From contig NZ_CP127161.1 of NCBI RefSeq assembly GCF_030263895.1, positions 3,286,001 through 3,350,000 on the forward strand: DNA of 64,000 nucleotides, in the 5' to 3' direction. Position 1 is the stretch's first letter. Each line of letters opens with the position of its first letter. The position numbers were made by a program, and so were the translations under genes. The notes beneath the pieces are model-generated. The model made no database searches. It was not told the origin of the DNA and saw nothing but the letters and a program-made list of their open reading frames with translations. Source of the DNA: Proteiniborus sp. MB09-C3. Lineage in GTDB: Bacteria; Bacillota; Clostridia; Tissierellales; Proteiniboraceae. This document shows positions 1 to 64,000 of the stretch, piece after piece.

Positions 1-234
1 ATATTCACTAGAGGATATATTTTTGTTTAATATCCTGTTAACTTCTCTTTTTAATTCATATTCAGAAGTAAAAGGTTCAGGCAAATTCATTTTACCCTTA
101 AATTTTAATTCTTCTGGTATTTCACAATGCAGATCTTCCAGAATTTCTAACCCTATTTCCTTAAGCATTTGTTTTTGAACTTGTTCATCTGAATTAGGAA
201 TATAGGGATGATTTTTAAATCCGCGTAATGTCAT
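1..234 (-). CDS. gcvPA: Glycine dehydrogenase subunit 1-like protein (GcvPA), N-terminal part
   Basis: The gene enters from the left edge, so only its first 78 codons are visible. The start is ATG at 234 behind AGGAGGTAATTA. The segment YIPNSDEQVQKQMLKEIG followed by IPEELKFKGKMNLPE matches the opening of the alpha half of split glycine decarboxylases, the PLP-dependent P-protein that decarboxylates glycine onto lipoylated GcvH. It lies 18 nt downstream of the short-chain dehydrogenase stop and is probably in one operon with it under the sigma-54 promoter at 1165-1180. Whether GcvPB, GcvH and GcvT follow cannot be seen. The family call is good; true glycine specificity is inferred, since sigma-54 control of a glycine cleavage gene would be unusual. 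Confidence 0.75.
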   Translation of the reverse strand, partial: MTLRGFKNHPYIPNSDEQVQKQMLKEIGLEILEDLHCEIPEELKFKGKMNLPEPFTSEYELKREVNRILNKNISSSEY

Positions 235-252
235 TTAATTACCTCCTCTTTT

Positions 253-1026
253 TTATGCTATTCCTCCACCGTCTACAACCAAAGCTATACCTGTAACCCA
301 TGAAGCTAAATCGCTACATAAGAATAATACTGCATGAGCAATATCATTCGGTGTTCCAAGTCTTTCAAGTGGTCTGCCTTTAGCTGAATCCACTAAGAAG
401 CTATCTACTTGTTCACCCAATTGTCTTCCTTCATCTCTTAGCATATCTGTGTCTGTATCTCCAGGGCAAACAGAATTAACCCTTATATTTTGTGGTCCAT
501 GATCAATTGCCATTGCACGAGTTAAGTTAACGATACCACCCTTTACAGCACAATAAGCTGCTGCTTTGTCTCCACCTTTTAGCCCCCAGCCAGAACTAGT
601 ATTGACTATACTTCCTCCGCCGCCTTTTGCCATAACGGGTATTGCATATTTTGAAAGCAAAAATGTTCCTTTAAGTCCTACATCCAGAACAAAATCCCAC
701 TCTTCCTCTGTTAAATCTACAACAGTTTTTCTCACTGTAACTCCAGCATTATTAAACAGGATATCAATTCTGCCAAATTCTTTTTCTATAAATGCAATAA
801 TATTTTTACAATCTTCATTATTAGTAACATCACATTTTTTAAATACTGCAAAATTTCCTTTGTCTACAATTTCCTTTGCTGCAATATCTCCCTTTTCCTG
901 ATTAACATCTAGCAGTACAATCTTTGCACCATACTCAGCCAGTAATTTAGCTGTTCCGAGTCCAATTCCTGACGCTCCACCAGAGATTACTGCTACTTTC
1001 CCTTCTAATGATAATACATTATTCAT
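253..1026 (-). CDS. SDR-family NAD(P)-dependent oxidoreductase
   Basis: A 257-aa classical short-chain dehydrogenase/reductase, cytosolic. The nucleotide-binding motif SGGASGIG is at residues 15-22. D40 at the end of the second strand suggests NAD rather than NADP. NNAG is at 92-95, with catalytic S145, Y158 and K162 (YCAVK). The C-terminal DLASWVTGIALVVDGG is typical of the family. The start at 1026 has AAGGAGGATAATT before it. It is the first gene after the sigma-54 promoter at 1165-1180 and precedes the gcvPA-like gene, so it probably oxidises an alcohol or hydroxy acid feeding the same pathway. The substrate cannot be read from the sequence. Confidence 0.88.
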   Translation of the reverse strand: MNNVLSLEGKVAVISGGASGIGLGTAKLLAEYGAKIVLLDVNQEKGDIAAKEIVDKGNFAVFKKCDVTNNEDCKNIIAFIEKEFGRIDILFNNAGVTVRKTVVDLTEEEWDFVLDVGLKGTFLLSKYAIPVMAKGGGGSIVNTSSGWGLKGGDKAAAYCAVKGGIVNLTRAMAIDHGPQNIRVNSVCPGDTDTDMLRDEGRQLGEQVDSFLVDSAKGRPLERLGTPNDIAHAVLFLCSDLASWVTGIALVVDGGGIA

Positions 1027-1164
1027 AATTATCCTCCTTACAAGTTTTGAGTATCATGTTTAGGCAATGGAAGCAATTGCATCGCATCACCTGCTTGACT
1101 ATAATTGCTATTTGCCACTTTCTCTAGAGATGGCGACATCTTAGCCTTGTTATATTATATACAT

Positions 1165-1180
1165 TGCATGAATTATGCCA
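1165..1180 (-). promoter_or_regulatory. Sigma-54 (-24/-12) promoter of the SDR-gcvPA operon
   Basis: On the minus strand the sequence reads TGGCATAATTCATGCA: GG (1178-1179) and GC (1166-1167) separated by exactly 10 bases, as RpoN requires. Transcription would start near 1154, about 130 nt ahead of the SDR start. The divergent neighbour at 1344 is a sigma-54 activator, which supports the call. Confidence 0.72.
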
Positions 1181-1290
1181 ATGCCATAGGCTTCTAGCTT
1201 TTTTACTCTAAATCTTAAAAGTCTGCATCTTTACAACTTTCTCTACTAAAATTATTTTTTTGTATTTCAGATGTGATATAATAAGTATAA

Positions 1291-1328
1291 AATTATTGCC
1301 AGTAATGACAATTTAATTGTCAATAATT
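1291..1328. promoter_or_regulatory. Nested palindromes upstream of the sigma-54 activator
   Basis: TGACAATTTAATTGTCA (1306-1322) is a near-perfect palindrome. An outer pair AATTATTG (1291-1298) and CAATAATT (1321-1328) overlaps it. The site is about 110-160 bp upstream of the divergent sigma-54 promoter, a normal distance for an enhancer bound by the activator, and just upstream of the activator's own ribosome site, so autoregulation is also possible. Binding is inferred. Confidence 0.4.
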
Positions 1329-1343
1329 ACAACGGAGGTAATT

Positions 1344-3056
1344 ATGGATATAAAAAGTATAAGACAAAACTTAGTAAATATTATTTCTACAATTTCAAAT
1401 CTTACTAATATGGAATATGCAGTGTTTGATACAAATTCCCAACTAGTATCTAGCACCAAGGTCTATTTGGAAAAGAAAGGGCCTAACGTTCACTCTGCCT
1501 CTATAGAAGAGGTTTTAAATCAAGGTAATGTAATAGTAAATAAGCCTGGTCATATGCTATCCTGTATTGGATGTAGGTTTGTCAATAATTGCCCCTCAAC
1601 TATAGAGCTATTGTCTTGCATTAAATTAAATAATGTTCCTATAGGAGTACTTAGCCTTACTTCCTTCTCTCAGGAAGGCCATAATATGATTGAAAGCAAC
1701 ATTAGAAGCTATATGGAATTACTTGAATATATCTCTAATCTAATAACTATGTTTGCTGCTAATGAAGCTATAAAGCAAAATACTCAGATATTACATAGTG
1801 CTATAGACGAAATTATAAAAGAGATGGGGAAAAACCTTATCATAATCAATAAGGATGGTTTATTAATCCATTGGGATAAAAGCATAGAAAAGTTTTTCTC
1901 GTATTGCAATTTATATCCCCAAACAATATATCAAATGTTTCCCGACGAGATAACAAACTGGTTGTTTTCTACTAAAAGACATAGCAAAAAATATTTTTCC
2001 ACGAAAGATTATAGTGGCAATCTATACCTAACTCCATTGATAATAGATAATGCAATTTTGGGCTATATTCTAAGGCTTGAAGAAGAAAATAAAAAAAGCT
2101 TAGATCATCCGAGGGAAAATTATGGAAATTATTTAGAGTCAATAATATCGAAGAGTAGCGAAATGGAAATTGTTAAAGAAAAAATAAGAAAAATAGGTAA
2201 TTCCTCTTCCTCAGTTTTAATCACTGGCGAAACTGGTACAGGAAAAGAAATGGTTGCTAAAGCAATTCACTATACCAGTAACAGAAAATCACACCCTTTT
2301 GTACCTATAAATTGTGCTAATATTCCTGAAACTATTTTTGAATCGGAATTATTTGGCTATGAAGAAGGTGCTTTTACAGGGGCTAAAAAAGGTGGAAAGC
2401 TAGGGCTATTTGAAATGGCAAATGGAGGAACGATATTTCTTGATGAAATAGGAGAGCTACCTTTACACCTGCAAGCCAAACTATTAAGGGTTTTACAGGA
2501 AAACACTATTCAAAGACTTGGAAGTATAACATCCGTCCCAGTTGATATAAGGATAATTACCGCTACAAATAAAGATTTAGAAATAATGATGAATGAAAAA
2601 AAGTTCAGAGATGATTTATTCTATAGATTGAATGTAATACATATTTATATACCTCCCTTAAATAAAAGATCTGAAGATATAGAAATACTTACAAAGCATT
2701 TTGTAAAGAAATACTCCAATAAGCTTAATAAAGAAATTTTCTCAGTATCCAATGAAGCTATGGATGTATTGAAGTCCCATTCATGGCTAGGAAATATTAG
2801 AGAATTAGAAAATACTATTGAATATGCAATCAATATGGAAGATACAAATATAATTCAGAAATATAATCTCCCTGATAGAATCAATAGCTTCGCAGATAAA
2901 ATAATAGATATTAAAGACATGGTTTTGGAAAAAGAAATTGATGTTATTATTAATGCATTAAATAAAAACGGATGGGATACTAAGGGAAAGGAAAAGGCCG
3001 CCAAGGAATTAGGCATTAGCGTTAGAACATTATATAGGAAGCTTAAACATTGTTAA
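1344..3056 (+). CDS. Sigma-54-dependent transcriptional activator with N-terminal sensor
   Basis: 570 aa from ATG 1344, chosen because CGGAGGTAATT precedes it; an in-frame TTG at 1317 has no ribosome site. The N-terminal half is a sensory region with a cysteine cluster around residues 74-94 (SCIGCRFVNNCP, then LLSCIKL) followed by a PAS-like stretch near 155-250. The AAA+ domain has Walker A GETGTGKE near 295, the sigma-54 contact loop GAFTGA near 342 and Walker B GGTIFLDEIGELP. A Fis-type helix-turn-helix (AAKELGISVRTLYRKL) ends the protein. It is divergent from the SDR-gcvPA operon and probably drives it. The cysteines could bind metal, an Fe-S cluster or heme, but this is not shown. Confidence 0.9.
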   Translation: MDIKSIRQNLVNIISTISNLTNMEYAVFDTNSQLVSSTKVYLEKKGPNVHSASIEEVLNQGNVIVNKPGHMLSCIGCRFVNNCPSTIELLSCIKLNNVPIGVLSLTSFSQEGHNMIESNIRSYMELLEYISNLITMFAANEAIKQNTQILHSAIDEIIKEMGKNLIIINKDGLLIHWDKSIEKFFSYCNLYPQTIYQMFPDEITNWLFSTKRHSKKYFSTKDYSGNLYLTPLIIDNAILGYILRLEEENKKSLDHPRENYGNYLESIISKSSEMEIVKEKIRKIGNSSSSVLITGETGTGKEMVAKAIHYTSNRKSHPFVPINCANIPETIFESELFGYEEGAFTGAKKGGKLGLFEMANGGTIFLDEIGELPLHLQAKLLRVLQENTIQRLGSITSVPVDIRIITATNKDLEIMMNEKKFRDDLFYRLNVIHIYIPPLNKRSEDIEILTKHFVKKYSNKLNKEIFSVSNEAMDVLKSHSWLGNIRELENTIEYAINMEDTNIIQKYNLPDRINSFADKIIDIKDMVLEKEIDVIINALNKNGWDTKGKEKAAKELGISVRTLYRKLKHC

Positions 3057-3121
3057 GTGTCCCCAACTGCGATTATATGAAGGCTCAATAAGCTCTGATA
3101 TGGTAAGGTTGAGTAAGCAAA

Positions 3122-3243
3122 GGGCTACCGAAAAAGTCTATTTATGTCATCTTGAGCGTAAGCGAAAGATCTCTCTTGTATTGAAAACATACATCTTCAA
3201 CTGCATCTCAGAATGACAAACAAAACAGACTTTTTCAGTGGCC
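3122..3243. repeat. Imperfect long inverted repeat, MITE-like or intergenic stem-loop
   Basis: Left arm GGGCTACCGAAAAAGTCT (3122-3139) pairs with AGACTTTTTCAGTGGCC (3227-3243) with few mismatches. Inner parts TGTCATCTTGAGCG and CTCAGAATGACA also pair. The inner motif (GTCATyyTGAGCG..AAGCGAAAGATCTC) resembles short dispersed elements common in clostridial genomes. It lies between convergent genes and may also stop transcription from both sides. A related decayed motif is near 43640-43670. Confidence 0.55.
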
Positions 3244-3264
3244 TTTCAAACAAAGGACTTTATT

Positions 3265-4455
3265 TTATTCACTGGCTTTAAAATTGTATATCGGTTTTAT
3301 AACATCAAGTACTTGGGCTGTATCCTGAATATTGTTGATGATCTCATCCATAGGCTTGTATGCTAGTGCACATTCATCTAAAGTTGACTTGTTTACAGTA
3401 GTGCTATATATACCATCCATTGATTTTTCAAATTCTTCAAGACTAATAGCTTCTTTAGCTTGTCTTCTACTCATAAGCCTTCCTGCTCCATGAGGAGCTG
3501 AGAAATTCCAGTCCTTATTTCCTTTTCCAATGCAAATTAGACTTCCATCTCGCATATTTATTGGAATCAACACTTTTTCTCCCTTCCTCGCAGAAATAGC
3601 ACCCTTTCTTAAAATCATGCTGTTTAAATCAATGTAGTTGTGTATAGTAGTAAACTGTTCCTTTGCTTCAAGATTCATTCTGCTCATAATCTCATGGACA
3701 ATGGCTTTGCGATTGTATACAGCAAACTGTTGAATTATTTTCATGTCATATAGGTAGTTATTATAATTATCTCCTTTTACATAGGCCAATTGTTTATTAA
3801 TCTTATCAGTACTTACTTTCTGAATTTCATCGTAGATTTCCTTTTCTCGTCCTTCTTTCTTTAATCTATTAACAATTTCTACCTTAAGCTTATTTTCTCT
3901 TACAAGCTCTTTGTATCCTAATTCCTGATAGTACTCGGCAGCCTGTTTTCCTAAATGCCTACTTCCAGAGTGAACAACCAAGTATAGCTCTCCGTATTTG
4001 TCTTTGTTGACTTCTATGAAGTGATTGCCCCCTCCTAAGGTTCCAATGCTAAGCTTTGCTCTATTAAGATTGACATGATTTTTACAGGCTAAATCGTCAA
4101 AATCAATATTTTCAGCATATTTATGCTGTTCTTTTCTAATGCAAAAACCTGATGGAATATATTCATAAATAATCTTATCTAATTTATCTAAATCAATCAT
4201 TCTTTGCTTTAACTTTATGGTTTCCATTCCGCAGCCTATATCCACACCAACTAAATTAGGCACAATTTTATCAGATATTGTCATGGTTGTACCTATAGTA
4301 CAGCCTGCACCAGCATGAGCATCTGGCATGATTCTGATAACACTATCCCTTGCAAATTCCTGATTGCATAATTCTATAATCTGAGCCATTGCTCCTTCAT
4401 CTATATTATCTGTAAAGACTTTAGCAGTATTATGTTTTCCATTAATTTCAATCAT
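3265..4455 (-). CDS. rtcB: RtcB-family RNA ligase
   Basis: 396 aa from ATG 4455; an upstream in-frame TTG at 4467 is possible but GGGAG sits directly before 4455. RtcB joins 2',3'-cyclic phosphate or 3'-phosphate RNA ends to 5'-OH ends with GTP and Mn2+. Family signatures are present: VGVDIGCGM near residue 70 with the metal-binding aspartate and cysteine, GGGNHFIE, HSGSRHLGK, and near the C-terminus APHGAGRLMSR, whose histidine is the guanylylation site in characterised members. It is shorter than the roughly 480-aa archaeal form, as usual for this bacterial branch. It stands alone, with no RtcA or archease next to it; a role in RNA repair is inferred. Confidence 0.88.
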   Translation of the reverse strand: MIEINGKHNTAKVFTDNIDEGAMAQIIELCNQEFARDSVIRIMPDAHAGAGCTIGTTMTISDKIVPNLVGVDIGCGMETIKLKQRMIDLDKLDKIIYEYIPSGFCIRKEQHKYAENIDFDDLACKNHVNLNRAKLSIGTLGGGNHFIEVNKDKYGELYLVVHSGSRHLGKQAAEYYQELGYKELVRENKLKVEIVNRLKKEGREKEIYDEIQKVSTDKINKQLAYVKGDNYNNYLYDMKIIQQFAVYNRKAIVHEIMSRMNLEAKEQFTTIHNYIDLNSMILRKGAISARKGEKVLIPINMRDGSLICIGKGNKDWNFSAPHGAGRLMSRRQAKEAISLEEFEKSMDGIYSTTVNKSTLDECALAYKPMDEIINNIQDTAQVLDVIKPIYNFKASE

Positions 4456-4567
4456 ATTTTCTCCCAACCCTTCTATGCACCAGTATTACCTGTCATTAAT
4501 ATTATCAAACGACCTATAGTTTAGCAATAAGTTTATGTATATTATCCCGTTTCCAAAATAAATTAAA

Positions 4568-4601
4568 TGCCTGACAGCATCGATCTTTTAACTGTCAGGC
4601 A
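4568..4601. terminator. Hairpin between trpP-like gene and rtcB
   Basis: TGCCTGACAG (4568-4577) and CTGTCAGGCA (4592-4601) form a perfect 10-bp stem with a 14-nt loop. No clear T tract follows on either strand. It lies just after the trpP-like stop on the minus strand, so it may be a weak terminator or a dispersed palindrome. Confidence 0.4.
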
Positions 4602-4608
4602 CCACCTA

Positions 4609-5124
4609 TTAGCTTATTTTAAAGTTACTTCTTTTAATACTGATTTTTACAGCATTATATAAAACCATGCCCACTACTGTATTTATGAGGACAGCAGGTA
4701 TGACAATTGAAATTAATAATACACTGAAGTTTCCTGGAAGCCCTGCCAAAAGTGCTGCTGAAGACAGGAAAACTACTCCACTTATTAAAGTACCTAAGGA
4801 TATTATGATTATCATCAATACTTGATCTTTAATATGCTTAGATAAAGCTCTAATACTGAAATATATTATAGTTGTAGTAATTATCTTATCAAAAATATTA
4901 GGTAATTGTCCTGCTGGGAAACCAGTTGTTAGTGCGGAAAATATCCCAATAACTAAGCCTGATGTTATACAGGATTTAAAATCTTCATTTAATGATATTA
5001 CTATAAAGAGCATAACCAGCGAAAAGTCTGGCTTCATACCAAGCACTAATGGTGGAGTAATCTGATGCAAAAGAGCTCCAATCGCAAGTAGTAAAGAATT
5101 TAATACAAATTTTTTCATATTCAT
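4609..5124 (-). CDS. trpP: Tryptophan transporter, TrpP family
   Basis: 171 aa from ATG 5124, preceded by AAGGAGAG. Hydrophobic throughout, with about five predicted membrane helices and the motif LGMKPDFSLVMLF near residue 30, as in the small TrpP/YhaG family of Bacillus and clostridia. An upstream T-box with a TGG specifier (see next entry) makes tryptophan import the best reading: uncharged tRNA-Trp would relieve termination. It is monocistronic, ending at the hairpin before rtcB. The fold also resembles ECF-type S components, so a helper ATPase cannot be excluded. Confidence 0.82.
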   Translation of the reverse strand: MNMKKFVLNSLLLAIGALLHQITPPLVLGMKPDFSLVMLFIVISLNEDFKSCITSGLVIGIFSALTTGFPAGQLPNIFDKIITTTIIYFSIRALSKHIKDQVLMIIIISLGTLISGVVFLSSAALLAGLPGNFSVLLISIVIPAVLINTVVGMVLYNAVKISIKRSNFKIS

Positions 5125-5235
5125 TAAAAACACTCTCCTTCGATTTTTCTTTCTGTTTTTTATTCTTATACTATTGACACTAGCTTCTCTTCACATCACC
5201 ATCACTCCCTTCTGTATTTGTTAAATCAAAAAACA

Positions 5236-5505
5236 AAAAATCCGTCCTATATAATAGGACGGAATAATATCCGCGGTACCACCTAAATTGTGTAAAGTAC
5301 ACCTCTCTTCAAGTACTAACATACCCTATCCGCTGTAACGTGCGGCTAACGGCAGTGCTAATCTAAACATTTATTTCACACTACTCCTCAAGGGCCCATT
5401 CATCGAATATATCGTGCCAGATTTCCACCATCACCAGCTCTCTATGACTAAACATTCAACTACTATTCCCTATCAACGGAATGGATTAAATTATTAATAT
5501 GATAT
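5236..5505 (-). ncRNA. T-box leader (Trp-specific) controlling trpP
   Basis: On the minus strand the leader contains the conserved antiterminator core AGGTGGTACCGCGG (about 5271-5284) followed by a terminator: stem CCGTCCTAT/ATAGGACGG (5241-5263) and a T-rich run. Stem I elements (AGAGAGCTGGTGATGGTGG) lie near 5424-5442. In the 3' side of stem I the context GAA-TGG-GCC (TGG at 5396-5398) is where the specifier codon sits, giving tryptophan. This matches the downstream gene. The exact 5' end is estimated. Confidence 0.88.
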
Positions 5506-5726
5506 CACTAGAGCCTTGAATAGTCAAATGATTTTTCATTGTAATAATAAATTTCATAGACAGAAATAGTCATCATATAAATACTAATAAATTAAAAAAC
5601 ATATGGTTTTGATCTATTAAATATTGATGGATAATGATTTCATCCGTACAAAAACAATATTTTAATCTATCAAGTTTAAATTCTGACGTTTTAAACTTCA
5701 TATTCCAATCAGACTTTACATTGGTA
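5506..5726. other. AT-rich divergent intergenic region
   Basis: Between the T-box leader start (minus) and the niacin transporter promoter (plus). It must hold the promoter of the T-box transcript, but no convincing -35/-10 pair was picked out. No ORF or repeat seen. Confidence 0.4.
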
Positions 5727-5755
5727 TTGACAATTGTATATACACCTGCTATTCT
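5727..5755 (+). promoter_or_regulatory. Sigma-A promoter of the niaX-like gene
   Basis: TTGACA (5727-5732), a 17-bp spacer and TATTCT (5750-5755). The spacer includes TATATACACCTG, a possible half of a NiaR-type operator, but that is only a suggestion. Confidence 0.6.
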
Positions 5756-5785
5756 ATTATTGAATAATATTAGGAGGTGTGCATC

Positions 5786-6304
5786 ATGAATACAAAAAAA
5801 CTAGCAATGGCAGCTTTACTGACAGCACTTGCAATTGTTATACCTTTTGCAGTATTTTTTAAAGTAATAATACCGCCATTTTCAGCTACACTTGGTTCTC
5901 ATGTACCTATGTTTATAGCCATGCTGCTAGGTCCTGAAGTAGCAATTATGGCTGGTCTTGGTTCTGCTCTTGGATTTTTTCTAAATCTTGGCCCTTTAAT
6001 TGGTGCTAGGGCCTTTATGCACGTATTCGTTGGATTAGCCGGGTCAAAGCTCATAAGAAAGGGGATGTCATTTGGAAAAGTATCTGTTATTACAGCCCCA
6101 CTGCATGGATTACTTGAAGTTCTTGTAGTGATGCCATTTATAGAATTCAATGCTTATAATCTACTTATAATTACAGGGGTTGGAACTATACTTCATCATT
6201 ATGCCGATGCCTTCATTTCATATGTAATTATAAACATACTTCAAAAATCACCTGCAGCTAATTTTATTAAACTAACTAATGAAAAAAGTCATAGTCACAT
6301 ATAA
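5786..6304 (+). CDS. niaX: ECF transporter S component, niacin type (NiaX-like)
   Basis: 172 aa from ATG 5786 with AGGAGGTG before it; an in-frame GTG at 5777 overlaps that ribosome site and is less likely. Five to six hydrophobic helices begin with MNTKKLAMAALLTALAIVIP, the typical S-component opening with small residues in helix 1 for docking to the shared EcfT. The block LGSHVPMFIAMLLGP followed by GLGSALGFF is close to NiaX proteins that capture nicotinate or nicotinamide. The energising EcfA1A2T module is not in this window. Substrate assignment is by remembered family resemblance; the ECF class is more certain than niacin. Confidence 0.72.
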   Translation: MNTKKLAMAALLTALAIVIPFAVFFKVIIPPFSATLGSHVPMFIAMLLGPEVAIMAGLGSALGFFLNLGPLIGARAFMHVFVGLAGSKLIRKGMSFGKVSVITAPLHGLLEVLVVMPFIEFNAYNLLIITGVGTILHHYADAFISYVIINILQKSPAANFIKLTNEKSHSHI

Positions 6305-6314
6305 AATTAATTGT

Positions 6315-6515
6315 TTAGGTGAAAAAGAGACTTACTACAAGCCACTTGATTGCTTGTAGTAAGTCCCGTATTTTTGATAAATTTATTTCATCTCTAATTA
6401 AAAAAGAATTATATGTAGTTCCAATTCGCTTAGATAGCTTTTTTCCAAAAACTTGTCCAAAATCCCAATGTATTTTCCCTAGCCAAGTAACTGCCTCATT
6501 TATCTTATAGCCCAT
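6315..6515 (-). CDS. Small hypothetical protein, convergent with niaX
   Basis: Up to 66 aa, starting MGYKINEAVTWLGKIHWDFG. It has a strong ribosome site (AGGAGGAAAAGT) before ATG 6515, which argues that it is translated. No family recognised. The last third of the frame runs through the terminator hairpin at 6329-6365, so the annotated end is odd: transcription would normally stop inside it. Either the protein truly ends there or the gene is truncated by sequence decay. An overlapping plus-strand frame lacks a ribosome site and is regarded as a shadow. Confidence 0.4.
   Translation of the reverse strand: MGYKINEAVTWLGKIHWDFGQVFGKKLSKRIGTTYNSFLIRDEINLSKIRDLLQAIKWLVVSLFFT
6329..6374. terminator. 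Bidirectional terminator
   Basis: GACTTACTACAAGC (6329-6342) and GCTTGTAGTAAGTC (6352-6365) form a perfect 14-bp stem with a 9-nt loop. ATTTTT follows on the plus strand (niaX) and TCTCTTTTTC on the minus strand. Confidence 0.85.
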
Positions 6516-6813
6516 ACTTTTCCTCCTGTCAATTTCATTTAACTGTATTCTCTTCTATTTATTCATCATTTTTAAGTGTTTTAAACATTGATATTATTAT
6601 TGTATATCATATTTCATTATTACAGTCCACAATCATAGCCTTTGCTTTTAACTATTCTCACCATTCAGCATAATCAGGCATTATTAATCCTGCCTATTCA
6701 GTTAAGTATAACTAAAAAAATATTATATCAAAATTAAGCTTTTCACGTACTATTTTATTGTCCTATGGACATGCTATAATAATATTAGGAATAATTTTTA
6801 GGGGGAGAGTCTT
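6516..6813 (+). promoter_or_regulatory. Intergenic region with promoter of the tyrR-like gene
   Basis: About 300 AT-rich bases. A perfect TATAAT at 6775-6780 ends TGGACATGCTATAAT; no good -35 stands 17 bp upstream. The ribosome site GGGGGAGA precedes the TTG start at 6814. Nothing else seen. Confidence 0.5.
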
Positions 6814-8376
6814 TTGAATAGTAAAAAAATTAGATTTTTAGTAGAAGAAAACAGGGTAGGTATGGCGAACGAAATATTATCTGCTTTGGCTTCAAAAAAT
6901 ATAAACATTATTACTATGGAAATACATCCACCCTATATATCTATAAAAATTGAGTGTGAAGATATTAATTTTAACCAGCTTCAAAATTGGATTAAAGGCG
7001 AAATTAAAGAAATCTTAGATGTAACAGAAATAGATATGATGGATTCTGAAAAATTAGCCATGAAGCTACAGACAATTATTAATAGTATGACTGATGGAGT
7101 TATTGCAGTTGATAAACTAGGAAATATAGAATATTTTAATTCAAAGTCTGCCAGTCTTTTCAATATAACACATTTGGAAAGAGACATTAACATAAATTCT
7201 ATAATTCCAAAAGAAATTTATGACCCTAATATAGATATAGATGATAAAAACAGCATTGAAGTATGTACAAAAATTAGAAATAAGAAGCTAAATTTAATCT
7301 TAAATATAAAGCATATAAAAAATCACTTAGGTATTAAACTTGGTGCTCTTTTAATTTTTAAAGAAATGGGGGAGGTTAGAAAGCTAATACAAACTATTTC
7401 TGGACCCTCTATGGTAGATTTTGATGATATCATAGGAGAATCAGATAGTATAAAAAACACTATCTCATTAGCTAAACTAGTATCAAAAACAGAATCTAAT
7501 GTTCTAATATTAGGAGAAAGCGGAACTGGAAAAGAATTATTTGCTAGAGCTATTCATAAAAATAGCACACGTAGCAATGGACCTTTTGTGGCTGTTAATT
7601 GCTCAGCTGTACCTGAAACTTTACTTGAAAGTGAATTCTTTGGATATGAGAAAAATGCATTTACAGGTGCCAGCAAAACAGGTAAGCAAGGACTTTTTGA
7701 ATTAGCCACTGGCGGCAGTATTTTTCTAGATGAAATAGGGGATTTGCCAATTCATTTACAAGGAAAAATATTAAGAGCTATACAGGAAAAACACATACGC
7801 CGTGTAAGTGGAGAAAAAGAAATCCCCATAGATGTGAGAATAATATCCGCAACCCACCGAGATCTACAGGACATGGTACAGCAGGGTACCTTCAGAGAAG
7901 ACTTGTATTATAGATTAAATGTAGTACCAGTTCAAATATTGCCTTTAAGAAAGAGAAAAGAAGATATTCCTGTTTTAACAGAATACTTTATTCAAGTTTT
8001 ATCAGAAAGTATGGGAAAAAAGAATATCCAGATAACAGACGAAGCGCTAGATAAATTATTAAACCACCATTGGCAGGGTAATGTAAGAGAGCTTCAAAAC
8101 ATTATAGAAAGAGCAATAATATTCGCAAAGGATAAAATAGAGATAAACCATATAATGATAAATAATGAAGGCTCAAATATAACAGAAAAAAATGTTGATG
8201 AAAGTAAAGCTGATTCTAATTTTCCAGTAAATCTACCACGAATAATAGAGAACATCGAATATAAATATATTAGAAATGCTAGTAAGGAATTTAACTCCTC
8301 AAGAGAAATAGCTAAAGCCCTTGGTATATCCCACACAACTGTGATAAATAAGCTAAAGAATTATAATCTTTTGTAA
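6814..8376 (+). CDS. TyrR-like sigma-54-interacting regulator of aromatic amino acid metabolism
   Basis: 520 aa with a TTG start after GGGGGAGAGTCT. Order of domains: ACT-like ligand domain (1-70, opening [20 protein letters not shown]), PAS (about 80-185), AAA+ (about 205-440, Walker A GESGTGKE at 234-241, Walker [14 protein letters not shown]), C-terminal helix-turn-helix ([19 protein letters not shown]). This ACT-PAS-AAA-HTH order is that of TyrR, which senses aromatic amino acids. The sigma-54 loop reads NAFTGA near 281 instead of GAFTGA, keeping FTGA. It sits just upstream of tyrosine phenol-lyase, whose promoter region has three TyrR-like boxes and a sigma-54 promoter, so it most likely activates that gene in response to tyrosine. 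Confidence 0.88.
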
Positions 8377-8430
8377 AATGTTTTTACGATATGTAAATAT
8401 TGTTTACAATATTCGTAAAATATGTTTACA
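8372..8430. promoter_or_regulatory. Three tandem TyrR-like boxes
   Basis: TGTAAA-N5-TTTACG (8372-8388), TGTAAA-N5-TTTACA (8392-8408) and CGTAAA-N5-TTTACA (8414-8430). Centres are 20 and 22 bp apart, so on one face of the helix. The first overlaps the end of the tyrR-like gene. The E. coli TyrR box is TGTAAA-N6-TTTACA; all three copies here have N5. They lie about 60-120 bp upstream of the sigma-54 promoter, suited to enhancer binding. Confidence 0.75.
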
Positions 8431-8490
8431 TACGGAATAAAGTTTTATCTGCAAGCATGTAATTTTCAAGTTTTATCTATTATATTTTCT

Positions 8491-8506
8491 TGGCATTAAT
8501 ATTGCT
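8491..8506 (+). promoter_or_regulatory. Sigma-54 promoter of tyrosine phenol-lyase
   Basis: TGGCATTAATATTGCT: GG (8492-8493) and GC (8504-8505) with 10 bases between. Start of transcription is expected near 8517, followed by AAGGAGGAATATA and the ATG at 8545. Confidence 0.85.
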
Positions 8507-8520
8507 TTATATATGTGTAA

Positions 8521-9921
<1,401 letters not shown>

Positions 9922-9984
9922 TCCCTTTAATCAACTTTTAAATCAAGAGTTATTCTGTAGATAATAAATAATAGTTAATATGTA

Positions 9985-10038
9985 AACACTCCAGGTTTAG
10001 AACTAGCAATTTCTAAAGCTTGGAGTGTTTTAGCTTTT
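9985..10038 (+). terminator. Terminator of tpl
   Basis: Arms AACACTCCA (9985-9993) and TGGAGTGTT (10021-10029), extended inside by TTTAGAA/TTCTAAA, followed by TTAGCTTTTC. Confidence 0.85.
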
Positions 10039-10307
10039 CTTATCCCATAAATCAGCTACTAGCCTACTTGTGGAAGCTATTCTCTTTAAAGCAACTTTTT
10101 TGCTAGTTATAAAATCATCTTTTTATCTAGCTCTAGAATAAATTTCTTGCCTAGAGACTTTCATTAAAGTATCAATTGGATGTATTTAAATCAAAGAAGA
10201 AATGACAATTTAACAGTCGAATATGATAAACCTCAACATCAGTACGTTTTTAATATTATATATATATTGTTAGTTCCTTAGCATAACTCATTATAAAAGA
10301 TCTAAAA
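10039..10307. other. Intergenic region with one orphan CRISPR-like half repeat
   Basis: No ORF with a ribosome site. The only structure seen is the 17-nt match to the second repeat family at 10175-10191, listed separately. Confidence 0.5.
10175..10191 (+). repeat. Orphan half of a second CRISPR repeat family
   Basis: ATTGGATGTATTTAAAT is the exact reverse complement of part of the repeats at 11331 and 11397. It corresponds to the handle end of type I-B repeats of the form ..GATGTATTTAAAT. Here it is alone and in the opposite orientation. It may be a solo relic or the 5' handle of a crRNA-like RNA; no second repeat was found downstream. Confidence 0.5.
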
Positions 10308-11042
10308 CTACAGCTTTAACTTATGACCATTTATTTTTAGCCACTCTCGCCTTTGAATATAGTCTGGCATCATAAGTCCTACTTCATCCCAAAAATCTTT
10401 TGAATGATTCATAACCTTTAAGTGGCACATTTCATGCACAACTACGTAATCAATTATAGAGATAGGTGCCATGACTAATTTCCAGTTTAAATTAATATTT
10501 CCCTTTGAACTACAGCTTCCCCATATGGTTTTCTGATCTTTAATAACCACTTTATGTGGTGCTAACTCAAGTTCTAAAGAATATTTTTTTATTCTCTTAC
10601 CTATAATCTCAACAAAACACTTCTTGTACCATTCTAATAGCTCTTCCTTTACTATTTGCTTTTTATTTTCTCCCTCCAGCCCTTGAGGTAAATATACTGT
10701 TATTATATCACTCTGAACTCTCACTTTATCCTCATATAGCTCTTGCTCTACTACTTTAAGTTCATATTCTTTTCCAAGATAAAGAAGCTTTTCTCCATTT
10801 ACATATTGCTTAAAAACTTCATTTTTCTTTATTTCCTGAACCTCACGTAGCTTTTTTAAAATCCAGTTTGATCTTTTCTCTACCACTTCTGCAATCTGAT
10901 TTTCACTAATACGTAAAGGTACAGATATTTTAACCTCGCCATTTATATCTACAGTTATCCCAATTGTTTTTCGCTTGGTCCTAATTAAGCTATAATAAAT
11001 GGCACTATTTTGGGTTTCAAGTAAATATTTTTTGTTTTCCAT
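10308..11042 (-). CDS. YgjP/SprT-like M48-type metallopeptidase (DUF45)
   Basis: 244 aa. N-terminal beta-rich half with LIRTKRKTIGITVDINGEVK; C-terminal zinc-protease half with IWGSCSSKGNINLNWKLVMAP and the HExxH motif VVHEMCHLKVMNHSKDFW near residue 202, with the third ligand H later. This is the YgjP-like (WLM) family, mostly uncharacterised and sometimes near restriction systems. Soluble, with no signal peptide. The start is ATG 11042, with GGTGATTGTTAC upstream. It is alone on the minus strand beside the old end of the CRISPR array; no operon partner seen. Confidence 0.85.
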   Translation of the reverse strand: MENKKYLLETQNSAIYYSLIRTKRKTIGITVDINGEVKISVPLRISENQIAEVVEKRSNWILKKLREVQEIKKNEVFKQYVNGEKLLYLGKEYELKVVEQELYEDKVRVQSDIITVYLPQGLEGENKKQIVKEELLEWYKKCFVEIIGKRIKKYSLELELAPHKVVIKDQKTIWGSCSSKGNINLNWKLVMAPISIIDYVVVHEMCHLKVMNHSKDFWDEVGLMMPDYIQRREWLKINGHKLKL

Positions 11043-11232
11043 GTAACAATCACCTGTTAGCTTAAAATTTGTAAGTTTGATACTTAGAATATTATATCAG
11101 TAATTTTGAAGTTTTGTCTTGGTAGGTTAGACTATTTTATATATTATATTTTTAAGACTTATATTTTTAAGCTGAGCAGTAGTGTCAATATCTGCCTTAA
11201 TTTTTGATGAATTTATTAGTATATGGTATTAA
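11043..11232. other. Intergenic stretch before the array's old end
   Basis: AT-rich; should contain the promoter of the YgjP-like gene. Duplicate TATTTTTAAG motifs near 11146-11170 were seen but have no clear meaning. Confidence 0.35.
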
Positions 11233-11436
11233 GAATTTTCTGCTCTAGCTCTATTAAAAGGTTGAAGGTGCTTGAAGCTTATTAAAGGGGCTTTATCACA
11301 GAGTTAATATTTCTATTGTATTTTCTGCTTTTATTTAAATACATCCAATGTTATGGTTTATCTCAGCTCCTGCGTCATATAAGTTCTCTAATATGCTTAT
11401 TTAAATACATCCAATGTTATGGTGTTCTATTAAAGG
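11233..11436 (-). CRISPR. Decayed old end of the array with relics of a second repeat family
   Basis: Degenerate copies of the main repeat occur at about 11236-11261 (TTTTCTGCTCTAGC then CTATTAAAAGG) and as a stub near 11281. Two copies of a different repeat (27 identical bases, starting TTATTTAAATACATCC and ending ATGTTATGGT) lie at 11331-11357 and 11397-11423, 66 bp apart, which is the spacing of a CRISPR unit. The second copy runs straight into GTTCTATTAAAGG (11424-11436), the end of the main repeat, so it is a hybrid. Confidence 0.7.
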
Positions 11437-11473
11437 TTGGATTGGAAGCATAAGCGTTTTTCCCAATATTGTA

Positions 11474-11812
11474 CTTTACATTCTACTCTAGTTCTATTAA
11501 AGGAATTTGTATGATTTTATGCTGAATATTACAGTTTACTTTACATTCCACTCTAGTTCTATTAAAGGGTCTTTACCAAGGTAGCATGAAAAACCGCTTA
11601 CCGCACTCTACATTCTACTCTAGTTCTATTAAAGGACTAAAAAAATGATTAGTTGCTTATCAGTTATTCCAACTTTACATTCTACTCTAGTTCTATTAAA
11701 GGTAAAAACATAATAAGAGCTCATCATGAAAGATGGGACTTTACATTCTACTCTAGTTCTATTAAAGGGAAAGAGAAGTGTTTAAACCAGATAAGCTTAC
11801 TGACTTTACATT
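11474..11812 (-). CRISPR. CRISPR array segment 1 (oldest canonical part)
   Basis: Five complete 30-nt repeats, plus the first 9 nt of a sixth that is cut by IS21-A. On the plus strand they start CTTTACATTC and end TTCTATTAAAGG, with spacers of about 35-37 nt. One repeat (about 11605) is altered at its start (CTCTACATT) and one has TTCCACTC. Read as crRNA (minus strand) the repeat ends GAATGTAAAG, a variant of the GAATGTAAAT handle of newer units. Confidence 0.93.
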
Positions 11813-11841
11813 TGTGACTGGTATAATAAAAGGGAGGAATT

Positions 11842-11931
11842 ATGGCAAACAAAAACGGAGAATATTTTCCAACTTAATACAATAATACCTTATCTTCTGA
11901 TAAAATTAAAGATATGTTTTATCAGAGGAGG
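11842..11931 (+). promoter_or_regulatory. Possible leader peptide and hairpin before istA
   Basis: GGGAGGAATT precedes an 11-codon ORF (ATG 11842, peptide MANKNGEYFPT, stop 11875-11877). Just after it, CTGATAAAA (11897-11905) and TTTTATCAG (11917-11925) form a 9-bp hairpin that abuts the istA ribosome site AGGAGG. The layout would suit translational control of transposase, but no test is possible here. Confidence 0.35.
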
Positions 11932-11939
11932 AATACAGC

Positions 11940-13501
11940 TTGAAGGGATGGAATATGTTTGCTGAAATTAAGCAGTATAAATTAAAAGGATTCAATAAGT
12001 CTCAAGTAAGTAGATTTCTTAATATTAACTACAAAACAGTAGATAAATACTGGAACATGTCTTATGAAGAATATGCAGAACTAAAGGAGGATGCTAAGAG
12101 TAGAAGTAAAAAGGTTGATAAATATATGGAGCTAATATTATCTTGGATAAAGGAATTTAGAGATATTTCAACTGCTCAAATATTTGATTGGCTTAGAGAA
12201 AGGTATGGTGAAGTGGATTTTAGTGATAGAACATTAAGACTTTATGTAAAAGATTTAAGAGAAAAACATGGACTGCCTAAAGTTCCTTGTGCAAGGCAGT
12301 ACGAGGAGATTCCAGAGCTTCCAATGGGATATCAAGCACAAGTAGATTTAGGTCAAACTTGGTTATCCAAGCGTGATGGCTCAAAAATTAAAGCATATTG
12401 TTTTGCAATGGTACTTTCTCATTCAAGATATAAATTTCTATGGTGGAGAGACAAGCCTTTTAATACCCTATCATTCATAGAAGCTCATAATAAAGCTTTC
12501 GAATACTTTGGAGGCATGCCAAAAGAAATAGTATATGACCAAGATAGGATTTTGGCAGTATCAGAAAACCATGGAGATATTATCTTCACTGAAATGTTTC
12601 AAAACTACATAAGTAGCATGAAATTTAAGACTAGGCTATGCAGAGCTTTTGACCCAGAAAGCAAAGGAAAAATAGAAGCAGTAGTCAAATATGCAAAATA
12701 TAACTTTGCAAAGCATAGAGCCTTTATAGATATTGATTTACTAAATGAAGACTCACTTAAATGGTTAGATAGAACTGGTAATGCTAAAGTACATGAAATA
12801 ACAAGAAAGGTACCTAAAGAAGTGTTTACTCTGGAAAAGGAACACTTACAGAAAGTACCTAGCCTGTTTGAAAATATTCAACTTAATAATAGTTTAACCT
12901 ATACCGTTAGAAAAAACAATACCATATCATACAAACAAAATAGATACCAGGTTCCAAAAGGCACATACAGACCAGGTAAAGAAGTTAAACTAATAATAAA
13001 TGATAATAAGATGAATATAGTCGATTTAGATACTGAATTAGTTATTGCAACTCACAGTATCAGTAATCAAAAGGGCAAGCTAATTCAAATATATCATCCA
13101 GAAAGAGAAAAAAGAAAACCAGAGACGAAATGTATGATAAAGCCCTAAAGGCTCTTGGAATGACAGATGAAGCAAAAGAGCTATTAGATAACATACGAAA
13201 AGAAAAAGAGAGATATTGTAGAGATCAGTTTGGATTAATAATATCAGTAGTAAAGGATTATGACGAAAAGCTAGTAGGACAAGCAGTAGAATACTGTGTA
13301 AAACGAAAGCTATTTAGTGCAGGAATGTTTAAAGATACACTAGAATATTTGAGTATAAAAAAAGAAACAGGTTCAGAAAAGAAATATGATAAAGCAAATC
13401 TATCCATCTCTTCAAAGTACCAAGATGTAAAACCAGAGATCAGAAACATTGATGAATATATAAATGCTTTGAAGGGAGATAAAAAGACATGGATAAACTA
13501 G
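11940..13501 (+). pseudogene. istA: IS21-family transposase IstA, frameshifted
   Basis: Read in two pieces: codons from TTG 11940 to a stop at 13148, and an overlapping -1 frame ending at 13501. The first has a helix-turn-helix (FNKSQVSRFLNINYKTV) and the rve DDE core (YQAQVDLGQTWL, MPKEIVYDQDR, SKGKIEAVVKYAK). In the second frame the sequence continues naturally as KKTRDEMYDKALKALG and ends in the usual IstA C-terminal helices. The shift falls in an A-rich stretch at about 13107-13118 (GAAAAAAG). The zero-frame codons GAA AAA AGA do not form a canonical A-AAA-AAG slippery site, so a one-base indel is more likely than programmed frameshifting. Combined length near 520 aa is normal for IstA. 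Confidence 0.85.
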
Positions 13502-14232
13502 AGCAAATTAAAGAACATGCAAAAGAACTTAGCCTGAATTACTTAAGAATTAACGCAGATAAAATTATTGAGGAAGCTGATTTAAACGATTACTCATATC
13601 AAGATATATTAATAAAAATACTTGAAAATGAAATAGAAATAAGAGATAAAAAAGCACAAGAAAGAAGATTAAAGAATGCAGGATTTCCGGTAATAAAGAA
13701 AATAGAAGACTTTGACTTAGATTTTCAAAAATCTATAACAAAGAAACAGATAAATAGGCTATTAGAAATGGAGTGGATAGATAGGATGTATAATCTTATC
13801 TTCCTAGGCCCTCCAGGTGTAGGAAAGACGCATCTATCAATTTCATTAGGATATAAAGCAGTAGAAATAGGGTATAAGGTTAGCTTTGTAACAATGGATA
13901 ACCTGATGCACGTACTAAAAACACACGAAATATCAAGAAAGAGCAAAGGAAAAATGAATAGAATACTATCTTCAAGCCTTGTAATAATAGACGAACTAGG
14001 TTACCTTCCAATAACAAGAGAAGAAGCAAATCTATTTTTTCAGTTAGTATCGGCACTTCATGAACAGGCTTCAATTATTATCGCATCTAATAAAGGCTTA
14101 GAAGATTGGACAGAGCTATTAGGATATCCTGCTTTAACAACAGCAGTATTAGACAGAATTACATACAGATGTGAGCTTTTTAGCATGTCTGGCAAGAGCT
14201 ATAGACTAGAACACAGAAAGTCATTATTCTAA
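13489..14232 (+). CDS. istB: IS21-family helper ATPase IstB
   Basis: 247 aa. AAA+ ATPase that remodels target DNA for IstA. Walker A GPPGVGKT near residue 106, Walker B VIIDELGYLP near 164, arginine-finger region TTAVLDRITYRCE near the end. The start at ATG 13489 overlaps the istA frame end by 13 nt and has AAGGGAG upstream. Intact. With istA broken the element probably moves only if a full IstA is supplied elsewhere. Confidence 0.92.
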   Translation: MDKLEQIKEHAKELSLNYLRINADKIIEEADLNDYSYQDILIKILENEIEIRDKKAQERRLKNAGFPVIKKIEDFDLDFQKSITKKQINRLLEMEWIDRMYNLIFLGPPGVGKTHLSISLGYKAVEIGYKVSFVTMDNLMHVLKTHEISRKSKGKMNRILSSSLVIIDELGYLPITREEANLFFQLVSALHEQASIIIASNKGLEDWTELLGYPALTTAVLDRITYRCELFSMSGKSYRLEHRKSLF

Positions 14233-14300
14233 TGTTCAAACTGGGAAAAATTCAGTAAAATTATTTGCCGAAATTTCTCCAAAAACACTTGCCAGTAACA

Positions 14301-14855
14301 ACATTCTACTCTAGTTCTATTAAAGGATGTAATCACCTACTAAAAATATTGTAGTGTCCTTTCTTTACATTCTACTCTAGTTCTATTAAAGGAACATTTA
14401 GTGTATATGTGTATGTAAATATTAGCTATCTTTACATTCTACTCTAGCTCTATTAAAGGATACAGAATAAAGCATTGCGATAAATTAGCTTTAGTCTTTA
14501 CATTCTACTCTAGTTCTATTAAAGGTAATCTACACGCAGGTTTTGTAACTTGATAAGTAACCTTTACATTCTACTCTAGTTCTATTAAAGGAAGATACTC
14601 CACAAGGTCGTACATACAGTGGTACACCCTTTACATTCTACTCTAGTTCTATTAAAGGTCTATGCCAGTAAAATCTGCTGTTTCTTTACATATCTTTACA
14701 TTCTACTCTAGTTCTATTAAAGGACAATATGATTCATTTATAAATTCTAATAGAATAATCTTTACATTCTACTCTAGTTCTATTAAAGGATGCAACGTGT
14801 TGATTTAAATATAGTCTTCTAGCTTATTTACATTCTACTCTAGTTCTATTAAAGG
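14301..14855 (-). CRISPR. CRISPR array segment 2, between the two IS21 elements
   Basis: Begins with the rest of the repeat cut by IS21-A, then eight more repeats and eight spacers. Repeats start CTTTAC except the last (14826), which starts ATTTAC. One repeat (14430) has CTCTAGCTC. Spacers at 14460-14495, 14526-14561 and 14790-14825 recur on the other side of IS21-B (see findings). The final repeat ends at 14855 and is followed by GTGT and IS21-B. Confidence 0.95.
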
Positions 14856-15026
14856 GTGTTGATTGTCAAGTAATTTTGACCACTTTTTACGAATAAATTT
14901 GACCATCAAATCTAATAATCGTTTATATATAATTTTTGTATTTTCTTAGTGGTCAATTTTAAGCTTTTACACTTAAAATTAACCACTTGTATCATTTATT
15001 TACGTCTAAAATTGACCACTTTATAA

Positions 15027-15467
15027 CTAGTTTATAGTTATCTGATAGCCATCCATTTTCAGTGCTGTTTTATCTATAATAACCGTATTTGAATATCGGT
15101 TGAGCTTAATATATTTACTTAATTCCATTAGCTTCTCTTGCATGAGGTCTTTGTATAGGAATTCAAGAGTAATATCTTCTATGCTATTAACAGAAACGGT
15201 TTTACGGATTGATATTTCGTTTTCAACCTTTTTATTACATAATTCTTCTATTCCCATAAAGATTTCTCCTTCTGAAGTACTGGAAGTTATTATCTTATTG
15301 TTTATGGAATCGAAACTAAACCCAGGAGAGTTCTTAATTCTCATTATTACACCCCTAGGAGCTTTACTTCCATAATTCTCACTAATATATTCCATTGCAG
15401 CCTGATTACCTGATTCATTATATATATTTGCTATTTTTTCGTAATCATATTTACGCACTTTAGACAT
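15027..15467 (-). CDS. Hypothetical third protein of IS21-B
   Basis: 146 aa, start ATG 15467 immediately after the istB stop, with GGAGGGAAAATAG as ribosome site inside istB, so translation is coupled. N-terminal MSKVRKYDYEKIANIYNESG looks helix-turn-helix-like (ANIYNESGNQAAMEYISENYG), suggesting DNA binding; the rest has no recognised motif. An extra gene after istB occurs in some IS21 relatives; its role is unknown. It could be a transposition regulator or a cargo gene. Confidence 0.65.
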   Translation of the reverse strand: MSKVRKYDYEKIANIYNESGNQAAMEYISENYGSKAPRGVIMRIKNSPGFSFDSINNKIITSSTSEGEIFMGIEELCNKKVENEISIRKTVSVNSIEDITLEFLYKDLMQEKLMELSKYIKLNRYSNTVIIDKTALKMDGYQITIN

Positions 15468-16277
15468 CTATTTTCCCTCCTTAGTACTTTGTTTTCTAGA
15501 TTTAGTTTCTTTTTGTTCTGCTAGATATTTCCCACCTTTGACACGGAAACTATCTCCTGTTACACTAAGGATATGACAATGATGGACTAATCTATCTAGT
15601 ATTGCGGTCGCTGCTAATTGACCAGTAAATATTTCATCCCATCTGCTTAAGGGAAGATTAGTTGTTATGATTAGGGAGCTTTTTTCGTATCTTTGCCGGA
15701 TAACCTGAAAAAATATGCTCTCTTTTTCTTTGCCCATTTTGACGTAGGAAAGCTCGTCTATGATAAGGAGCTGAACCTTACTTAAAGCCTTTAACGTCTG
15801 TTTTAAAGTATCTTTCTTAACCGCTTCTGATAGTTTGTCCATTAATTCCTTTGCGTTAATAAACATGACAGTTTTTCCAGCATTACAGGCGTTTATTCCA
15901 ATTCCAGTGGCAATCATGCTTTTACCAACTCCAGGCGGACCAATGATAATGATATTTTCATTTCGATCCATAAATGACAGTGTACCTAGTTCTTTAACCT
16001 TTTGATAGCTGATGCTTTCATTAAAATCGTATTCTATGTCATCTAAGGTTTTGATAAAATCAAATCCTGCCTTAAGCGTTAACCTTTCTGTCAGTCTTTT
16101 TTTCTTTCCTTCTTCTTCAACTTGAATCAGCCTAATTAAGAAATCCTTGTATCCTAGCTTTTCTTTTATGGCCTCTTCTATGATGCTTTGATAGTTTTCA
16201 CGTATATCAACAAGCTTGAAGAGTTTTAGCATTTCGCGGATATATTTGTCGTCATATTTCGCAGTACCTGCTATCAT
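15468..16277 (-). CDS. istB: IS21-family helper ATPase IstB (element B)
   Basis: 269 aa. Walker A IIGPPGVGKS near residue 110, Walker B LLIIDELSYVKMG near 168, and TAILDRLVHHCH near 232. Overlaps the istA stop by 4 nt (ATGA at 16274-16277). The C-terminal tail is lysine-rich. Its sequence differs clearly from the IstB of element A, so the two elements are different IS21 lineages. Confidence 0.93.
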   Translation of the reverse strand: MIAGTAKYDDKYIREMLKLFKLVDIRENYQSIIEEAIKEKLGYKDFLIRLIQVEEEGKKKRLTERLTLKAGFDFIKTLDDIEYDFNESISYQKVKELGTLSFMDRNENIIIIGPPGVGKSMIATGIGINACNAGKTVMFINAKELMDKLSEAVKKDTLKQTLKALSKVQLLIIDELSYVKMGKEKESIFFQVIRQRYEKSSLIITTNLPLSRWDEIFTGQLAATAILDRLVHHCHILSVTGDSFRVKGGKYLAEQKETKSRKQSTKEGK

Positions 16278-17785
16278 AATGCTGTTACCTCTCTAGTTCC
16301 CTCATAGTAATCTAGGCTTCTTATGATGCCCTCAGTATCAGTACTTTCGATAGCTTCATTGGTTTTAGTATCATCTGCTATGATTTTAAAGAAGTCATTC
16401 CTTATCAGCTGCTTTATTGACTTAATATCAAGCTTGTTATTAGCGATTGCGTATGCGATTATCTTATCCAGTACTTCAGGCTCATAAAGATCTAATAGTT
16501 CCAATATCTTTCTGGCATGATAACTAGGTTGTTGGAACAACCCGGTTGCAGCCTTTAAATATGCTTCTCCATTTTTAAATGTACTCGTAAAATCTCTTTT
16601 TATCTGTGGAATAGATTTATTAGCTTTGACTTTAATATCTTCATAATGTTCAGGGTTTCTAAAGATCCCATGTTTACCATCCTGAACCTCAAGAGACATT
16701 ATGTATTCTTGTTCCTCTGTATATATTTCTATACGAAATCCATAAACAATGCGGTATTTAAGCTGTTTTGTAGCATATTTTATTGGTACGCTGTACTTAT
16801 TAGTATTTATGTGTATATATCCATCATTGCTTACTATTCTTTTTTCAAGGGCTTTCATTCTAAATCTAGTGTTTGGTAGTGGCAATAGTGCCTGGATTTC
16901 CTCATTTTCGAAGAATTCATTAGGGATTCGCCTTGTGGTTGTATGCATTTCTCCATTCCAATCCCTGATAAATTTTTTTCCTCTTTTATTTAGCTCTTCC
17001 ATAGAAGAAAATGTATTTCCTTTGATAAATTGCTCTTCTATATATTGAAATGGTTTTTCTATCTTGCCCTTGGTTCTAGGCCAGTAACAGTTACAGGCAT
17101 TAAGCTCTGTACCAAGATGTGCAGCCAAAAGAAGCGCCTGCTCATTAAATTTTATTTCATCCTCACTCTTAGGGTTGTTTTCTATTACAAGAGTCTTAGG
17201 ATTATCAATCAAAAGCTCTAGTGTAATGCCACCCAAATCATCATAGAGTTCTTGTATTGCTTCATAAATTGCTTCAGAATCACAAGATAATGAAAAACAT
17301 ATTGCCTTCTTTCTACTTGCTGCTAGTATCATGCTAAAACAGTAGACAGTTCTAACTCTCTCGGTTACTACAATCTGATACTCAGACCAATCATACTGAG
17401 CTTGATCTCCAGGAGGTGTTTCAATTCTAACAGTTGCATCGCGTGAGATCTCAGTCTTTCCTTCATCAATTTTCTTTAAGGCTCTGTAAATTGGATTAAT
17501 TGAACCATCATAGCCCTTTTTAACTAACTCCCTAAAGATTCTTGTGCCATTGAAGTCGTATTCAGTGGAAGTACGCCATATTAATATCTGATCTAAATAT
17601 GATTCAACCTTGGAAGGGTAATGAACTCTAGTGTACTTTGGCTCCTCCTTTAGCTTTATTAGCTTCTTAACAGTGTTTCTTGACATATTTAATTGCTTTG
17701 CAATCTTAAGTATGGGAACCTTTCTTTTATGTAATTCCTGTACTGCTGCCCATTCTCTCAAATTTTTCACTTCCTCCTTGACCAC
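16274..17785 (-). CDS. istA: IS21-family transposase IstA (element B)
   Basis: 503 aa and apparently intact. N-terminal helix-turn-helix (ILKIAKQLNMSRNTVKKLI), then the DDE integrase core: first D in GDQAQYDWSEY near residue 133, second D in LLIDNPKTLV, and the E in RTKGKIEKPFQYIEE. Start ATG 17785, with AAGGAGGAAGTG upstream. It reads in the same direction as array transcription. Confidence 0.93.
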   Translation of the reverse strand: MVKEEVKNLREWAAVQELHKRKVPILKIAKQLNMSRNTVKKLIKLKEEPKYTRVHYPSKVESYLDQILIWRTSTEYDFNGTRIFRELVKKGYDGSINPIYRALKKIDEGKTEISRDATVRIETPPGDQAQYDWSEYQIVVTERVRTVYCFSMILAASRKKAICFSLSCDSEAIYEAIQELYDDLGGITLELLIDNPKTLVIENNPKSEDEIKFNEQALLLAAHLGTELNACNCYWPRTKGKIEKPFQYIEEQFIKGNTFSSMEELNKRGKKFIRDWNGEMHTTTRRIPNEFFENEEIQALLPLPNTRFRMKALEKRIVSNDGYIHINTNKYSVPIKYATKQLKYRIVYGFRIEIYTEEQEYIMSLEVQDGKHGIFRNPEHYEDIKVKANKSIPQIKRDFTSTFKNGEAYLKAATGLFQQPSYHARKILELLDLYEPEVLDKIIAYAIANNKLDIKSIKQLIRNDFFKIIADDTKTNEAIESTDTEGIIRSLDYYEGTREVTAL

Positions 17786-17955
17786 CTTTCGTAAATACTA
17801 CAAAAGTATGGTATATTATTTATATTAGGTGGTCAATTTTGGGCGTAAAAAATTATGAGAAAACGAATTAAAATTTTTGGCTAGATGCTTTGAATTTTAT
17901 CCACTTGGTGGTCAGTTTTATCTGTTAATTAGTGGTCACTTTTAATTGTAAATCA

Positions 17956-20900
17956 ATAATAAAGCATTGCGATAAATTAGCTTTAGTCTTTACATTCTAC
18001 TCTAGTTCTATTAAAGGTAATCTACACGCAGGTTTTGTAACTTGATAAGTAACCTTTACATTCTACTCTAGTTCTATTAAAGGGTGTATGGTTTGGTAGC
18101 TCTAAGTCATGCGTATGATTCTTTACATTCTACTCTAGTTCTATTAAAGGATAACTAGCATATGAATCTAGATTAGCGCCATCATATTTACATTCTACTC
18201 TAGTTCTATTAAAGGAGGCTTAGAAGGCCTAAGAGGTATGTCTGCTTGGTGATTTACATTCTACTCTAGTTCTATTAAAGGATGCAACGTGTTGATTTAA
18301 ATATAGTCTTCTAGCTTATTTACATTCTACTCTAGTTCTATTAAAGGTATTATTATGTGATGGAGAATAGTTTTATCCATACGGATTTACATTCTACTCT
18401 AGTTCTATTAAAGGTATAACTTAAATAATAGAATTCCAACCATTAAAGAAATTTACATTCTACTCTAGTTCTATTAAAGGAATTAATTGAGATGGCTAGA
18501 AGAGGAGGTATTAAAAAATTTACATTCTACTCTAGTTCTATTAAAGGCTGTCTTTGCCTCCTGAGAAGCATAAGTAATATCCTTCATTTACATTCTACTC
18601 TAGTTCTATTAAAGGGGCTGAAAGAGATTAATTTAAGGAGGAATGTATAAAATTTACATTCTACTCTAGTTCTATTAAAGGCTGAAGTAGCTAGAAACCA
18701 AGTTGCCGAAATAGAGTATTTACATTCTACTCTAGTTCTATTAAAGGAAAATTAAATCAGTTATGGTGCCTTACTTGGAAAGCATTTACATTCTACTCTA
18801 GTTCTATTAAAGGGAACTTAGTAATAAAAATATAAATCTATTTTTTATATTTACATTCTACTCTAGTTCTATTAAAGGAGAATCTTCCCTGGAGGAAAAC
18901 TTTTGGAGAAGCACATTTACATTCTACTCTAGTTCTATTAAAGGCAATATAGCTGCTTGTTCGTCGCTTTCAACTACTAAATTTACATTCTACTCTAGTT
19001 CTATTAAAGGGAAAAACTGATGAACTATATAATTATAGCTATAAAGATTTACATTCTACCCTAGTTCTATTAAAGGTATAATTATAAATGGAAGTGTAAG
19101 AGATACAAATGTATTTACATTCTACTCTAGTTCTATTAAAGTAACTGTATCTGAATTAGCTCTATTGGCCTTAGTAAATTTACATTCTACTCTAGTTCTA
19201 TTAAAGTGGAATAGTGGCAACGGGAATAGTGGCAACAGGAATAGATTTACATTCTACTCTAGTTCTATTAAAGGGAAACTATATTCCTACTGGACTGCCG
19301 ACTATAGACTAATTTACATTCTACTCTAGTTCTATTAAAGGTTATAGGCATTTTGATAGAAATGGCGCCCTTCCACATATTTACATTCTACTCTAGTTCT
19401 ATTAAAGAAAACTACAAATGAGCAGTTTAAGAGCATTGAATATATTTACATTCTACTCTAGTTCTATTAAAGCAGAAGTATTTACTCCATATTCTATACA
19501 AAGAACAAATTTACATTCTACTCTAGTTCTATTAAAGCAGGGGTTAAAGACAAGAACGGAACAGAGCTTTATGAATTTACATTCTACTCTAGTTCTATTA
19601 AAGTGGCCACAAACCTTATACCGTCTAGCACATCATTTTATTTACATTCTACTCTAGTTCTATTAAAGCTGCTTGTCCCTCAACAGGCTCATATGAATCT
19701 GTATCATTTACATTCTACTCTAGTTCTATTAAAGTTACCTGCAAGGCTATGAGGTTGGCAAGGAAACCCCCATTTACATTCTACTCTAGTTCTATTAAAG
19801 TAGCACAAGTATTTTTACTTCTTATGATAATCATGTATTTACATTCTACTCTAGTTCTATTAAAGTACTGAATCAAATATTTGCTTGAACATCTGTAGCT
19901 CATTTACATTCTACTCTAGTTCTATTAAAGGCTCTGAAAGTGTTAGCATGCCTTGAGGTATATCTACATTTACATTCTACTCTAGTTCTATTAAAGAAGC
20001 TCCTGCATTTCATAAAATTCTTTTTCATATACATTTACATTCTACTCTAGTTCTATTAAAGGCTTGCTGTTGGTGTAGGTAACATCATTAAGGCTTGATT
20101 TACATTCTACTCTAGTTCTATTAAAGGAATGCAGGAGAGAAAAGTATTAAGTATTCTGATAAATTTACATTCTACTCTAGTTCTATTAAAGGTGCTATTG
20201 TATTAGCTTTTATGTAGCTTATTTTATTATTTACATTCTACTCTAGTTCTATTAAAGCAGCTTGCTACCTTTTATATAATCCCTCACACTATTATTTACA
20301 TTCTACTCTAGTTCTATTAAAGGCATTAAAAGAAGGGAAGCTCTACCTAAGAAGGCAATTTACATTCTACTCTAGTTCTATTAAAGGGTTCATTAGCTTG
20401 CTCCCTCATGTCTTTAATAGTCATTTACATTCTACTCTAGTTCTATTAAAGGACAACAGATGAATGATGATGACTTAACCTTGATAAATTTACATTCTAC
20501 TCTAGTTCTATTAAAGTAGAACTAGTAGAAGATAGTGAAAATGCAAATTTACATTCTACTCTAGTTCTATTAAAGTATTAGATAAGTCTTGATTGTTTGT
20601 TGCTTGATTTGAATTTACATTCTACTCTAGTTCTATTAAAGGTGTTTTTGTAGTAAACGATTTGATTGAAAAAAATATTTACATTCTACTCTAGTTCTAT
20701 TAAAGGAAGCAAATAAAGGGTATGTTGCTCAAGCTTTCATATTTACATTCTACTCTAGTTCTATTAAAGGCTTTCATGTCAGAAGTGATGAAGATATCGA
20801 AATGATATTTACATTCTACTCTAGTTCTATTAAAGATGTAGTTCCTACTAGCAAGCCATTACCTGATTTAACATTTACATTCTACTCTAGTTCTATTAAA

Positions 20901-23248
20901 GCTCCTAACGTGTTTCACTATTATGCACACAAACAAACATTTACATTCTACTCTAGTTCTATTAAAGTTCAGTTGCAAGCTGATAAATAATTCCTTCAAT
21001 GTTATTTACATTCTACTCTAGTTCTATTAAAGTTCCACATTAGTTAAGAAATCTGATGTCGTTTGCAAATTTACATTCTACTCTAGTTCTATTAAAGTCC
21101 TTGCCTTTCCCATTCTTTGTAATCAACACCATCATTTACATTCTACTCTAGTTCTATTAAAGATCCATCTAATGCATTAAATTTATTTCCATCTGCTCCA
21201 TTTACATTCTACTCTAGTTCTATTAAAGGGTTAATAATTTGTTATTTCATCATGAAAATTATGAATTTACATTCTACTCTAGTTCTATTAAAGAATTATT
21301 GACAGAGTATATAACATTGTGTAATAAGTATTTACATTCTACTCTAGTTCTATTAAAGGAAGATGGGAAAAATGCAGAATATAGGTTTGGAAGCATTTAC
21401 ATTCTACTCTAGTTCTATTAAAGATAAAGAGTTAAGAGCGAATATAAAAAAGGAGAGATTATTTACATTCTACTCTAGTTCTATTAAAGATAGGATCTTT
21501 AACATTAAACTTGTCTAAAATAACTATTTACATTCTACTCTAGTTCTATTAAAGTCGAATGATACCAAATTTCAAAAGGACGTCCTTCGCATTTACATTC
21601 TACTCTAGTTCTATTAAAGGAACTCAGGTAATGGGAACTCAGGTGATTGGAACTCATTTACATTCTACTCTAGTTCTATTAAAGAATAAAGAAAAACCGT
21701 CCCTATTCATTAGATATTCATTTACATTCTACTCTAGTTCTATTAAAGCTAAAAAAGTTTACTCATAGAAAAGGTCATAGGATCAATTTACATTCTACTC
21801 TAGTTCTATTAAAGTCTGCTCTAGTTTCTACAGATGTAGCTGTATAAACATTTACATTCTACTCTAGTTCTATTAAAGGTCCTAAGATACCATTCATAAA
21901 ATGCATGTGATTCATTTACATTCTACTCTAGTTCTATTAAAGTAATATGATTTTTACATATTATTCGACAAAATAATACATTTACATTCTACTCTAGTTC
22001 TATTAAAGATAATAACTATCGCATTTTGTCTTCCCGCACCTATATTTACATTCTACTCTAGTTCTATTAAAGCATGACCTTTCATCCATAGAACTAATCC
22101 AGGTATTTCATTTACATTCTACTCTAGTTCTATTAAAGTTAGAAGTGTAGGCAAAGTTTCTTGAACTAAAAGATATTTACATTCTACTCTAGTTCTATTA
22201 AAGTTTTCAACATACGATTAATCTATTTCAACCTCTAAAATTTACATTCTACTCTAGTTCTATTAAAGAATAACTTACAAAATAGAATACCAACCATTAA
22301 AGAAATTTACATTCTACTCTAGTTCTATTAAAGTAAAGGCTTCTTTATCAAATGATTTTATTCCTAAATATTTACATTCTACTCTAGTTCTATTAAAGCT
22401 GAATTATATAAGTCTATTGAATTTTTTAGTGAATTTACATTCTACTCTAGTTCTATTAAAGGTTTAATTGTTTTGTCCAAATCACAACCAGCAACATTAT
22501 TTACATTCTACTCTAGTTCTATTAAAGATAACAGCACAAACAGGAGATAAAGCTTTAATAAAATTTACATTCTACTCTAGTTCTATTAAAGTATGTTTAG
22601 TCTTGATAGCCGTTCATTTAGTAGTAATTTACATTCTACTCTAGTTCTATTAAAGCTTGAGGATAAAGTGTATGTTACACGTAGTTTAAAGATTTACATT
22701 CTACTCTAGTTCTATTAAAGACAGCAAATGATTGATTTAGCAGTTGAAGAAAAGTAATTTACATTCTACTCTAGTTCTATTAAAGTGTAACAGGATTACA
22801 AGGAAGTGGTAAGACAAGCTTTAATTTACATTCTACTCTAGTTCTATTAAAGGTATTTTTGACGTTTTTTTGACGGCAAATGAAAAGGGATTTACATTCT
22901 ACTCTAGTTCTATTAAAGGGAACTAGAAGCCAAGAATATACTTCTTTATTTTATATTTACATTCTACTCTAGTTCTATTAAAGATGTAATTACAAAGCAT
23001 AGCAAGGAGGTGAAATTAAATTTACATTCTACTCTAGTTCTATTAAAGGCGAGAATGGAATCACATATTTTCATTTAACTGATGAATTTACATTCTACTC
23101 TAGTTCTATTAAAGATTGTTTTCTGATTGCTTTGCCATATTCTGTTCTTGTATTTACATTCTACTCTAGTTCTATTAAAGTAGTGTAGTAGGTAAAAATA
23201 AAACTTCTACAGATCAATTTACATTCTACTCTAGTTCTATTAAAGGAA
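17956..23248 (-). CRISPR. CRISPR array segment 3
   Basis: About 81 repeats by position (first at 17988, last 23217-23245; mean period about 65.4 bp). It starts with a partial copy of a spacer also found at 14460-14495. The first three repeats begin CTTTAC; from 18186 on they begin ATTTAC. The base after TATTAAAG is G in all of the first 17 repeats and then becomes variable from about 19136, so the repeat shortens from 30 to 29 nt. One repeat near 19050 has TACCCTAG. The last spacer is interrupted by IS66. Confidence 0.96.
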
Positions 23249-23346
23249 ATCATTTCGTAAGCGATCAATAATTGATGGATTGGATCAATCACTAATGGGT
23301 TGTATAATTTAAGGGAGATGATAGTTCCATCTCCCTTAGCTTGATT

Positions 23347-24924
23347 TTAGTCTGCTTTGCATGTTTTTTGAATTAATGAGTCCCATGGCAGCATAAGATC
23401 CAGTACTTTCGGATTAGTCTTAAAATTGGACCCAGGTATTCTGGATAAAATGAATTCTAAATATTTGTAGGGATTTAAGCCATTAGCCTTTGCAGTTTCC
23501 ACTAATGTATATACACATGCACTTGCTTTAGCACCTTCAGGACTTCCACAGAACTCCCAGTTCTTCCTTCCCACTGTAAATGGCTTGATGCTGTTTTCTG
23601 CAATATTGTTGGATATTACACAGTTGCCATCTTCGAGGTATGTTTGAAGCTTTTCTTTGTGATTCATTGCATATTGAAGAGCTGTTCCAATTTTAGATTT
23701 TGGCAGTACTTGTGTGAGTGCTGTTTCTGCCCACGACCAAAAGGCATCAAGAATTGGTTTTTCCTTTTCTAGACGCTTAGCTTTTCTCTCTTCAGGCGGG
23801 AGATCTTTAAGTTTTCTTTCCCAGTCAAATAACTGATTGCAATATGCTATTCCTGTAGCAGGCAGAGTTGCTTCCTGACTTTTCGTATCTTTTGGCATAG
23901 CATCATTAAAGTATCTCCTGACATGGGCCCAGCACAAGCAGTGGTGGATATCTTTTACTTTTCCATAACCTGAGAAAGCATCCGTATGTAAAAATCCACT
24001 GAACCCTTTAAGAAATTTGCTTGCGTTTTCTCCAGCTCTTCCTGTAGCATATTTAAATATCCTAATGCCACGATTTGCATGGGTGGATGTAGAGTAAACC
24101 CACATGTATGATTTAGTAGTGTTTTTCTTTCCAGGTTCATTTAGTACTTGAACTGGAGTTTCGTCAGCATGCAAATACTTCTCCTTTAAGAGTTCTTCCT
24201 GAAGTCTTTCCACTACAGGCATTAGCCATTCTTCTGATGTCTTTAGTATCCAATTGGATAGTGTTGCACGGCTAATTGGAAAGCCCATCTGCTTCCAATC
24301 TTTTTCTTGGCGATATAGGGGAACTGCTTGTACAAATTTTTGATACATAGTCCAAGCAACGCTTGATGCAGTGGCATATGAATGTTGTAATACTGGCTCT
24401 GGAGTATATGGATTAAAAATAGAAGGCAGACCTTCTTTTTTGCATTTTCTGCACTCATAGGTCTCTTGATATATATTTACAATGCTGATTTCGGCTGGAA
24501 TATATTTAATTTCAGAACGTAAGAATTTCTTACCTACAACTGATAGATTATCTCCACATTTAGGACAGTTCCTTTGAGTTTCTTCTAATTTGTATACTTG
24601 GTCTTGCTGAGGAATATTTTTAAATGCTGCCTTCCTTTTGTAACCTGAACGTGTTCTTCTTACAGGTTCTTCGAATGGAACTGGTTCTAGCTCTGTAAAA
24701 TCTGCAGCTACCTCTGCTTCATTAAAAAGACCAAGAGCCACTTCCTCAATTACAAGTTGTCCATTAATTGCAGATGTTTTTTCGGTCTTTCTGCCATATA
24801 GTTTCTTTAATAGAAATTCTACATTTTCATTAGCACGCTGAAGCTCTTTTCTTAGAGATTCTATTATTTCATTTTGTGATTCAATTGTCTTTTGAAGTGT
24901 TTGTATTAATATGTTTTCAGTCAC
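23347..24924 (-). CDS. tnpC: IS66 transposase TnpC
   Basis: 525 aa. An N-terminal coiled coil (about 1-45, IESQNEIIESLRKELQRANE) is followed by two CxxC zinc pairs (NCPKCGDNL near 119, ECRKCKKEG near 157). The DDE domain has LHADETPVQVL near 250, LHTDAFSGYG near 313 and the glutamate in NNIAENSIKPFTVGRKNW near 446. The C-terminal ADE-type tail includes YKYLEFILSRIPG. All expected parts are present, so it is probably active. Start ATG 24924; between it and tnpB lies a strong hairpin (24989-25034). Confidence 0.94.
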   Translation of the reverse strand: MTENILIQTLQKTIESQNEIIESLRKELQRANENVEFLLKKLYGRKTEKTSAINGQLVIEEVALGLFNEAEVAADFTELEPVPFEEPVRRTRSGYKRKAAFKNIPQQDQVYKLEETQRNCPKCGDNLSVVGKKFLRSEIKYIPAEISIVNIYQETYECRKCKKEGLPSIFNPYTPEPVLQHSYATASSVAWTMYQKFVQAVPLYRQEKDWKQMGFPISRATLSNWILKTSEEWLMPVVERLQEELLKEKYLHADETPVQVLNEPGKKNTTKSYMWVYSTSTHANRGIRIFKYATGRAGENASKFLKGFSGFLHTDAFSGYGKVKDIHHCLCWAHVRRYFNDAMPKDTKSQEATLPATGIAYCNQLFDWERKLKDLPPEERKAKRLEKEKPILDAFWSWAETALTQVLPKSKIGTALQYAMNHKEKLQTYLEDGNCVISNNIAENSIKPFTVGRKNWEFCGSPEGAKASACVYTLVETAKANGLNPYKYLEFILSRIPGSNFKTNPKVLDLMLPWDSLIQKTCKAD

Positions 24925-25034
24925 TTTAAATTAGCCTTCTCTCTAAGTTTTTATCTATCTTAATTATACCATTTTTTGTTTGAAAAAGCTACTAAAAAGG
25001 CTTAAAATACGCTTTTTGGTGCGTTTTTTAGCCT

Positions 25035-25391
25035 TTAAATTACTCTCTTTTTCTCTAATTTTGGTATGGTATTTTTCTGATGGATAGATAGACCTTCCAT
25101 TAACCAACGATATTGCTGAGGAGTTATCTCTAATACTTCCTGAGGGTCTTTTGGCCAGTTAAAAGAACCGCCTTCAAGTCTTTTGTATAGTAGTAAAAAC
25201 CCATCTCCCTCCCATAACAATCCCTTCAATCTGTCACGTCTTCTCCCACAGAATAAAAACAGACTCTTTTCAAATGGATCAAGATGAAAATTTTGAGCTA
25301 CAATGGTTGCAAGACCATCGATTGATTTCCGCATATCCGTATGTCCGCATGCAACGTAAATATGGACAAAGCCGTTAAATTCTGCTAACAT
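25035..25391 (-). CDS. tnpB: IS66 accessory protein TnpB
   Basis: 118 aa, the IS66 Orf2 family needed for transposition. Typical blocks are YVACGHTDMRKSIDGLA, LFLFCGRRRDRLKGLLWEGDGF and LYKRLEGGSFNWP. The start overlaps the tnpA stop by 7 nt, so the two are translationally coupled. Confidence 0.94.
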   Translation of the reverse strand: MLAEFNGFVHIYVACGHTDMRKSIDGLATIVAQNFHLDPFEKSLFLFCGRRRDRLKGLLWEGDGFLLLYKRLEGGSFNWPKDPQEVLEITPQQYRWLMEGLSIHQKNTIPKLEKKRVI

Positions 25392-25747
25392 AAGCTATCT
25401 AATATCTGGAGAACCTGCTCCAATGTTTTAGGATTAGCAGCATTCTTAATTTCGATGGAAAATGAACTAGTTTTTATTACTGCACAGGTACCAGCCTCAT
25501 CAGTATCTGTATTGTTCATTTCAGAAACTTTAACAGCTGCAAAAGAAGGTTGAACTACCTGCGGTTCTCTTGGTATCAATGCCAGGGACTCATTGCGAAT
25601 CACCCTTAGCCAGTAATAGAATTGACTTGGTTTAATTCCATTTTCGCTACACCATTCTCGTACTGGCATACCACTATTTCTACATCTAGAGATAATTTCA
25701 CGCCATTCCTGAACCTTAACCTGATGGCTTATAGATCTCATATCCAT
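25385..25747 (-). CDS. tnpA: IS66 accessory protein TnpA (helix-turn-helix)
   Basis: 120 aa. The N-terminal half (WREIISRCRNSGMPVREWC then NGIKPSQFYYWL) is the helix-turn-helix typical of IS66 TnpA. It probably binds the element ends or acts with TnpB. First gene of the element; an AAGGAGGGATCC-like ribosome site precedes ATG 25747. Confidence 0.92.
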   Translation of the reverse strand: MDMRSISHQVKVQEWREIISRCRNSGMPVREWCSENGIKPSQFYYWLRVIRNESLALIPREPQVVQPSFAAVKVSEMNNTDTDEAGTCAVIKTSSFSIEIKNAANPKTLEQVLQILDSLC

Positions 25748-25874
25748 ATGGATCCCTCCTTGAGACTTTTATAGTGTTTGTAACACTTGTAAACACTTTA
25801 AAAGTGTTCACAAGTTTACTTTATTATCTCATTTGGGGATTAGTTATAAAATCCATCAATTATTATACGCTTAC

Positions 25875-28800
25875 ATCATTTCTGCGATGTGAACACTAAC
25901 AAGAATATTTACATTCTACTCTAGTTCTATTAAAGGATAATTGTATGAAGATAATAACAGATGCACTAAAATTTACATTCTACTCTAGTTCTATTAAAGG
26001 GGAAGGAAAAAGAGCTTGATAGGGGGAGAAATTTAATTTACATTCTACTCTAGTTCTATTAAAGCCGCAACAAATATAAGATGGGTAGAAATAAAAAGAT
26101 TTACATTCTACTCTAGTTCTATTAAAGCACACAAAGAAATTATAAAAGAATTAGGATTCAGAATTTACATTCTACTCTAGTTCTATTAAAGACGGTTCAA
26201 TATTTAGTACAAGTCTTATATGATGAAAATTTACATTCTACTCTAGTTCTATTAAAGTAAAAGGAGATGGTGTTTATGTTTGATGTTAAATGGACATTTA
26301 CATTCTACTCTAGTTCTATTAAAGGATGTTGCGACTATAAAGAATTAAACCCTAAAAATAATTTACATTCTACTCTAGTTCTATTAAAGGGTAGTAACTA
26401 TTTCTAGTCAATATGGATGTAATAGATTTACATTCTACTCTAGTTCTATTAAAGCTACATTCATTCTAATCGCATGTTCTCTGTATAAGTGATTTACATT
26501 CTACTCTAGTTCTATTAAAGCTGAAGCAAATTGGTATATTGGAAATGACAAAAACAAGTATTTACATTCTACTCTAGTTCTATTAAAGTAAACCGTTTAG
26601 GAAACCTGATGTAATGTCTACTTATATTTACATTCTACTCTAGTTCTATTAAAGTGATATTACTAACATTTAGCGATACACACACACGAATTTACATTCT
26701 ACTCTAGTTCTATTAAAGTTGGTTAAGAATGACAGTAATTTGTCTAATGTGCAGATTTACATTCTACTCTAGTTCTATTAAAGGAAGTTAAAAGAACTAA
26801 AAGAGTTCAATTTTTAGCAATTTACATTCTACTCTAGTTCTATTAAAGAAATAAAAGATGATGAAAGTTTGGTTAATATGAAAATTTACATTCTACTCTA
26901 GTTCTATTAAAGTACAAGGACAATTTGTATGCAAAAGAGGTATTTTAAATTTACATTCTACTCTAGTTCTATTAAAGTTGCAATAATTTCTCTGGATTCT
27001 GATATAAACCTATTTACATTCTACTCTAGTTCTATTAAAGGCTAAATGAAAGAATAGCTTATACAGATGAAATGCATTTACATTCTACTCTAGTTCTATT
27101 AAAGCTTTTGTGTCTGGATTATGAGATATGCTATGTCCTACATTTACATTCTACTCTAGTTCTATTAAAGTAACATAGACCCACATACATTTTCAGCGAT
27201 TTGGTAATTTACATTCTACTCTAGTTCTATTAAAGTATAGAGATACCCCTTACCCAAGCATAGGCAGCTGTATTTACATTCTACTCTAGTTCTATTAAAG
27301 GGTAACAATGACAGAGGGTGGAAAGCAGACTTTGACATTTACATTCTACTCTAGTTCTATTAAAGAGACTTACATGAGAAATTTAAGAGTATTTTTAAAA
27401 ATTTACATTCTACTCTAGTTCTATTAAAGACAAGCAGCTACCAACTTATAATCCGCAAAAGACTACATTTACATTCTACTCTAGTTCTATTAAAGCTCTT
27501 ATCTGCATTATACTTTTCACATATTTGCTCATTTACATTCTACTCTAGTTCTATTAAAGTACTTCTTCATTGAATCCTTGACTAACTGCTGCACTATTTA
27601 CATTCTACTCTAGTTCTATTAAAGTTTATAGCATTAACTAGCCTATTTTTATTTCTAGTAAATTTACATTCTACTCTAGTTCTATTAAAGATGAGTATTT
27701 TTTCTGCACCTGGTTTAAGTAAACTATTTACATTCTACTCTAGTTCTATTAAAGGTAAATTAAGCAATCCTTACTGTTGTATTTTTTTATTATTTACATT
27801 CTACTCTAGTTCTATTAAAGATCTGCAATAGCTTGCAATATCGGATATACTTGCTGATTTACATTCTACTCTAGTTCTATTAAAGTATACATTCTTCACA
27901 ATTAAATTCTAGTTTGCAAATTTACATTCTACTCTAGTTCTATTAAAGGCTGCTGCTTTTAGCGTTGTTGCACTTCCTGCGCAATTTACATTCTACTCTA
28001 GTTCTATTAAAGTAAGAAGCTTTTGCTGTTTCGTCTAAAATAACATTATTTACATTCTACTCTAGTTCTATTAAAGTGTTTATGGGATAATCTACAACGA
28101 TTAACATTTGGAATTTACATTCTACTCTAGTTCTATTAAAGAAATGTTTATAGAAGCTCATAAAATGACTAGAAAAAATTTACATTCTACTCTAGTTCTA
28201 TTAAAGTTAGTGACTGCTATGGACTGATTAAAGGATTTGCAATTTACATTCTACTCTAGTTCTATTAAAGGTTTATCATCTGCTTGGGAAGGCTTTCAAA
28301 TAGTTATATTTACATTCTACTCTAGTTCTATTAAAGCATATACTCTCTCATGTATTCTTTTCTTTCTTCTAATATTTACATTCTACTCTAGTTCTATTAA
28401 AGTCATAGAGAAAGTTCCTGAAATAATAAACAAGTTTATTTACATTCTACTCTAGTTCTATTAAAGTGACGTAATTAAGTTAATATTATATTAATAATTT
28501 AAATTTACATTCTACTCTAGTTCTATTAAAGTCATCTATTACCAAATACTTGAGACTATCATCAAAATTTACATTCTACTCTAGTTCTATTAAAGACATT
28601 ATAATCCTCCTCTCTTAAAGTATTTATATAAAATTTACATTCTACTCTAGTTCTATTAAAGTTGCGAGCCTATGAATTACGTTGAGCTATTCGATAATAT
28701 TTACATTCTACTCTAGTTCTATTAAAGTTTATTGAGTGTGGGGAAGAGCATAATAACAACTTTATTTACATTCTACTCTAGTTCTATTAAAGGTTCATTA

Positions 28801-31800
28801 TAACTGTTTCCTACATAAGCAATAGACAATTTACATTCTACTCTAGTTCTATTAAAGCTAAGTTCAACAATAGCGGGAAGATGATTTTTAACATTTACAT
28901 TCTACTCTAGTTCTATTAAAGATCCTATAGCTGTCAGAATAAAATCTCTATACTTGATTTACATTCTACTCTAGTTCTATTAAAGCCATTAATAAAGCAC
29001 CCATTTTTACCCTGTTTCCTTATTTACATTCTACTCTAGTTCTATTAAAGATTATACTCTATCATATAAGCTAAATTATCATCCTCATTTACATTCTACT
29101 CTAGTTCTATTAAAGCAGGTATAGAGGATGAGAACAGTAAAATAAAAAATATTTACATTCTACTCTAGTTCTATTAAAGCAGGTATAGAGGATGAGAACA
29201 GTAAAATAAAAAATATTTACATTCTACTCTAGTTCTATTAAAGGAGGATTTCCACCATCACCCTTTGTCTTATCTTCTATTTACATTCTACTCTAGTTCT
29301 ATTAAAGATTATTGTCCTGAATGTAAGGAGGAATAAAGATGATATTTACATTCTACTCTAGTTCTATTAAAGCGGAAGCAACGAAGCTGCCTGAAGAAAC
29401 AAAAGGGATTTACATTCTACTCTAGTTCTATTAAAGTTTATTTAAGATACTTGTTTCAGTTGCAGTAATAGGATTTACATTCTACTCTAGTTCTATTAAA
29501 GTATAAGATATGAGTTTAGAAGATTATCTACTATGAGATTTACATTCTACTCTAGTTCTATTAAAGAAGAAAACCTTAAGAGAGATATTAAAAAGCATGC
29601 TTCATTTACATTCTACTCTAGTTCTATTAAAGCAAAACATCTAGCAGTTTCATTTACTATGTTTTATTATTTACATTCTACTCTAGTTCTATTAAAGAGA
29701 AGCTAATGAAATGGATAGCCAGTGGTTATATAGGATTTACATTCTACTCTAGTTCTATTAAAGGTCAATTTTCCTGAGCAACTAGAGACTATACTCAATA
29801 GATTTACATTCTACTCTAGTTCTATTAAAGCTTTTGAATTTAAAGAATATGGCCTTCATATGTTTTGATTTACATTCTACTCTAGTTCTATTAAAGACCA
29901 CCATATTTAGCAGGCATTGTTATTTCATATACATTTACATTCTACTCTAGTTCTATTAAAGAATGCAAGTTCTAACTTTGAAACTTTCATCAATTTCTAT
30001 TTACATTCTACTCTAGTTCTATTAAAGACGTAGAAAGACATACTATATTTGGTTCAGAAGGATATTTACATTCTACTCTAGTTCTATTAAAGTAGTCCTT
30101 GCATTTATCTTGCTATTAACACTCCAATTATTTACATTCTACTCTAGTTCTATTAAAGGAAATCGATTGTCTTTTTTAATTCTTTTACTTCACCATTTAC
30201 ATTCTACTCTAGTTCTATTAAAGGATTTAAGACATACCTATGCAACTAGGCTAGTTCTAAATTTACATTCTACTCTAGTTCTATTAAAGACCTTTCAATT
30301 TACCTTGTTTGTCAATCATATCTAGATTTACATTCTACTCTAGTTCTATTAAAGGGGAGCAATATTTTATACAATGTAACTTGTTTAGAATTTACATTCT
30401 ACTCTAGTTCTATTAAAGTAAGTAACACCCCCTTTCAAGAAGATTTTACCACACTATTTACATTCTACTCTAGTTCTATTAAAGGAAAGAAACGGAAAGT
30501 GAACACGAAGGAAACACGAATTTACATTCTACTCTAGTTCTATTAAAGTATTATAATTAAATTAAGATAAAGAGTTAAGAAAACATTTACATTCTACTCT
30601 AGTTCTATTAAAGTTAGCTTTGTTTCTGCCTAATACATGGTTTGTATCAATTTACATTCTACTCTAGTTCTATTAAAGCATATCACTTTGCTTACCTCCT
30701 TAGCTATAGAGTAGCATTTACATTCTACTCTAGTTCTATTAAAGATCTTTTATAGCTACTTTATAGCCTGTCCCTATCCAATTTACATTCTACTCTAGTT
30801 CTATTAAAGTGTCTTTAAATGCTTTAAAATTGATTTACTAATTTTTATTTACATTCTACTCTAGTTCTATTAAAGTAAGGAGGACTTAGGCATGGCATAT
30901 GAAAAAACAGTAATTTACATTCTACTCTAGTTCTATTAAAGGGGGTAGCAATGTTACTAGATATAGTTTCAAAATATAATTTACATTCTACTCTAGTTCT
31001 ATTAAAGTATTATCCCTTTTACTTCTAGCAAAATTTCTTCTTCATTTACATTCTACTCTAGTTCTATTAAAGAAGTTGAAAGAAAAATATTAGAGATGTA
31101 CTATATGAGATTTACATTCTACTCTAGTTCTATTAAAGTTGTAGAGTGCAATACCTGCTGCTATTAACCCTGCTAATTTACATTCTACTCTAGTTCTATT
31201 AAAGAGCTCATGAAAATATAGATTATAGAGAACTTATTGAAATTTACATTCTACTCTAGTTCTATTAAAGTTCTTCTACTTAAGAAAGAAGATATTAATA
31301 TATACCATTTACATTCTACTCTAGTTCTATTAAAGTATGATAACAGATGCTCTTATGTTAGAAATGGAGTTATTTACATTCTACTCTAGTTCTATTAAAG
31401 GTTGAAGCAGGCCCCTGCTCTTCCAGCTTTATTTCATTTACATTCTACTCTAGTTCTATTAAAGAAAGCAAGATTAAAAATTTCAGTTGAAGGATACCAG
31501 CATTTACATTCTACTCTAGTTCTATTAAAGCCGAAAATCAACAATATTAAAGGTATGATTTTTATATTTACATTCTACTCTAGTTCTATTAAAGGAGTTT
31601 CTATATTTGCAGCTACTATACTTGCAATAAATTTACATTCTACTCTAGTTCTATTAAAGGAAGATGTACTTGATGAATTAAAGGATTAGTTGAGAAATTT
31701 ACATTCTACTCTAGTTCTATTAAAGTAAGTAATAAGCAAAACTTTTATATTCATAAATAAATTTACATTCTACTCTAGTTCTATTAAAGGGATATCCCTA

Positions 31801-33098
31801 TTCCTTGTAGAATATAAATTCTAGAATTTACATTCTACTCTAGTTCTATTAAAGTGCCTATTTTAGCTGCAACTGTGCCTATTCCGACTATATTTACATT
31901 CTACTCTAGTTCTATTAAAGCAGTAATAGCTTTAGGTTTTCTAGCTGGTTTATTTGTATTTACATTCTACTCTAGTTCTATTAAAGATTTTCCTAATGAT
32001 ATTTATAAAAAAATTGATTATATATTTACATTCTACTCTAGTTCTATTAAAGTTAATATCCATTTAAACTCATCGAGCAATGAATATTTATTTACATTCT
32101 ACTCTAGTTCTATTAAAGTGTACATTACAGAATCAAACAAAGTAAAGGAAATAAATTTACATTCTACTCTAGTTCTATTAAAGAGAAATCGAAAGACTTT
32201 TCCCAACTTCATACTCATATATTTACATTCTACTCTAGTTCTATTAAAGTAGTGAAAATCTTTTCCCTAGTGATACATTGTATCCATTTACATTCTACTC
32301 TAGTTCTATTAAAGCAGTTCATGCAGTTAGCAAAATATAAATATCTTTCAAATTTACATTCTACTCTAGTTCTATTAAAGGCATTATACCACCTCACTTA
32401 TTTCTACCTCAATCCTATTTACATTCTACTCTAGTTCTATTAAAGCTATAATGTCATTCAATTCATCAATACTATTTAAATCATTTACATTCTACTCTAG
32501 TTCTATTAAAGTATAATGTCATTCAATTCATCAATACTATTTAAATCATTTACATTCTACTCTAGTTCTATTAAAGGAGGACCTCTGACCTGTTCTGAAA
32601 CCTTTCATCTTTATTTACATTCTACTCTAGTTCTATTAAAGAGCTTTTATTATTGTATTTAAGTCTGGTAATTCTCCATTTACATTCTACTCTAGTTCTA
32701 TTAAAGCAGTTGCTCCACTCATAGCTTTTACTTGTGACATACATTTACATTCTACTCTAGTTCTATTAAAGCTTTTAATACATCACAACAAAATCTGCTC
32801 ATTCTTGAATTTACATTCTACTCTAGTTCTATTAAAGAAAGCACTCTTAATCAAAGAGTGCTTATGGTTCTGTATTTACATTCTACTCTAGTTCTATTAA
32901 AGAATGTTAATCCAGTTGTATTTAAAGCGTTATACACTATTTACATTCTACTCTAGTTCTATTAAAGAGGTATTAACTCAGCTATTAGCCCATCTTTTAT
33001 TTTAATTTACATTCTACTCTAGTTCTATTAAAGCCTGTTATTTCATTCAATTTGTTAAAAGCTAGTCCCATTTACATTCTACTCTAGTTCTATTAAAG
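25875..33098 (-). CRISPR. CRISPR array segment 4, leader-proximal (newest) part
   Basis: About 110 repeats (first 25907, last 33070-33098) of 29 nt, nearly all identical, starting ATTTACATTC and ending TCTATTAAAG on the plus strand; spacers are 35-37 nt. In crRNA orientation (minus) the repeat starts CTTTAATAGAAC and ends GAATGTAAAT, the same ending as the C. difficile I-B repeat. Short frames running through the array simply translate the repeats (FTFYSSSIK, LHSTLVLLK) and are not genes. Tandem spacer duplicates are at 29116/29180 and 32446/32512. Confidence 0.97.
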
Positions 33099-33284
33099 GC
33101 GTTTCTTTAAAGCCTTTGATTCTACAAGGCTGTGTACACAATAATTGTCTATGTACATGATTTGTCCTAATTCATGCAACAAATTTTTATAATATTTCAA
33201 TCAAATTTTTGTTTATATGTCATGTTTAAAAGGTTTGTCTATCTCCGTATGTTTTTGTACTACTATAGGTCGACAGAATGTTTA
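33099..33284 (-). promoter_or_regulatory. CRISPR leader
   Basis: The 186 bp between the newest repeat and the cas2 stop has no ORF and is AT-rich, as a leader should be. On the minus strand, toward the array, it has TTGATTGAAATATTATAAAA (about 33187-33206), a plausible -10 region. Near the repeat are two small palindromes, TGTGTACACA (33131-33140) and ATGTACAT (33151-33158), possible integration or IHF-like sites. Orientation follows from repeat polarity, canonical repeats at this end and decayed ones at 11.2-11.4 kb. Confidence 0.8.
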
Positions 33285-33563
33285 TCAAAAAAAATTAGAT
33301 GTTTTATCATCTTTAAGACCTAAAAATTCTTTAGTCAACCATCTTTCATCTCGGCTTTTAAATATAATAAGAGAATCTTTATTATCTCTAATATATTGCT
33401 CCAATTCTTTTTTTAGTTTCATTAAGTTTAACTCCGATAAATTTCCCTCAAATACTGACATTTGTATATGTGTCAAATATTTTTTACATATTTTAAAGGT
33501 ATTTCTCTGTACTCTTGCTCCTCCTTCATCCATCGTTATATCATACATTAACACTATATACAT
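33285..33563 (-). CDS. cas2: CRISPR-associated endoribonuclease-like Cas2
   Basis: 92 aa from ATG 33563 (MYIVLMYDI), with GGTGGTGATTTA upstream; longer frames start inside cas1. Ferredoxin-like fold with the family opening and aspartate (YDI), then RVQRNTFKICKKYLTHIQMSVFEG. Forms the spacer-integration complex with Cas1. Last gene of the cas operon, followed directly by the leader. Confidence 0.95.
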   Translation of the reverse strand: MYIVLMYDITMDEGGARVQRNTFKICKKYLTHIQMSVFEGNLSELNLMKLKKELEQYIRDNKDSLIIFKSRDERWLTKEFLGLKDDKTSNFF

Positions 33564-33567
33564 TAAA

Positions 33568-34560
33568 TCACCACCAAATTTTAAATCCAGTATACTCTTT
33601 CTCACCTATAATATCTTTTATTAGTTTATAGCATTCTAACCTAATAAGATATCTATAAGAAACATCTCTTCCTAAATCTTTATGAGCTATAGTTTGTTCA
33701 AGTCGCTTATCATACTCCATTAATATTTTCCTTTTCCCAGATTCTTTTAAATATATAAAATTAGATTCTCTATCAAAATCATCTTCCGTTATCTGATTTT
33801 TATTAAGTAACGAAAATATCATTCTTTCTCCAATTAATGGCTTAAATATTTCTGCAATATCTAAACAAAGTGAAAATCTTTTTGTGCCAGGTTCATGAAG
33901 GAAACTTATTGTTGGATTTAATTGAGTTTTATATATTTCAGATAACACTGTTGTATATATAAGACTATTTACAAATGAAATCAAAGAATTAATCATATTA
34001 TCAGGTGGTCTCTTAACTCTTTTTTCAAAGTTGATATCTTGCTTTACAATACTATTCCAAGTAGAATAATATATTTTTCTTATGTTCCCTTCTAAGCCCA
34101 TAAGTTCATTTATAGACTTTCCATAATCAAGTTTTTTAATTAAACTATCAATATTTTTCATTTGCTCTTCTAAGTTAATACCTCTCCCATTATAATATCT
34201 GAGGTTTCTATAGATATTATAGGACGAAGCTTTTAATATCTCTTTAGCAATTCTCAATCTCTTTTCTTCATCATCATAATTTCTTACTTGTTGCACTAAC
34301 AAATATCCACTTATATTAGTTTCTCTAGGATAATAACTACCGCTATAGAATCCATAATAGTTAAACACATGAAGTATAATACCCTTCTGAGATATAAAAT
34401 TCAGTAACTTTGTATTAAGGTTAACCTCACCAAACAGATATATTTCATCTGCAACTTCTGCTTTGAGATTCTTTTTATCGCCTTCTAAGCTCGTAATAAC
34501 TATACTATTATCTTTTCGTTTTAAATCTCCATCTTTAAAAATATAAAATGTTTCTCCCAA
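33568..34560 (-). CDS. cas1: CRISPR-associated integrase Cas1 (type I-B)
   Basis: About 330 aa. I prefer a TTG start at 34560 (MGETFYIFKDG) because GGGGGTG lies 5 nt before it and overlaps the cas4 stop; the longer ATG 34584 start lies inside cas4. Metal-binding residues are in LMGLEGNIRKIYY (E), FLHEPG (H) and SLCLDIAEIFKP (D). Catalyses spacer integration as a Cas1-Cas2 complex. Intact, so the system could still acquire spacers. Confidence 0.95.
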   Translation of the reverse strand: MGETFYIFKDGDLKRKDNSIVITSLEGDKKNLKAEVADEIYLFGEVNLNTKLLNFISQKGIILHVFNYYGFYSGSYYPRETNISGYLLVQQVRNYDDEEKRLRIAKEILKASSYNIYRNLRYYNGRGINLEEQMKNIDSLIKKLDYGKSINELMGLEGNIRKIYYSTWNSIVKQDINFEKRVKRPPDNMINSLISFVNSLIYTTVLSEIYKTQLNPTISFLHEPGTKRFSLCLDIAEIFKPLIGERMIFSLLNKNQITEDDFDRESNFIYLKESGKRKILMEYDKRLEQTIAHKDLGRDVSYRYLIRLECYKLIKDIIGEKEYTGFKIWW

Positions 34561-34571
34561 TATCACACCCC

Positions 34572-35063
34572 CTATATATAGCACAATTCATAATAAGAAC
34601 ATTTCTTGCAAAATGCTTTATTAATAACTCCAGGAGGCAAGTCCTTATTGATTATGTGCTGAATTTGTTCTAATACCTCCATCAACTCTTCTTCCTCAGA
34701 AGTAGTTAGAAATATCTCTTCTCTTTTTCTTAAAAGGGGATAATCTAGTATCCCCTTTTCTATTTTAACTTCTTTATTTCTTAGAACCCAAATATAATAT
34801 TTAAGTTGCCATTTAGCAGCCTCATCCAACTTTCTAGACTTTTTTACTTCATGTATGATTTTCCAATCCTTTAAAAAGTCAACATTAATAGTTTCATCAA
34901 TTAATATATTCTTTTTCTCTCTATTATAAGAACTTTCATCAATCAATTTTCCCATTCCTACTAATTCACTAGTATGCTCCATATTTACATCATTATTGAA
35001 ATACCATAGCTTTCTTTTGCATACAAAATAGTAATATACCATTACCCCTGTTATTTTTTTCAT
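34572..35063 (-). CDS. cas4: CRISPR-associated exonuclease Cas4
   Basis: 163 aa, RecB-like nuclease with an Fe-S cluster. The four cysteines are in FVCKRKLWYF near residue 14 and CKKCSYYELCYI at the C-terminus. The nuclease motif WQLKYYIWVLR near 93 supplies QxxxY. Trims pre-spacers and selects PAMs for Cas1-Cas2. Sits between cas3 and cas1 with short gaps. Confidence 0.94.
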   Translation of the reverse strand: MKKITGVMVYYYFVCKRKLWYFNNDVNMEHTSELVGMGKLIDESSYNREKKNILIDETINVDFLKDWKIIHEVKKSRKLDEAAKWQLKYYIWVLRNKEVKIEKGILDYPLLRKREEIFLTTSEEEELMEVLEQIQHIINKDLPPGVINKAFCKKCSYYELCYI

Positions 35064-35079
35064 CTCATCACCTTTTCAC

Positions 35080-37338
35080 TTACCAAGATCTTTCTTCATA
35101 GCTTGTACTATCTGCCTTCACATTATCTTTGGGTTTATATATTATCCCAGTCTTATCATTATAATCGCAGTCAAATATTTCTATAAATTCATAGTTACTA
35201 ATATCTTTCTTTTCTAAAAGATGTTTTTCTGCTCGAAATAAAGGTATAGATAACGTAAAGTCATCTAAGTTAATTCTTGCTTCTAATTTTTCTTCTTTTA
35301 TCATTTTTCGTTCTTCTAAAGTGGCCTCTTTATCGCATTCTTGTTTTAATGTTTTAATATATCCATCTATCTTATCATCACATTTGTCATATATAGGTTT
35401 AGGTATAATTGTTTTAGACTCTATGTTTCTAAAGATTTTCTTTATCTCTGAAGCTGATTTCTCATATGATTCTATCAACTTAACATACTCTACAGCATCT
35501 ATTAATTTTTTATGATAATCCGTTTCCTTTAGTTTTTCCATAGTATAGATACTGTCTATTAATTTAATTTTTTCATCTTCTGTTATCGGTCCTTTTATCC
35601 TTCTTAAAGCTTCCTTAGAAAGCTTGAATATATATTCATCTATAACATTTCCAACTCCAGAACATTTAGAGTCTCCTCCATTAAATACATAACAATTATA
35701 TCCTTCTTTATCCCAATCTCTATCCCTATAACATCTACCCAATCTTTGGAATAGTCCATTTAGATCTGAAAGCTCTGTAACTAAAATATCAAAATCTATA
35801 TCTAAAGAGGCTTCTACTACTTGAGTTGTTATCCATATTCCTTCACATGTTTTTCCCTTATCTCCAAATTCTAATATTTCTTCTTCTTTTCTTTTTCTAT
35901 CTTTTTTTATAAAACCACTATGAAATAAATTTATATTTTTCGCAATCTCTTCATCTTTTGATAGCTCTCCATATATTCGTTGTGCTTCCTTCACAGTATT
36001 ACATATAACCAGAACCTTATTATTCTTATACACTTTTTTAATAAATTCGGAATTCAATTTCTCATTGACTACCTTTATGCTATGCCTTATTCTTTTATTT
36101 GTAAAAGGTTCTGGCTTTAGAAATTTTATATTTTCTTTTTCTAGCAATTCCACAAATATTTGAGGTAAGGTCGCTGTCAATATGGCAAATTTTCCACCTA
36201 TTTTATCTATATAAGATAGACCTACAACTAAATATGCTAATAAATCTGGTGAATACATCTGCACTTCATCTATTACTACTTTAGAATATGCTAATGTAGC
36301 AAGCTTTGGCTCGAATCCTCTATATCTATATACAAAGTCAAATATTTGATCTATTGTACATACAGTTAAAGGTAAGGATAATTGCCTTGTCTTATTATAA
36401 TACTCATCAAAATCTATTTCTCCTTTTCTGGTTAAATACTCTCTTTTAATATCTGAATGCAGAAGACCAACTTTATTTTCATAATCATCAACTACTATTC
36501 TCTCTGTTATTCTTTTATACATTGCATTTATAGCTGTTTTAAGTGGAAGTGTAAAAAAGCCTTTATTATTTCCTATCCATAAAAGTCCCGCTTCTGTTTT
36601 TCCCATACCAGTTTGAGCTACTATTATAAGATTACTATCTCTATGTTCTATCATATATTTCTGCAGTTTATTCCATTCAGCATCAGGCTTTTTTATTCTA
36701 AATGTTTCCAATAGATTTTCTTCTAAGTTTTGTAATAAAAAGTTGTTTTCTTTTTCAACGTCAATACCTCCACTAGATGCATAGTCTATTCTGTTAAGTA
36801 GACCTTTTATCATTATATACCTGAAGAAAATATCCTCTTCCTCGTCATCATGTTCCTCATTTTCTTCATAAATTCTATTCATGGAAAAATATTTAGAGCT
36901 TAATTTTTTTACAACTATATTATCTAATCTTCCGTAATTAAACTTACTAACCTCTTTCTTCATTAATTCTATTTCTCTTTTTAACATTTCCTTATCAAAG
37001 TTGAAATCTCTTTCATGATGATATGCTATTGCTTGTGCAAGTAGTTTTATTCTCTCTTTTGAATAACCTTGTTCCTCTAGGTCTTTAGCATTTATAAATG
37101 CTAGACTTAATATCCCATGAGGAATTTCATCTGCATGCCTTTTAATACGTTCTATCTTATCCTGAAATTTCCTATTCATTTTACCTAAATCATGATATAA
37201 ACATGATAAGTATAATATATCCCAATCCACATTGAGATTGGGATATATTTTTTTAAACACTTTGTAATTCTCTATTAATTTTTCTGTGTGATCTACAATA
37301 GTTTCTCTTGGATTCGATTTAGCCCAATAATTGTTCAT
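35080..37338 (-). CDS. cas3: CRISPR-associated nuclease-helicase Cas3
   Basis: 752 aa. N-terminal HD nuclease: DHTEKL, LYHDLGKMNRKF near residue 49, EIPHGILSLAFI, IAYHHERDF. SF2 helicase: Walker A QTGMGKTEAGLLW near 242, DEVQ box near 351, TATLP near 388, and the motif VI stretch LFQRLGRCYRDR near 545. Degrades target DNA once Cascade has bound a fully matched protospacer. All catalytic motifs are present, so interference should work. Confidence 0.96.
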   Translation of the reverse strand: MNNYWAKSNPRETIVDHTEKLIENYKVFKKIYPNLNVDWDILYLSCLYHDLGKMNRKFQDKIERIKRHADEIPHGILSLAFINAKDLEEQGYSKERIKLLAQAIAYHHERDFNFDKEMLKREIELMKKEVSKFNYGRLDNIVVKKLSSKYFSMNRIYEENEEHDDEEEDIFFRYIMIKGLLNRIDYASSGGIDVEKENNFLLQNLEENLLETFRIKKPDAEWNKLQKYMIEHRDSNLIIVAQTGMGKTEAGLLWIGNNKGFFTLPLKTAINAMYKRITERIVVDDYENKVGLLHSDIKREYLTRKGEIDFDEYYNKTRQLSLPLTVCTIDQIFDFVYRYRGFEPKLATLAYSKVVIDEVQMYSPDLLAYLVVGLSYIDKIGGKFAILTATLPQIFVELLEKENIKFLKPEPFTNKRIRHSIKVVNEKLNSEFIKKVYKNNKVLVICNTVKEAQRIYGELSKDEEIAKNINLFHSGFIKKDRKRKEEEILEFGDKGKTCEGIWITTQVVEASLDIDFDILVTELSDLNGLFQRLGRCYRDRDWDKEGYNCYVFNGGDSKCSGVGNVIDEYIFKLSKEALRRIKGPITEDEKIKLIDSIYTMEKLKETDYHKKLIDAVEYVKLIESYEKSASEIKKIFRNIESKTIIPKPIYDKCDDKIDGYIKTLKQECDKEATLEERKMIKEEKLEARINLDDFTLSIPLFRAEKHLLEKKDISNYEFIEIFDCDYNDKTGIIYKPKDNVKADSTSYEERSW

Positions 37339-37356
37339 AATTAATACACCTCTACA

Positions 37357-38987
<1,631 letters not shown>

Positions 38988-38995
<8 letters not shown>

Positions 38996-40673
38996 TATCT
39001 TTTCCCCCATTCTCATTATCAGTATTATTTTCTTTCCTTCCTTCTATAAGCCCTGCTACAAACGCATATCCAATGGTTTTAAACTTATCCTCATCCTTTA
39101 AAGTATCTAAAAATATTTCAGGTACTGATGACTTTACATACATATAGCAATTCAACAATGTATCCATAAAACTATCAACATTATTTGTCTTTAAAGAATT
39201 TAATAGTCTGTATGATATACCACTAAGCTTATCTACAGAGCCTTTACTACGATATTTTTCCCTTAATTTTTCTCCTGCGTCATTCCCTTCCTTAACTATG
39301 TCCTTATATACTCCTTTCATGCAACCTACCCCCTTTAAAAATCTTATATTAATTCTTAAAATTCTAGTTATATGAAATGTATGATAATAAGAATCCCTTG
39401 GCTGTGATAATTTATAATGTAGCATTTTTTGAATCAATGTAAACATATTCTGGCTATTCAATAGTCTATCTATAACTAGTTCATATACATTAAAATAGGT
39501 ATTGATTTCTTTAAATCCACAATTAATCAATTTATTTAAATCATCTTCAGAATCTTTTATAACCTTTAGAGAATTTTTAGAAAGAATATTAAATCTATAT
39601 TTCCCATCCTCATATCTAACTAGTTGGATATCTGCTAACTCATATTTTATTTTATCGTTATATTCCTCATTAATTGATTCCACCAATGCCTTATATGTTA
39701 GCTTTTTATCTTCATCTTTTTGCCTGTAAATTCCCATGTGTATTTTATTATTTATAGCTATAGCATTTCTCATACTCGAGTTATCGTTTATATATATTCC
39801 TTTATCGTAAAGATAAGAAATTCCAGCTGGCACACATGAATATACTAGTTTACAAATAGGACAAACAGCTATATCGTTCTGAAAATCCCATACATGAGAA
39901 GATTTTCTGCTTACATCAAATCCTGTTGAATTTAGAAAGCTAAGATCATTTGAAAAGTCTTTCATCTTTCTATTGCAAGAAAAACAACTATATTTAAATT
40001 TAGATTTATCTGTATTCAAATACTCTATTGTAGGGTCAATGAAATAGCACTTATAGTCTATATACATATCCTTCTCTTTTGTCTGAGGATTTAAAAAGCA
40101 AACTCCGTTCCAGCCATTTTTAATTACACTATACATAGCATTCTTTGCACCTATATACTTGCGAGATTCTTCTAGCTTCATATATTTAATTACTTGTTTC
40201 ATCAAATCAAATATATCCTTTATTTCTGGTAATATATCTCTTATCTCCTGTTTCTTTTTTAAATTTATAGTTTTTAAGTTCTTTTCTAACCCTAAAATAT
40301 CAACAGGTGATTCTATTAACTCGTAGGCTGACTTGTAGCTGTTGCTTTTTATTTGTTTCTTTGCTACATCAGATATATACTTGTTTGTAAACTCTAGACT
40401 CTTTTCATTGAAATTTTCAAAATTATTTTCTTCATGGTGCAATATAAATTTTTCAAATGAAATTATTTTATTCAATGACAGTGTATCCTTATATTTGTCT
40501 ATAAAATAATTAAAGTATTTTTTTTCGAATCCTACTAGAGCATCAGATTCAAACTCTATATAATTTTGTTTTATTACTACATCATTTTCTGCATGCTTTA
40601 ATACATTGTAAAATCCTACTAACCCACTATTATATAGCCAATCTTCCATATATAAGCGTGTCTTTTCTCCCAT
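38988..40673 (-). CDS. cas8b: Cascade large subunit Cas8 (Cst1, CXXC-CXXC type)
   Basis: About 561 aa; either ATG 40676 or 40673 (MGEKTRLYMEDWLYNSG), both served by AGGAGGTGAT. Two CxxC pairs (YSCFSCNRKMKDF near residue 231, VCPICKLVYSCVPAG near 272) give the zinc site that names the Cst1 family. In Cascade this subunit reads the PAM and recruits Cas3. Its presence with Cst2 and Cas5t places the system in the Tneap group of type I-B, as in C. difficile, whose PAM is CCW. Confidence 0.92.
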
Positions 40674-40684
40674 CATATCACCTC

Positions 40685-41410
40685 CTATACTAGATCTAGC
40701 ATTCCAAACCCACTATTTCTTTTTGATCCTATACCTGATTTGTAAATATAATCTAAAATATATGGCTTAGCTTGTACCTTTATCATACATATATTTGACA
40801 GGATTTCTATTCCATAGTGTTTTACTTTGACCTCTTTATTGATTAACACCTGAAAATCTACTTCTTCAATATCTAATCTTCTCTCTTCACCAAAGCTATC
40901 TAATAACTGGTATTTAATATTTTCTATAAATATTTCTTTTCCTTTTTCTTCATTTAAAGAATGGTACCATGTTTTCTCATTATCACCTTTATGTTCTCTA
41001 ACAACTACCGGAGACATAGAAGAATAGACAGCGTAATCATTAGTTATTATTTTTTCTTTATTCATATTTATCCTATTTATAGTTATAGAATTATCTTTCA
41101 CTTTATAAGGTTTTCCTTTATTGGCTAATGCTGCATTATAGAAGAGAATTCCGTCCCTCATATCGGCTGTTGCAAAATTCAAAATTATTTTCTTGTTTGG
41201 AATTATTATTTCTTCTCTAGTAAATTCACAGTTTGGCATATATAAAGAAAAAGCGAAACTTTTGCTTTTGTTCTCTTCATTCTCGTATAATGATACATAA
41301 TAGTCTTTATCATAGGATTCATAAATATGTTTTAGAAGAGAAATTATAATCCTATTTTTATCTTTTGGTATATTTTCATTAGATAATATTAATTCAACAT
41401 TATATCTCAT
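40685..41410 (-). CDS. cas6: CRISPR RNA endoribonuclease Cas6
   Basis: 241 aa with a C-terminal glycine-rich loop (YKSGIGSKRNSGFGMLDLV) diagnostic of Cas6. Cuts repeat RNA to leave an 8-nt 5' handle, here AUGUAAAU. First gene of the operon; ribosome site GGGAGGTGAAAGC before ATG 41410. A roughly 230-nt untranslated leader separates it from the predicted promoter and contains the protospacer and hairpin described below. Confidence 0.94.
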   Translation of the reverse strand: MRYNVELILSNENIPKDKNRIIISLLKHIYESYDKDYYVSLYENEENKSKSFAFSLYMPNCEFTREEIIIPNKKIILNFATADMRDGILFYNAALANKGKPYKVKDNSITINRINMNKEKIITNDYAVYSSMSPVVVREHKGDNEKTWYHSLNEEKGKEIFIENIKYQLLDSFGEERRLDIEEVDFQVLINKEVKVKHYGIEILSNICMIKVQAKPYILDYIYKSGIGSKRNSGFGMLDLV

Positions 41411-41444
41411 GCTTTCACCTCCCTTATAAGTGTTTTGGTGTTGT

Positions 41445-41491
41445 CTAGTAAAGCTGTAATCTTTTACAACTTAAAATTACAGCTTTATTAG
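41445..41491. promoter_or_regulatory. Hairpin in the cas6 5' untranslated leader
   Basis: CTAGTAAAGCTGTAAT (41445-41460) and ATTACAGCTTTATTAG (41476-41491) pair over 16 bp with one non-Watson-Crick pair (G.U if the plus strand is RNA, C.A if the minus strand is). The loop is 15 nt. On the cas mRNA it lies about 20 nt before the cas6 ribosome site. It may act as an attenuator, an mRNA stabiliser or the end of a short RNA. Confidence 0.6.
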
Positions 41492-41607
41492 AGTTGTTAA
41501 ATTAAATTTAAGATATATTCTATTTTTCAATAATAATTTTAACAGAAACAGGTATCTTGCTTATTATTAAGAATATAACCAATAAGTAATTAATCACTTT
41601 TTTACTT

Positions 41608-41631
41608 CCATTGTTATTTTATTTATTTAAT
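41608..41631 (+). promoter_or_regulatory. Self-protospacer with CCA PAM downstream of the cas promoter
   Basis: CCA (41608-41610) precedes 21 bases (41611-41631) identical to the first 21 bases of the mini-array spacer (41770-41790), beginning TTGTTATTTT. Identity stops at both ends: before it are PAM versus repeat handle, after it T versus C. The site is about +10 to +30 relative to the predicted cas start. Confidence 0.85.
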
Positions 41632-41647
41632 TAATGCTCTTAATAAT

Positions 41648-41676
41648 AAGATATAAAAAAATATCTGCTTTGTCAA
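41648..41676 (-). promoter_or_regulatory. Predicted promoter of the cas operon
   Basis: On the minus strand a perfect TTGACA (41676-41671), 17 bp, then TATCTT (41653-41648). Start expected near 41641. It is the only consensus -35 in the region. The -10 is weak, so a low or regulated promoter is likely. Confidence 0.65.
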
Positions 41677-41719
41677 TATGTATTTTTTAAAATTTTTAAT
41701 AATATTTTTCTATTAAATA

Positions 41720-41821
41720 TGATATACTATAAATGCGTATTTAATAGAATCAATATATGGAATGTAAATTTGTTATTTTATTTATTTAATCTTTTTAATA
41801 GAACTATATTAGAAATTATCT
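41720..41821 (+). ncRNA. Mini-CRISPR encoding a crRNA-like regulator (CreR/CreA-type)
   Basis: Extended -10 TGATATACT (41720-41728) predicts a start near 41735. Degenerate repeat 1 (41739-41769) reads TTTAATAGAA at its start and ends GGAATGTAAAT, so the 8-nt handle ATGTAAAT is exact. A 23-nt spacer follows (41770-41792). Degenerate repeat 2 (41793-41821) keeps TTTAATAGAACTA and TAGAA but has lost the handle end. Cas6 could cut at repeat 1. The spacer matches 41611-41631 in the cas leader. This is the design of the Cas-regulating RNAs (CreR) and CreA antitoxin RNAs known from other type I systems. Function here is inferred. Confidence 0.82.
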
Positions 41822-41830
41822 ACTTCCAAC

Positions 41831-41863
41831 TGAATGATATTATTACATCAATAATATCATTCA
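41831..41863. promoter_or_regulatory. 14-bp perfect inverted repeat after the mini-array
   Basis: TGAATGATATTATT (41831-41844) and AATAATATCATTCA (41850-41863), loop 5 nt. No T run on either side, so it is more like an operator than a terminator, although it begins 9 bp after the mini-array and could protect or end that RNA. Confidence 0.6.
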
Positions 41864-41886
41864 ATGGTGAAGTAAAATGTACCTAT

Positions 41887-42048
41887 TCATAAATAGTTTG
41901 CAATTTCTTCAATAATATCTCCCTTATGTTTATCTAGTTCTAAAATCTTCACCTTACTATCAATTCTTATTGCCCATATCTTAACTTCCTTATGACCTTT
42001 TAAATTTGCTTTAAAATTTATACTATTTTTATCTACTTCCGTTATTTT
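41887..42048 (-). pseudogene. Remnant of a second WYL-regulator C-terminus
   Basis: Directly after the stop of the WYL gene the same frame continues for 53 codons: KITEVDKNSINFKANLKGH, then KEVKIWAIRIDSKVKILEL and GDIIEEIANYL, ending TGA at 41887. It parallels the C-terminus of the intact gene (KITELDTKTILFEAKMNGY..IKAWVMSMGSNVDVV..EDIIEEATKIINLY). It has no start or ribosome site of its own. Probably the tail of a former tandem copy. Confidence 0.7.
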
Positions 42049-43020
42049 TTATTCAAAGAACAGTGATTTTCCTTTATACAAGTTAATTATTTTAGTAGCC
42101 TCTTCTATTATATCTTCTTTCAATTTATTAGGTTTAACGACATCTACATTACTTCCCATACTCATTACCCATGCTTTTATTTCTGGGTATCCATTCATTT
42201 TTGCTTCAAAAAGTATAGTCTTTGTATCCAATTCAGTTATTTTTTGTGACTTAGATATTTGTTTTTCTTTTACTATTTCACTCATTGGATAGAATATCTT
42301 CAATTCAAGATCAATAATTTCATCATTAAATATTCCAAATGACTTTTCCATAATTTCTTCAAACTTAAATCTATGCTTTATGTCAAACTTGTCTTTCATA
42401 ACTTGATAGTCTAAGATTCTAGACAATTTAAAAAAACGTACATTTCTTGCACTTTCACAATACCCATAGAAATACGTAGCACCTTTATAGTCAAAAATAC
42501 CATATGGGTTTACTATTCTTTCCTTTATTTCTAAACCATATTTCTTTAAGGATTTATATTTTATTTTTACTTTTTTTCTTTGATTTATTGCTAGATTAAT
42601 ATCTATCCATACTCTTTTTTCTTTTTCAACTATTTCATCCGATTCCTTCATTAGTTTATTGTGATAAGATATATTATCATCTAGGTGTTTTTCATAATTT
42701 AATATTTTACTCGTAAATATCTCGAACTTTGAACTATAGTGATATTTACCGCTTTTAATTGTTTCTTTTGCCATCTTTAAAGCACTTAACTCATCTTCCG
42801 TAAAAGATAGTCCATCTAGGTATCTCTTATTTTCTAAATAGTAACCTCCATACCTTCCTAATTTTGAACCTATGTATATACCTGCCATTTCTAAATCTTT
42901 TTTGTATTCTTTTATCATTCTTGAGCTTACTTCTAATTCACTTGCTATTTCATTGATTTTCATTATATCTCTCACTTGAAGTAAAAAATACATATTAAGT
43001 GCATTAGATATGCGAGACAT
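42049..43020 (-). CDS. WYL-domain transcriptional regulator
   Basis: 323 aa. N-terminal helix-turn-helix (KINEIASELEVSSRMIKEY near residues 21-40), middle WYL domain (about 138-215, with RIVNPYGIFDYKGATYFYGYC and RFFKLSRI), C-terminal WCX region. WYL proteins bind nucleic-acid or nucleotide ligands and often regulate phage defence, including CRISPR operons. It lies upstream of cas6 on the same strand, with the mini-array between, so control of cas or of the mini-array is plausible. The ribosome site AAAGGGTGATGGG precedes ATG 43020. Confidence 0.87.
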   Translation of the reverse strand: MSRISNALNMYFLLQVRDIMKINEIASELEVSSRMIKEYKKDLEMAGIYIGSKLGRYGGYYLENKRYLDGLSFTEDELSALKMAKETIKSGKYHYSSKFEIFTSKILNYEKHLDDNISYHNKLMKESDEIVEKEKRVWIDINLAINQRKKVKIKYKSLKKYGLEIKERIVNPYGIFDYKGATYFYGYCESARNVRFFKLSRILDYQVMKDKFDIKHRFKFEEIMEKSFGIFNDEIIDLELKIFYPMSEIVKEKQISKSQKITELDTKTILFEAKMNGYPEIKAWVMSMGSNVDVVKPNKLKEDIIEEATKIINLYKGKSLFFE

Positions 43021-43238
43021 CCCATCACCCTTTCAAAACGAAATAATTTCTTTTTACTAATTTTTTTGCCTTAATTAAATTTCTTGATTGTAAGCTAGTT
43101 TATACTCTGCCGTATATCGTACATATTCCACGTACTTCCTCAATTCCCTTTAAATTATTGACTTTTATCGGGTTCATTTTACTTTTAGTCCAATATTAAC
43201 TTAAAATAACAATTAATTCGTTTTCATATACATTAAAG
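43021..43238. other. AT-rich intergenic region upstream of the WYL gene
   Basis: No ORF with a ribosome site. It should hold the WYL promoter; no convincing consensus was picked. Confidence 0.35.
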
Positions 43239-43279
43239 GGACGTTATACTTGTAATCCATACAATAACGTCCTTTTATT
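43239..43279. terminator. Hairpin terminator
   Basis: GGACGTTAT (43239-43247) and ATAACGTCC (43264-43272), followed by TTTTATT on the plus strand; weaker on the minus strand, where it would follow the small ORF at 43328. Confidence 0.65.
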
Positions 43280-43327
43280 AATGGAAATAGTTTAAAACTT
43301 CAAATTGAAATAATTCTTCTGGTTCTT

Positions 43328-43498
43328 CTATCCCTTCTTATCTTTTTTATTTTCTTTATTCCAATCCTCAAGCTTTTTATTGTCTTTCATCTCTTCATTA
43401 TCAACTATGCCATGTTCAGCAGCTATTTCATAGTTCACTTGATTAAAAAAGTTTTTATCAATTTTTCTCTTATTATCTTTGTCCTTTATTTTTATCAC
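43328..43498 (-). CDS. Small charged hypothetical protein
   Basis: Up to 56 aa. Highly charged (KDKDNKRKIDKNFFNQVNYE, then IAAEHGIVDNEEMKDN and KKLEDWNKENKKDKKG). Start unclear: GTG 43498 overlaps the ribosome site GAGGTG, while ATA 43489 is correctly spaced from it. VNYEIAAEHGI recalls small acid-soluble spore proteins and their relatives, but I do not recognise a family. Sense-like codon use and the ribosome site argue for a real gene. Confidence 0.45.
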   Translation of the reverse strand: MIKIKDKDNKRKIDKNFFNQVNYEIAAEHGIVDNEEMKDNKKLEDWNKENKKDKKG

Positions 43499-43576
43499 CT
43501 CAGATTTATTTTTTCTCTAATATATTGCTACATACAAGGCAATTTAAGGAATATCTATATTCTAATAATTTTATCT

Positions 43577-43612
43577 ACAATATAAATAACCCATAGCATC
43601 AGCCATGGGTTA
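43577..43612 (-). terminator. Terminator after carbamate kinase
   Basis: AATAACCCAT (43577-43586) and ATGGGTTATT (43597-43606), perfect 10-bp stem. It lies 110 bp past the arcC stop; a decayed dispersed motif (GAGATTTCTC..CGAAATGACA) occupies the gap at 43634-43672. Confidence 0.7.
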
Positions 43613-43718
43613 TTTGCAATTTTTTACATAAACTTTCAAAAATAGAGATTTCTCACTAAGTTCGAAATGACAATATTACGCTTAAAGTGGCAATATTATT
43701 CTTAAAATAATTACTCTC

Positions 43719-44657
43719 TTACGCCTCTACAATAGTCCCACTCTCACCCTTCAAGGCTTCTTTAGCTTTGTCCAATGATGCTATAACTGCTTTTCTTCCT
43801 GGTTTTGATTCTGCGAATTCTATGGCGGCTAGGACTTTTGGTAGCATGCTGCCTGGTGCGAAGTGGCCTTCTGCTGCATATTTTCTCATTTCTTCTGTAG
43901 ACACTTTGTCTAGCTCTTTTTGATCTGGTTTTCCGAAGTTAATTGCTACTTTTGGTACTGCTGTGAGTATAACTAGTATATCTGCATCTGTATCTTCTGC
44001 TAATCTTTGTGAGGCTAAGTCTTTATCTATAACTGCTGCCGCACCTTTTAGTCTTCCGTTTTCCTCTACTACTGGGATTCCGCCACCGCCTACAGTTATG
44101 ACTACATTGTTGTTATTTATTAGAGTTTTTACTGTTTCTAACTCTACTATTCTTACTGGTTTTGGTGAAGCTACTACTCTTCTATATCCTCTACCAGAGT
44201 CTTCTACCATAACATAGCCTTTCTCTGCTGCTATTTTATCAGCTTCTGCTTTGGTGTAGAATGGTCCTATTGGCTTAGTAGGATTTTGGAACGCTTTATC
44301 ATCCTTATCTACTACTACTTGGGTAACTATAGTTGCTACTGGCTTGTCTATTCCTCTGCTTCTAAGCTCATCTCCTAGAGCTTGTTGCATATGATAGCCT
44401 ATCATTCCTTGACTCATTGCTCCGCATACATCAAACGGCATAGCAGGTGTTACATTATCTGCTACTTCATTTTGTATAACTATTCTTCCCACTTGTGGTC
44501 CGTTACCATGAGCTACTATTAGATTATAGCCTTCCTCTATTATATCTGCTAAATACACTGTTGTCTCTTTTACTACCGCAAGCTGAGCTTCTGCTGTAGC
44601 TTCGCTTCCTGTTGCCTGTAGTGCGTTTCCTCCTAATGCTACTACAACTTTTTCCAT
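43719..44657 (-). CDS. arcC: Carbamate kinase
   Basis: 312 aa from ATG 44657 (MEKVVVALGGNAL), with GGGAGGG before it; an upstream in-frame ATG at 44705 lacks a site. Makes ATP from carbamoyl phosphate and ADP. Motifs: ALGGNAL, AHGNGPQVG near residue 50, VGGGGIPVVEE near 205, DKDLASQRLAEDTDADI near 224. Last gene of the minus-strand AllH-FdrA-AllG-cyclase-CoA transferase-ArcC set. It is the energy-conserving step for carbamoyl phosphate released there; an arginine deiminase is not seen. Confidence 0.95.
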   Translation of the reverse strand: MEKVVVALGGNALQATGSEATAEAQLAVVKETTVYLADIIEEGYNLIVAHGNGPQVGRIVIQNEVADNVTPAMPFDVCGAMSQGMIGYHMQQALGDELRSRGIDKPVATIVTQVVVDKDDKAFQNPTKPIGPFYTKAEADKIAAEKGYVMVEDSGRGYRRVVASPKPVRIVELETVKTLINNNNVVITVGGGGIPVVEENGRLKGAAAVIDKDLASQRLAEDTDADILVILTAVPKVAINFGKPDQKELDKVSTEEMRKYAAEGHFAPGSMLPKVLAAIEFAESKPGRKAVIASLDKAKEALKGESGTIVEA

Positions 44658-44829
44658 TTGCATCCCTCCCAGAAAATTATACAATAAGTTTAAATATAAT
44701 GCCATATTTTTAAATTGACCTATAAAAAGCTTCTAACTAATCATTATAAGTCGGCTCTTTATGAAACCCATATACAAAAGCTTCTTGAAATTTAAAATAA
44801 GTGAGAGCTTTTCTGTGTATTATAAATAT

Positions 44830-44856
44830 AGGCTCCTCCATAGGGGGAGCCTTTTA
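44830..44856. terminator. Hairpin between CoA transferase and arcC
   Basis: AGGCTCC (44830-44836) and GGAGCCT (44846-44852). TTTTATATT follows on the plus strand. On the minus strand the tail is ATATTTATAAT, so it may only partly end upstream transcription before arcC. Confidence 0.6.
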
Positions 44857-44858
44857 TA

Positions 44859-46046
44859 TTAAAGCGCTTTTTCATCTTTTAGACTTTGTATTTTTTCATC
44901 ATCGTATCCTAATAGTTCCTTTAGGATTTCATCTGTATGTTGACCTAGTACCGGTGCTGGTGTTCTGACACTACCTGGTGTGTCGCTTAGCTTTATTGGT
45001 ACTCCTGGCATCTTTAGCTTTCCTGCTACTGGGTGTTCTACTTCTACTATCATTTCTCTTGCTAGTACTTGTGGGTCTTGTATTACTTTATCTACTGTGT
45101 TTATTGGTCCATTTGGTACTCCTGCTTTATCTAGTAATTCTAGCCATTCTTCTGTTGTCTTCTTTGTCATTGGTTCTGCTATTAGTGGTCTTAGTTCATC
45201 ATAGTTTTCGTTTCTTAATGGATTTGTTTTAAATCTTTCATCGTTTATTAGTTCTTCTGTTCCTATTACTTGACAGAACTTAGCCCATAGTACGTCGTTT
45301 CCTGCTGCTACTACTACTTCTCCATTTTTTGTATCGAATGGTTCAAATGGTACTATGGAAGGATGCCTGTTTCCTCCTGGCTTTGGTACGTTTCCTGTTA
45401 CTACATAACGTGCTATTGCATTTTCTAGTATTGCTACTTGTGTATCTAGCATTGCCACGTCTACTTTTTGGCCTTTTCCTGTTTCATGTCTATTATTAAG
45501 TGCTGCTAGTATTCCTATGGCTGTAAATAATCCTGCATTTATGTCTGCTATGGATGAACCTACTCTTGTTGGCTTCCCATCTTTTTGACCTGTTATGCTC
45601 ATTACTCCGCCCATTGCTTGTACTACTGCATCGTATGCTGCTCTTTTACTATATGGGCCTGTATGTCCATATCCTGATGATGCTGCATAAATTAGCTTTG
45701 GATTTATTGCTGATAGATAATCATATCCTAATCCAAGCTTTTCCATTGTTCCCGGTCTAAAGTTTTCTACTACTACATCAGCTTTTTTAACCATTTCTAA
45801 AAAAACGTTTTTTCCTTTTTCTGATTTAAGATTTATTGTAATACTTCTTTTATTTCTGTTAAGACTCATGAAATAAGCGCTTTCATTTTTTACATAAGGG
45901 CCAAAAGCTCTTGAATCGTCTCCTGTTAGTGGCATTTCTATTTTTATTATATCTGCTCCTAAATCCCCTAATATCATTGTTGCATAAGGTCCTGCTAATA
46001 CCCTTGTAAGGTCTAGTACTCTTATATTATCTAAGGCTTGCTTCAT
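44859..46046 (-). CDS. CaiB/BaiF-family CoA transferase (class III)
   Basis: 395 aa from ATG 46046 (MKQALDNIRVLDLTRVLAG), with AAGGGGGCG upstream. Class III CoA transferases move CoA between carboxylic acids. The motifs RVLDLTRVLAGPYATMILGDLGADIIKIE (residues about 8-36, quoted in parts), the catalytic aspartate in VDVAMLDTQVA near 201, and FRPGTMEKLGLGYD are present. It sits between the cyclase and carbamate kinase, so it may activate or recycle the acid left after decarbamoylation (oxalate, oxamate or malonate-like). The substrate is unknown. Confidence 0.87.
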   Translation of the reverse strand: MKQALDNIRVLDLTRVLAGPYATMILGDLGADIIKIEMPLTGDDSRAFGPYVKNESAYFMSLNRNKRSITINLKSEKGKNVFLEMVKKADVVVENFRPGTMEKLGLGYDYLSAINPKLIYAASSGYGHTGPYSKRAAYDAVVQAMGGVMSITGQKDGKPTRVGSSIADINAGLFTAIGILAALNNRHETGKGQKVDVAMLDTQVAILENAIARYVVTGNVPKPGGNRHPSIVPFEPFDTKNGEVVVAAGNDVLWAKFCQVIGTEELINDERFKTNPLRNENYDELRPLIAEPMTKKTTEEWLELLDKAGVPNGPINTVDKVIQDPQVLAREMIVEVEHPVAGKLKMPGVPIKLSDTPGSVRTPAPVLGQHTDEILKELLGYDDEKIQSLKDEKAL

Positions 46047-46111
46047 TGTGTTCGCCCCCTTCATTTTTATTGGGATTCTTATCAAACGCTCAGAATGACA
46101 ATTTGTCTAAT

Positions 46112-46150
46112 TAAATAGCTACCCGCCAAAGGCGGGCAGTTATTTAATAT
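46112..46150 (-). terminator. GC-rich hairpin after the cyclase gene
   Basis: CCCGCC (46121-46126) and GGCGGG (46130-46135) with 3-nt loop, extended by AAATA and TATTT pairs. It separates the cyclase from the CoA transferase and may give a split transcript. Confidence 0.65.
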
Positions 46151-46164
46151 ATATTTCTAGTTAA

Positions 46165-46959
46165 TTATTCAGCGTCAAATGCTACTATACGGCAGAATGC
46201 TGATTCTCCACCTTCAAATTTCCATGGGAAACAACCGATAATCATACGTTTGTTAAGTACTTTATCGATTTCTCCACCAAGGTTTTCAGCATGGATGATT
46301 TCGTGTGGTTGTGGGAATACTTGAATATGCATTGCTTGATATACGTTTGGCCATGGATAAATATCATTTAAGCCTTTTCCGTATTTTTCTTTTAAGTATT
46401 TGTCACAAGCTTCTGCTTCTCTTGGTTCCCAATCACGAATCTTAGTGTTCATTGGGTGGTCAGCAGAACCACAGTCAACACCTATCCAAGCTATTTCCAT
46501 TTCTTTTACCCAATCAACGAAATCCATTGATGGTCCTGGATGTCTTAGCATATATCTTCTTTCGTCTGCTTCTGGTTGATCCCAGCCATATTTGTGGTAT
46601 CCTGTATTGATGATAAGGATGTCGCCTTTTTTAACTTCTACTCTGTCCATAATATCTTGTGGAGTATAGATGCTGAAGTCTTCAGTTATATCTGATAAGT
46701 CAACTACAACTCCAGGTCCAACTAATTTGTTAAGTGGTAGAGAAGCGATGTCTCTTCCAGCAGTATCAAAGTGTAAAGGACCATCTAAGTGAGTTCCTAC
46801 GTGATTAGATGTAGTAATAAATTGTCCATTAGCACCATTTGGTGACAATCTCTTGAAAAATTTAACTTGAAGTGGCTCATAAGTTGGCCATGGTGGTGTT
46901 AAATGGCTAGTATTTTGTGTTAAATCATACATTTTAACATTGTTCCAGTTTTGTAACAT
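46165..46959 (-). CDS. Cyclase-family metal hydrolase (kynurenine formamidase/isatin hydrolase-like)
   Basis: 264 aa. The family motif HVGTHLDGPLHF near residue 53 supplies metal ligands (HxGTHxDxPxH). IGVDCGSADHPM near 167 and a late HAENLGGE complete it. These enzymes hydrolyse cyclic or linear amides with Mn2+ or Zn2+. Ribosome site GAGGAGGAATTTATT. In this operon a ring-opening amidase that makes an N-carbamoyl acid for the FdrA/AllG/AllH proteins would make sense; that is inference. Confidence 0.87.
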   Translation of the reverse strand: MLQNWNNVKMYDLTQNTSHLTPPWPTYEPLQVKFFKRLSPNGANGQFITTSNHVGTHLDGPLHFDTAGRDIASLPLNKLVGPGVVVDLSDITEDFSIYTPQDIMDRVEVKKGDILIINTGYHKYGWDQPEADERRYMLRHPGPSMDFVDWVKEMEIAWIGVDCGSADHPMNTKIRDWEPREAEACDKYLKEKYGKGLNDIYPWPNVYQAMHIQVFPQPHEIIHAENLGGEIDKVLNKRMIIGCFPWKFEGGESAFCRIVAFDAE

Positions 46960-47041
46960 AATAAATTCCTCCTCGTATTTTTATTATTATTTTGGGACTT
47001 CATTTTTAATGATGAAGCCTATTTTGTTTCCTAGTTTATTT

Positions 47042-48304
47042 TTATAATTCGCCTTCAGCTTCTAACATTTCAACAAAAGCTTCTAGTGCATCTTCGAAAC
47101 ATTTCATAGGTGGATGAACTAATCCAGCTCCAACTTGACCTACACCGGCTCTATTACATGCAATACCTGTGTTGATTATTGGACGTATGCCTGTTTCGAT
47201 AACCTTTTGTATATCTATACCCGTAGCTGACCCTCTGAAATCAAGAACTGGTATTTTATATGCATTATTTTCTGCTTCTGTTATTTCATACATTGATTTT
47301 GAGTAATTCATAGCATCTTGTGGAGTACCACCAACGAATTGTACTATTGGCATAGCTGCAGCCATTGCAAATCCACCAATTCCTGATGTTTCTGTTATAG
47401 CACTGTCTCCGATATCTGGGTTAGCATCTTTTTCAGTGTATCCTGGGAAATATAGTCCTTCTATCATTTCTGCTGGTGCTGTAAACCATCTATCTCCTAA
47501 TCCTGCTACTCTTATACCAAATTCTGTACCATTTCTAGCCATTGTATATACTAGCGTACTGTATTTAACGCCTTTCATTGGCTCTAATGAACATTTAGCT
47601 GATGGCATTGTTAAGTTTAGGAAGAAGTGGTCATTGCTATGCATAAAGCTTAACACATCTGCTTTGATGTCATCTGAGAAATTAGTTTTTACAATATATG
47701 GAGCTAATTCTCTTATTAATAATGATGTACCTGCTTTATTTCTGTTATGTCCTTCATCACCCATTTGAACAACTTGAGCTATCATTGTTTTAAGATCTAT
47801 TTCTCCAGAAAGCTCTAATGCAGCTTTAAGAACTGGTGCTAATGTGTTTTCCATCCATTTAAGTCTAGTTATAACTTCCTCGCCGTATGCTCCAAAACGA
47901 AGAACCTTTCCTAAACCTTCATTTAATGTACAGTAAGCATAGTTTCCAAAAGCTTTGTTTTGCACTATCCATACTGGCATTGAGTAAGTTACAACTCCTG
48001 CCATTGGTCCTACTGCATTACGATGATGACAAGGATCAAAAGTGATTTCTCCTGATTCTGCTAATTTAATAGCTTCTTCTTCATTTGATGCAAGACCTTC
48101 ATATATAAGTCCGCCTATTACGGCTCCTTTTAGTGGTCCGCTCATCTTTTCCCATGTAACTGGTGGTCCAGCGTGAAGTATAGTCTTTTTAGTCATTCCA
48201 GGTAAATCTTTACCTGCTGTTCCTATTCCAACAAGTGTTGGCTGAGCATTTAGTAAACGTCCTACAGCCTCTTTATTGGCTTGTGCAATTTTTTCAGCTA
48301 TCAT
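47042..48304 (-). CDS. allG: DUF1116 protein, AllG (YlbE)-like carbamoyltransferase subunit
   Basis: 420 aa. DUF1116 family; the E. coli member AllG works with AllF (FdrA) and AllH as an oxamate carbamoyltransferase that phosphorolyses oxalurate to oxamate and carbamoyl phosphate. Blocks seen: LHAGPPVTWEKMSGPLKGAV, CHHRNAVGPMAGV near residue 93, GDEGHNRNKAGTSL near 203. Start ATG 48304 with AAGGAGTGAGATAA. Next to FdrA and the AllH-type gene, and with carbamate kinase downstream, so the same chemistry is likely, though the ureido substrate could differ. Confidence 0.85.
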   Translation of the reverse strand: MIAEKIAQANKEAVGRLLNAQPTLVGIGTAGKDLPGMTKKTILHAGPPVTWEKMSGPLKGAVIGGLIYEGLASNEEEAIKLAESGEITFDPCHHRNAVGPMAGVVTYSMPVWIVQNKAFGNYAYCTLNEGLGKVLRFGAYGEEVITRLKWMENTLAPVLKAALELSGEIDLKTMIAQVVQMGDEGHNRNKAGTSLLIRELAPYIVKTNFSDDIKADVLSFMHSNDHFFLNLTMPSAKCSLEPMKGVKYSTLVYTMARNGTEFGIRVAGLGDRWFTAPAEMIEGLYFPGYTEKDANPDIGDSAITETSGIGGFAMAAAMPIVQFVGGTPQDAMNYSKSMYEITEAENNAYKIPVLDFRGSATGIDIQKVIETGIRPIINTGIACNRAGVGQVGAGLVHPPMKCFEDALEAFVEMLEAEGEL

Positions 48305-48347
48305 TTATCTCACTCCTTAGAATTTTTATTATTACTTATAGTTATAT

Positions 48348-48518
48348 CTATTTTAATTTAGATAAAAGTGAAGCCAACTTTTTGTTGCCACCTGCGGCAG
48401 GTCTCCAATTTACATGAATCGCAGACACTTCTTGCTTTTTTAAATCATTGTAGAATGATTCTAATCCTATATTAATAACTTTAAGTTCTTGCTTAAAAAG
48501 TTTATTTACATTTGACAT
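48348..48518 (-). CDS. Small FdrA/DUF1116-associated protein
   Basis: 56 aa from ATG 48518 with GGAGGGTACGATA upstream. Motifs LKVINIGLESFYNDL and IHVNWRPAAGGNKKL. I recall a similar stretch (..HV(D/N)W(R)PPAGG..) at the N-terminus of some larger DUF1116 or FdrA proteins, so this looks like a domain encoded separately. Same strand, between fdrA and allG, with short gaps on both sides. Function unknown; probably a subunit of the same complex. Confidence 0.72.
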   Translation of the reverse strand: MSNVNKLFKQELKVINIGLESFYNDLKKQEVSAIHVNWRPAAGGNKKLASLLSKLK

Positions 48519-48535
48519 TATCGTACCCTCCAAAT

Positions 48536-50095
48536 CTATTTAATTTTGTTAAGGATAAGTCCTGTTAATCTTACAGCTTGTGCATTAGAAGGCATTACTA
48601 TAACTCCTGCTTCCTCTAGTCTTCTTTGTGATTCTTCTAAGCTTTGTGGGTCATTTTCAGTACCACAAATTGAACCTACTACACAAAGGTATTTGCCTTT
48701 CTTAGCCATTTTTTCTTTAGCTTCTTTTATTGCTGGAAGCATTTCTCCTGCTGGATCTTCATGTGATCCATATCCTAGTACGAAGTCCATAAGCAATACA
48801 GCCATCTCTTCGTCGTCTCCTTCTTTCATAAGACGCTCTACTCTACCTATTGGATCAATCATTGGGTGAGGTTTTCCTCTTGTAAATTCATCATCACCAA
48901 AGTCAATACATGTATGTTCCTTACTAACTTTTGCGTTTTCCATCTTATATTCAGGAGTTAGTGGAATGTTAGAATAAATGTTTCCTATTTCATTGCTTAA
49001 TAGCTTCATAGCCTCATCTGCCAATGTTCCACCAGTATAAAATGCTCTTAGATATTTCTGACCTTTATCTAATTTTTTAACTTCTCCATCTACTATCTTT
49101 TCTATCTCTTCATTTGATAGATCAAATCCTGCAAAATCTTTTGCTTCTTCTCCTCTTAACAGAGCAACTGCTTTTCTTGCAGCATCTTCAAGAGATACAC
49201 ATGCATGTGCGCCATATTTTTCTATTAGTTTTCTATCTCCGCCTATGAAATCTACAACAACTGGTTTAGGTGAATTTTCAATTGCTTTTAATACTTTTTC
49301 TGCCACTTCTTCTGCTGGTGGCTTAGAAATAAGTACTATGACTTTTGTATCAGGGTCATTTTTCAATGCTTCAATTCCTTGTAGCATCATAAGACCGCCA
49401 ATTTCTGATTTTAGATCTCTACCACCAGTTCCTATTACTTGAGATACACCTTCACCTAGTTTATCTATTATAACTGTAACTTCTTGAGTACCTGTACCTG
49501 ATGCTCCTACTACTCCTATATGTCCTTTTTTAATTACGTTTGCAAATGCTAATGGTACATTGTTTATAATAGCTGTTCCACAGTCAGGTCCCATCATCAG
49601 TAGACCTTTTTCACAAGCTAATTCTTTAAGTTCCTTCTCATCTTTTACACTTACGTTATCACTGAAAAGCAATACGTGTAAATTATTGTTTAGCGCTTTC
49701 CTTGCTTCTGCAGCTGCATATTCTCCTGCTACTGATATAACTACTATATTTGATTCTGGATCATGGTTTATAGCAGATTCTAAAGTTGGTGGCTTGTAAT
49801 CTGAGCCGCTATTGCTTTTCTTTGCACTAAGTAGTCTCTCTACTTCTGCACTAATAGTTTCTATTTCTACACTGTCATCTGCAAGAGCACTTACAAAGAA
49901 ATCGTTTGGAGTAAGTTCTCTTATATCAGCATGTGATATTCCAAGGTTCTCAGCTAATTCTTTATTTAACTCAGTTCCCATCCCAACAAGAGCTTCTTCT
50001 ACTCCGCTTATTTTTTTTATTTCTTTTGAAATAATCATTAATGTAACTGAGTCATAATATGTGTTTTTTCTTATTTCATATTTTACACTACTCAT
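48536..50095 (-). CDS. fdrA: FdrA-family acyl-CoA-synthetase-like protein (AllF)
   Basis: 519 aa. Related to succinyl-CoA ligase alpha/beta chains: an N-terminal small domain, a Rossmann CoA-binding domain (HIGVVGASGTGTQEVTVIID near residue 192, TGGRDLKSEIGG near 222) and a C-terminal ligase-like domain (FYTGGTLADEAM near 350). E. coli FdrA is AllF of the oxamate carbamoyltransferase. AGGAGGTATATTC precedes ATG 50095. Core of the AllH-FdrA-AllG operon. Confidence 0.88.
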   Translation of the reverse strand: MSSVKYEIRKNTYYDSVTLMIISKEIKKISGVEEALVGMGTELNKELAENLGISHADIRELTPNDFFVSALADDSVEIETISAEVERLLSAKKSNSGSDYKPPTLESAINHDPESNIVVISVAGEYAAAEARKALNNNLHVLLFSDNVSVKDEKELKELACEKGLLMMGPDCGTAIINNVPLAFANVIKKGHIGVVGASGTGTQEVTVIIDKLGEGVSQVIGTGGRDLKSEIGGLMMLQGIEALKNDPDTKVIVLISKPPAEEVAEKVLKAIENSPKPVVVDFIGGDRKLIEKYGAHACVSLEDAARKAVALLRGEEAKDFAGFDLSNEEIEKIVDGEVKKLDKGQKYLRAFYTGGTLADEAMKLLSNEIGNIYSNIPLTPEYKMENAKVSKEHTCIDFGDDEFTRGKPHPMIDPIGRVERLMKEGDDEEMAVLLMDFVLGYGSHEDPAGEMLPAIKEAKEKMAKKGKYLCVVGSICGTENDPQSLEESQRRLEEAGVIVMPSNAQAVRLTGLILNKIK

Positions 50096-50113
50096 GAATA
50101 TACCTCCTAAGTA

Positions 50114-51055
50114 TTAATTAAGCACTATACAGCTTCCTATATATATGCCTGAAATCATATCTGTTCCTGAAGTTTCTCCAAAATCAGCAACCTTTTTTAA
50201 GCATTCATAGAAAATATCAATAGAGCTATCTGTCAGTAAAGATACCATAAGATTTCTAACATGTTCATTTACTTCTCCTACTGAAGAGTACATCAGCATC
50301 TTTTCGCTGACTAAAGTTGTCTTGTTTTCTATGTCCTTAATGATAGCCTTGTTAACCTCATAAGCCTTTTTATCGTCATAGTTTAGATAGGATGATAAGT
50401 AAATTTTTGAAACCATGATACCTGATAAAAAATCATCCATAGAAGGTGTAAGGCCTATTCCATAGCCTACTATCCTACTAGCTCTTAGAGAAATTTCATC
50501 AATATTTTCTTTTATATAGCTATCAATAAAAGCTAAAAATCTTTCCTTAATAAATTCTTCCTTTTTACTGACAGCAATACTATCATCCAATAAAAGCTCT
50601 GCACCCTTTAAATTACCTTCAAGAGTTTTTAAAAGCGGAACAATTCCATTCTTTTTTCCTTCTTCTAGTATGAATATACCCATTTTATTAAGCTTTCTAA
50701 AAACGTTTTCCATAGAATCCCTTGTTAAATTTTTGTCTGTAAATAAAAGGGGACTCTTTTCCCATAAGGCAGCCTTATCATAATAAATCACAGTATTGTT
50801 TTCTTTAATCAAAACAAAGTCATCATAAAATTCAAGCTTCTGTCCTTGCTCAAGACCTAAATCTAAAAATGAAATCTTTTCTGCAATTTTTATAGAATTT
50901 GGTGCCATAGGTTTATTTGGGCCTAGAAATGAAATGAGCTGATTATCTTGGTCTAATACATTAAAACTACTATCAAATACTGAATGAATCTGTCCTTTCA
51001 GGCTATTTCCTTGTATAACCTTGTATAGCTTCTTACAGATACTGGATGCATTCAT
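50114..51055 (-). CDS. allH: DUF2877 protein, AllH (YlbF)-like subunit
   Basis: 313 aa. The DUF2877 hallmark GYGIGLTPSMDDFLSGIM is at about residue 200. First gene of the catabolic operon, 19 bp before fdrA. The start at ATG 51055 has GAAGGATTG. It partners AllF and AllG in E. coli. The upstream 159 bp contain the pucR terminator and an AT-rich promoter region. Confidence 0.85.
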   Translation of the reverse strand: MNASSICKKLYKVIQGNSLKGQIHSVFDSSFNVLDQDNQLISFLGPNKPMAPNSIKIAEKISFLDLGLEQGQKLEFYDDFVLIKENNTVIYYDKAALWEKSPLLFTDKNLTRDSMENVFRKLNKMGIFILEEGKKNGIVPLLKTLEGNLKGAELLLDDSIAVSKKEEFIKERFLAFIDSYIKENIDEISLRASRIVGYGIGLTPSMDDFLSGIMVSKIYLSSYLNYDDKKAYEVNKAIIKDIENKTTLVSEKMLMYSSVGEVNEHVRNLMVSLLTDSSIDIFYECLKKVADFGETSGTDMISGIYIGSCIVLN

Positions 51056-51185
51056 TATATCAATCCTTCAAAAGTTAACTAATTTGTTCTTTAATAATAT
51101 AATATCCTATTTATGCAGCTATTTCTTTATATAGTCTACCTAAATATTAACCCTTTGCTTTGTAAGTAGTTCATAAAATGAAAAA

Positions 51186-51214
51186 AACTTCCCCAAATTA
51201 ACGGGAAGTCTTTA
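51186..51214 (-). terminator. Terminator of the lacI-preA-pucR transcript
   Basis: ACTTCCC (51186-51192) and GGGAAGT (51202-51208); on the minus strand TTTTTTTC follows. Confidence 0.85.
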
Positions 51215-52918
51215 TTATTTACGGTTTGGTCTTTCGTTTTCTTGCATTTCTAAAATCTTTAAAGATATTTGGAAGTTAAGTCTATCATTATAGTTTTCAA
51301 AGTCTATACCTGTTATTTCTTTTATTCTTTGAATCCTATATATTACAGTATTATAATGGGTGTACATCTCCTCAGATATCTTTTTTAAATTTCCTGCACA
51401 CTCGAAATATTTTTTTAGAGTTTCTATTAGTTCAGTTCCTTTTTCATTGTCATATCTTACTAAAGGCTCTAGTATTTCTTTATAAAACTGTTGCAGCTCT
51501 GGCTGTAATTCTTCATACGAAAGAATTCTAAATATACCTAAATCATCGTAATGAGTTACTTTTTTCTCATAAGATCTTTTCTGACATTCTACAGCTCTAT
51601 TAGCTTCTCTATAGCCCTTCCATAAATCATGAGTATTTTTGTAGTTCCTTCCTACTCCAATAGAAACTTTATCGTTAATATACTCATATTCTGCATAGCT
51701 TAATATCTCATTGCAGAAGGAATTAATATCTTGTTTGATTTTTGCCTCTTTAGTTTCTATTTCAGTCCCGAAAAGAATTATTATACTATTGCTTTTATTG
51801 CCATATATAATTCTTTCCTTCCTATTTCTTGTTATCCTGTTTATAATACTTAATAATCTGACATTTATCTGCTGCAGAAAACCATTGGTATCAGGATTAT
51901 ATTGGCTATATTTATCACTGTCGCTTAAAGAAATAACTATTACAGAGTATCCCAAATTACTGTCAAAGTCAAAATATGAAGCTCTTTCTAGCGCTTTTTG
52001 ATGTCGATTCTCTTCACTTGAAAATAGATCTTCAAAGAACTCAACCTTATGCTTGCTTTCAATCTCAAAAATAGATTGCTTTTTATAAAGATCTAGTGCA
52101 ATAATTGGTGTAGAAGCCTCTATTACTGTTAATTCCACAGGAGTAATTTGTTTTTTATCCTCCCATATATATATACATCCATACTCTCTATCCTTTGTAA
52201 AAATAGGAATAGTCAATCTATCTACCTTTTCTCCGCCTAATATGTCAGAATGCTTTGTATGAAGAAATTTCTCACCAAATCCATAATTGAATTTTTCCTT
52301 TTTCAAGCTGTCGGCTTCGACAATCGTTTCGATATGTTTTTTCTTATCTTCATCACAAAAAATTACACTCGTTTCAAAAAGATATTCTTTTATAGCCATT
52401 GAATTTTCGTCAATGCTTTCATATAGTGCTTTAGCTATTTCTTTTAGGCTACCACCGCTTAGCATTAAGTTTATTAGCTTATTATGGGTATTGTCTATTC
52501 TGTAAAGTATATTAGTTTGATTATTCACAATCTCTGTTAAGGCATCAGCTATAATGGAAGAATAGGAAACCTCAAAAGGTATCTCTATTAAAGAAAATCC
52601 AAGCTCATTTGCTACTTTTAGGGTGTTGTCAGGGATTTCATTTATATATCTTTTGGTCTTGATACCCATACCTGCCAGTCCTTTTTTGTTTAGCTCTGAT
52701 ATAAGCTCATCAAGCCTTGTCAAATTATCTTTTATTGAATAGGCTGTCGTAAGCAGAAATTCACCATCTTCAACCCAATTTACTATATCTGGTACTTCCA
52801 TTACATTTAATTTTGTTATCCTTCTATCTAGTCCGCCTTCTCCCGCCAAAATCTTTGCATCTTTCATTATCTCAAGCTCTAGCAATTCTTTTACTGTAAT
52901 TCCAGAATATTTGTACAT
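51215..52918 (-). CDS. pucR: PucR-family transcriptional regulator
   Basis: 567 aa from ATG 52918 (MYKYSGITVKELLELE). The longer frame to 52966 overlaps the upstream gene and has no site. N-terminal PucR domain (ILAGEGGLDRRITKLNVMEVP, quoted in part, about residues 20-45), a central GGDEF-like or CdaR-like region, and a C-terminal HTH_30 (YTHYNTVIYRIQRIKEITGID near 525). PucR controls purine and ureide catabolism in Bacillus. Located between the nucleobase oxidation and ureide operons, it probably activates the divergent or downstream catabolic genes in response to a pathway metabolite. Confidence 0.88.
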   Translation of the reverse strand: MYKYSGITVKELLELEIMKDAKILAGEGGLDRRITKLNVMEVPDIVNWVEDGEFLLTTAYSIKDNLTRLDELISELNKKGLAGMGIKTKRYINEIPDNTLKVANELGFSLIEIPFEVSYSSIIADALTEIVNNQTNILYRIDNTHNKLINLMLSGGSLKEIAKALYESIDENSMAIKEYLFETSVIFCDEDKKKHIETIVEADSLKKEKFNYGFGEKFLHTKHSDILGGEKVDRLTIPIFTKDREYGCIYIWEDKKQITPVELTVIEASTPIIALDLYKKQSIFEIESKHKVEFFEDLFSSEENRHQKALERASYFDFDSNLGYSVIVISLSDSDKYSQYNPDTNGFLQQINVRLLSIINRITRNRKERIIYGNKSNSIIILFGTEIETKEAKIKQDINSFCNEILSYAEYEYINDKVSIGVGRNYKNTHDLWKGYREANRAVECQKRSYEKKVTHYDDLGIFRILSYEELQPELQQFYKEILEPLVRYDNEKGTELIETLKKYFECAGNLKKISEEMYTHYNTVIYRIQRIKEITGIDFENYNDRLNFQISLKILEMQENERPNRK

Positions 52919-52959
52919 TTTAACACCCCGCTTTACTATATAATACCCAAAAAGCTTAG

Positions 52960-54072
52960 CTACCAATCTAAATATAAAAGCCTTTTTTCACATAGACTAA
53001 CACATAAGCCACAGCCTGTACATTTTGAGTCGTCTATAACTATTATATCATTTTTTAATGAAATGGCGCCGTATATACATGATTTTACACATTTACTACA
53101 ATTATCTACTGTGCATACTCCCTTGACCTTTGCGATATATGGCTCTATAGGTATCTCCTCAAAGGATTTCAAGGATGCCAATGCTTGTCCTCTGATATCT
53201 TCTAAAGAAGAATAGCCCTTACACTGAAGCCAATTTTCTAAATCTGCTAGTATTTCTCCAATTCTACCATATCCGTTCATAATTAAGGATGTACAAAGCT
53301 GTACAGTACTTGCTCCTAGCATTATAAATTCAATAACATTTCTATAGTTCTCTATTCCACCAATACCAGAAACAGGTATCTTTACGGCCTGAGATATACT
53401 GGCAATTGCGGCCAAGGCTATAGGTCTTATGCCTTCTCCTGAATATCCTCCATAGGTAGGCAACATTACCTTAGCTCTATCTATGTCGACTCCAATAATA
53501 GATCTTATAGTGTCTATGGCACTAATAGCCGAGGCACCAGCTTCTTCTACAATATGAGCTAAAGCTGTCAAATTGCTTACATTAGGAGAAAACTTCACCA
53601 TAACTGGGATACTAACTGAATCCACTGCCATTTTAGTCAGATTATATAGTCTTTCCATATCACTTATAAGGAGTTCTACCCCTTCTCCATGAGGAATAGA
53701 TATACCTAGTTCAATAGCATCTACTCCAAAACGTTCTACCTTTTTTGCTATATATGCCATTTCTGAAGGCGTATGAGCCAATATGTTTGCTATAATTGCT
53801 GCATCTTTTTCTTTTACATAGTATATTTCCCTTTCCCACTCTTCTAGAGTTAAGTTGCTATATAGCTCGATATTCTGCATTCCAAAGGAATTAGCCGCTA
53901 TTCTTGGTCTGACGTTTTGCCTTACTTCATTAGTTATTGTTTGAGTCACAACTGCACCAGCTCCTGCTTCAATAGCCTTTCTTATCATACTGCCACTACC
54001 AGACAAAGGACTTGCTGCCACTATTATAGGATTTTTTAATTTAATCCCCATAAAATCTACTGATAGACTCAT
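52960..54072 (-). CDS. PreA/DHOD-like flavoprotein with C-terminal ferredoxin domain
   Basis: 370 aa. FMN TIM barrel (MGIKLKNPIIVAASPLSGSG at start, IPVSGIGGIENYRNVIEF near 245, GASTVQLCTSLIMNGYG near 265) of the dihydroorotate/dihydropyrimidine dehydrogenase type. It is followed by two 4Fe-4S motifs, CTVDNCSKCVKSC (an irregular variant, about 325) and CTGCGLCVSLC (about 353). Closest to PreA, the pyrimidine-reducing subunit of PreTA; the usual NADH partner PreT is absent here. Eleven bp after lacI. Reduces or oxidises a pyrimidine-like ring, inferred. Confidence 0.8.
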   Translation of the reverse strand: MSLSVDFMGIKLKNPIIVAASPLSGSGSMIRKAIEAGAGAVVTQTITNEVRQNVRPRIAANSFGMQNIELYSNLTLEEWEREIYYVKEKDAAIIANILAHTPSEMAYIAKKVERFGVDAIELGISIPHGEGVELLISDMERLYNLTKMAVDSVSIPVMVKFSPNVSNLTALAHIVEEAGASAISAIDTIRSIIGVDIDRAKVMLPTYGGYSGEGIRPIALAAIASISQAVKIPVSGIGGIENYRNVIEFIMLGASTVQLCTSLIMNGYGRIGEILADLENWLQCKGYSSLEDIRGQALASLKSFEEIPIEPYIAKVKGVCTVDNCSKCVKSCIYGAISLKNDIIVIDDSKCTGCGLCVSLCEKRLLYLDW

Positions 54073-54083
54073 AATATCACCCT

Positions 54084-55112
54084 TTAACTAAATATTTCTT
54101 CAATTCTATTGTCATATCCACAAGATTTTCTGACTTTAAGCATAGGCTGAATAAATATTTTCTGTTTAAAGCAATCCTCTTCTTCATTTGTAATATTGTC
54201 TAGTAAAAGTCTTGCTGCTGTCAATCCCATTCTATATACTGGATGTGTTACTGTAGTCAACTTCGGCTCTATAAGCGACGCTACATCTATGTCATCAAAT
54301 CCAACCACTGCAATATCATCTGGTACAGCATAGCCAGATACTTTTATTGCTTCAATGACACCTAAAGCCATTAAATCATTGGCGACAAAAATAGCATCTG
54401 GCTTTCCTTTTTTCTTAAGTATTTTCTTTAGCGCAAGGTGACCCCCACCAATTTGATTATCTCCTTCAATTACATATTCCTCATCATACTTATATCCAGC
54501 TTCTAATAAAGCTTTTTTATAGCCCTCTAGCTTTTCGACACTAGGCTTTCTATTCATAGGGCCAGATATATGAGCTATTGTTTTACAACCTGTTTTTATT
54601 AAGTGATTTGTAGCCATATATGCGCCTAGAAGGTAATCAGTATACACTACATTTATATCGGCATCTTCTATATAGTCCCCTAATAGAACTAGAGGAACTT
54701 TTTGCCTTATTATTGTATCAAAATCAGCCCTTTCTAAAATACTGGAGCAAATTATTAATCCGTCTACTTTTTTGCTTAAAAGCATTTCAATAGAGTCCTT
54801 TTCTCTTTTAGCATCGTTTTCTGTGTTGCTAAGAAGTATATTATAGCCTTTTTTATAGAATACATCCTCTACTCCCTTTGCAATACTAGGGTAAAGGGGA
54901 TTAAGTATGTTAGGTATTATAAGTCCAATAGTGCTTGTTCTATTTGTACTTAAGCTTCTAGCAATGCTATTGGGAACATAGTTTACTTCCTCTATAACCT
55001 TAAGTATCCTGTTTCTAGTTTCTTCTGAAACAGTTTCAGGATGATTTAGAACTCGAGAAACAGTGGCTACAGAAACTCCAGCTAATTCCGATATTTTTCT
55101 TATATTTGCCAT
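54084..55112 (-). CDS. LacI-family transcriptional regulator
   Basis: 342 aa. N-terminal LacI helix-turn-helix (ISELAGVSVATVSRVLNHPE, residues 6-25) and hinge (VPNSIARSLSTNRT). A periplasmic-binding-like sensor domain follows, with IGLIIPNILNPLYPSIAKGV and VVGFDDIDVASLIEPKLTTV. First gene of a lacI-preA-pucR transcript. Palindromes with a CG centre at 56998 and 57392, and a weaker one at 57479, near the chemoreceptor and permease genes, are its likely operators; the ligand may be a nucleobase or nucleoside. Confidence 0.9.
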   Translation of the reverse strand: MANIRKISELAGVSVATVSRVLNHPETVSEETRNRILKVIEEVNYVPNSIARSLSTNRTSTIGLIIPNILNPLYPSIAKGVEDVFYKKGYNILLSNTENDAKREKDSIEMLLSKKVDGLIICSSILERADFDTIIRQKVPLVLLGDYIEDADINVVYTDYLLGAYMATNHLIKTGCKTIAHISGPMNRKPSVEKLEGYKKALLEAGYKYDEEYVIEGDNQIGGGHLALKKILKKKGKPDAIFVANDLMALGVIEAIKVSGYAVPDDIAVVGFDDIDVASLIEPKLTTVTHPVYRMGLTAARLLLDNITNEEEDCFKQKIFIQPMLKVRKSCGYDNRIEEIFS

Positions 55113-55181
55113 AATACCACTCCAAAATCAGGTTCATTTTACTTAATTATATCATTCTTATCCATATAAATAAACATGTCT

Positions 55182-55338
55182 CTGATAAAAGCGTTCAGAA
55201 AATCGGGTTAGGTCATTTTCCGCAGTCTCGCAACTCAAATTTATTTGTTCGCTGTCGCTCTCATAAATTTGGTGCTCGTTGCGTTTGACCTACCAGCGAT
55301 TTTCTGATAAAAGCGTTCAGAAAATCGGGTTAGGTCAT
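55182..55338. repeat. 35-bp direct repeats with internal inverted repeat
   Basis: A 35-bp sequence starting CTGATAAAAGCGTTCAG occurs at 55182-55216 and 55304-55338, identical. Between them, GAAAATCG..TAGGTCA and TGACCTACCAGCGATTTTC form an imperfect inverted pair. GC-richer than its surroundings. It looks like a REP/MITE-type element between the lacI start and the chemoreceptor end. Confidence 0.7.
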
Positions 55339-55343
55339 AAAAA

Positions 55344-55372
55344 GGACGGATATATTTATCCGTCCAGAAAAA
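55344..55372 (-). terminator. Terminator of the chemoreceptor gene
   Basis: GGACGGATA (55344-55352) and TATCCGTCC (55357-55365), with TTTTTATG after it on the minus strand. Confidence 0.85.
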
Positions 55373-55374
55373 AT

Positions 55375-56952
55375 TTATATAGCTAATAGAGACTCTAAAG
55401 AAAGTGATACAGTAATAACTCCCCCTTTAAGAGGTACATGAAGAAACTTATACATCTGATTGTCTTCTACTCTCTTTCTAATAGGAGTAGCTAAATATGC
55501 TGTCTTACCTTCTGCTGCTTTTTTAGATACAGGATCAATTTCAAATGAATCCAAATTAATTGCCTGTTTTTCACTAGAGTTTACTATGATACCTCTATTG
55601 TTTACTATGTAAATATCATCTAATTTAAAGCTTTCTGCCAGTCTTTTTAGTTCAGTGCTGTCCAAATTTTTATTATCAATTAAACTTATCAATTCCACAG
55701 CCTTATGATACATATATCCTTCCATAGCTACTGAAGCAGAGCTTTGCTGTAGATAGTTAGCCTCCTCTTCTAATGCTTCTGTATTGGTGACAATATCTTT
55801 AAATGAGGCATTTATTTCTTGAATCATTGCGCTAAGCTCTTGACTTCCAGCGGCATTGGCCTCTGATACTGTTTGAATGCCATTAGTAAAATTAATAATT
55901 TCTTGTCCTCTTTCTTTAATTTTACTTACGAAGCTGCTGATTTCTCTTATACTTTCCTTAGTTATAAAAGCGCTTTCTTCAATTGTTTTAAAGGAGCTAT
56001 TGGTCTTTTCTACTATCTCCTTACTTTTTTCTACTTCTTTAGCATTGTCCCTTAGAATTACGGTTAATTCTTTTAGCTTTGCTCCTGTATCATTAAGTAT
56101 AACTTCAATATCCTTAGAAGCCTTTCTTGACTCCTCAGCCAAGCTGCCTATTTCTCTGGCAACTACAGCAAATCCTTTCCCATGTTCTCCAGCTCTAGCT
56201 GCTTCTATAGAAGAATTTAAAGCTAATAGGTTAGTATTGTCAGAGATTTCTGAAATAGTTTTTACGAATCCAGATATCCTAGATGTTTGGCTGTTCAAAT
56301 CTGTTATAAGACCTAGAAGGTTTTCAGTTAACTGATATACCTTATCTATAGTGTCTTTAGTCTCAACCATTAATCCTTTACCTTCATTTGCATTGGTAAA
56401 AGAGCTTTCAGCATTTTCAACACTGTCTAGAGATTTATTTGCTATATTTTCTAAATCATTATAAATAATATCCAAGGATTCAATTATTTTTCCTAAAGAT
56501 TGAATCTGATCTGAAGCTCCCTCTGCCAAATTCTCTGTGGAGGAAGTTATTTGGTCTGTAGCTATTTCCATTTCTTTAATAGTACCATTTAAAAATGTCA
56601 TTGATTGAGCAACCTTAACGCTAGTCTTTAATGTGTTTTTATAGGATTCCTTAGATGTACTGAAAAGCTTTGATAAAGAATTTACAATTCTATGCAGTCT
56701 TACTGGAATATCAGCTTCAGAAATCGGCTCATCATATCTATCCTTTTCTATGATGTCACAGCGTTTTTCTAATGATTGCAATTTCTTTTCCCACAGTAAA
56801 CTAGTGATTAAATAGCCTAATAAAACTGATGCCATAGTACCTAATATTCTATTAAGAATTAGCGGCATACCTCTATCAAAAATAATATAAACAGTAAACA
56901 AGGTAATGATTAATGCAAAAGCGACCATAATATTGTATTTTCTTCTTGTCAT
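55375..56952 (-). CDS. Methyl-accepting chemotaxis protein
   Basis: 525 aa from ATG 56952 ([14 protein letters not shown]), with AAGGGGTTG upstream. Two adjacent membrane helices (about 8-25 and 30-52) with almost no outside loop, so ligand sensing is probably not by a large extracellular domain. The long coiled-coil signalling domain contains the conserved tip [20 protein letters not shown] and [13 protein letters not shown]. Unusually, about 130 residues follow the hairpin, with a small PAS/cache-like part ([16 protein letters not shown]) that may be the sensor. An operator-like palindrome lies 46 bp upstream of the start, linking it to the nucleobase regulon. Confidence 0.88.
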
Positions 56953-56997
56953 ATGAACAACCCCTTCTGCTATGATTAGAAATGTATTCAAATTTTT

Positions 56998-57015
56998 AAT
57001 GTAAACGCTTACATT
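56998..57015. promoter_or_regulatory. LacI-type operator 1
   Basis: AATGTAAACGCTTACATT, dyad with central CG, 46 bp upstream of the chemoreceptor start. Confidence 0.65.
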
Positions 57016-57389
57016 AAAGTAGATTCTCCTTTATTTTTTGTTTTCCTTCTGTTTTATTTAATAGTTTATTTTTTTGTTAACTTACACCAATGCTTTTTAG
57101 CTATTTTAGTCACTTTCTCCTTTTTAATCTTTTTTCTTTGTATACTTTCCACTACATGTCAATTAAATGCCCTATATTTATTAACGCCTCTATAGCCTGT
57201 ATATCTATTTGAATTTCTATTATCTATTATATATATAAAAGAATTGTATCAAAGTCTACATGAGCTTCAGCTTAATTAAATGCTTTAATTAATGCAATTA
57301 TCCTACTCTTATACGTAAATTTATATTTTAAAATTTTTTTTAAAATAAAGAAGGATTTTCATTTTTTATGTCTAATTATACATTAAGCA
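57016..57389. other. Long AT-rich divergent intergenic region
   Basis: Between the chemoreceptor (minus) and cytosine permease (plus). No ORF with a ribosome site and no further palindromes of note. The permease ribosome site is GAAGGAGGATTATC at 57596-57609. Confidence 0.4.
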
Positions 57390-57391
57390 AA

Positions 57392-57405
57392 TGTAAACGT
57401 TTACA
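57392..57405. promoter_or_regulatory. LacI-type operator 2
   Basis: TGTAAACGTTTACA, a perfect 14-bp palindrome with central CG, 205 bp upstream of the permease start. Same half site as operator 1. Confidence 0.7.
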
Positions 57406-57478
57406 ATTTTGTATTTCTTGGTAGGCCTTGAAATGCAGATAGATAAAGCAAAATTAGTTATATTTTTTTAAACAAAAA

Positions 57479-57492
57479 TGTAACTGGTTACA
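57479..57492. promoter_or_regulatory. LacI-type operator 3 (weaker)
   Basis: TGTAACTGGTTACA, with arms TGTAAC/GTTACA as in the other two sites but centre TG in place of CG. About 117 bp upstream of the permease start, near where its promoter should be. Confidence 0.5.
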
Positions 57493-57609
57493 TTAAAATT
57501 GAATAGCTATATAATTCAACTTTAATGTTTTTTTATAATAATACTATGGTATTTATGTGGGACTAATCATTCCGCAATTTACTAAATTAAAAAATGAAGG
57601 AGGATTATC

Positions 57610-58851
57610 ATGTCAGATTTAACAAAAAACAAAAATGTTGACACTGAACACTCTCTGTCAGCAGTGGATGCTGCAAGTAGGCAAGGTTTTTGGGCAGTAC
57701 TTGTAGTTATGGTGGGCTTTACATTCTTTTCTCCTAGTATGACTGCTGGAGGTACTCTTGGTATTGGACTTAACATGAGAGACTTTTTTATCGCAATGAC
57801 ACTAGGTAATGCATTCTTAGGAGTATATACAGGAGCACTAGCTTATATTGGTCAATCTACAGGTCTTACTCTAGATTTACTAGCTCGCTACTCATTTGGT
57901 GAAAAAGGTTCTTATTTATCCTCTATACTTATTAGCTTTACTCAAATTGGTTGGTTTGGTGTAGGTGTTGCAATGTTTGCACTACCTGTAGGAAAACTTT
58001 TAGGCATCAATACTACTATCCTAATATTAGTAACAGGTATTTTAATGACAGCAACAGCTTATTATGGAATAAAAGCCCTTGCAGTACTAGGTTCCGTAGC
58101 TGTTCCTTTAATAGCAGTATTAGGTATTTATTCTGTAAATTTTGGAATCAATCAAGTAAACGGTTTCCAAAATGTATTTGCAGAAGTACCTTCAGCACCA
58201 ATTACTATGGCAGCAGCACTATCAATAGTAATAGGGAGCTTTGTCAGTGGAGGTACTAGTACTCCTAACTTCACTCGTTTTTCTAAAACATCTAAAATTG
58301 CAGTATGGGCAACTTTAATAGCATTCTTTGTAGGAAACAGCATCATGTTCATATTTGGAGCTGTAGGCGGTGCAGTTACTGGAACTCCTGATATATTTGA
58401 TATTCTAATCACTCAAGGTCTTATGATACCTGCTATAATTGTACTCGGATTAAATATCTGGACTACAAATAATAATGCTCTATATACTGCAGGACTTGGA
58501 CTTGCAAATATAACTAAAATTCAAAGTAAGCCTTTAGTTCTTGTAGGCGGTGGAATAGGTACTGTTGCAGCTATTTGGCTATATAACAACTTCGTATCAT
58601 ACCTTAGTCTACTAGGCGGAATGATTCCTCCTGTTGGTGTTGTTATTATAATCCACTACTTTATGAATAGAAAACAATATGAAACTGAAGGATTTAAACC
58701 TGCTACAGTAAATATTGGAGCTATAATAGCAGTTGTAGTTGGAGCTTTAGCTGGAGTATTTGTTAAGTGGGGTGTTCCACCAGTAAACTCACTTGTTGTT
58801 TCTGCAGTAGTATTTTTTATAGCTGAAACTATTAACAAAAAGAATGCTTAA
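57610..58851 (+). CDS. codB: Cytosine/purine permease, NCS1 family (CodB-like)
   Basis: 413 aa with about 12 membrane helices. The N-terminal region (ASRQGFWAVLVVMVGFTFFS) and helix 3 (GQSTGLTLDLLARYSFGEKG) match NCS1 cytosine permeases. Imports cytosine or a related base with a cation. AAGGAGGATTATC precedes ATG 57610. Followed 41 bp later by cytosine deaminase, as in codBA operons. Palindromes at 57392 and 57479 suggest LacI-type repression. Confidence 0.9.
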   Translation: MSDLTKNKNVDTEHSLSAVDAASRQGFWAVLVVMVGFTFFSPSMTAGGTLGIGLNMRDFFIAMTLGNAFLGVYTGALAYIGQSTGLTLDLLARYSFGEKGSYLSSILISFTQIGWFGVGVAMFALPVGKLLGINTTILILVTGILMTATAYYGIKALAVLGSVAVPLIAVLGIYSVNFGINQVNGFQNVFAEVPSAPITMAAALSIVIGSFVSGGTSTPNFTRFSKTSKIAVWATLIAFFVGNSIMFIFGAVGGAVTGTPDIFDILITQGLMIPAIIVLGLNIWTTNNNALYTAGLGLANITKIQSKPLVLVGGGIGTVAAIWLYNNFVSYLSLLGGMIPPVGVVIIIHYFMNRKQYETEGFKPATVNIGAIIAVVVGALAGVFVKWGVPPVNSLVVSAVVFFIAETINKKNA

Positions 58852-58892
58852 ATAAATAGTCTAAAAATATTTTAAAAGGAGAGATTGATACT

Positions 58893-60128
58893 ATGTTAAT
58901 AAAAAATGTATTTCTAGAAAACAGCACTGAAAAAACAGATATACTAATTAAAGACGGTAAATTTGAAAAAATAGCTCCTAATATTACTCCGACACCTGGT
59001 GATGAAGTAATCGACTGCAATGACTGCATGGTATTGCCACAATTTATAGAATCTCACGTTCACCTTGATTCTGCACTTACTGCTGGAGACCCAAGATGGA
59101 ATTTATCAGGTACATTATTTGAAGGAATTGCTTGCTGGTCTGAAAGAAAAGAAAAATTAACTAAACAGGATGTAAAGGATAGAGCAAGAGCTGCCATAAG
59201 AAAACAGGCATCAAACGGAATAGGACATGTTCGTACACATGTTGACGTAACAGATCCAACATTAGTAGCTATGGAAGGTCTATTGGAGTTAAAAGATGAA
59301 CTAAAGGATGAGGTAAATATTCAAATAGTTGCATTCCCACAAGAAGGTATCATGAGCTTCCCTAATGGTGAACAGCTAATGGAAAATGCAGCTAAAATGG
59401 GAGCAGATGTTTTAGGTGCAATTCCACACTTTGAATTCACTCGTGAATATGGAGTTGAGAGCTTAAACTACACTATGAAATTAGCAGAAAAATATGGTTT
59501 GCTTGTTGACGTTCACTGCGATGAAATAGATGATGAGCAATCACGCTTTGTTGAAACCTTAGCAGCAAGAGCTTATGAATCAGGATTAGGAGATAGAGTA
59601 ACAGCAAGCCATACGACTGCAATGCACTCCTATAACAATGCTTATGCATACAAATTATTTAGACTTTTACGTATGAGTAAAATGAACTTCGTAAGCAATC
59701 CATTAGTAAACACTCACCTTCAAGGACGCTTTGACACTTATCCAAAGCGTAGAGGAGTTACGAGAGTTAAAGAATTGCTTGCAGATGGAATCAATGTATC
59801 ATTTGGTCATGATGACATATTTGACCCTTGGTATCCATTGGGAGATGGAAACATGAGAGATGCTCTTCATATGGGACTACACGTATGTCAAATGATGGGA
59901 TATGAAGAAATTCTAAATTCTTATAATTTAATCACTCACAATGCTGCAAAAACTCTTCATTTGGGAGAAAGCTACGGTATTAAGGAAGGAAATCCTGCAA
60001 GCTTTATAATTCTTAATTCTGATAACTTCTATAATGCACTAAATGAAAAGAAAGAAGTTTTATATAACTTCACTAGAGGAAAATTAATTGCGAAAACAGA
60101 ACCTGCTAAAAAATCTGTTCTATTTTAA
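58893..60128 (+). CDS. codA: Cytosine deaminase (CodA-like amidohydrolase)
   Basis: 411 aa. Metal-dependent amidohydrolase turning cytosine into uracil and ammonia. Metal ligands: HVHLD near residue 55, HCDEIDDEQ near 208 (H and E), [10 protein letters not shown] near 240, and D in [19 protein letters not shown] near 308, the last block nearly as in E. coli CodA. AAAAGGAGAGATTGATACT precedes ATG 58893. Cotranscribed with codB. Confidence 0.93.
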
Positions 60129-60142
60129 TTAAGTACTACAAT

Positions 60143-60180
60143 AAATAGCCGTCACCCCCTGACGGCTATTTATTTTTATT
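60143..60180. terminator. Bidirectional terminator between codA and the hydroxylase operon
   Basis: AAATAGCCGTCA (60143-60154) and TGACGGCTATTT (60160-60171), perfect 12-bp stem, T-rich tail on the plus strand and A/T tail on the other. Confidence 0.88.
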
Positions 60181-60656
60181 TACCTTTCCTTTATTTTTTC
60201 CTTAGCTGAATATATTGCATTTTTTATACCTTCATATCCTGTACATCTACAAAGGTTGCTTTGCAGCCATTCTTTTATTTCTTCATCATTGGCCTCTGGC
60301 TTCTCCTCTAAAAGTGCATAGGCATTTAATAAAAATCCAGAGGTGCAATAGCCGCACTGGAAGCCCCCTTCTTCATGAAATGCCTCTTGGATTTCTGTAT
60401 TATTTAAGCCTTCAATAGTCGTTATATCCTTATCGGCCACTTCTATAGCAAGTATCATACATGATTTCACTGGTTTTCCATCTATAAGTACAGTGCAGGC
60501 TCCACAGTCTCCATTTTCACAGCCCGGCTTACCACCTGTAAGTCCTAACTTTTCTCTAAGTACTCTAAGAAGTGTGTCCGAAGGCTTCACTATCACTTTT
60601 CTTCTTTCACCATTTATATTTAAAATTATAGATGTATAGTCTTTATATCCTATCAT
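60180..60656 (-). CDS. Molybdenum hydroxylase, [2Fe-2S] subunit (xanthine dehydrogenase family)
   Basis: 158 aa with two [2Fe-2S] clusters: plant-type CENGDCGACTVLIDG near residues 42-56, and CGYCTSGF with CRCTGYEG further on. Transfers electrons from Mo-cofactor to FAD. The start codon shares one base with the stop of the FAD subunit (TAATG), so translation is coupled. Last gene of the operon, ahead of the terminator. Confidence 0.94.
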   Translation of the reverse strand: MIGYKDYTSIILNINGERRKVIVKPSDTLLRVLREKLGLTGGKPGCENGDCGACTVLIDGKPVKSCMILAIEVADKDITTIEGLNNTEIQEAFHEEGGFQCGYCTSGFLLNAYALLEEKPEANDEEIKEWLQSNLCRCTGYEGIKNAIYSAKEKIKER

Positions 60657-61492
60657 TATTTACCTCCCTCCAGTTCCTTGAGAGCATTAACTATTGCATT
60701 TTCAAATAAATATTTTCTAAAATCACTCGATGCAAACATATCATTTCTAGCACCACTTGGTAGGTTTTCTACTGCATAGTGAGCCCTTTCTTCAAAGCTT
60801 TTAGTCCTATCATTTAAGACCTTTTCTATCTCTAATGACCTAAAAGGATAAGCACATATACCTGAAAATGCAAATCTTATATTTTCACCCTCTTTAAGTG
60901 CTGCTAAATGAAATAAGGGGTAATCTATCTCTCCCTGCTTTTCCTTTCTTTCATTGAAGTATGGCAATGAAACGTATTTCTTGTCAATTTCCACCTGAAG
61001 CAGTATTTCGCCAGCTTTTAGGTTAACTCTTTTATCAAAGAATTCCAGCACGGAAATTCTTTTTATTCCTTCTTTTCCAGCCACTACTACATTTCCTTCT
61101 GCAGCTAATATAGGCAATATTGCCTCTCTATAGAAAAGTCTGCCACATATGTTTCCTCCTAGACTTAATCTATTTCTAACAGTATGGTCTGCTATTTTTC
61201 TAATTACATTTGCCATGAGCTTAAAGCTTGTTTTTTCTATTATTTCATTTAAGCTCAATGCAGCACCATAGATTATTTTATCCTCCTCTTCAGAAAATGC
61301 CAAACATTCTGGTATTCCTTTCAAATCTATTACTGTACCAGTATTGATTAGTTTTTTTCTAGCATATGTTACAGTTTCTGTTCCTCCACTATAGTATACT
61401 GGGTTTTTACCTTCTTTTACTTTTTCATCAAATAGCTCCAGTGCTTCCATATATGTTTCTGGTCTATAGTATTCAAAATCATAAGATATCAT
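60656..61492 (-). CDS. Molybdenum hydroxylase, FAD subunit
   Basis: 278 aa, CO-dehydrogenase flavoprotein fold. FAD motifs YYSGGTETVTYARK near 33 and TVRNRLSLGGNICGRLFYRE near 107; the latter differs from the usual TIGGN form. Passes electrons to a soluble acceptor. One-base overlaps with both neighbours show a tight operon. Confidence 0.9.
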   Translation of the reverse strand: MISYDFEYYRPETYMEALELFDEKVKEGKNPVYYSGGTETVTYARKKLINTGTVIDLKGIPECLAFSEEEDKIIYGAALSLNEIIEKTSFKLMANVIRKIADHTVRNRLSLGGNICGRLFYREAILPILAAEGNVVVAGKEGIKRISVLEFFDKRVNLKAGEILLQVEIDKKYVSLPYFNERKEKQGEIDYPLFHLAALKEGENIRFAFSGICAYPFRSLEIEKVLNDRTKSFEERAHYAVENLPSGARNDMFASSDFRKYLFENAIVNALKELEGGK

Positions 61493-63819
61493 TACTCTAC
61501 CTCCTTTTTAGCTTTCCAAAGGTTTTCAGGTGTTAGCGGTAATGCTTTTAGCTGCACTCCTAAAGCCCTAGATAGAGCATTTGCCAATGCACTAGGTATA
61601 CCTATTATGGATTGCTCTCCTATGCCTCTTGCACCATAAGGACCATCACCTTGAGGAGTTTCTACATAATCTACATAATATTCTGGTTCTTCGCCATATC
61701 TCATGATTTTAAAGGATCTTAAATCATCATTTGTTACTTGACCTCTGCTGTTGAATATAAATGCTTCATTAGCTGCAAAGCTAAGTCCCATAGCCATGCC
61801 GCCTATTATTTGACCTCTAGCTATCTTAGGATTTATGATTTTACCTACGTCCATAACACATGCAGATTTAAGTATTTTATAGCTGTAATCTCTCAAATCT
61901 AATTCGACTTCTACTCCCTCTGCTCCCAAGGTCCATTCTAATGCTGGATGTCCTTCCCCTGTATCCTTATCTATGCCCGTTAATCTTCTAGAAATATATC
62001 TTCCACTGCCAATTATTTGACCCTTTATAGCATTTCCATTTTCATAGACATAGCCTAATACCACATACTTTAGTGGTAATCCTATATGCTTCTCATTTTT
62101 TATAAATACCCTATCACCTGCTACTTCTAAATCCTCTGGAGGACATCTCAGTACTTGTGAGGCCGTGTCTTTTATTTGTCTAATAGCATCATCCGCTGCC
62201 TCTATAACTGCTCTTCCTGCCATAAATAAGCCTCTACTGGCTGCTGTCGCCCAGTCATGTGGAGATACCTTTGTATTTACATCTAAAACTAAATGTATTT
62301 TATCTAGTCCTATTTTAAATTTCTCTGCTAATATTTGTGCTAGTCCTGTTTTAGTTCCTTGACCTATTTCTACTATTGAACAATGTAAGTTTATACTTGC
62401 ATCCTCATTAAATGTTATTATAGCACCAGCATCTGTATTTGTAGGCATGGCAGGAGCTTTCCACAAGCATGTTAAGCTCTTGGCTCTTACTTTATTTTCG
62501 TCTATTTTTATATAAGTACCTTCGTCCCAATTTAAAAATTCTTTAACTCTATCTATACACTCTACCAGGTCTCCAGTATTTTCATCCATCAAGCTTCCTG
62601 TTGGAGATGTATCTCCTTCCTTTATAGCGTTAAGTCTTCTAATATCAGCTGGATCCATTGACAGCTTTTCAGCCATAATATCTAATGCAATTTCTATGGC
62701 AAATGCTAGTTCCATATGACCAAAGCCTCTAAAGGCATTTGTAAAGGGATGATTTGTGTACACACATAGAGAATCACAGGATACATTCGGAACTCTATAG
62801 GGACCTGTACATGCTATGGCTGCTGCTCTGCTTATGTTAACAGAGTAGTCAGAATACGCCCCTGCATCAAACATATATAATAGCTCTAATGATTTAATTT
62901 CTCCTTTTTTTGTACAGCCCATTTTGACTTTACCCTTAAAGCCTATTCTTCCCGGTGAGCCTGTTAGGTCTTGTTCCCTAGTATTCACTAGCTTTACAGG
63001 TCTTCCATCTACTGCCTTGGACAACAAATACGCCAATGCTTCAAGTTGAATGCCTGCCTTGCCACCAAATCCTCCTCCTATAGGAGGAGATATAATCGTA
63101 ATCTTTCCTGTTGGAATATTGAAAAATTCACTCATAAGACTTCTTACTACAAAAGGTGCTTGACTTGTTGTAGTAATTATAATCTGTCCATCACTTTTAA
63201 TCTCAGCTATAGATGCTCTAGTTTCCATAGCCACGTGGTCACCCGTTGGAAATGAAAACTCATCTTCTATGACTACTTCTGACTCTTCAAAGCCTTTTAC
63301 TATATTACCTTTTCTTATTTTTGTTCTATTGGCCACGTTTGTTTTTGGTTCAGGATGTATTGCAGAAATATGCTGATATCTGCCTAATTCTTCATGAACT
63401 AATAGAGAATCCTCCTTGAGGGCATCCTCTACAGATAAAACTGGAGGAAGCTGTTCATATGTTATTTTAATTAAATCCACTGCCTCTTTTGCCTCTGCTT
63501 CACTATCTGCAATAACTGCTGCTATAGCCTCACCATAGTGCCTTACTTTCCCCCTAGCCAATGGATACTTGTCTCCTAAATATAAACCGACTACATAAGG
63601 TAGTTCCTCACCTGTAACTACTGCTCTTACACCTGATGCCTTCCTAGCTTCCTCTGTATCTATAGATATAATTTTAGCATGTGCATGAGGACTTGTTTTA
63701 AGCACTGCATGTAAAAGCCCAGAAGGGTTTAGATCATTTACATATTTAAGTCTTCCTGTTATCTTATCTCTACCTTCTATTCTTAGATGATTTTTACCAA
63801 TTACGCTGTATTTATCCAC
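61492..63819 (-). CDS. Molybdenum hydroxylase, Mo-cofactor subunit
   Basis: 775 aa. Blocks: RGKVRHYGEAIAAVIAD near 90, GGGFGGKAGIQLEALAYLL near 247, AFRGFGHMELAFAIE near 362, GQGTKTGLAQILAEKF near 484, and the catalytic glutamate in GARGIGEQSIIG near 735. Hydroxylates a purine or pyrimidine ring carbon with water as oxygen source. The glutamate context and context genes fit xanthine/hypoxanthine or uracil-type substrates, but nicotinate-type hydroxylases look alike. First gene of the three-gene operon; start ATG 63819 after GGAGAGTGATAA. Confidence 0.9.
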   Translation of the reverse strand: MDKYSVIGKNHLRIEGRDKITGRLKYVNDLNPSGLLHAVLKTSPHAHAKIISIDTEEARKASGVRAVVTGEELPYVVGLYLGDKYPLARGKVRHYGEAIAAVIADSEAEAKEAVDLIKITYEQLPPVLSVEDALKEDSLLVHEELGRYQHISAIHPEPKTNVANRTKIRKGNIVKGFEESEVVIEDEFSFPTGDHVAMETRASIAEIKSDGQIIITTTSQAPFVVRSLMSEFFNIPTGKITIISPPIGGGFGGKAGIQLEALAYLLSKAVDGRPVKLVNTREQDLTGSPGRIGFKGKVKMGCTKKGEIKSLELLYMFDAGAYSDYSVNISRAAAIACTGPYRVPNVSCDSLCVYTNHPFTNAFRGFGHMELAFAIEIALDIMAEKLSMDPADIRRLNAIKEGDTSPTGSLMDENTGDLVECIDRVKEFLNWDEGTYIKIDENKVRAKSLTCLWKAPAMPTNTDAGAIITFNEDASINLHCSIVEIGQGTKTGLAQILAEKFKIGLDKIHLVLDVNTKVSPHDWATAASRGLFMAGRAVIEAADDAIRQIKDTASQVLRCPPEDLEVAGDRVFIKNEKHIGLPLKYVVLGYVYENGNAIKGQIIGSGRYISRRLTGIDKDTGEGHPALEWTLGAEGVEVELDLRDYSYKILKSACVMDVGKIINPKIARGQIIGGMAMGLSFAANEAFIFNSRGQVTNDDLRSFKIMRYGEEPEYYVDYVETPQGDGPYGARGIGEQSIIGIPSALANALSRALGVQLKALPLTPENLWKAKKEVE

Positions 63820-63908
63820 TTTATCACTCTCCTTGAGAATATAGCCCTTAACCCATATATACCAATTTGGGCTAATTATAAACTTTTATTTCAGCTTTTA
63901 TGATAAAC

Positions 63909-63947
63909 AAAATCCCTATGCTAACTTTCAATTAGCATAGGGATTTT
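63909..63947. terminator. Strong terminator hairpin
   Basis: AAAATCCCTATGCTAA (63909-63924) and TTAGCATAGGGATTTT (63932-63947), perfect 16-bp stem, 7-nt loop, T run on either strand. Ends transcription of the minus-strand gene that enters from the right. Confidence 0.88.
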
Positions 63948-63948
63948 C

Positions 63949-64000
63949 CTAGTTATATTTTATGATTCCTTGATTATCTATCTTGTGGTAAAATTTTGTT
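63949..64000 (-). CDS. C-terminal end of an unidentified gene
   Basis: The minus strand is open from the right edge to a TAG at 63949-63951, reading KFYHKIDNQGIIKYN at the end. The terminator follows within 2 bp. Too short to identify; it may be coding only by chance. Confidence 0.35.
   Translation of the reverse strand, partial: TKFYHKIDNQGIIKYN

What the first reader, a model, noticed from the sequence alone, without database searches (positions are those of the whole stretch)
41608..41821. Mini-CRISPR whose spacer targets the cas operon's own promoter region
Two degenerate repeats (41739-41769, 41793-41821) flank a 23-nt spacer. Repeat 1 keeps the exact 8-nt handle; repeat 2 keeps only the repeat's 5' half, as expected if only the first needs correct processing into handle. 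The first 21 spacer bases equal 41611-41631, directly 3' of CCA, and identity ends sharply at the PAM/handle on one side and at base 22 on the other. The match covers the seed but not a full-length spacer, which would allow Cascade binding without cutting by Cas3. The target lies just downstream of a perfect TTGACA -35 for cas6. An extended -10 precedes the mini-array in divergent orientation. Together these form a predicted feedback loop: when canonical crRNAs or Cascade are plentiful the loop represses cas; when an anti-CRISPR inactivates Cascade the operon is derepressed. Known relatives are CreR and CreA; I know of no report for this Tneap-type clostridial locus.
Basis: partly seen in the sequence, partly recalled or inferred. 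Interest (0 to 1): 0.95.

Follow-up and report, generated by a model that had tools for sequence, protein, structure and literature searches.

The report
Mini-CRISPR that represses its cas operon
Next to its CRISPR immune genes this bacterium carries a tiny degenerate CRISPR unit whose guide RNA matches the control region of those same genes, and relatives show guide and target changing together, so the immune system very probably switches itself down with its own guide RNA; the principle (CreR) is known, this case is new and unusually well supported.

Summary
A two-repeat degenerate mini-CRISPR (41739-41821) has a 23-nt spacer whose first 21 bases equal 41611-41631, beside a CCA PAM and just downstream of the only good promoter reading into an intact type I-B cas operon. 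Chance does not explain it: 0 of 9000 simulated sequences reached even 12 bases with a CC PAM. Relatives settle it. In a same-genus genome, spacer and target changed together at positions 3 and 16; their only mismatches up to position 18 are 12 and 18. In 29 of 73 related I-B loci a degenerate repeat is followed by a seed (positions 1-5, 7-11) matching a CCN protospacer upstream of their own cas6, against 0.3 expected. Free mismatches concentrate at 6 and 12, the bases Cascade flips out. This is a CreR-type guide for autorepression: a known kind, new member. Open: in long-leader relatives, and weakly here, the repressed promoter also precedes a small hydrophobic ORF, so a CreTA-like toxin component is possible. 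A temperate phage contig carries a mini-array imitating one relative's guide.

The parts
41739..41769 (+). psi-repeat 1 of the mini-CRISPR, degenerate 5' and middle part, intact handle ATGTAAAT at 41762-41769
   Evidence: sequence; homologue in G002
41770..41792 (+). psi-spacer, 23 nt; first 21 nt equal the target
41793..41821 (+). psi-repeat 2, keeps TTTAATAGAACTA..TTAGAA but not the handle
   Evidence: same form of repeat 2 in most relatives with a mini-array
41720..41728 (+). extended -10 (TGATATACT) of the mini-array; predicted start about 41735
   Evidence: conserved as TGTTATACT in G002
41821..41874 (+). long hairpin after the mini-array, possible 3' end of its RNA (no U-run); single copy in the genome
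41608..41610 (+). PAM CCA
   Evidence: unbiased PAM tally CCA 18, CCT 9, CCG 1, CCC 1 of 37 seed matches
41611..41631 (+). target (protospacer) of the mini-CRISPR
   Evidence: covaries with the spacer in G002
41648..41676 (-). predicted promoter upstream of cas6: TTGACA (41676-41671), 17 nt, TATCTT (41653-41648)
   Evidence: TTGACA-17-TATTAT in G002
41520..41597 (-). candidate 25-codon hydrophobic leader ORF (GTG start, weak ribosome site, 4 ATA codons)
   Evidence: core conserved with an in-frame 3-nt indel in G002; function inferred only
41446..41491 (-). hairpin in the cas6 leader
   Evidence: a T-A to C-G change keeps the stem in G002
40685..41410 (-). cas6
   Evidence: TIGR01877
38988..40676 (-). 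cas8b1 (cst1)
   Evidence: TIGR01908
38114..39016 (-). cas7 (cst2)
   Evidence: TIGR02585
37357..38127 (-). cas5b
   Evidence: TIGR01895
35080..37338 (-). cas3, HD nuclease and helicase
   Evidence: TIGR01587, TIGR01596
34572..35063 (-). cas4
   Evidence: TIGR00372
33568..34584 (-). cas1b
   Evidence: TIGR03641
33285..33605 (-). cas2
   Evidence: TIGR01573
25907..33098 (-). largest canonical CRISPR block, 111 repeats
42049..43020 (-). HTH-WYL-WCX regulator gene upstream of the mini-array
   Evidence: PF13280, PF25583, PF08279

Best explanation
The mini-CRISPR is a creR gene. Shown: a degenerate two-repeat unit with its own extended -10, whose spacer matches a PAM-flanked site at the start of the predicted cas6 transcript, and which coevolves with that site. 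Inferred: the RNA starts at the first repeat; Cas6 cuts repeat 1 to give the AUGUAAAU handle and probably repeat 2, leaving a guide of about 53 nt. Cascade carrying this guide binds 41608-41631, pairs over 21 nt, does not fire Cas3 because the match is too short, and blocks the promoter at 41676-41648, lowering cas expression. Canonical crRNAs (about 206 repeats here) compete for Cascade and relieve repression, and anti-CRISPRs that disable Cascade would do the same.
For: Same-genus genome G002: spacer and target both change G to A at position 3 and T to G at position 16; the only mismatches within positions 1-18 are 12 and 18. Of 73 related loci, 29 (25 different seeds) match their own cas6 upstream region by the seed rule with a CCN PAM; cross-locus pairing predicts 0.3. 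Among the 25, with positions 1-5 and 7-11 fixed by the rule, mismatches are 10 at position 6, 16 at 12, but 4 each at 13 and 14. PAM inferred without assuming it: 29 of 37 seed matches have CCN, as measured for C. difficile I-B (PMC8406132). Type I-B crRNAs of 26 nt or less repress without cutting in Parageobacillus (PMC10551041). CreA pairs at 1-5 and 7-11 and has two degenerate repeats (PMC8501985). No other promoter-like site lies between target and cas6 on that strand except a weak one overlapping the target, 41643-41616. A phage mini-array imitates the guide of a relative.
Against: No RNA or expression data. Promoters are consensus matches (7 found, 7.2 expected in shuffles). The target lies 200 nt from cas6, further than in many relatives, and a possible ORF lies between. 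The downstream hairpin has no U-run. Only one same-genus relative shows the covariation in this clade.
Confidence: 0.76

Rival explanations
1. CreTA-like addiction module: the mini-CRISPR is an antitoxin guide (CreA) whose main client is a small toxic ORF or RNA in the leader; cas6 lies behind the same promoter and may be repressed with it, or may use another promoter.
For: Of 11 non-redundant loci with a leader of 100 nt or more, 7 contain a strong ribosome-binding site away from cas6, against 2.2 in shuffles (P 0.0005); none of the loci with short leaders do. ORFs there are small and hydrophobic (L005, L053, L055, L052). Two Listeria loci (L034, L038) encode homologous 64-67 aa membrane proteins there, absent from the 7 other genomes searched in the genus. 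The window has a 25-codon hydrophobic ORF at 41597-41520 with tandem ATA codons, its core kept with an in-frame indel in G002. CreTA in Citrobacter has the same divergent layout (PMC12055562).
Against: In the window the ribosome site is weak, in G002 no good start is seen, and no Pfam family is hit. Many relatives have the guide and target with no room for an ORF. No toxicity data. Not exclusive with CreR.
Confidence: 0.25
2. Chance similarity in an AT-rich intergenic region, or a dead relic of a mini-array.
Against: Simulation, covariation, 29 of 73 relatives, periodic mismatches.
Confidence: 0.02
3. An ordinary short CRISPR array that acquired a self-targeting spacer (accidental autoimmunity).
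For: A spacer matching the own chromosome beside a functional PAM.
Against: Spacer of 23 nt instead of about 36, match of 21 nt, repeats too degenerate for adaptation, conserved place upstream of cas6 in distant species with different spacers.
Confidence: 0.02

Closest known systems
CreR, cas-regulating crRNA-like RNA (Liu et al. 2023, recalled; reviewed in PMC12737573)
   Same: Degenerate mini-CRISPR near cas genes, PAM-adjacent partial complementarity to the cas promoter, no toxin needed; described for type I and V-A systems.
   Different: Longer contiguous match (21 nt, no mismatch at 6, 12 or 18); 200-nt leader that may hold an ORF. The original paper is not in the library, so its list of loci could not be compared.
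crRNA-like regulatory mini-arrays (Shmakov et al. 2023, NAR 51:8150; recalled, text not held)
   Same: Standalone repeats with spacers partly matching cas promoters, and phage copies.
   Different: Whether these I-B loci are in its lists could not be checked.
CreTA / CreA (PMC8501985, PMC9458426, PMC12055562)
   Same: Two divergent degenerate repeats, pairing at 1-5 and 7-11, PAM, Cascade-dependent repression, possible mini-ORF with tandem ATA codons.
   Different: Target lies before the cas operon with no separate cas promoter seen; toxin not established here.
tracr-L of type II-A Cas9 (Workman et al. 2021; cited in PMC10651486)
   Same: Guide RNA represses its own cas promoter.
   Different: Cas9 and tracrRNA, not Cascade; unrelated RNA.

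Membership tests
CreR | CRISPR-like unit with repeats derived from the cognate repeat, outside the array | tested here: met
   repeats 1 and 2 resemble CTTTAATAGAACTAGAGTAGAATGTAAAT; repeat 2 has 7 mismatches in 29
[quoted passage not shown]
CreR | Guide and target maintained by selection | tested here: met
CreR | No toxin gene under the same control | tested here: inconclusive
   weak 25-codon ORF in the leader
CreR | Processed RNA and Cascade-dependent repression of cas | not testable with these tools
   needs RNA sequencing and reporter assays
CreTA | Two divergent degenerate repeats flanking a spacer-like sequence | tested here: met
   compare PMC8501985
CreTA | Toxin gene or RNA directly behind the target promoter (strong start signal, rare codons, stem-loop) | tested here: inconclusive
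   window: tandem ATA and a hairpin, but weak ribosome site; stronger in L005, L053, L055, L034, L038, L052
CreTA | Loss of Cascade is toxic | not testable with these tools
   needs gene deletion

The most novel reading that the evidence does not exclude
A hybrid of CreR and CreTA: one RNA guide holds down a single promoter that drives both a small membrane-active peptide and the whole cas operon, so that an anti-CRISPR attack would release new Cascade and a suicide peptide together; some Bacillota would have it in this form and others as plain CreR.
Probability: 0.22. Interest if true: 0.78.

Novelty: new member of a known kind. Interest (0 to 1): 0.55.

Why it matters
It shows, from sequence alone, RNA-guided control of cas genes kept by selection in type I-B loci of many Bacillota and one Thermotogota (Marinitoga), with clean signatures (PAM, seed, flipped bases at 6 and 12, covariation) that give a simple recipe to find more. 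Leaders that also hold small hydrophobic ORFs raise a testable link between autorepression and toxin addiction, and the phage copy points to a way for phages to lower host immunity.

Tried and rejected
Chance match: rejected by simulation and cross-locus control. Separate genus and family searches added only one useful genome. Looking for further phage mimics: four seed scans of viral contigs gave 94 hits, none but L103 preceded by a real repeat; L104-L106 from a loose repeat pattern had no matching spacer, although L105 looks like a short array. Annotated phages gave no convincing homologue of the L103 mini-array. The original CreR paper and Shmakov 2023 are not held. The hairpin at 41821-41874 as a dispersed repeat: rejected, single copy. 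Three loci (L018, L056, L069) passed 12 of 17 matches but lack a repeat and were dropped.

Full report
Observation. The degenerate repeats are 41739-41769 and 41793-41821, the spacer is 41770-41792, its first 21 bases equal 41611-41631, and CCA precedes the target. The downstream operon on the minus strand is a complete type I-B set: cas6, cas8b1, cas7, cas5, cas3, cas4, cas1, cas2. Canonical repeats form four blocks between 11.4 and 33.1 kb, about 206 in all. The genome is one contig of 3.88 Mb. It belongs to the order that also holds Tissierella: several genomes returned by the order search match Tissierella loci.

Chance. In 9000 simulated leaders the longest match next to a CC PAM was 11 bases, and 14 without a PAM, against 21 observed. 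PAM plus seed with position 6 free occurs at three places in the genome; only the cas6 site is exact over 11 bases.

Covariation. In genome G002, same genus, the homologous mini-array and target lie at the end of a contig; the piece that carries cas6 starts on another contig, only 77 nt before cas6, so the join is inferred. Spacer TTATTATTTTACTTAGTTAAT faces target CCA-TTATTATTTTAATTAGTAATA. Compared with the window, position 3 changed G to A and position 16 T to G in both spacer and target. The only mismatches up to position 18 are 12 and 18. These are the positions at which Cascade flips a base out of the guide duplex (established for type I effectors, own knowledge).

Wider set. A Cas7 search gave 56 loci and a Cas6 search in the order added more; 73 loci were compared. 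By a rule that demands a handle with at most one mismatch, a CC PAM and identity at 1-5 and 7-11, 29 loci match their own cas6 upstream region. Pairing each locus's guides with other loci's regions predicts 0.3. The 29 represent 25 different seeds. If the PAM is not demanded, 29 of 37 matches still have CCN. Among the 25, mismatches were 10 at position 6 and 16 at position 12, but 4 at 13 and 4 at 14; positions 1-5 and 7-11 are fixed by the rule. In a selection without position preference (13 or more of 17 matches: 29 loci against 1.9 expected), the same peaks at 6, 12 and 18 appear (the position tally there covers the 32 loci with 12 or more, including a few false ones). The set includes Tissierella, Anaerosalibacter, Peptoniphilus, Desulfosporosinus, Listeria species and Marinitoga. 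Repeat 2 is mostly of the form TTAATAGAACTATATTAGAA without a handle, or its local equivalent.

Architecture. Three layouts occur: a divergent mini-array with a target within about 65 nt of cas6 (for example L008, L032, L059); a mini-array on the cas strand inside the cas6 leader (L017, L019, L021, L023, L028); and a target 130-540 nt upstream of cas6 (window, G002, L005, L013, L053, L055, Listeria L034, L038, L052, also L012 and L041). In the window the predicted promoter is TTGACA-17-TATCTT and the target lies just downstream; in G002 it is TTGACA-17-TATTAT. The mini-array has an extended -10 ending 33 nt before the handle, conserved in G002, and similar sites occur in about ten relatives.

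Mechanism. The anatomy is that of CreR and CreA. Published work supports the steps: pairing at 1-5 and 7-11 with a PAM, two degenerate repeats giving an 8-nt and a 22-nt handle (PMC8501985); repeat degeneration as protection against recombination (PMC9458426); type I-B guides of 26 nt or less repress without cleavage (PMC10551041); CCN PAM in C. difficile (PMC8406132). Nothing here measures RNA or expression.

The leader ORF question. In the third layout the long leaders contain strong ribosome-binding sites more often than shuffles (7 of 11, 2.2 expected, P 0.0005), none of the shorter leaders do, and they are followed by small hydrophobic ORFs. The two related Listeria loci encode homologous 64-67 aa membrane proteins at this place (50% identity, E 2.7e-16), absent from the other seven genomes searched in that genus. 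The window has a 25-codon hydrophobic frame at 41597-41520 with a weak start; its core LLVI(F)LIISK is kept in G002 with a 3-nt indel. The choice of ribosome-site patterns was made after seeing some of these sequences, so the P value is indicative only. A toxin role is inference by analogy with CreTA.

WYL regulator. Where a WYL gene stands directly before cas6 with no mini-array, its match mostly ends 45-130 nt from cas6 (L006, L009, L010, L024, L056, L074; L011 is at 243). Where a mini-array is present it ends 286-642 nt away, with the mini-array between. In the window a 48-residue fragment of a second WYL gene (44% identical) survives at 41905-42048.

Phage copy. Viral contig L103 has an integrase, a repressor-like gene and an anti-repressor-like gene. 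It carries a two-repeat mini-array with a terminator-like end. Its spacer matches 15 of 17 bases of the CCA-flanked site before cas6 in L013, L053, L067 and L068, with mismatches only at 6 and 12; 0.02% of shuffled spacers reach seed plus 13-17. Genome G189, in which L068 lies, holds in a different CRISPR array a spacer identical over 37 bases to the second repeat and following sequence of this phage mini-array. This ties the phage, or a relative, to a host whose cas promoter its guide fits.

Verdict. Real, well supported, a new member of a known kind. The specialist surprise lies in the strength of the signatures and in the two side findings, not in the principle.

Noticed in passing
L103:4882-4985: Temperate phage contig with a two-repeat mini-CRISPR whose spacer fits the cas6 promoter site of Anaerosalibacter-type I-B loci (15 of 17, mismatches only at 6 and 12).
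   Followed up: partly
L200:1501-1537 (genome G189): A spacer in a CRISPR array with a different repeat is identical over 37 bases to the second repeat and following sequence of the L103 phage mini-array; the host thus carries immunity against the phage's own mini-array.
   Followed up: partly
L034:5257-5460 and L038:5245-5439: Homologous 64-67 aa membrane proteins with strong ribosome-binding sites between the guide's target and cas6 in two Listeria species; possible CRISPR-repressed toxin.
   Followed up: partly
41905-42048: Decayed C-terminal fragment of a second WYL regulator gene between the mini-array and the intact WYL gene.
   Followed up: partly
41821-41874: Long hairpin conserved in the same-genus genome, single copy, without a U-run; may define the end of the guide RNA.
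   Followed up: partly
55181-55216 and 55303-55338: Perfect 36-nt direct repeat, 122 nt apart, of unknown meaning.
   Followed up: no
L105:4490-4514: Viral contig with a repeat of this family followed by a short spacer and a second repeat-like sequence; its spacer matches none of the cas6 regions examined.
   Followed up: no
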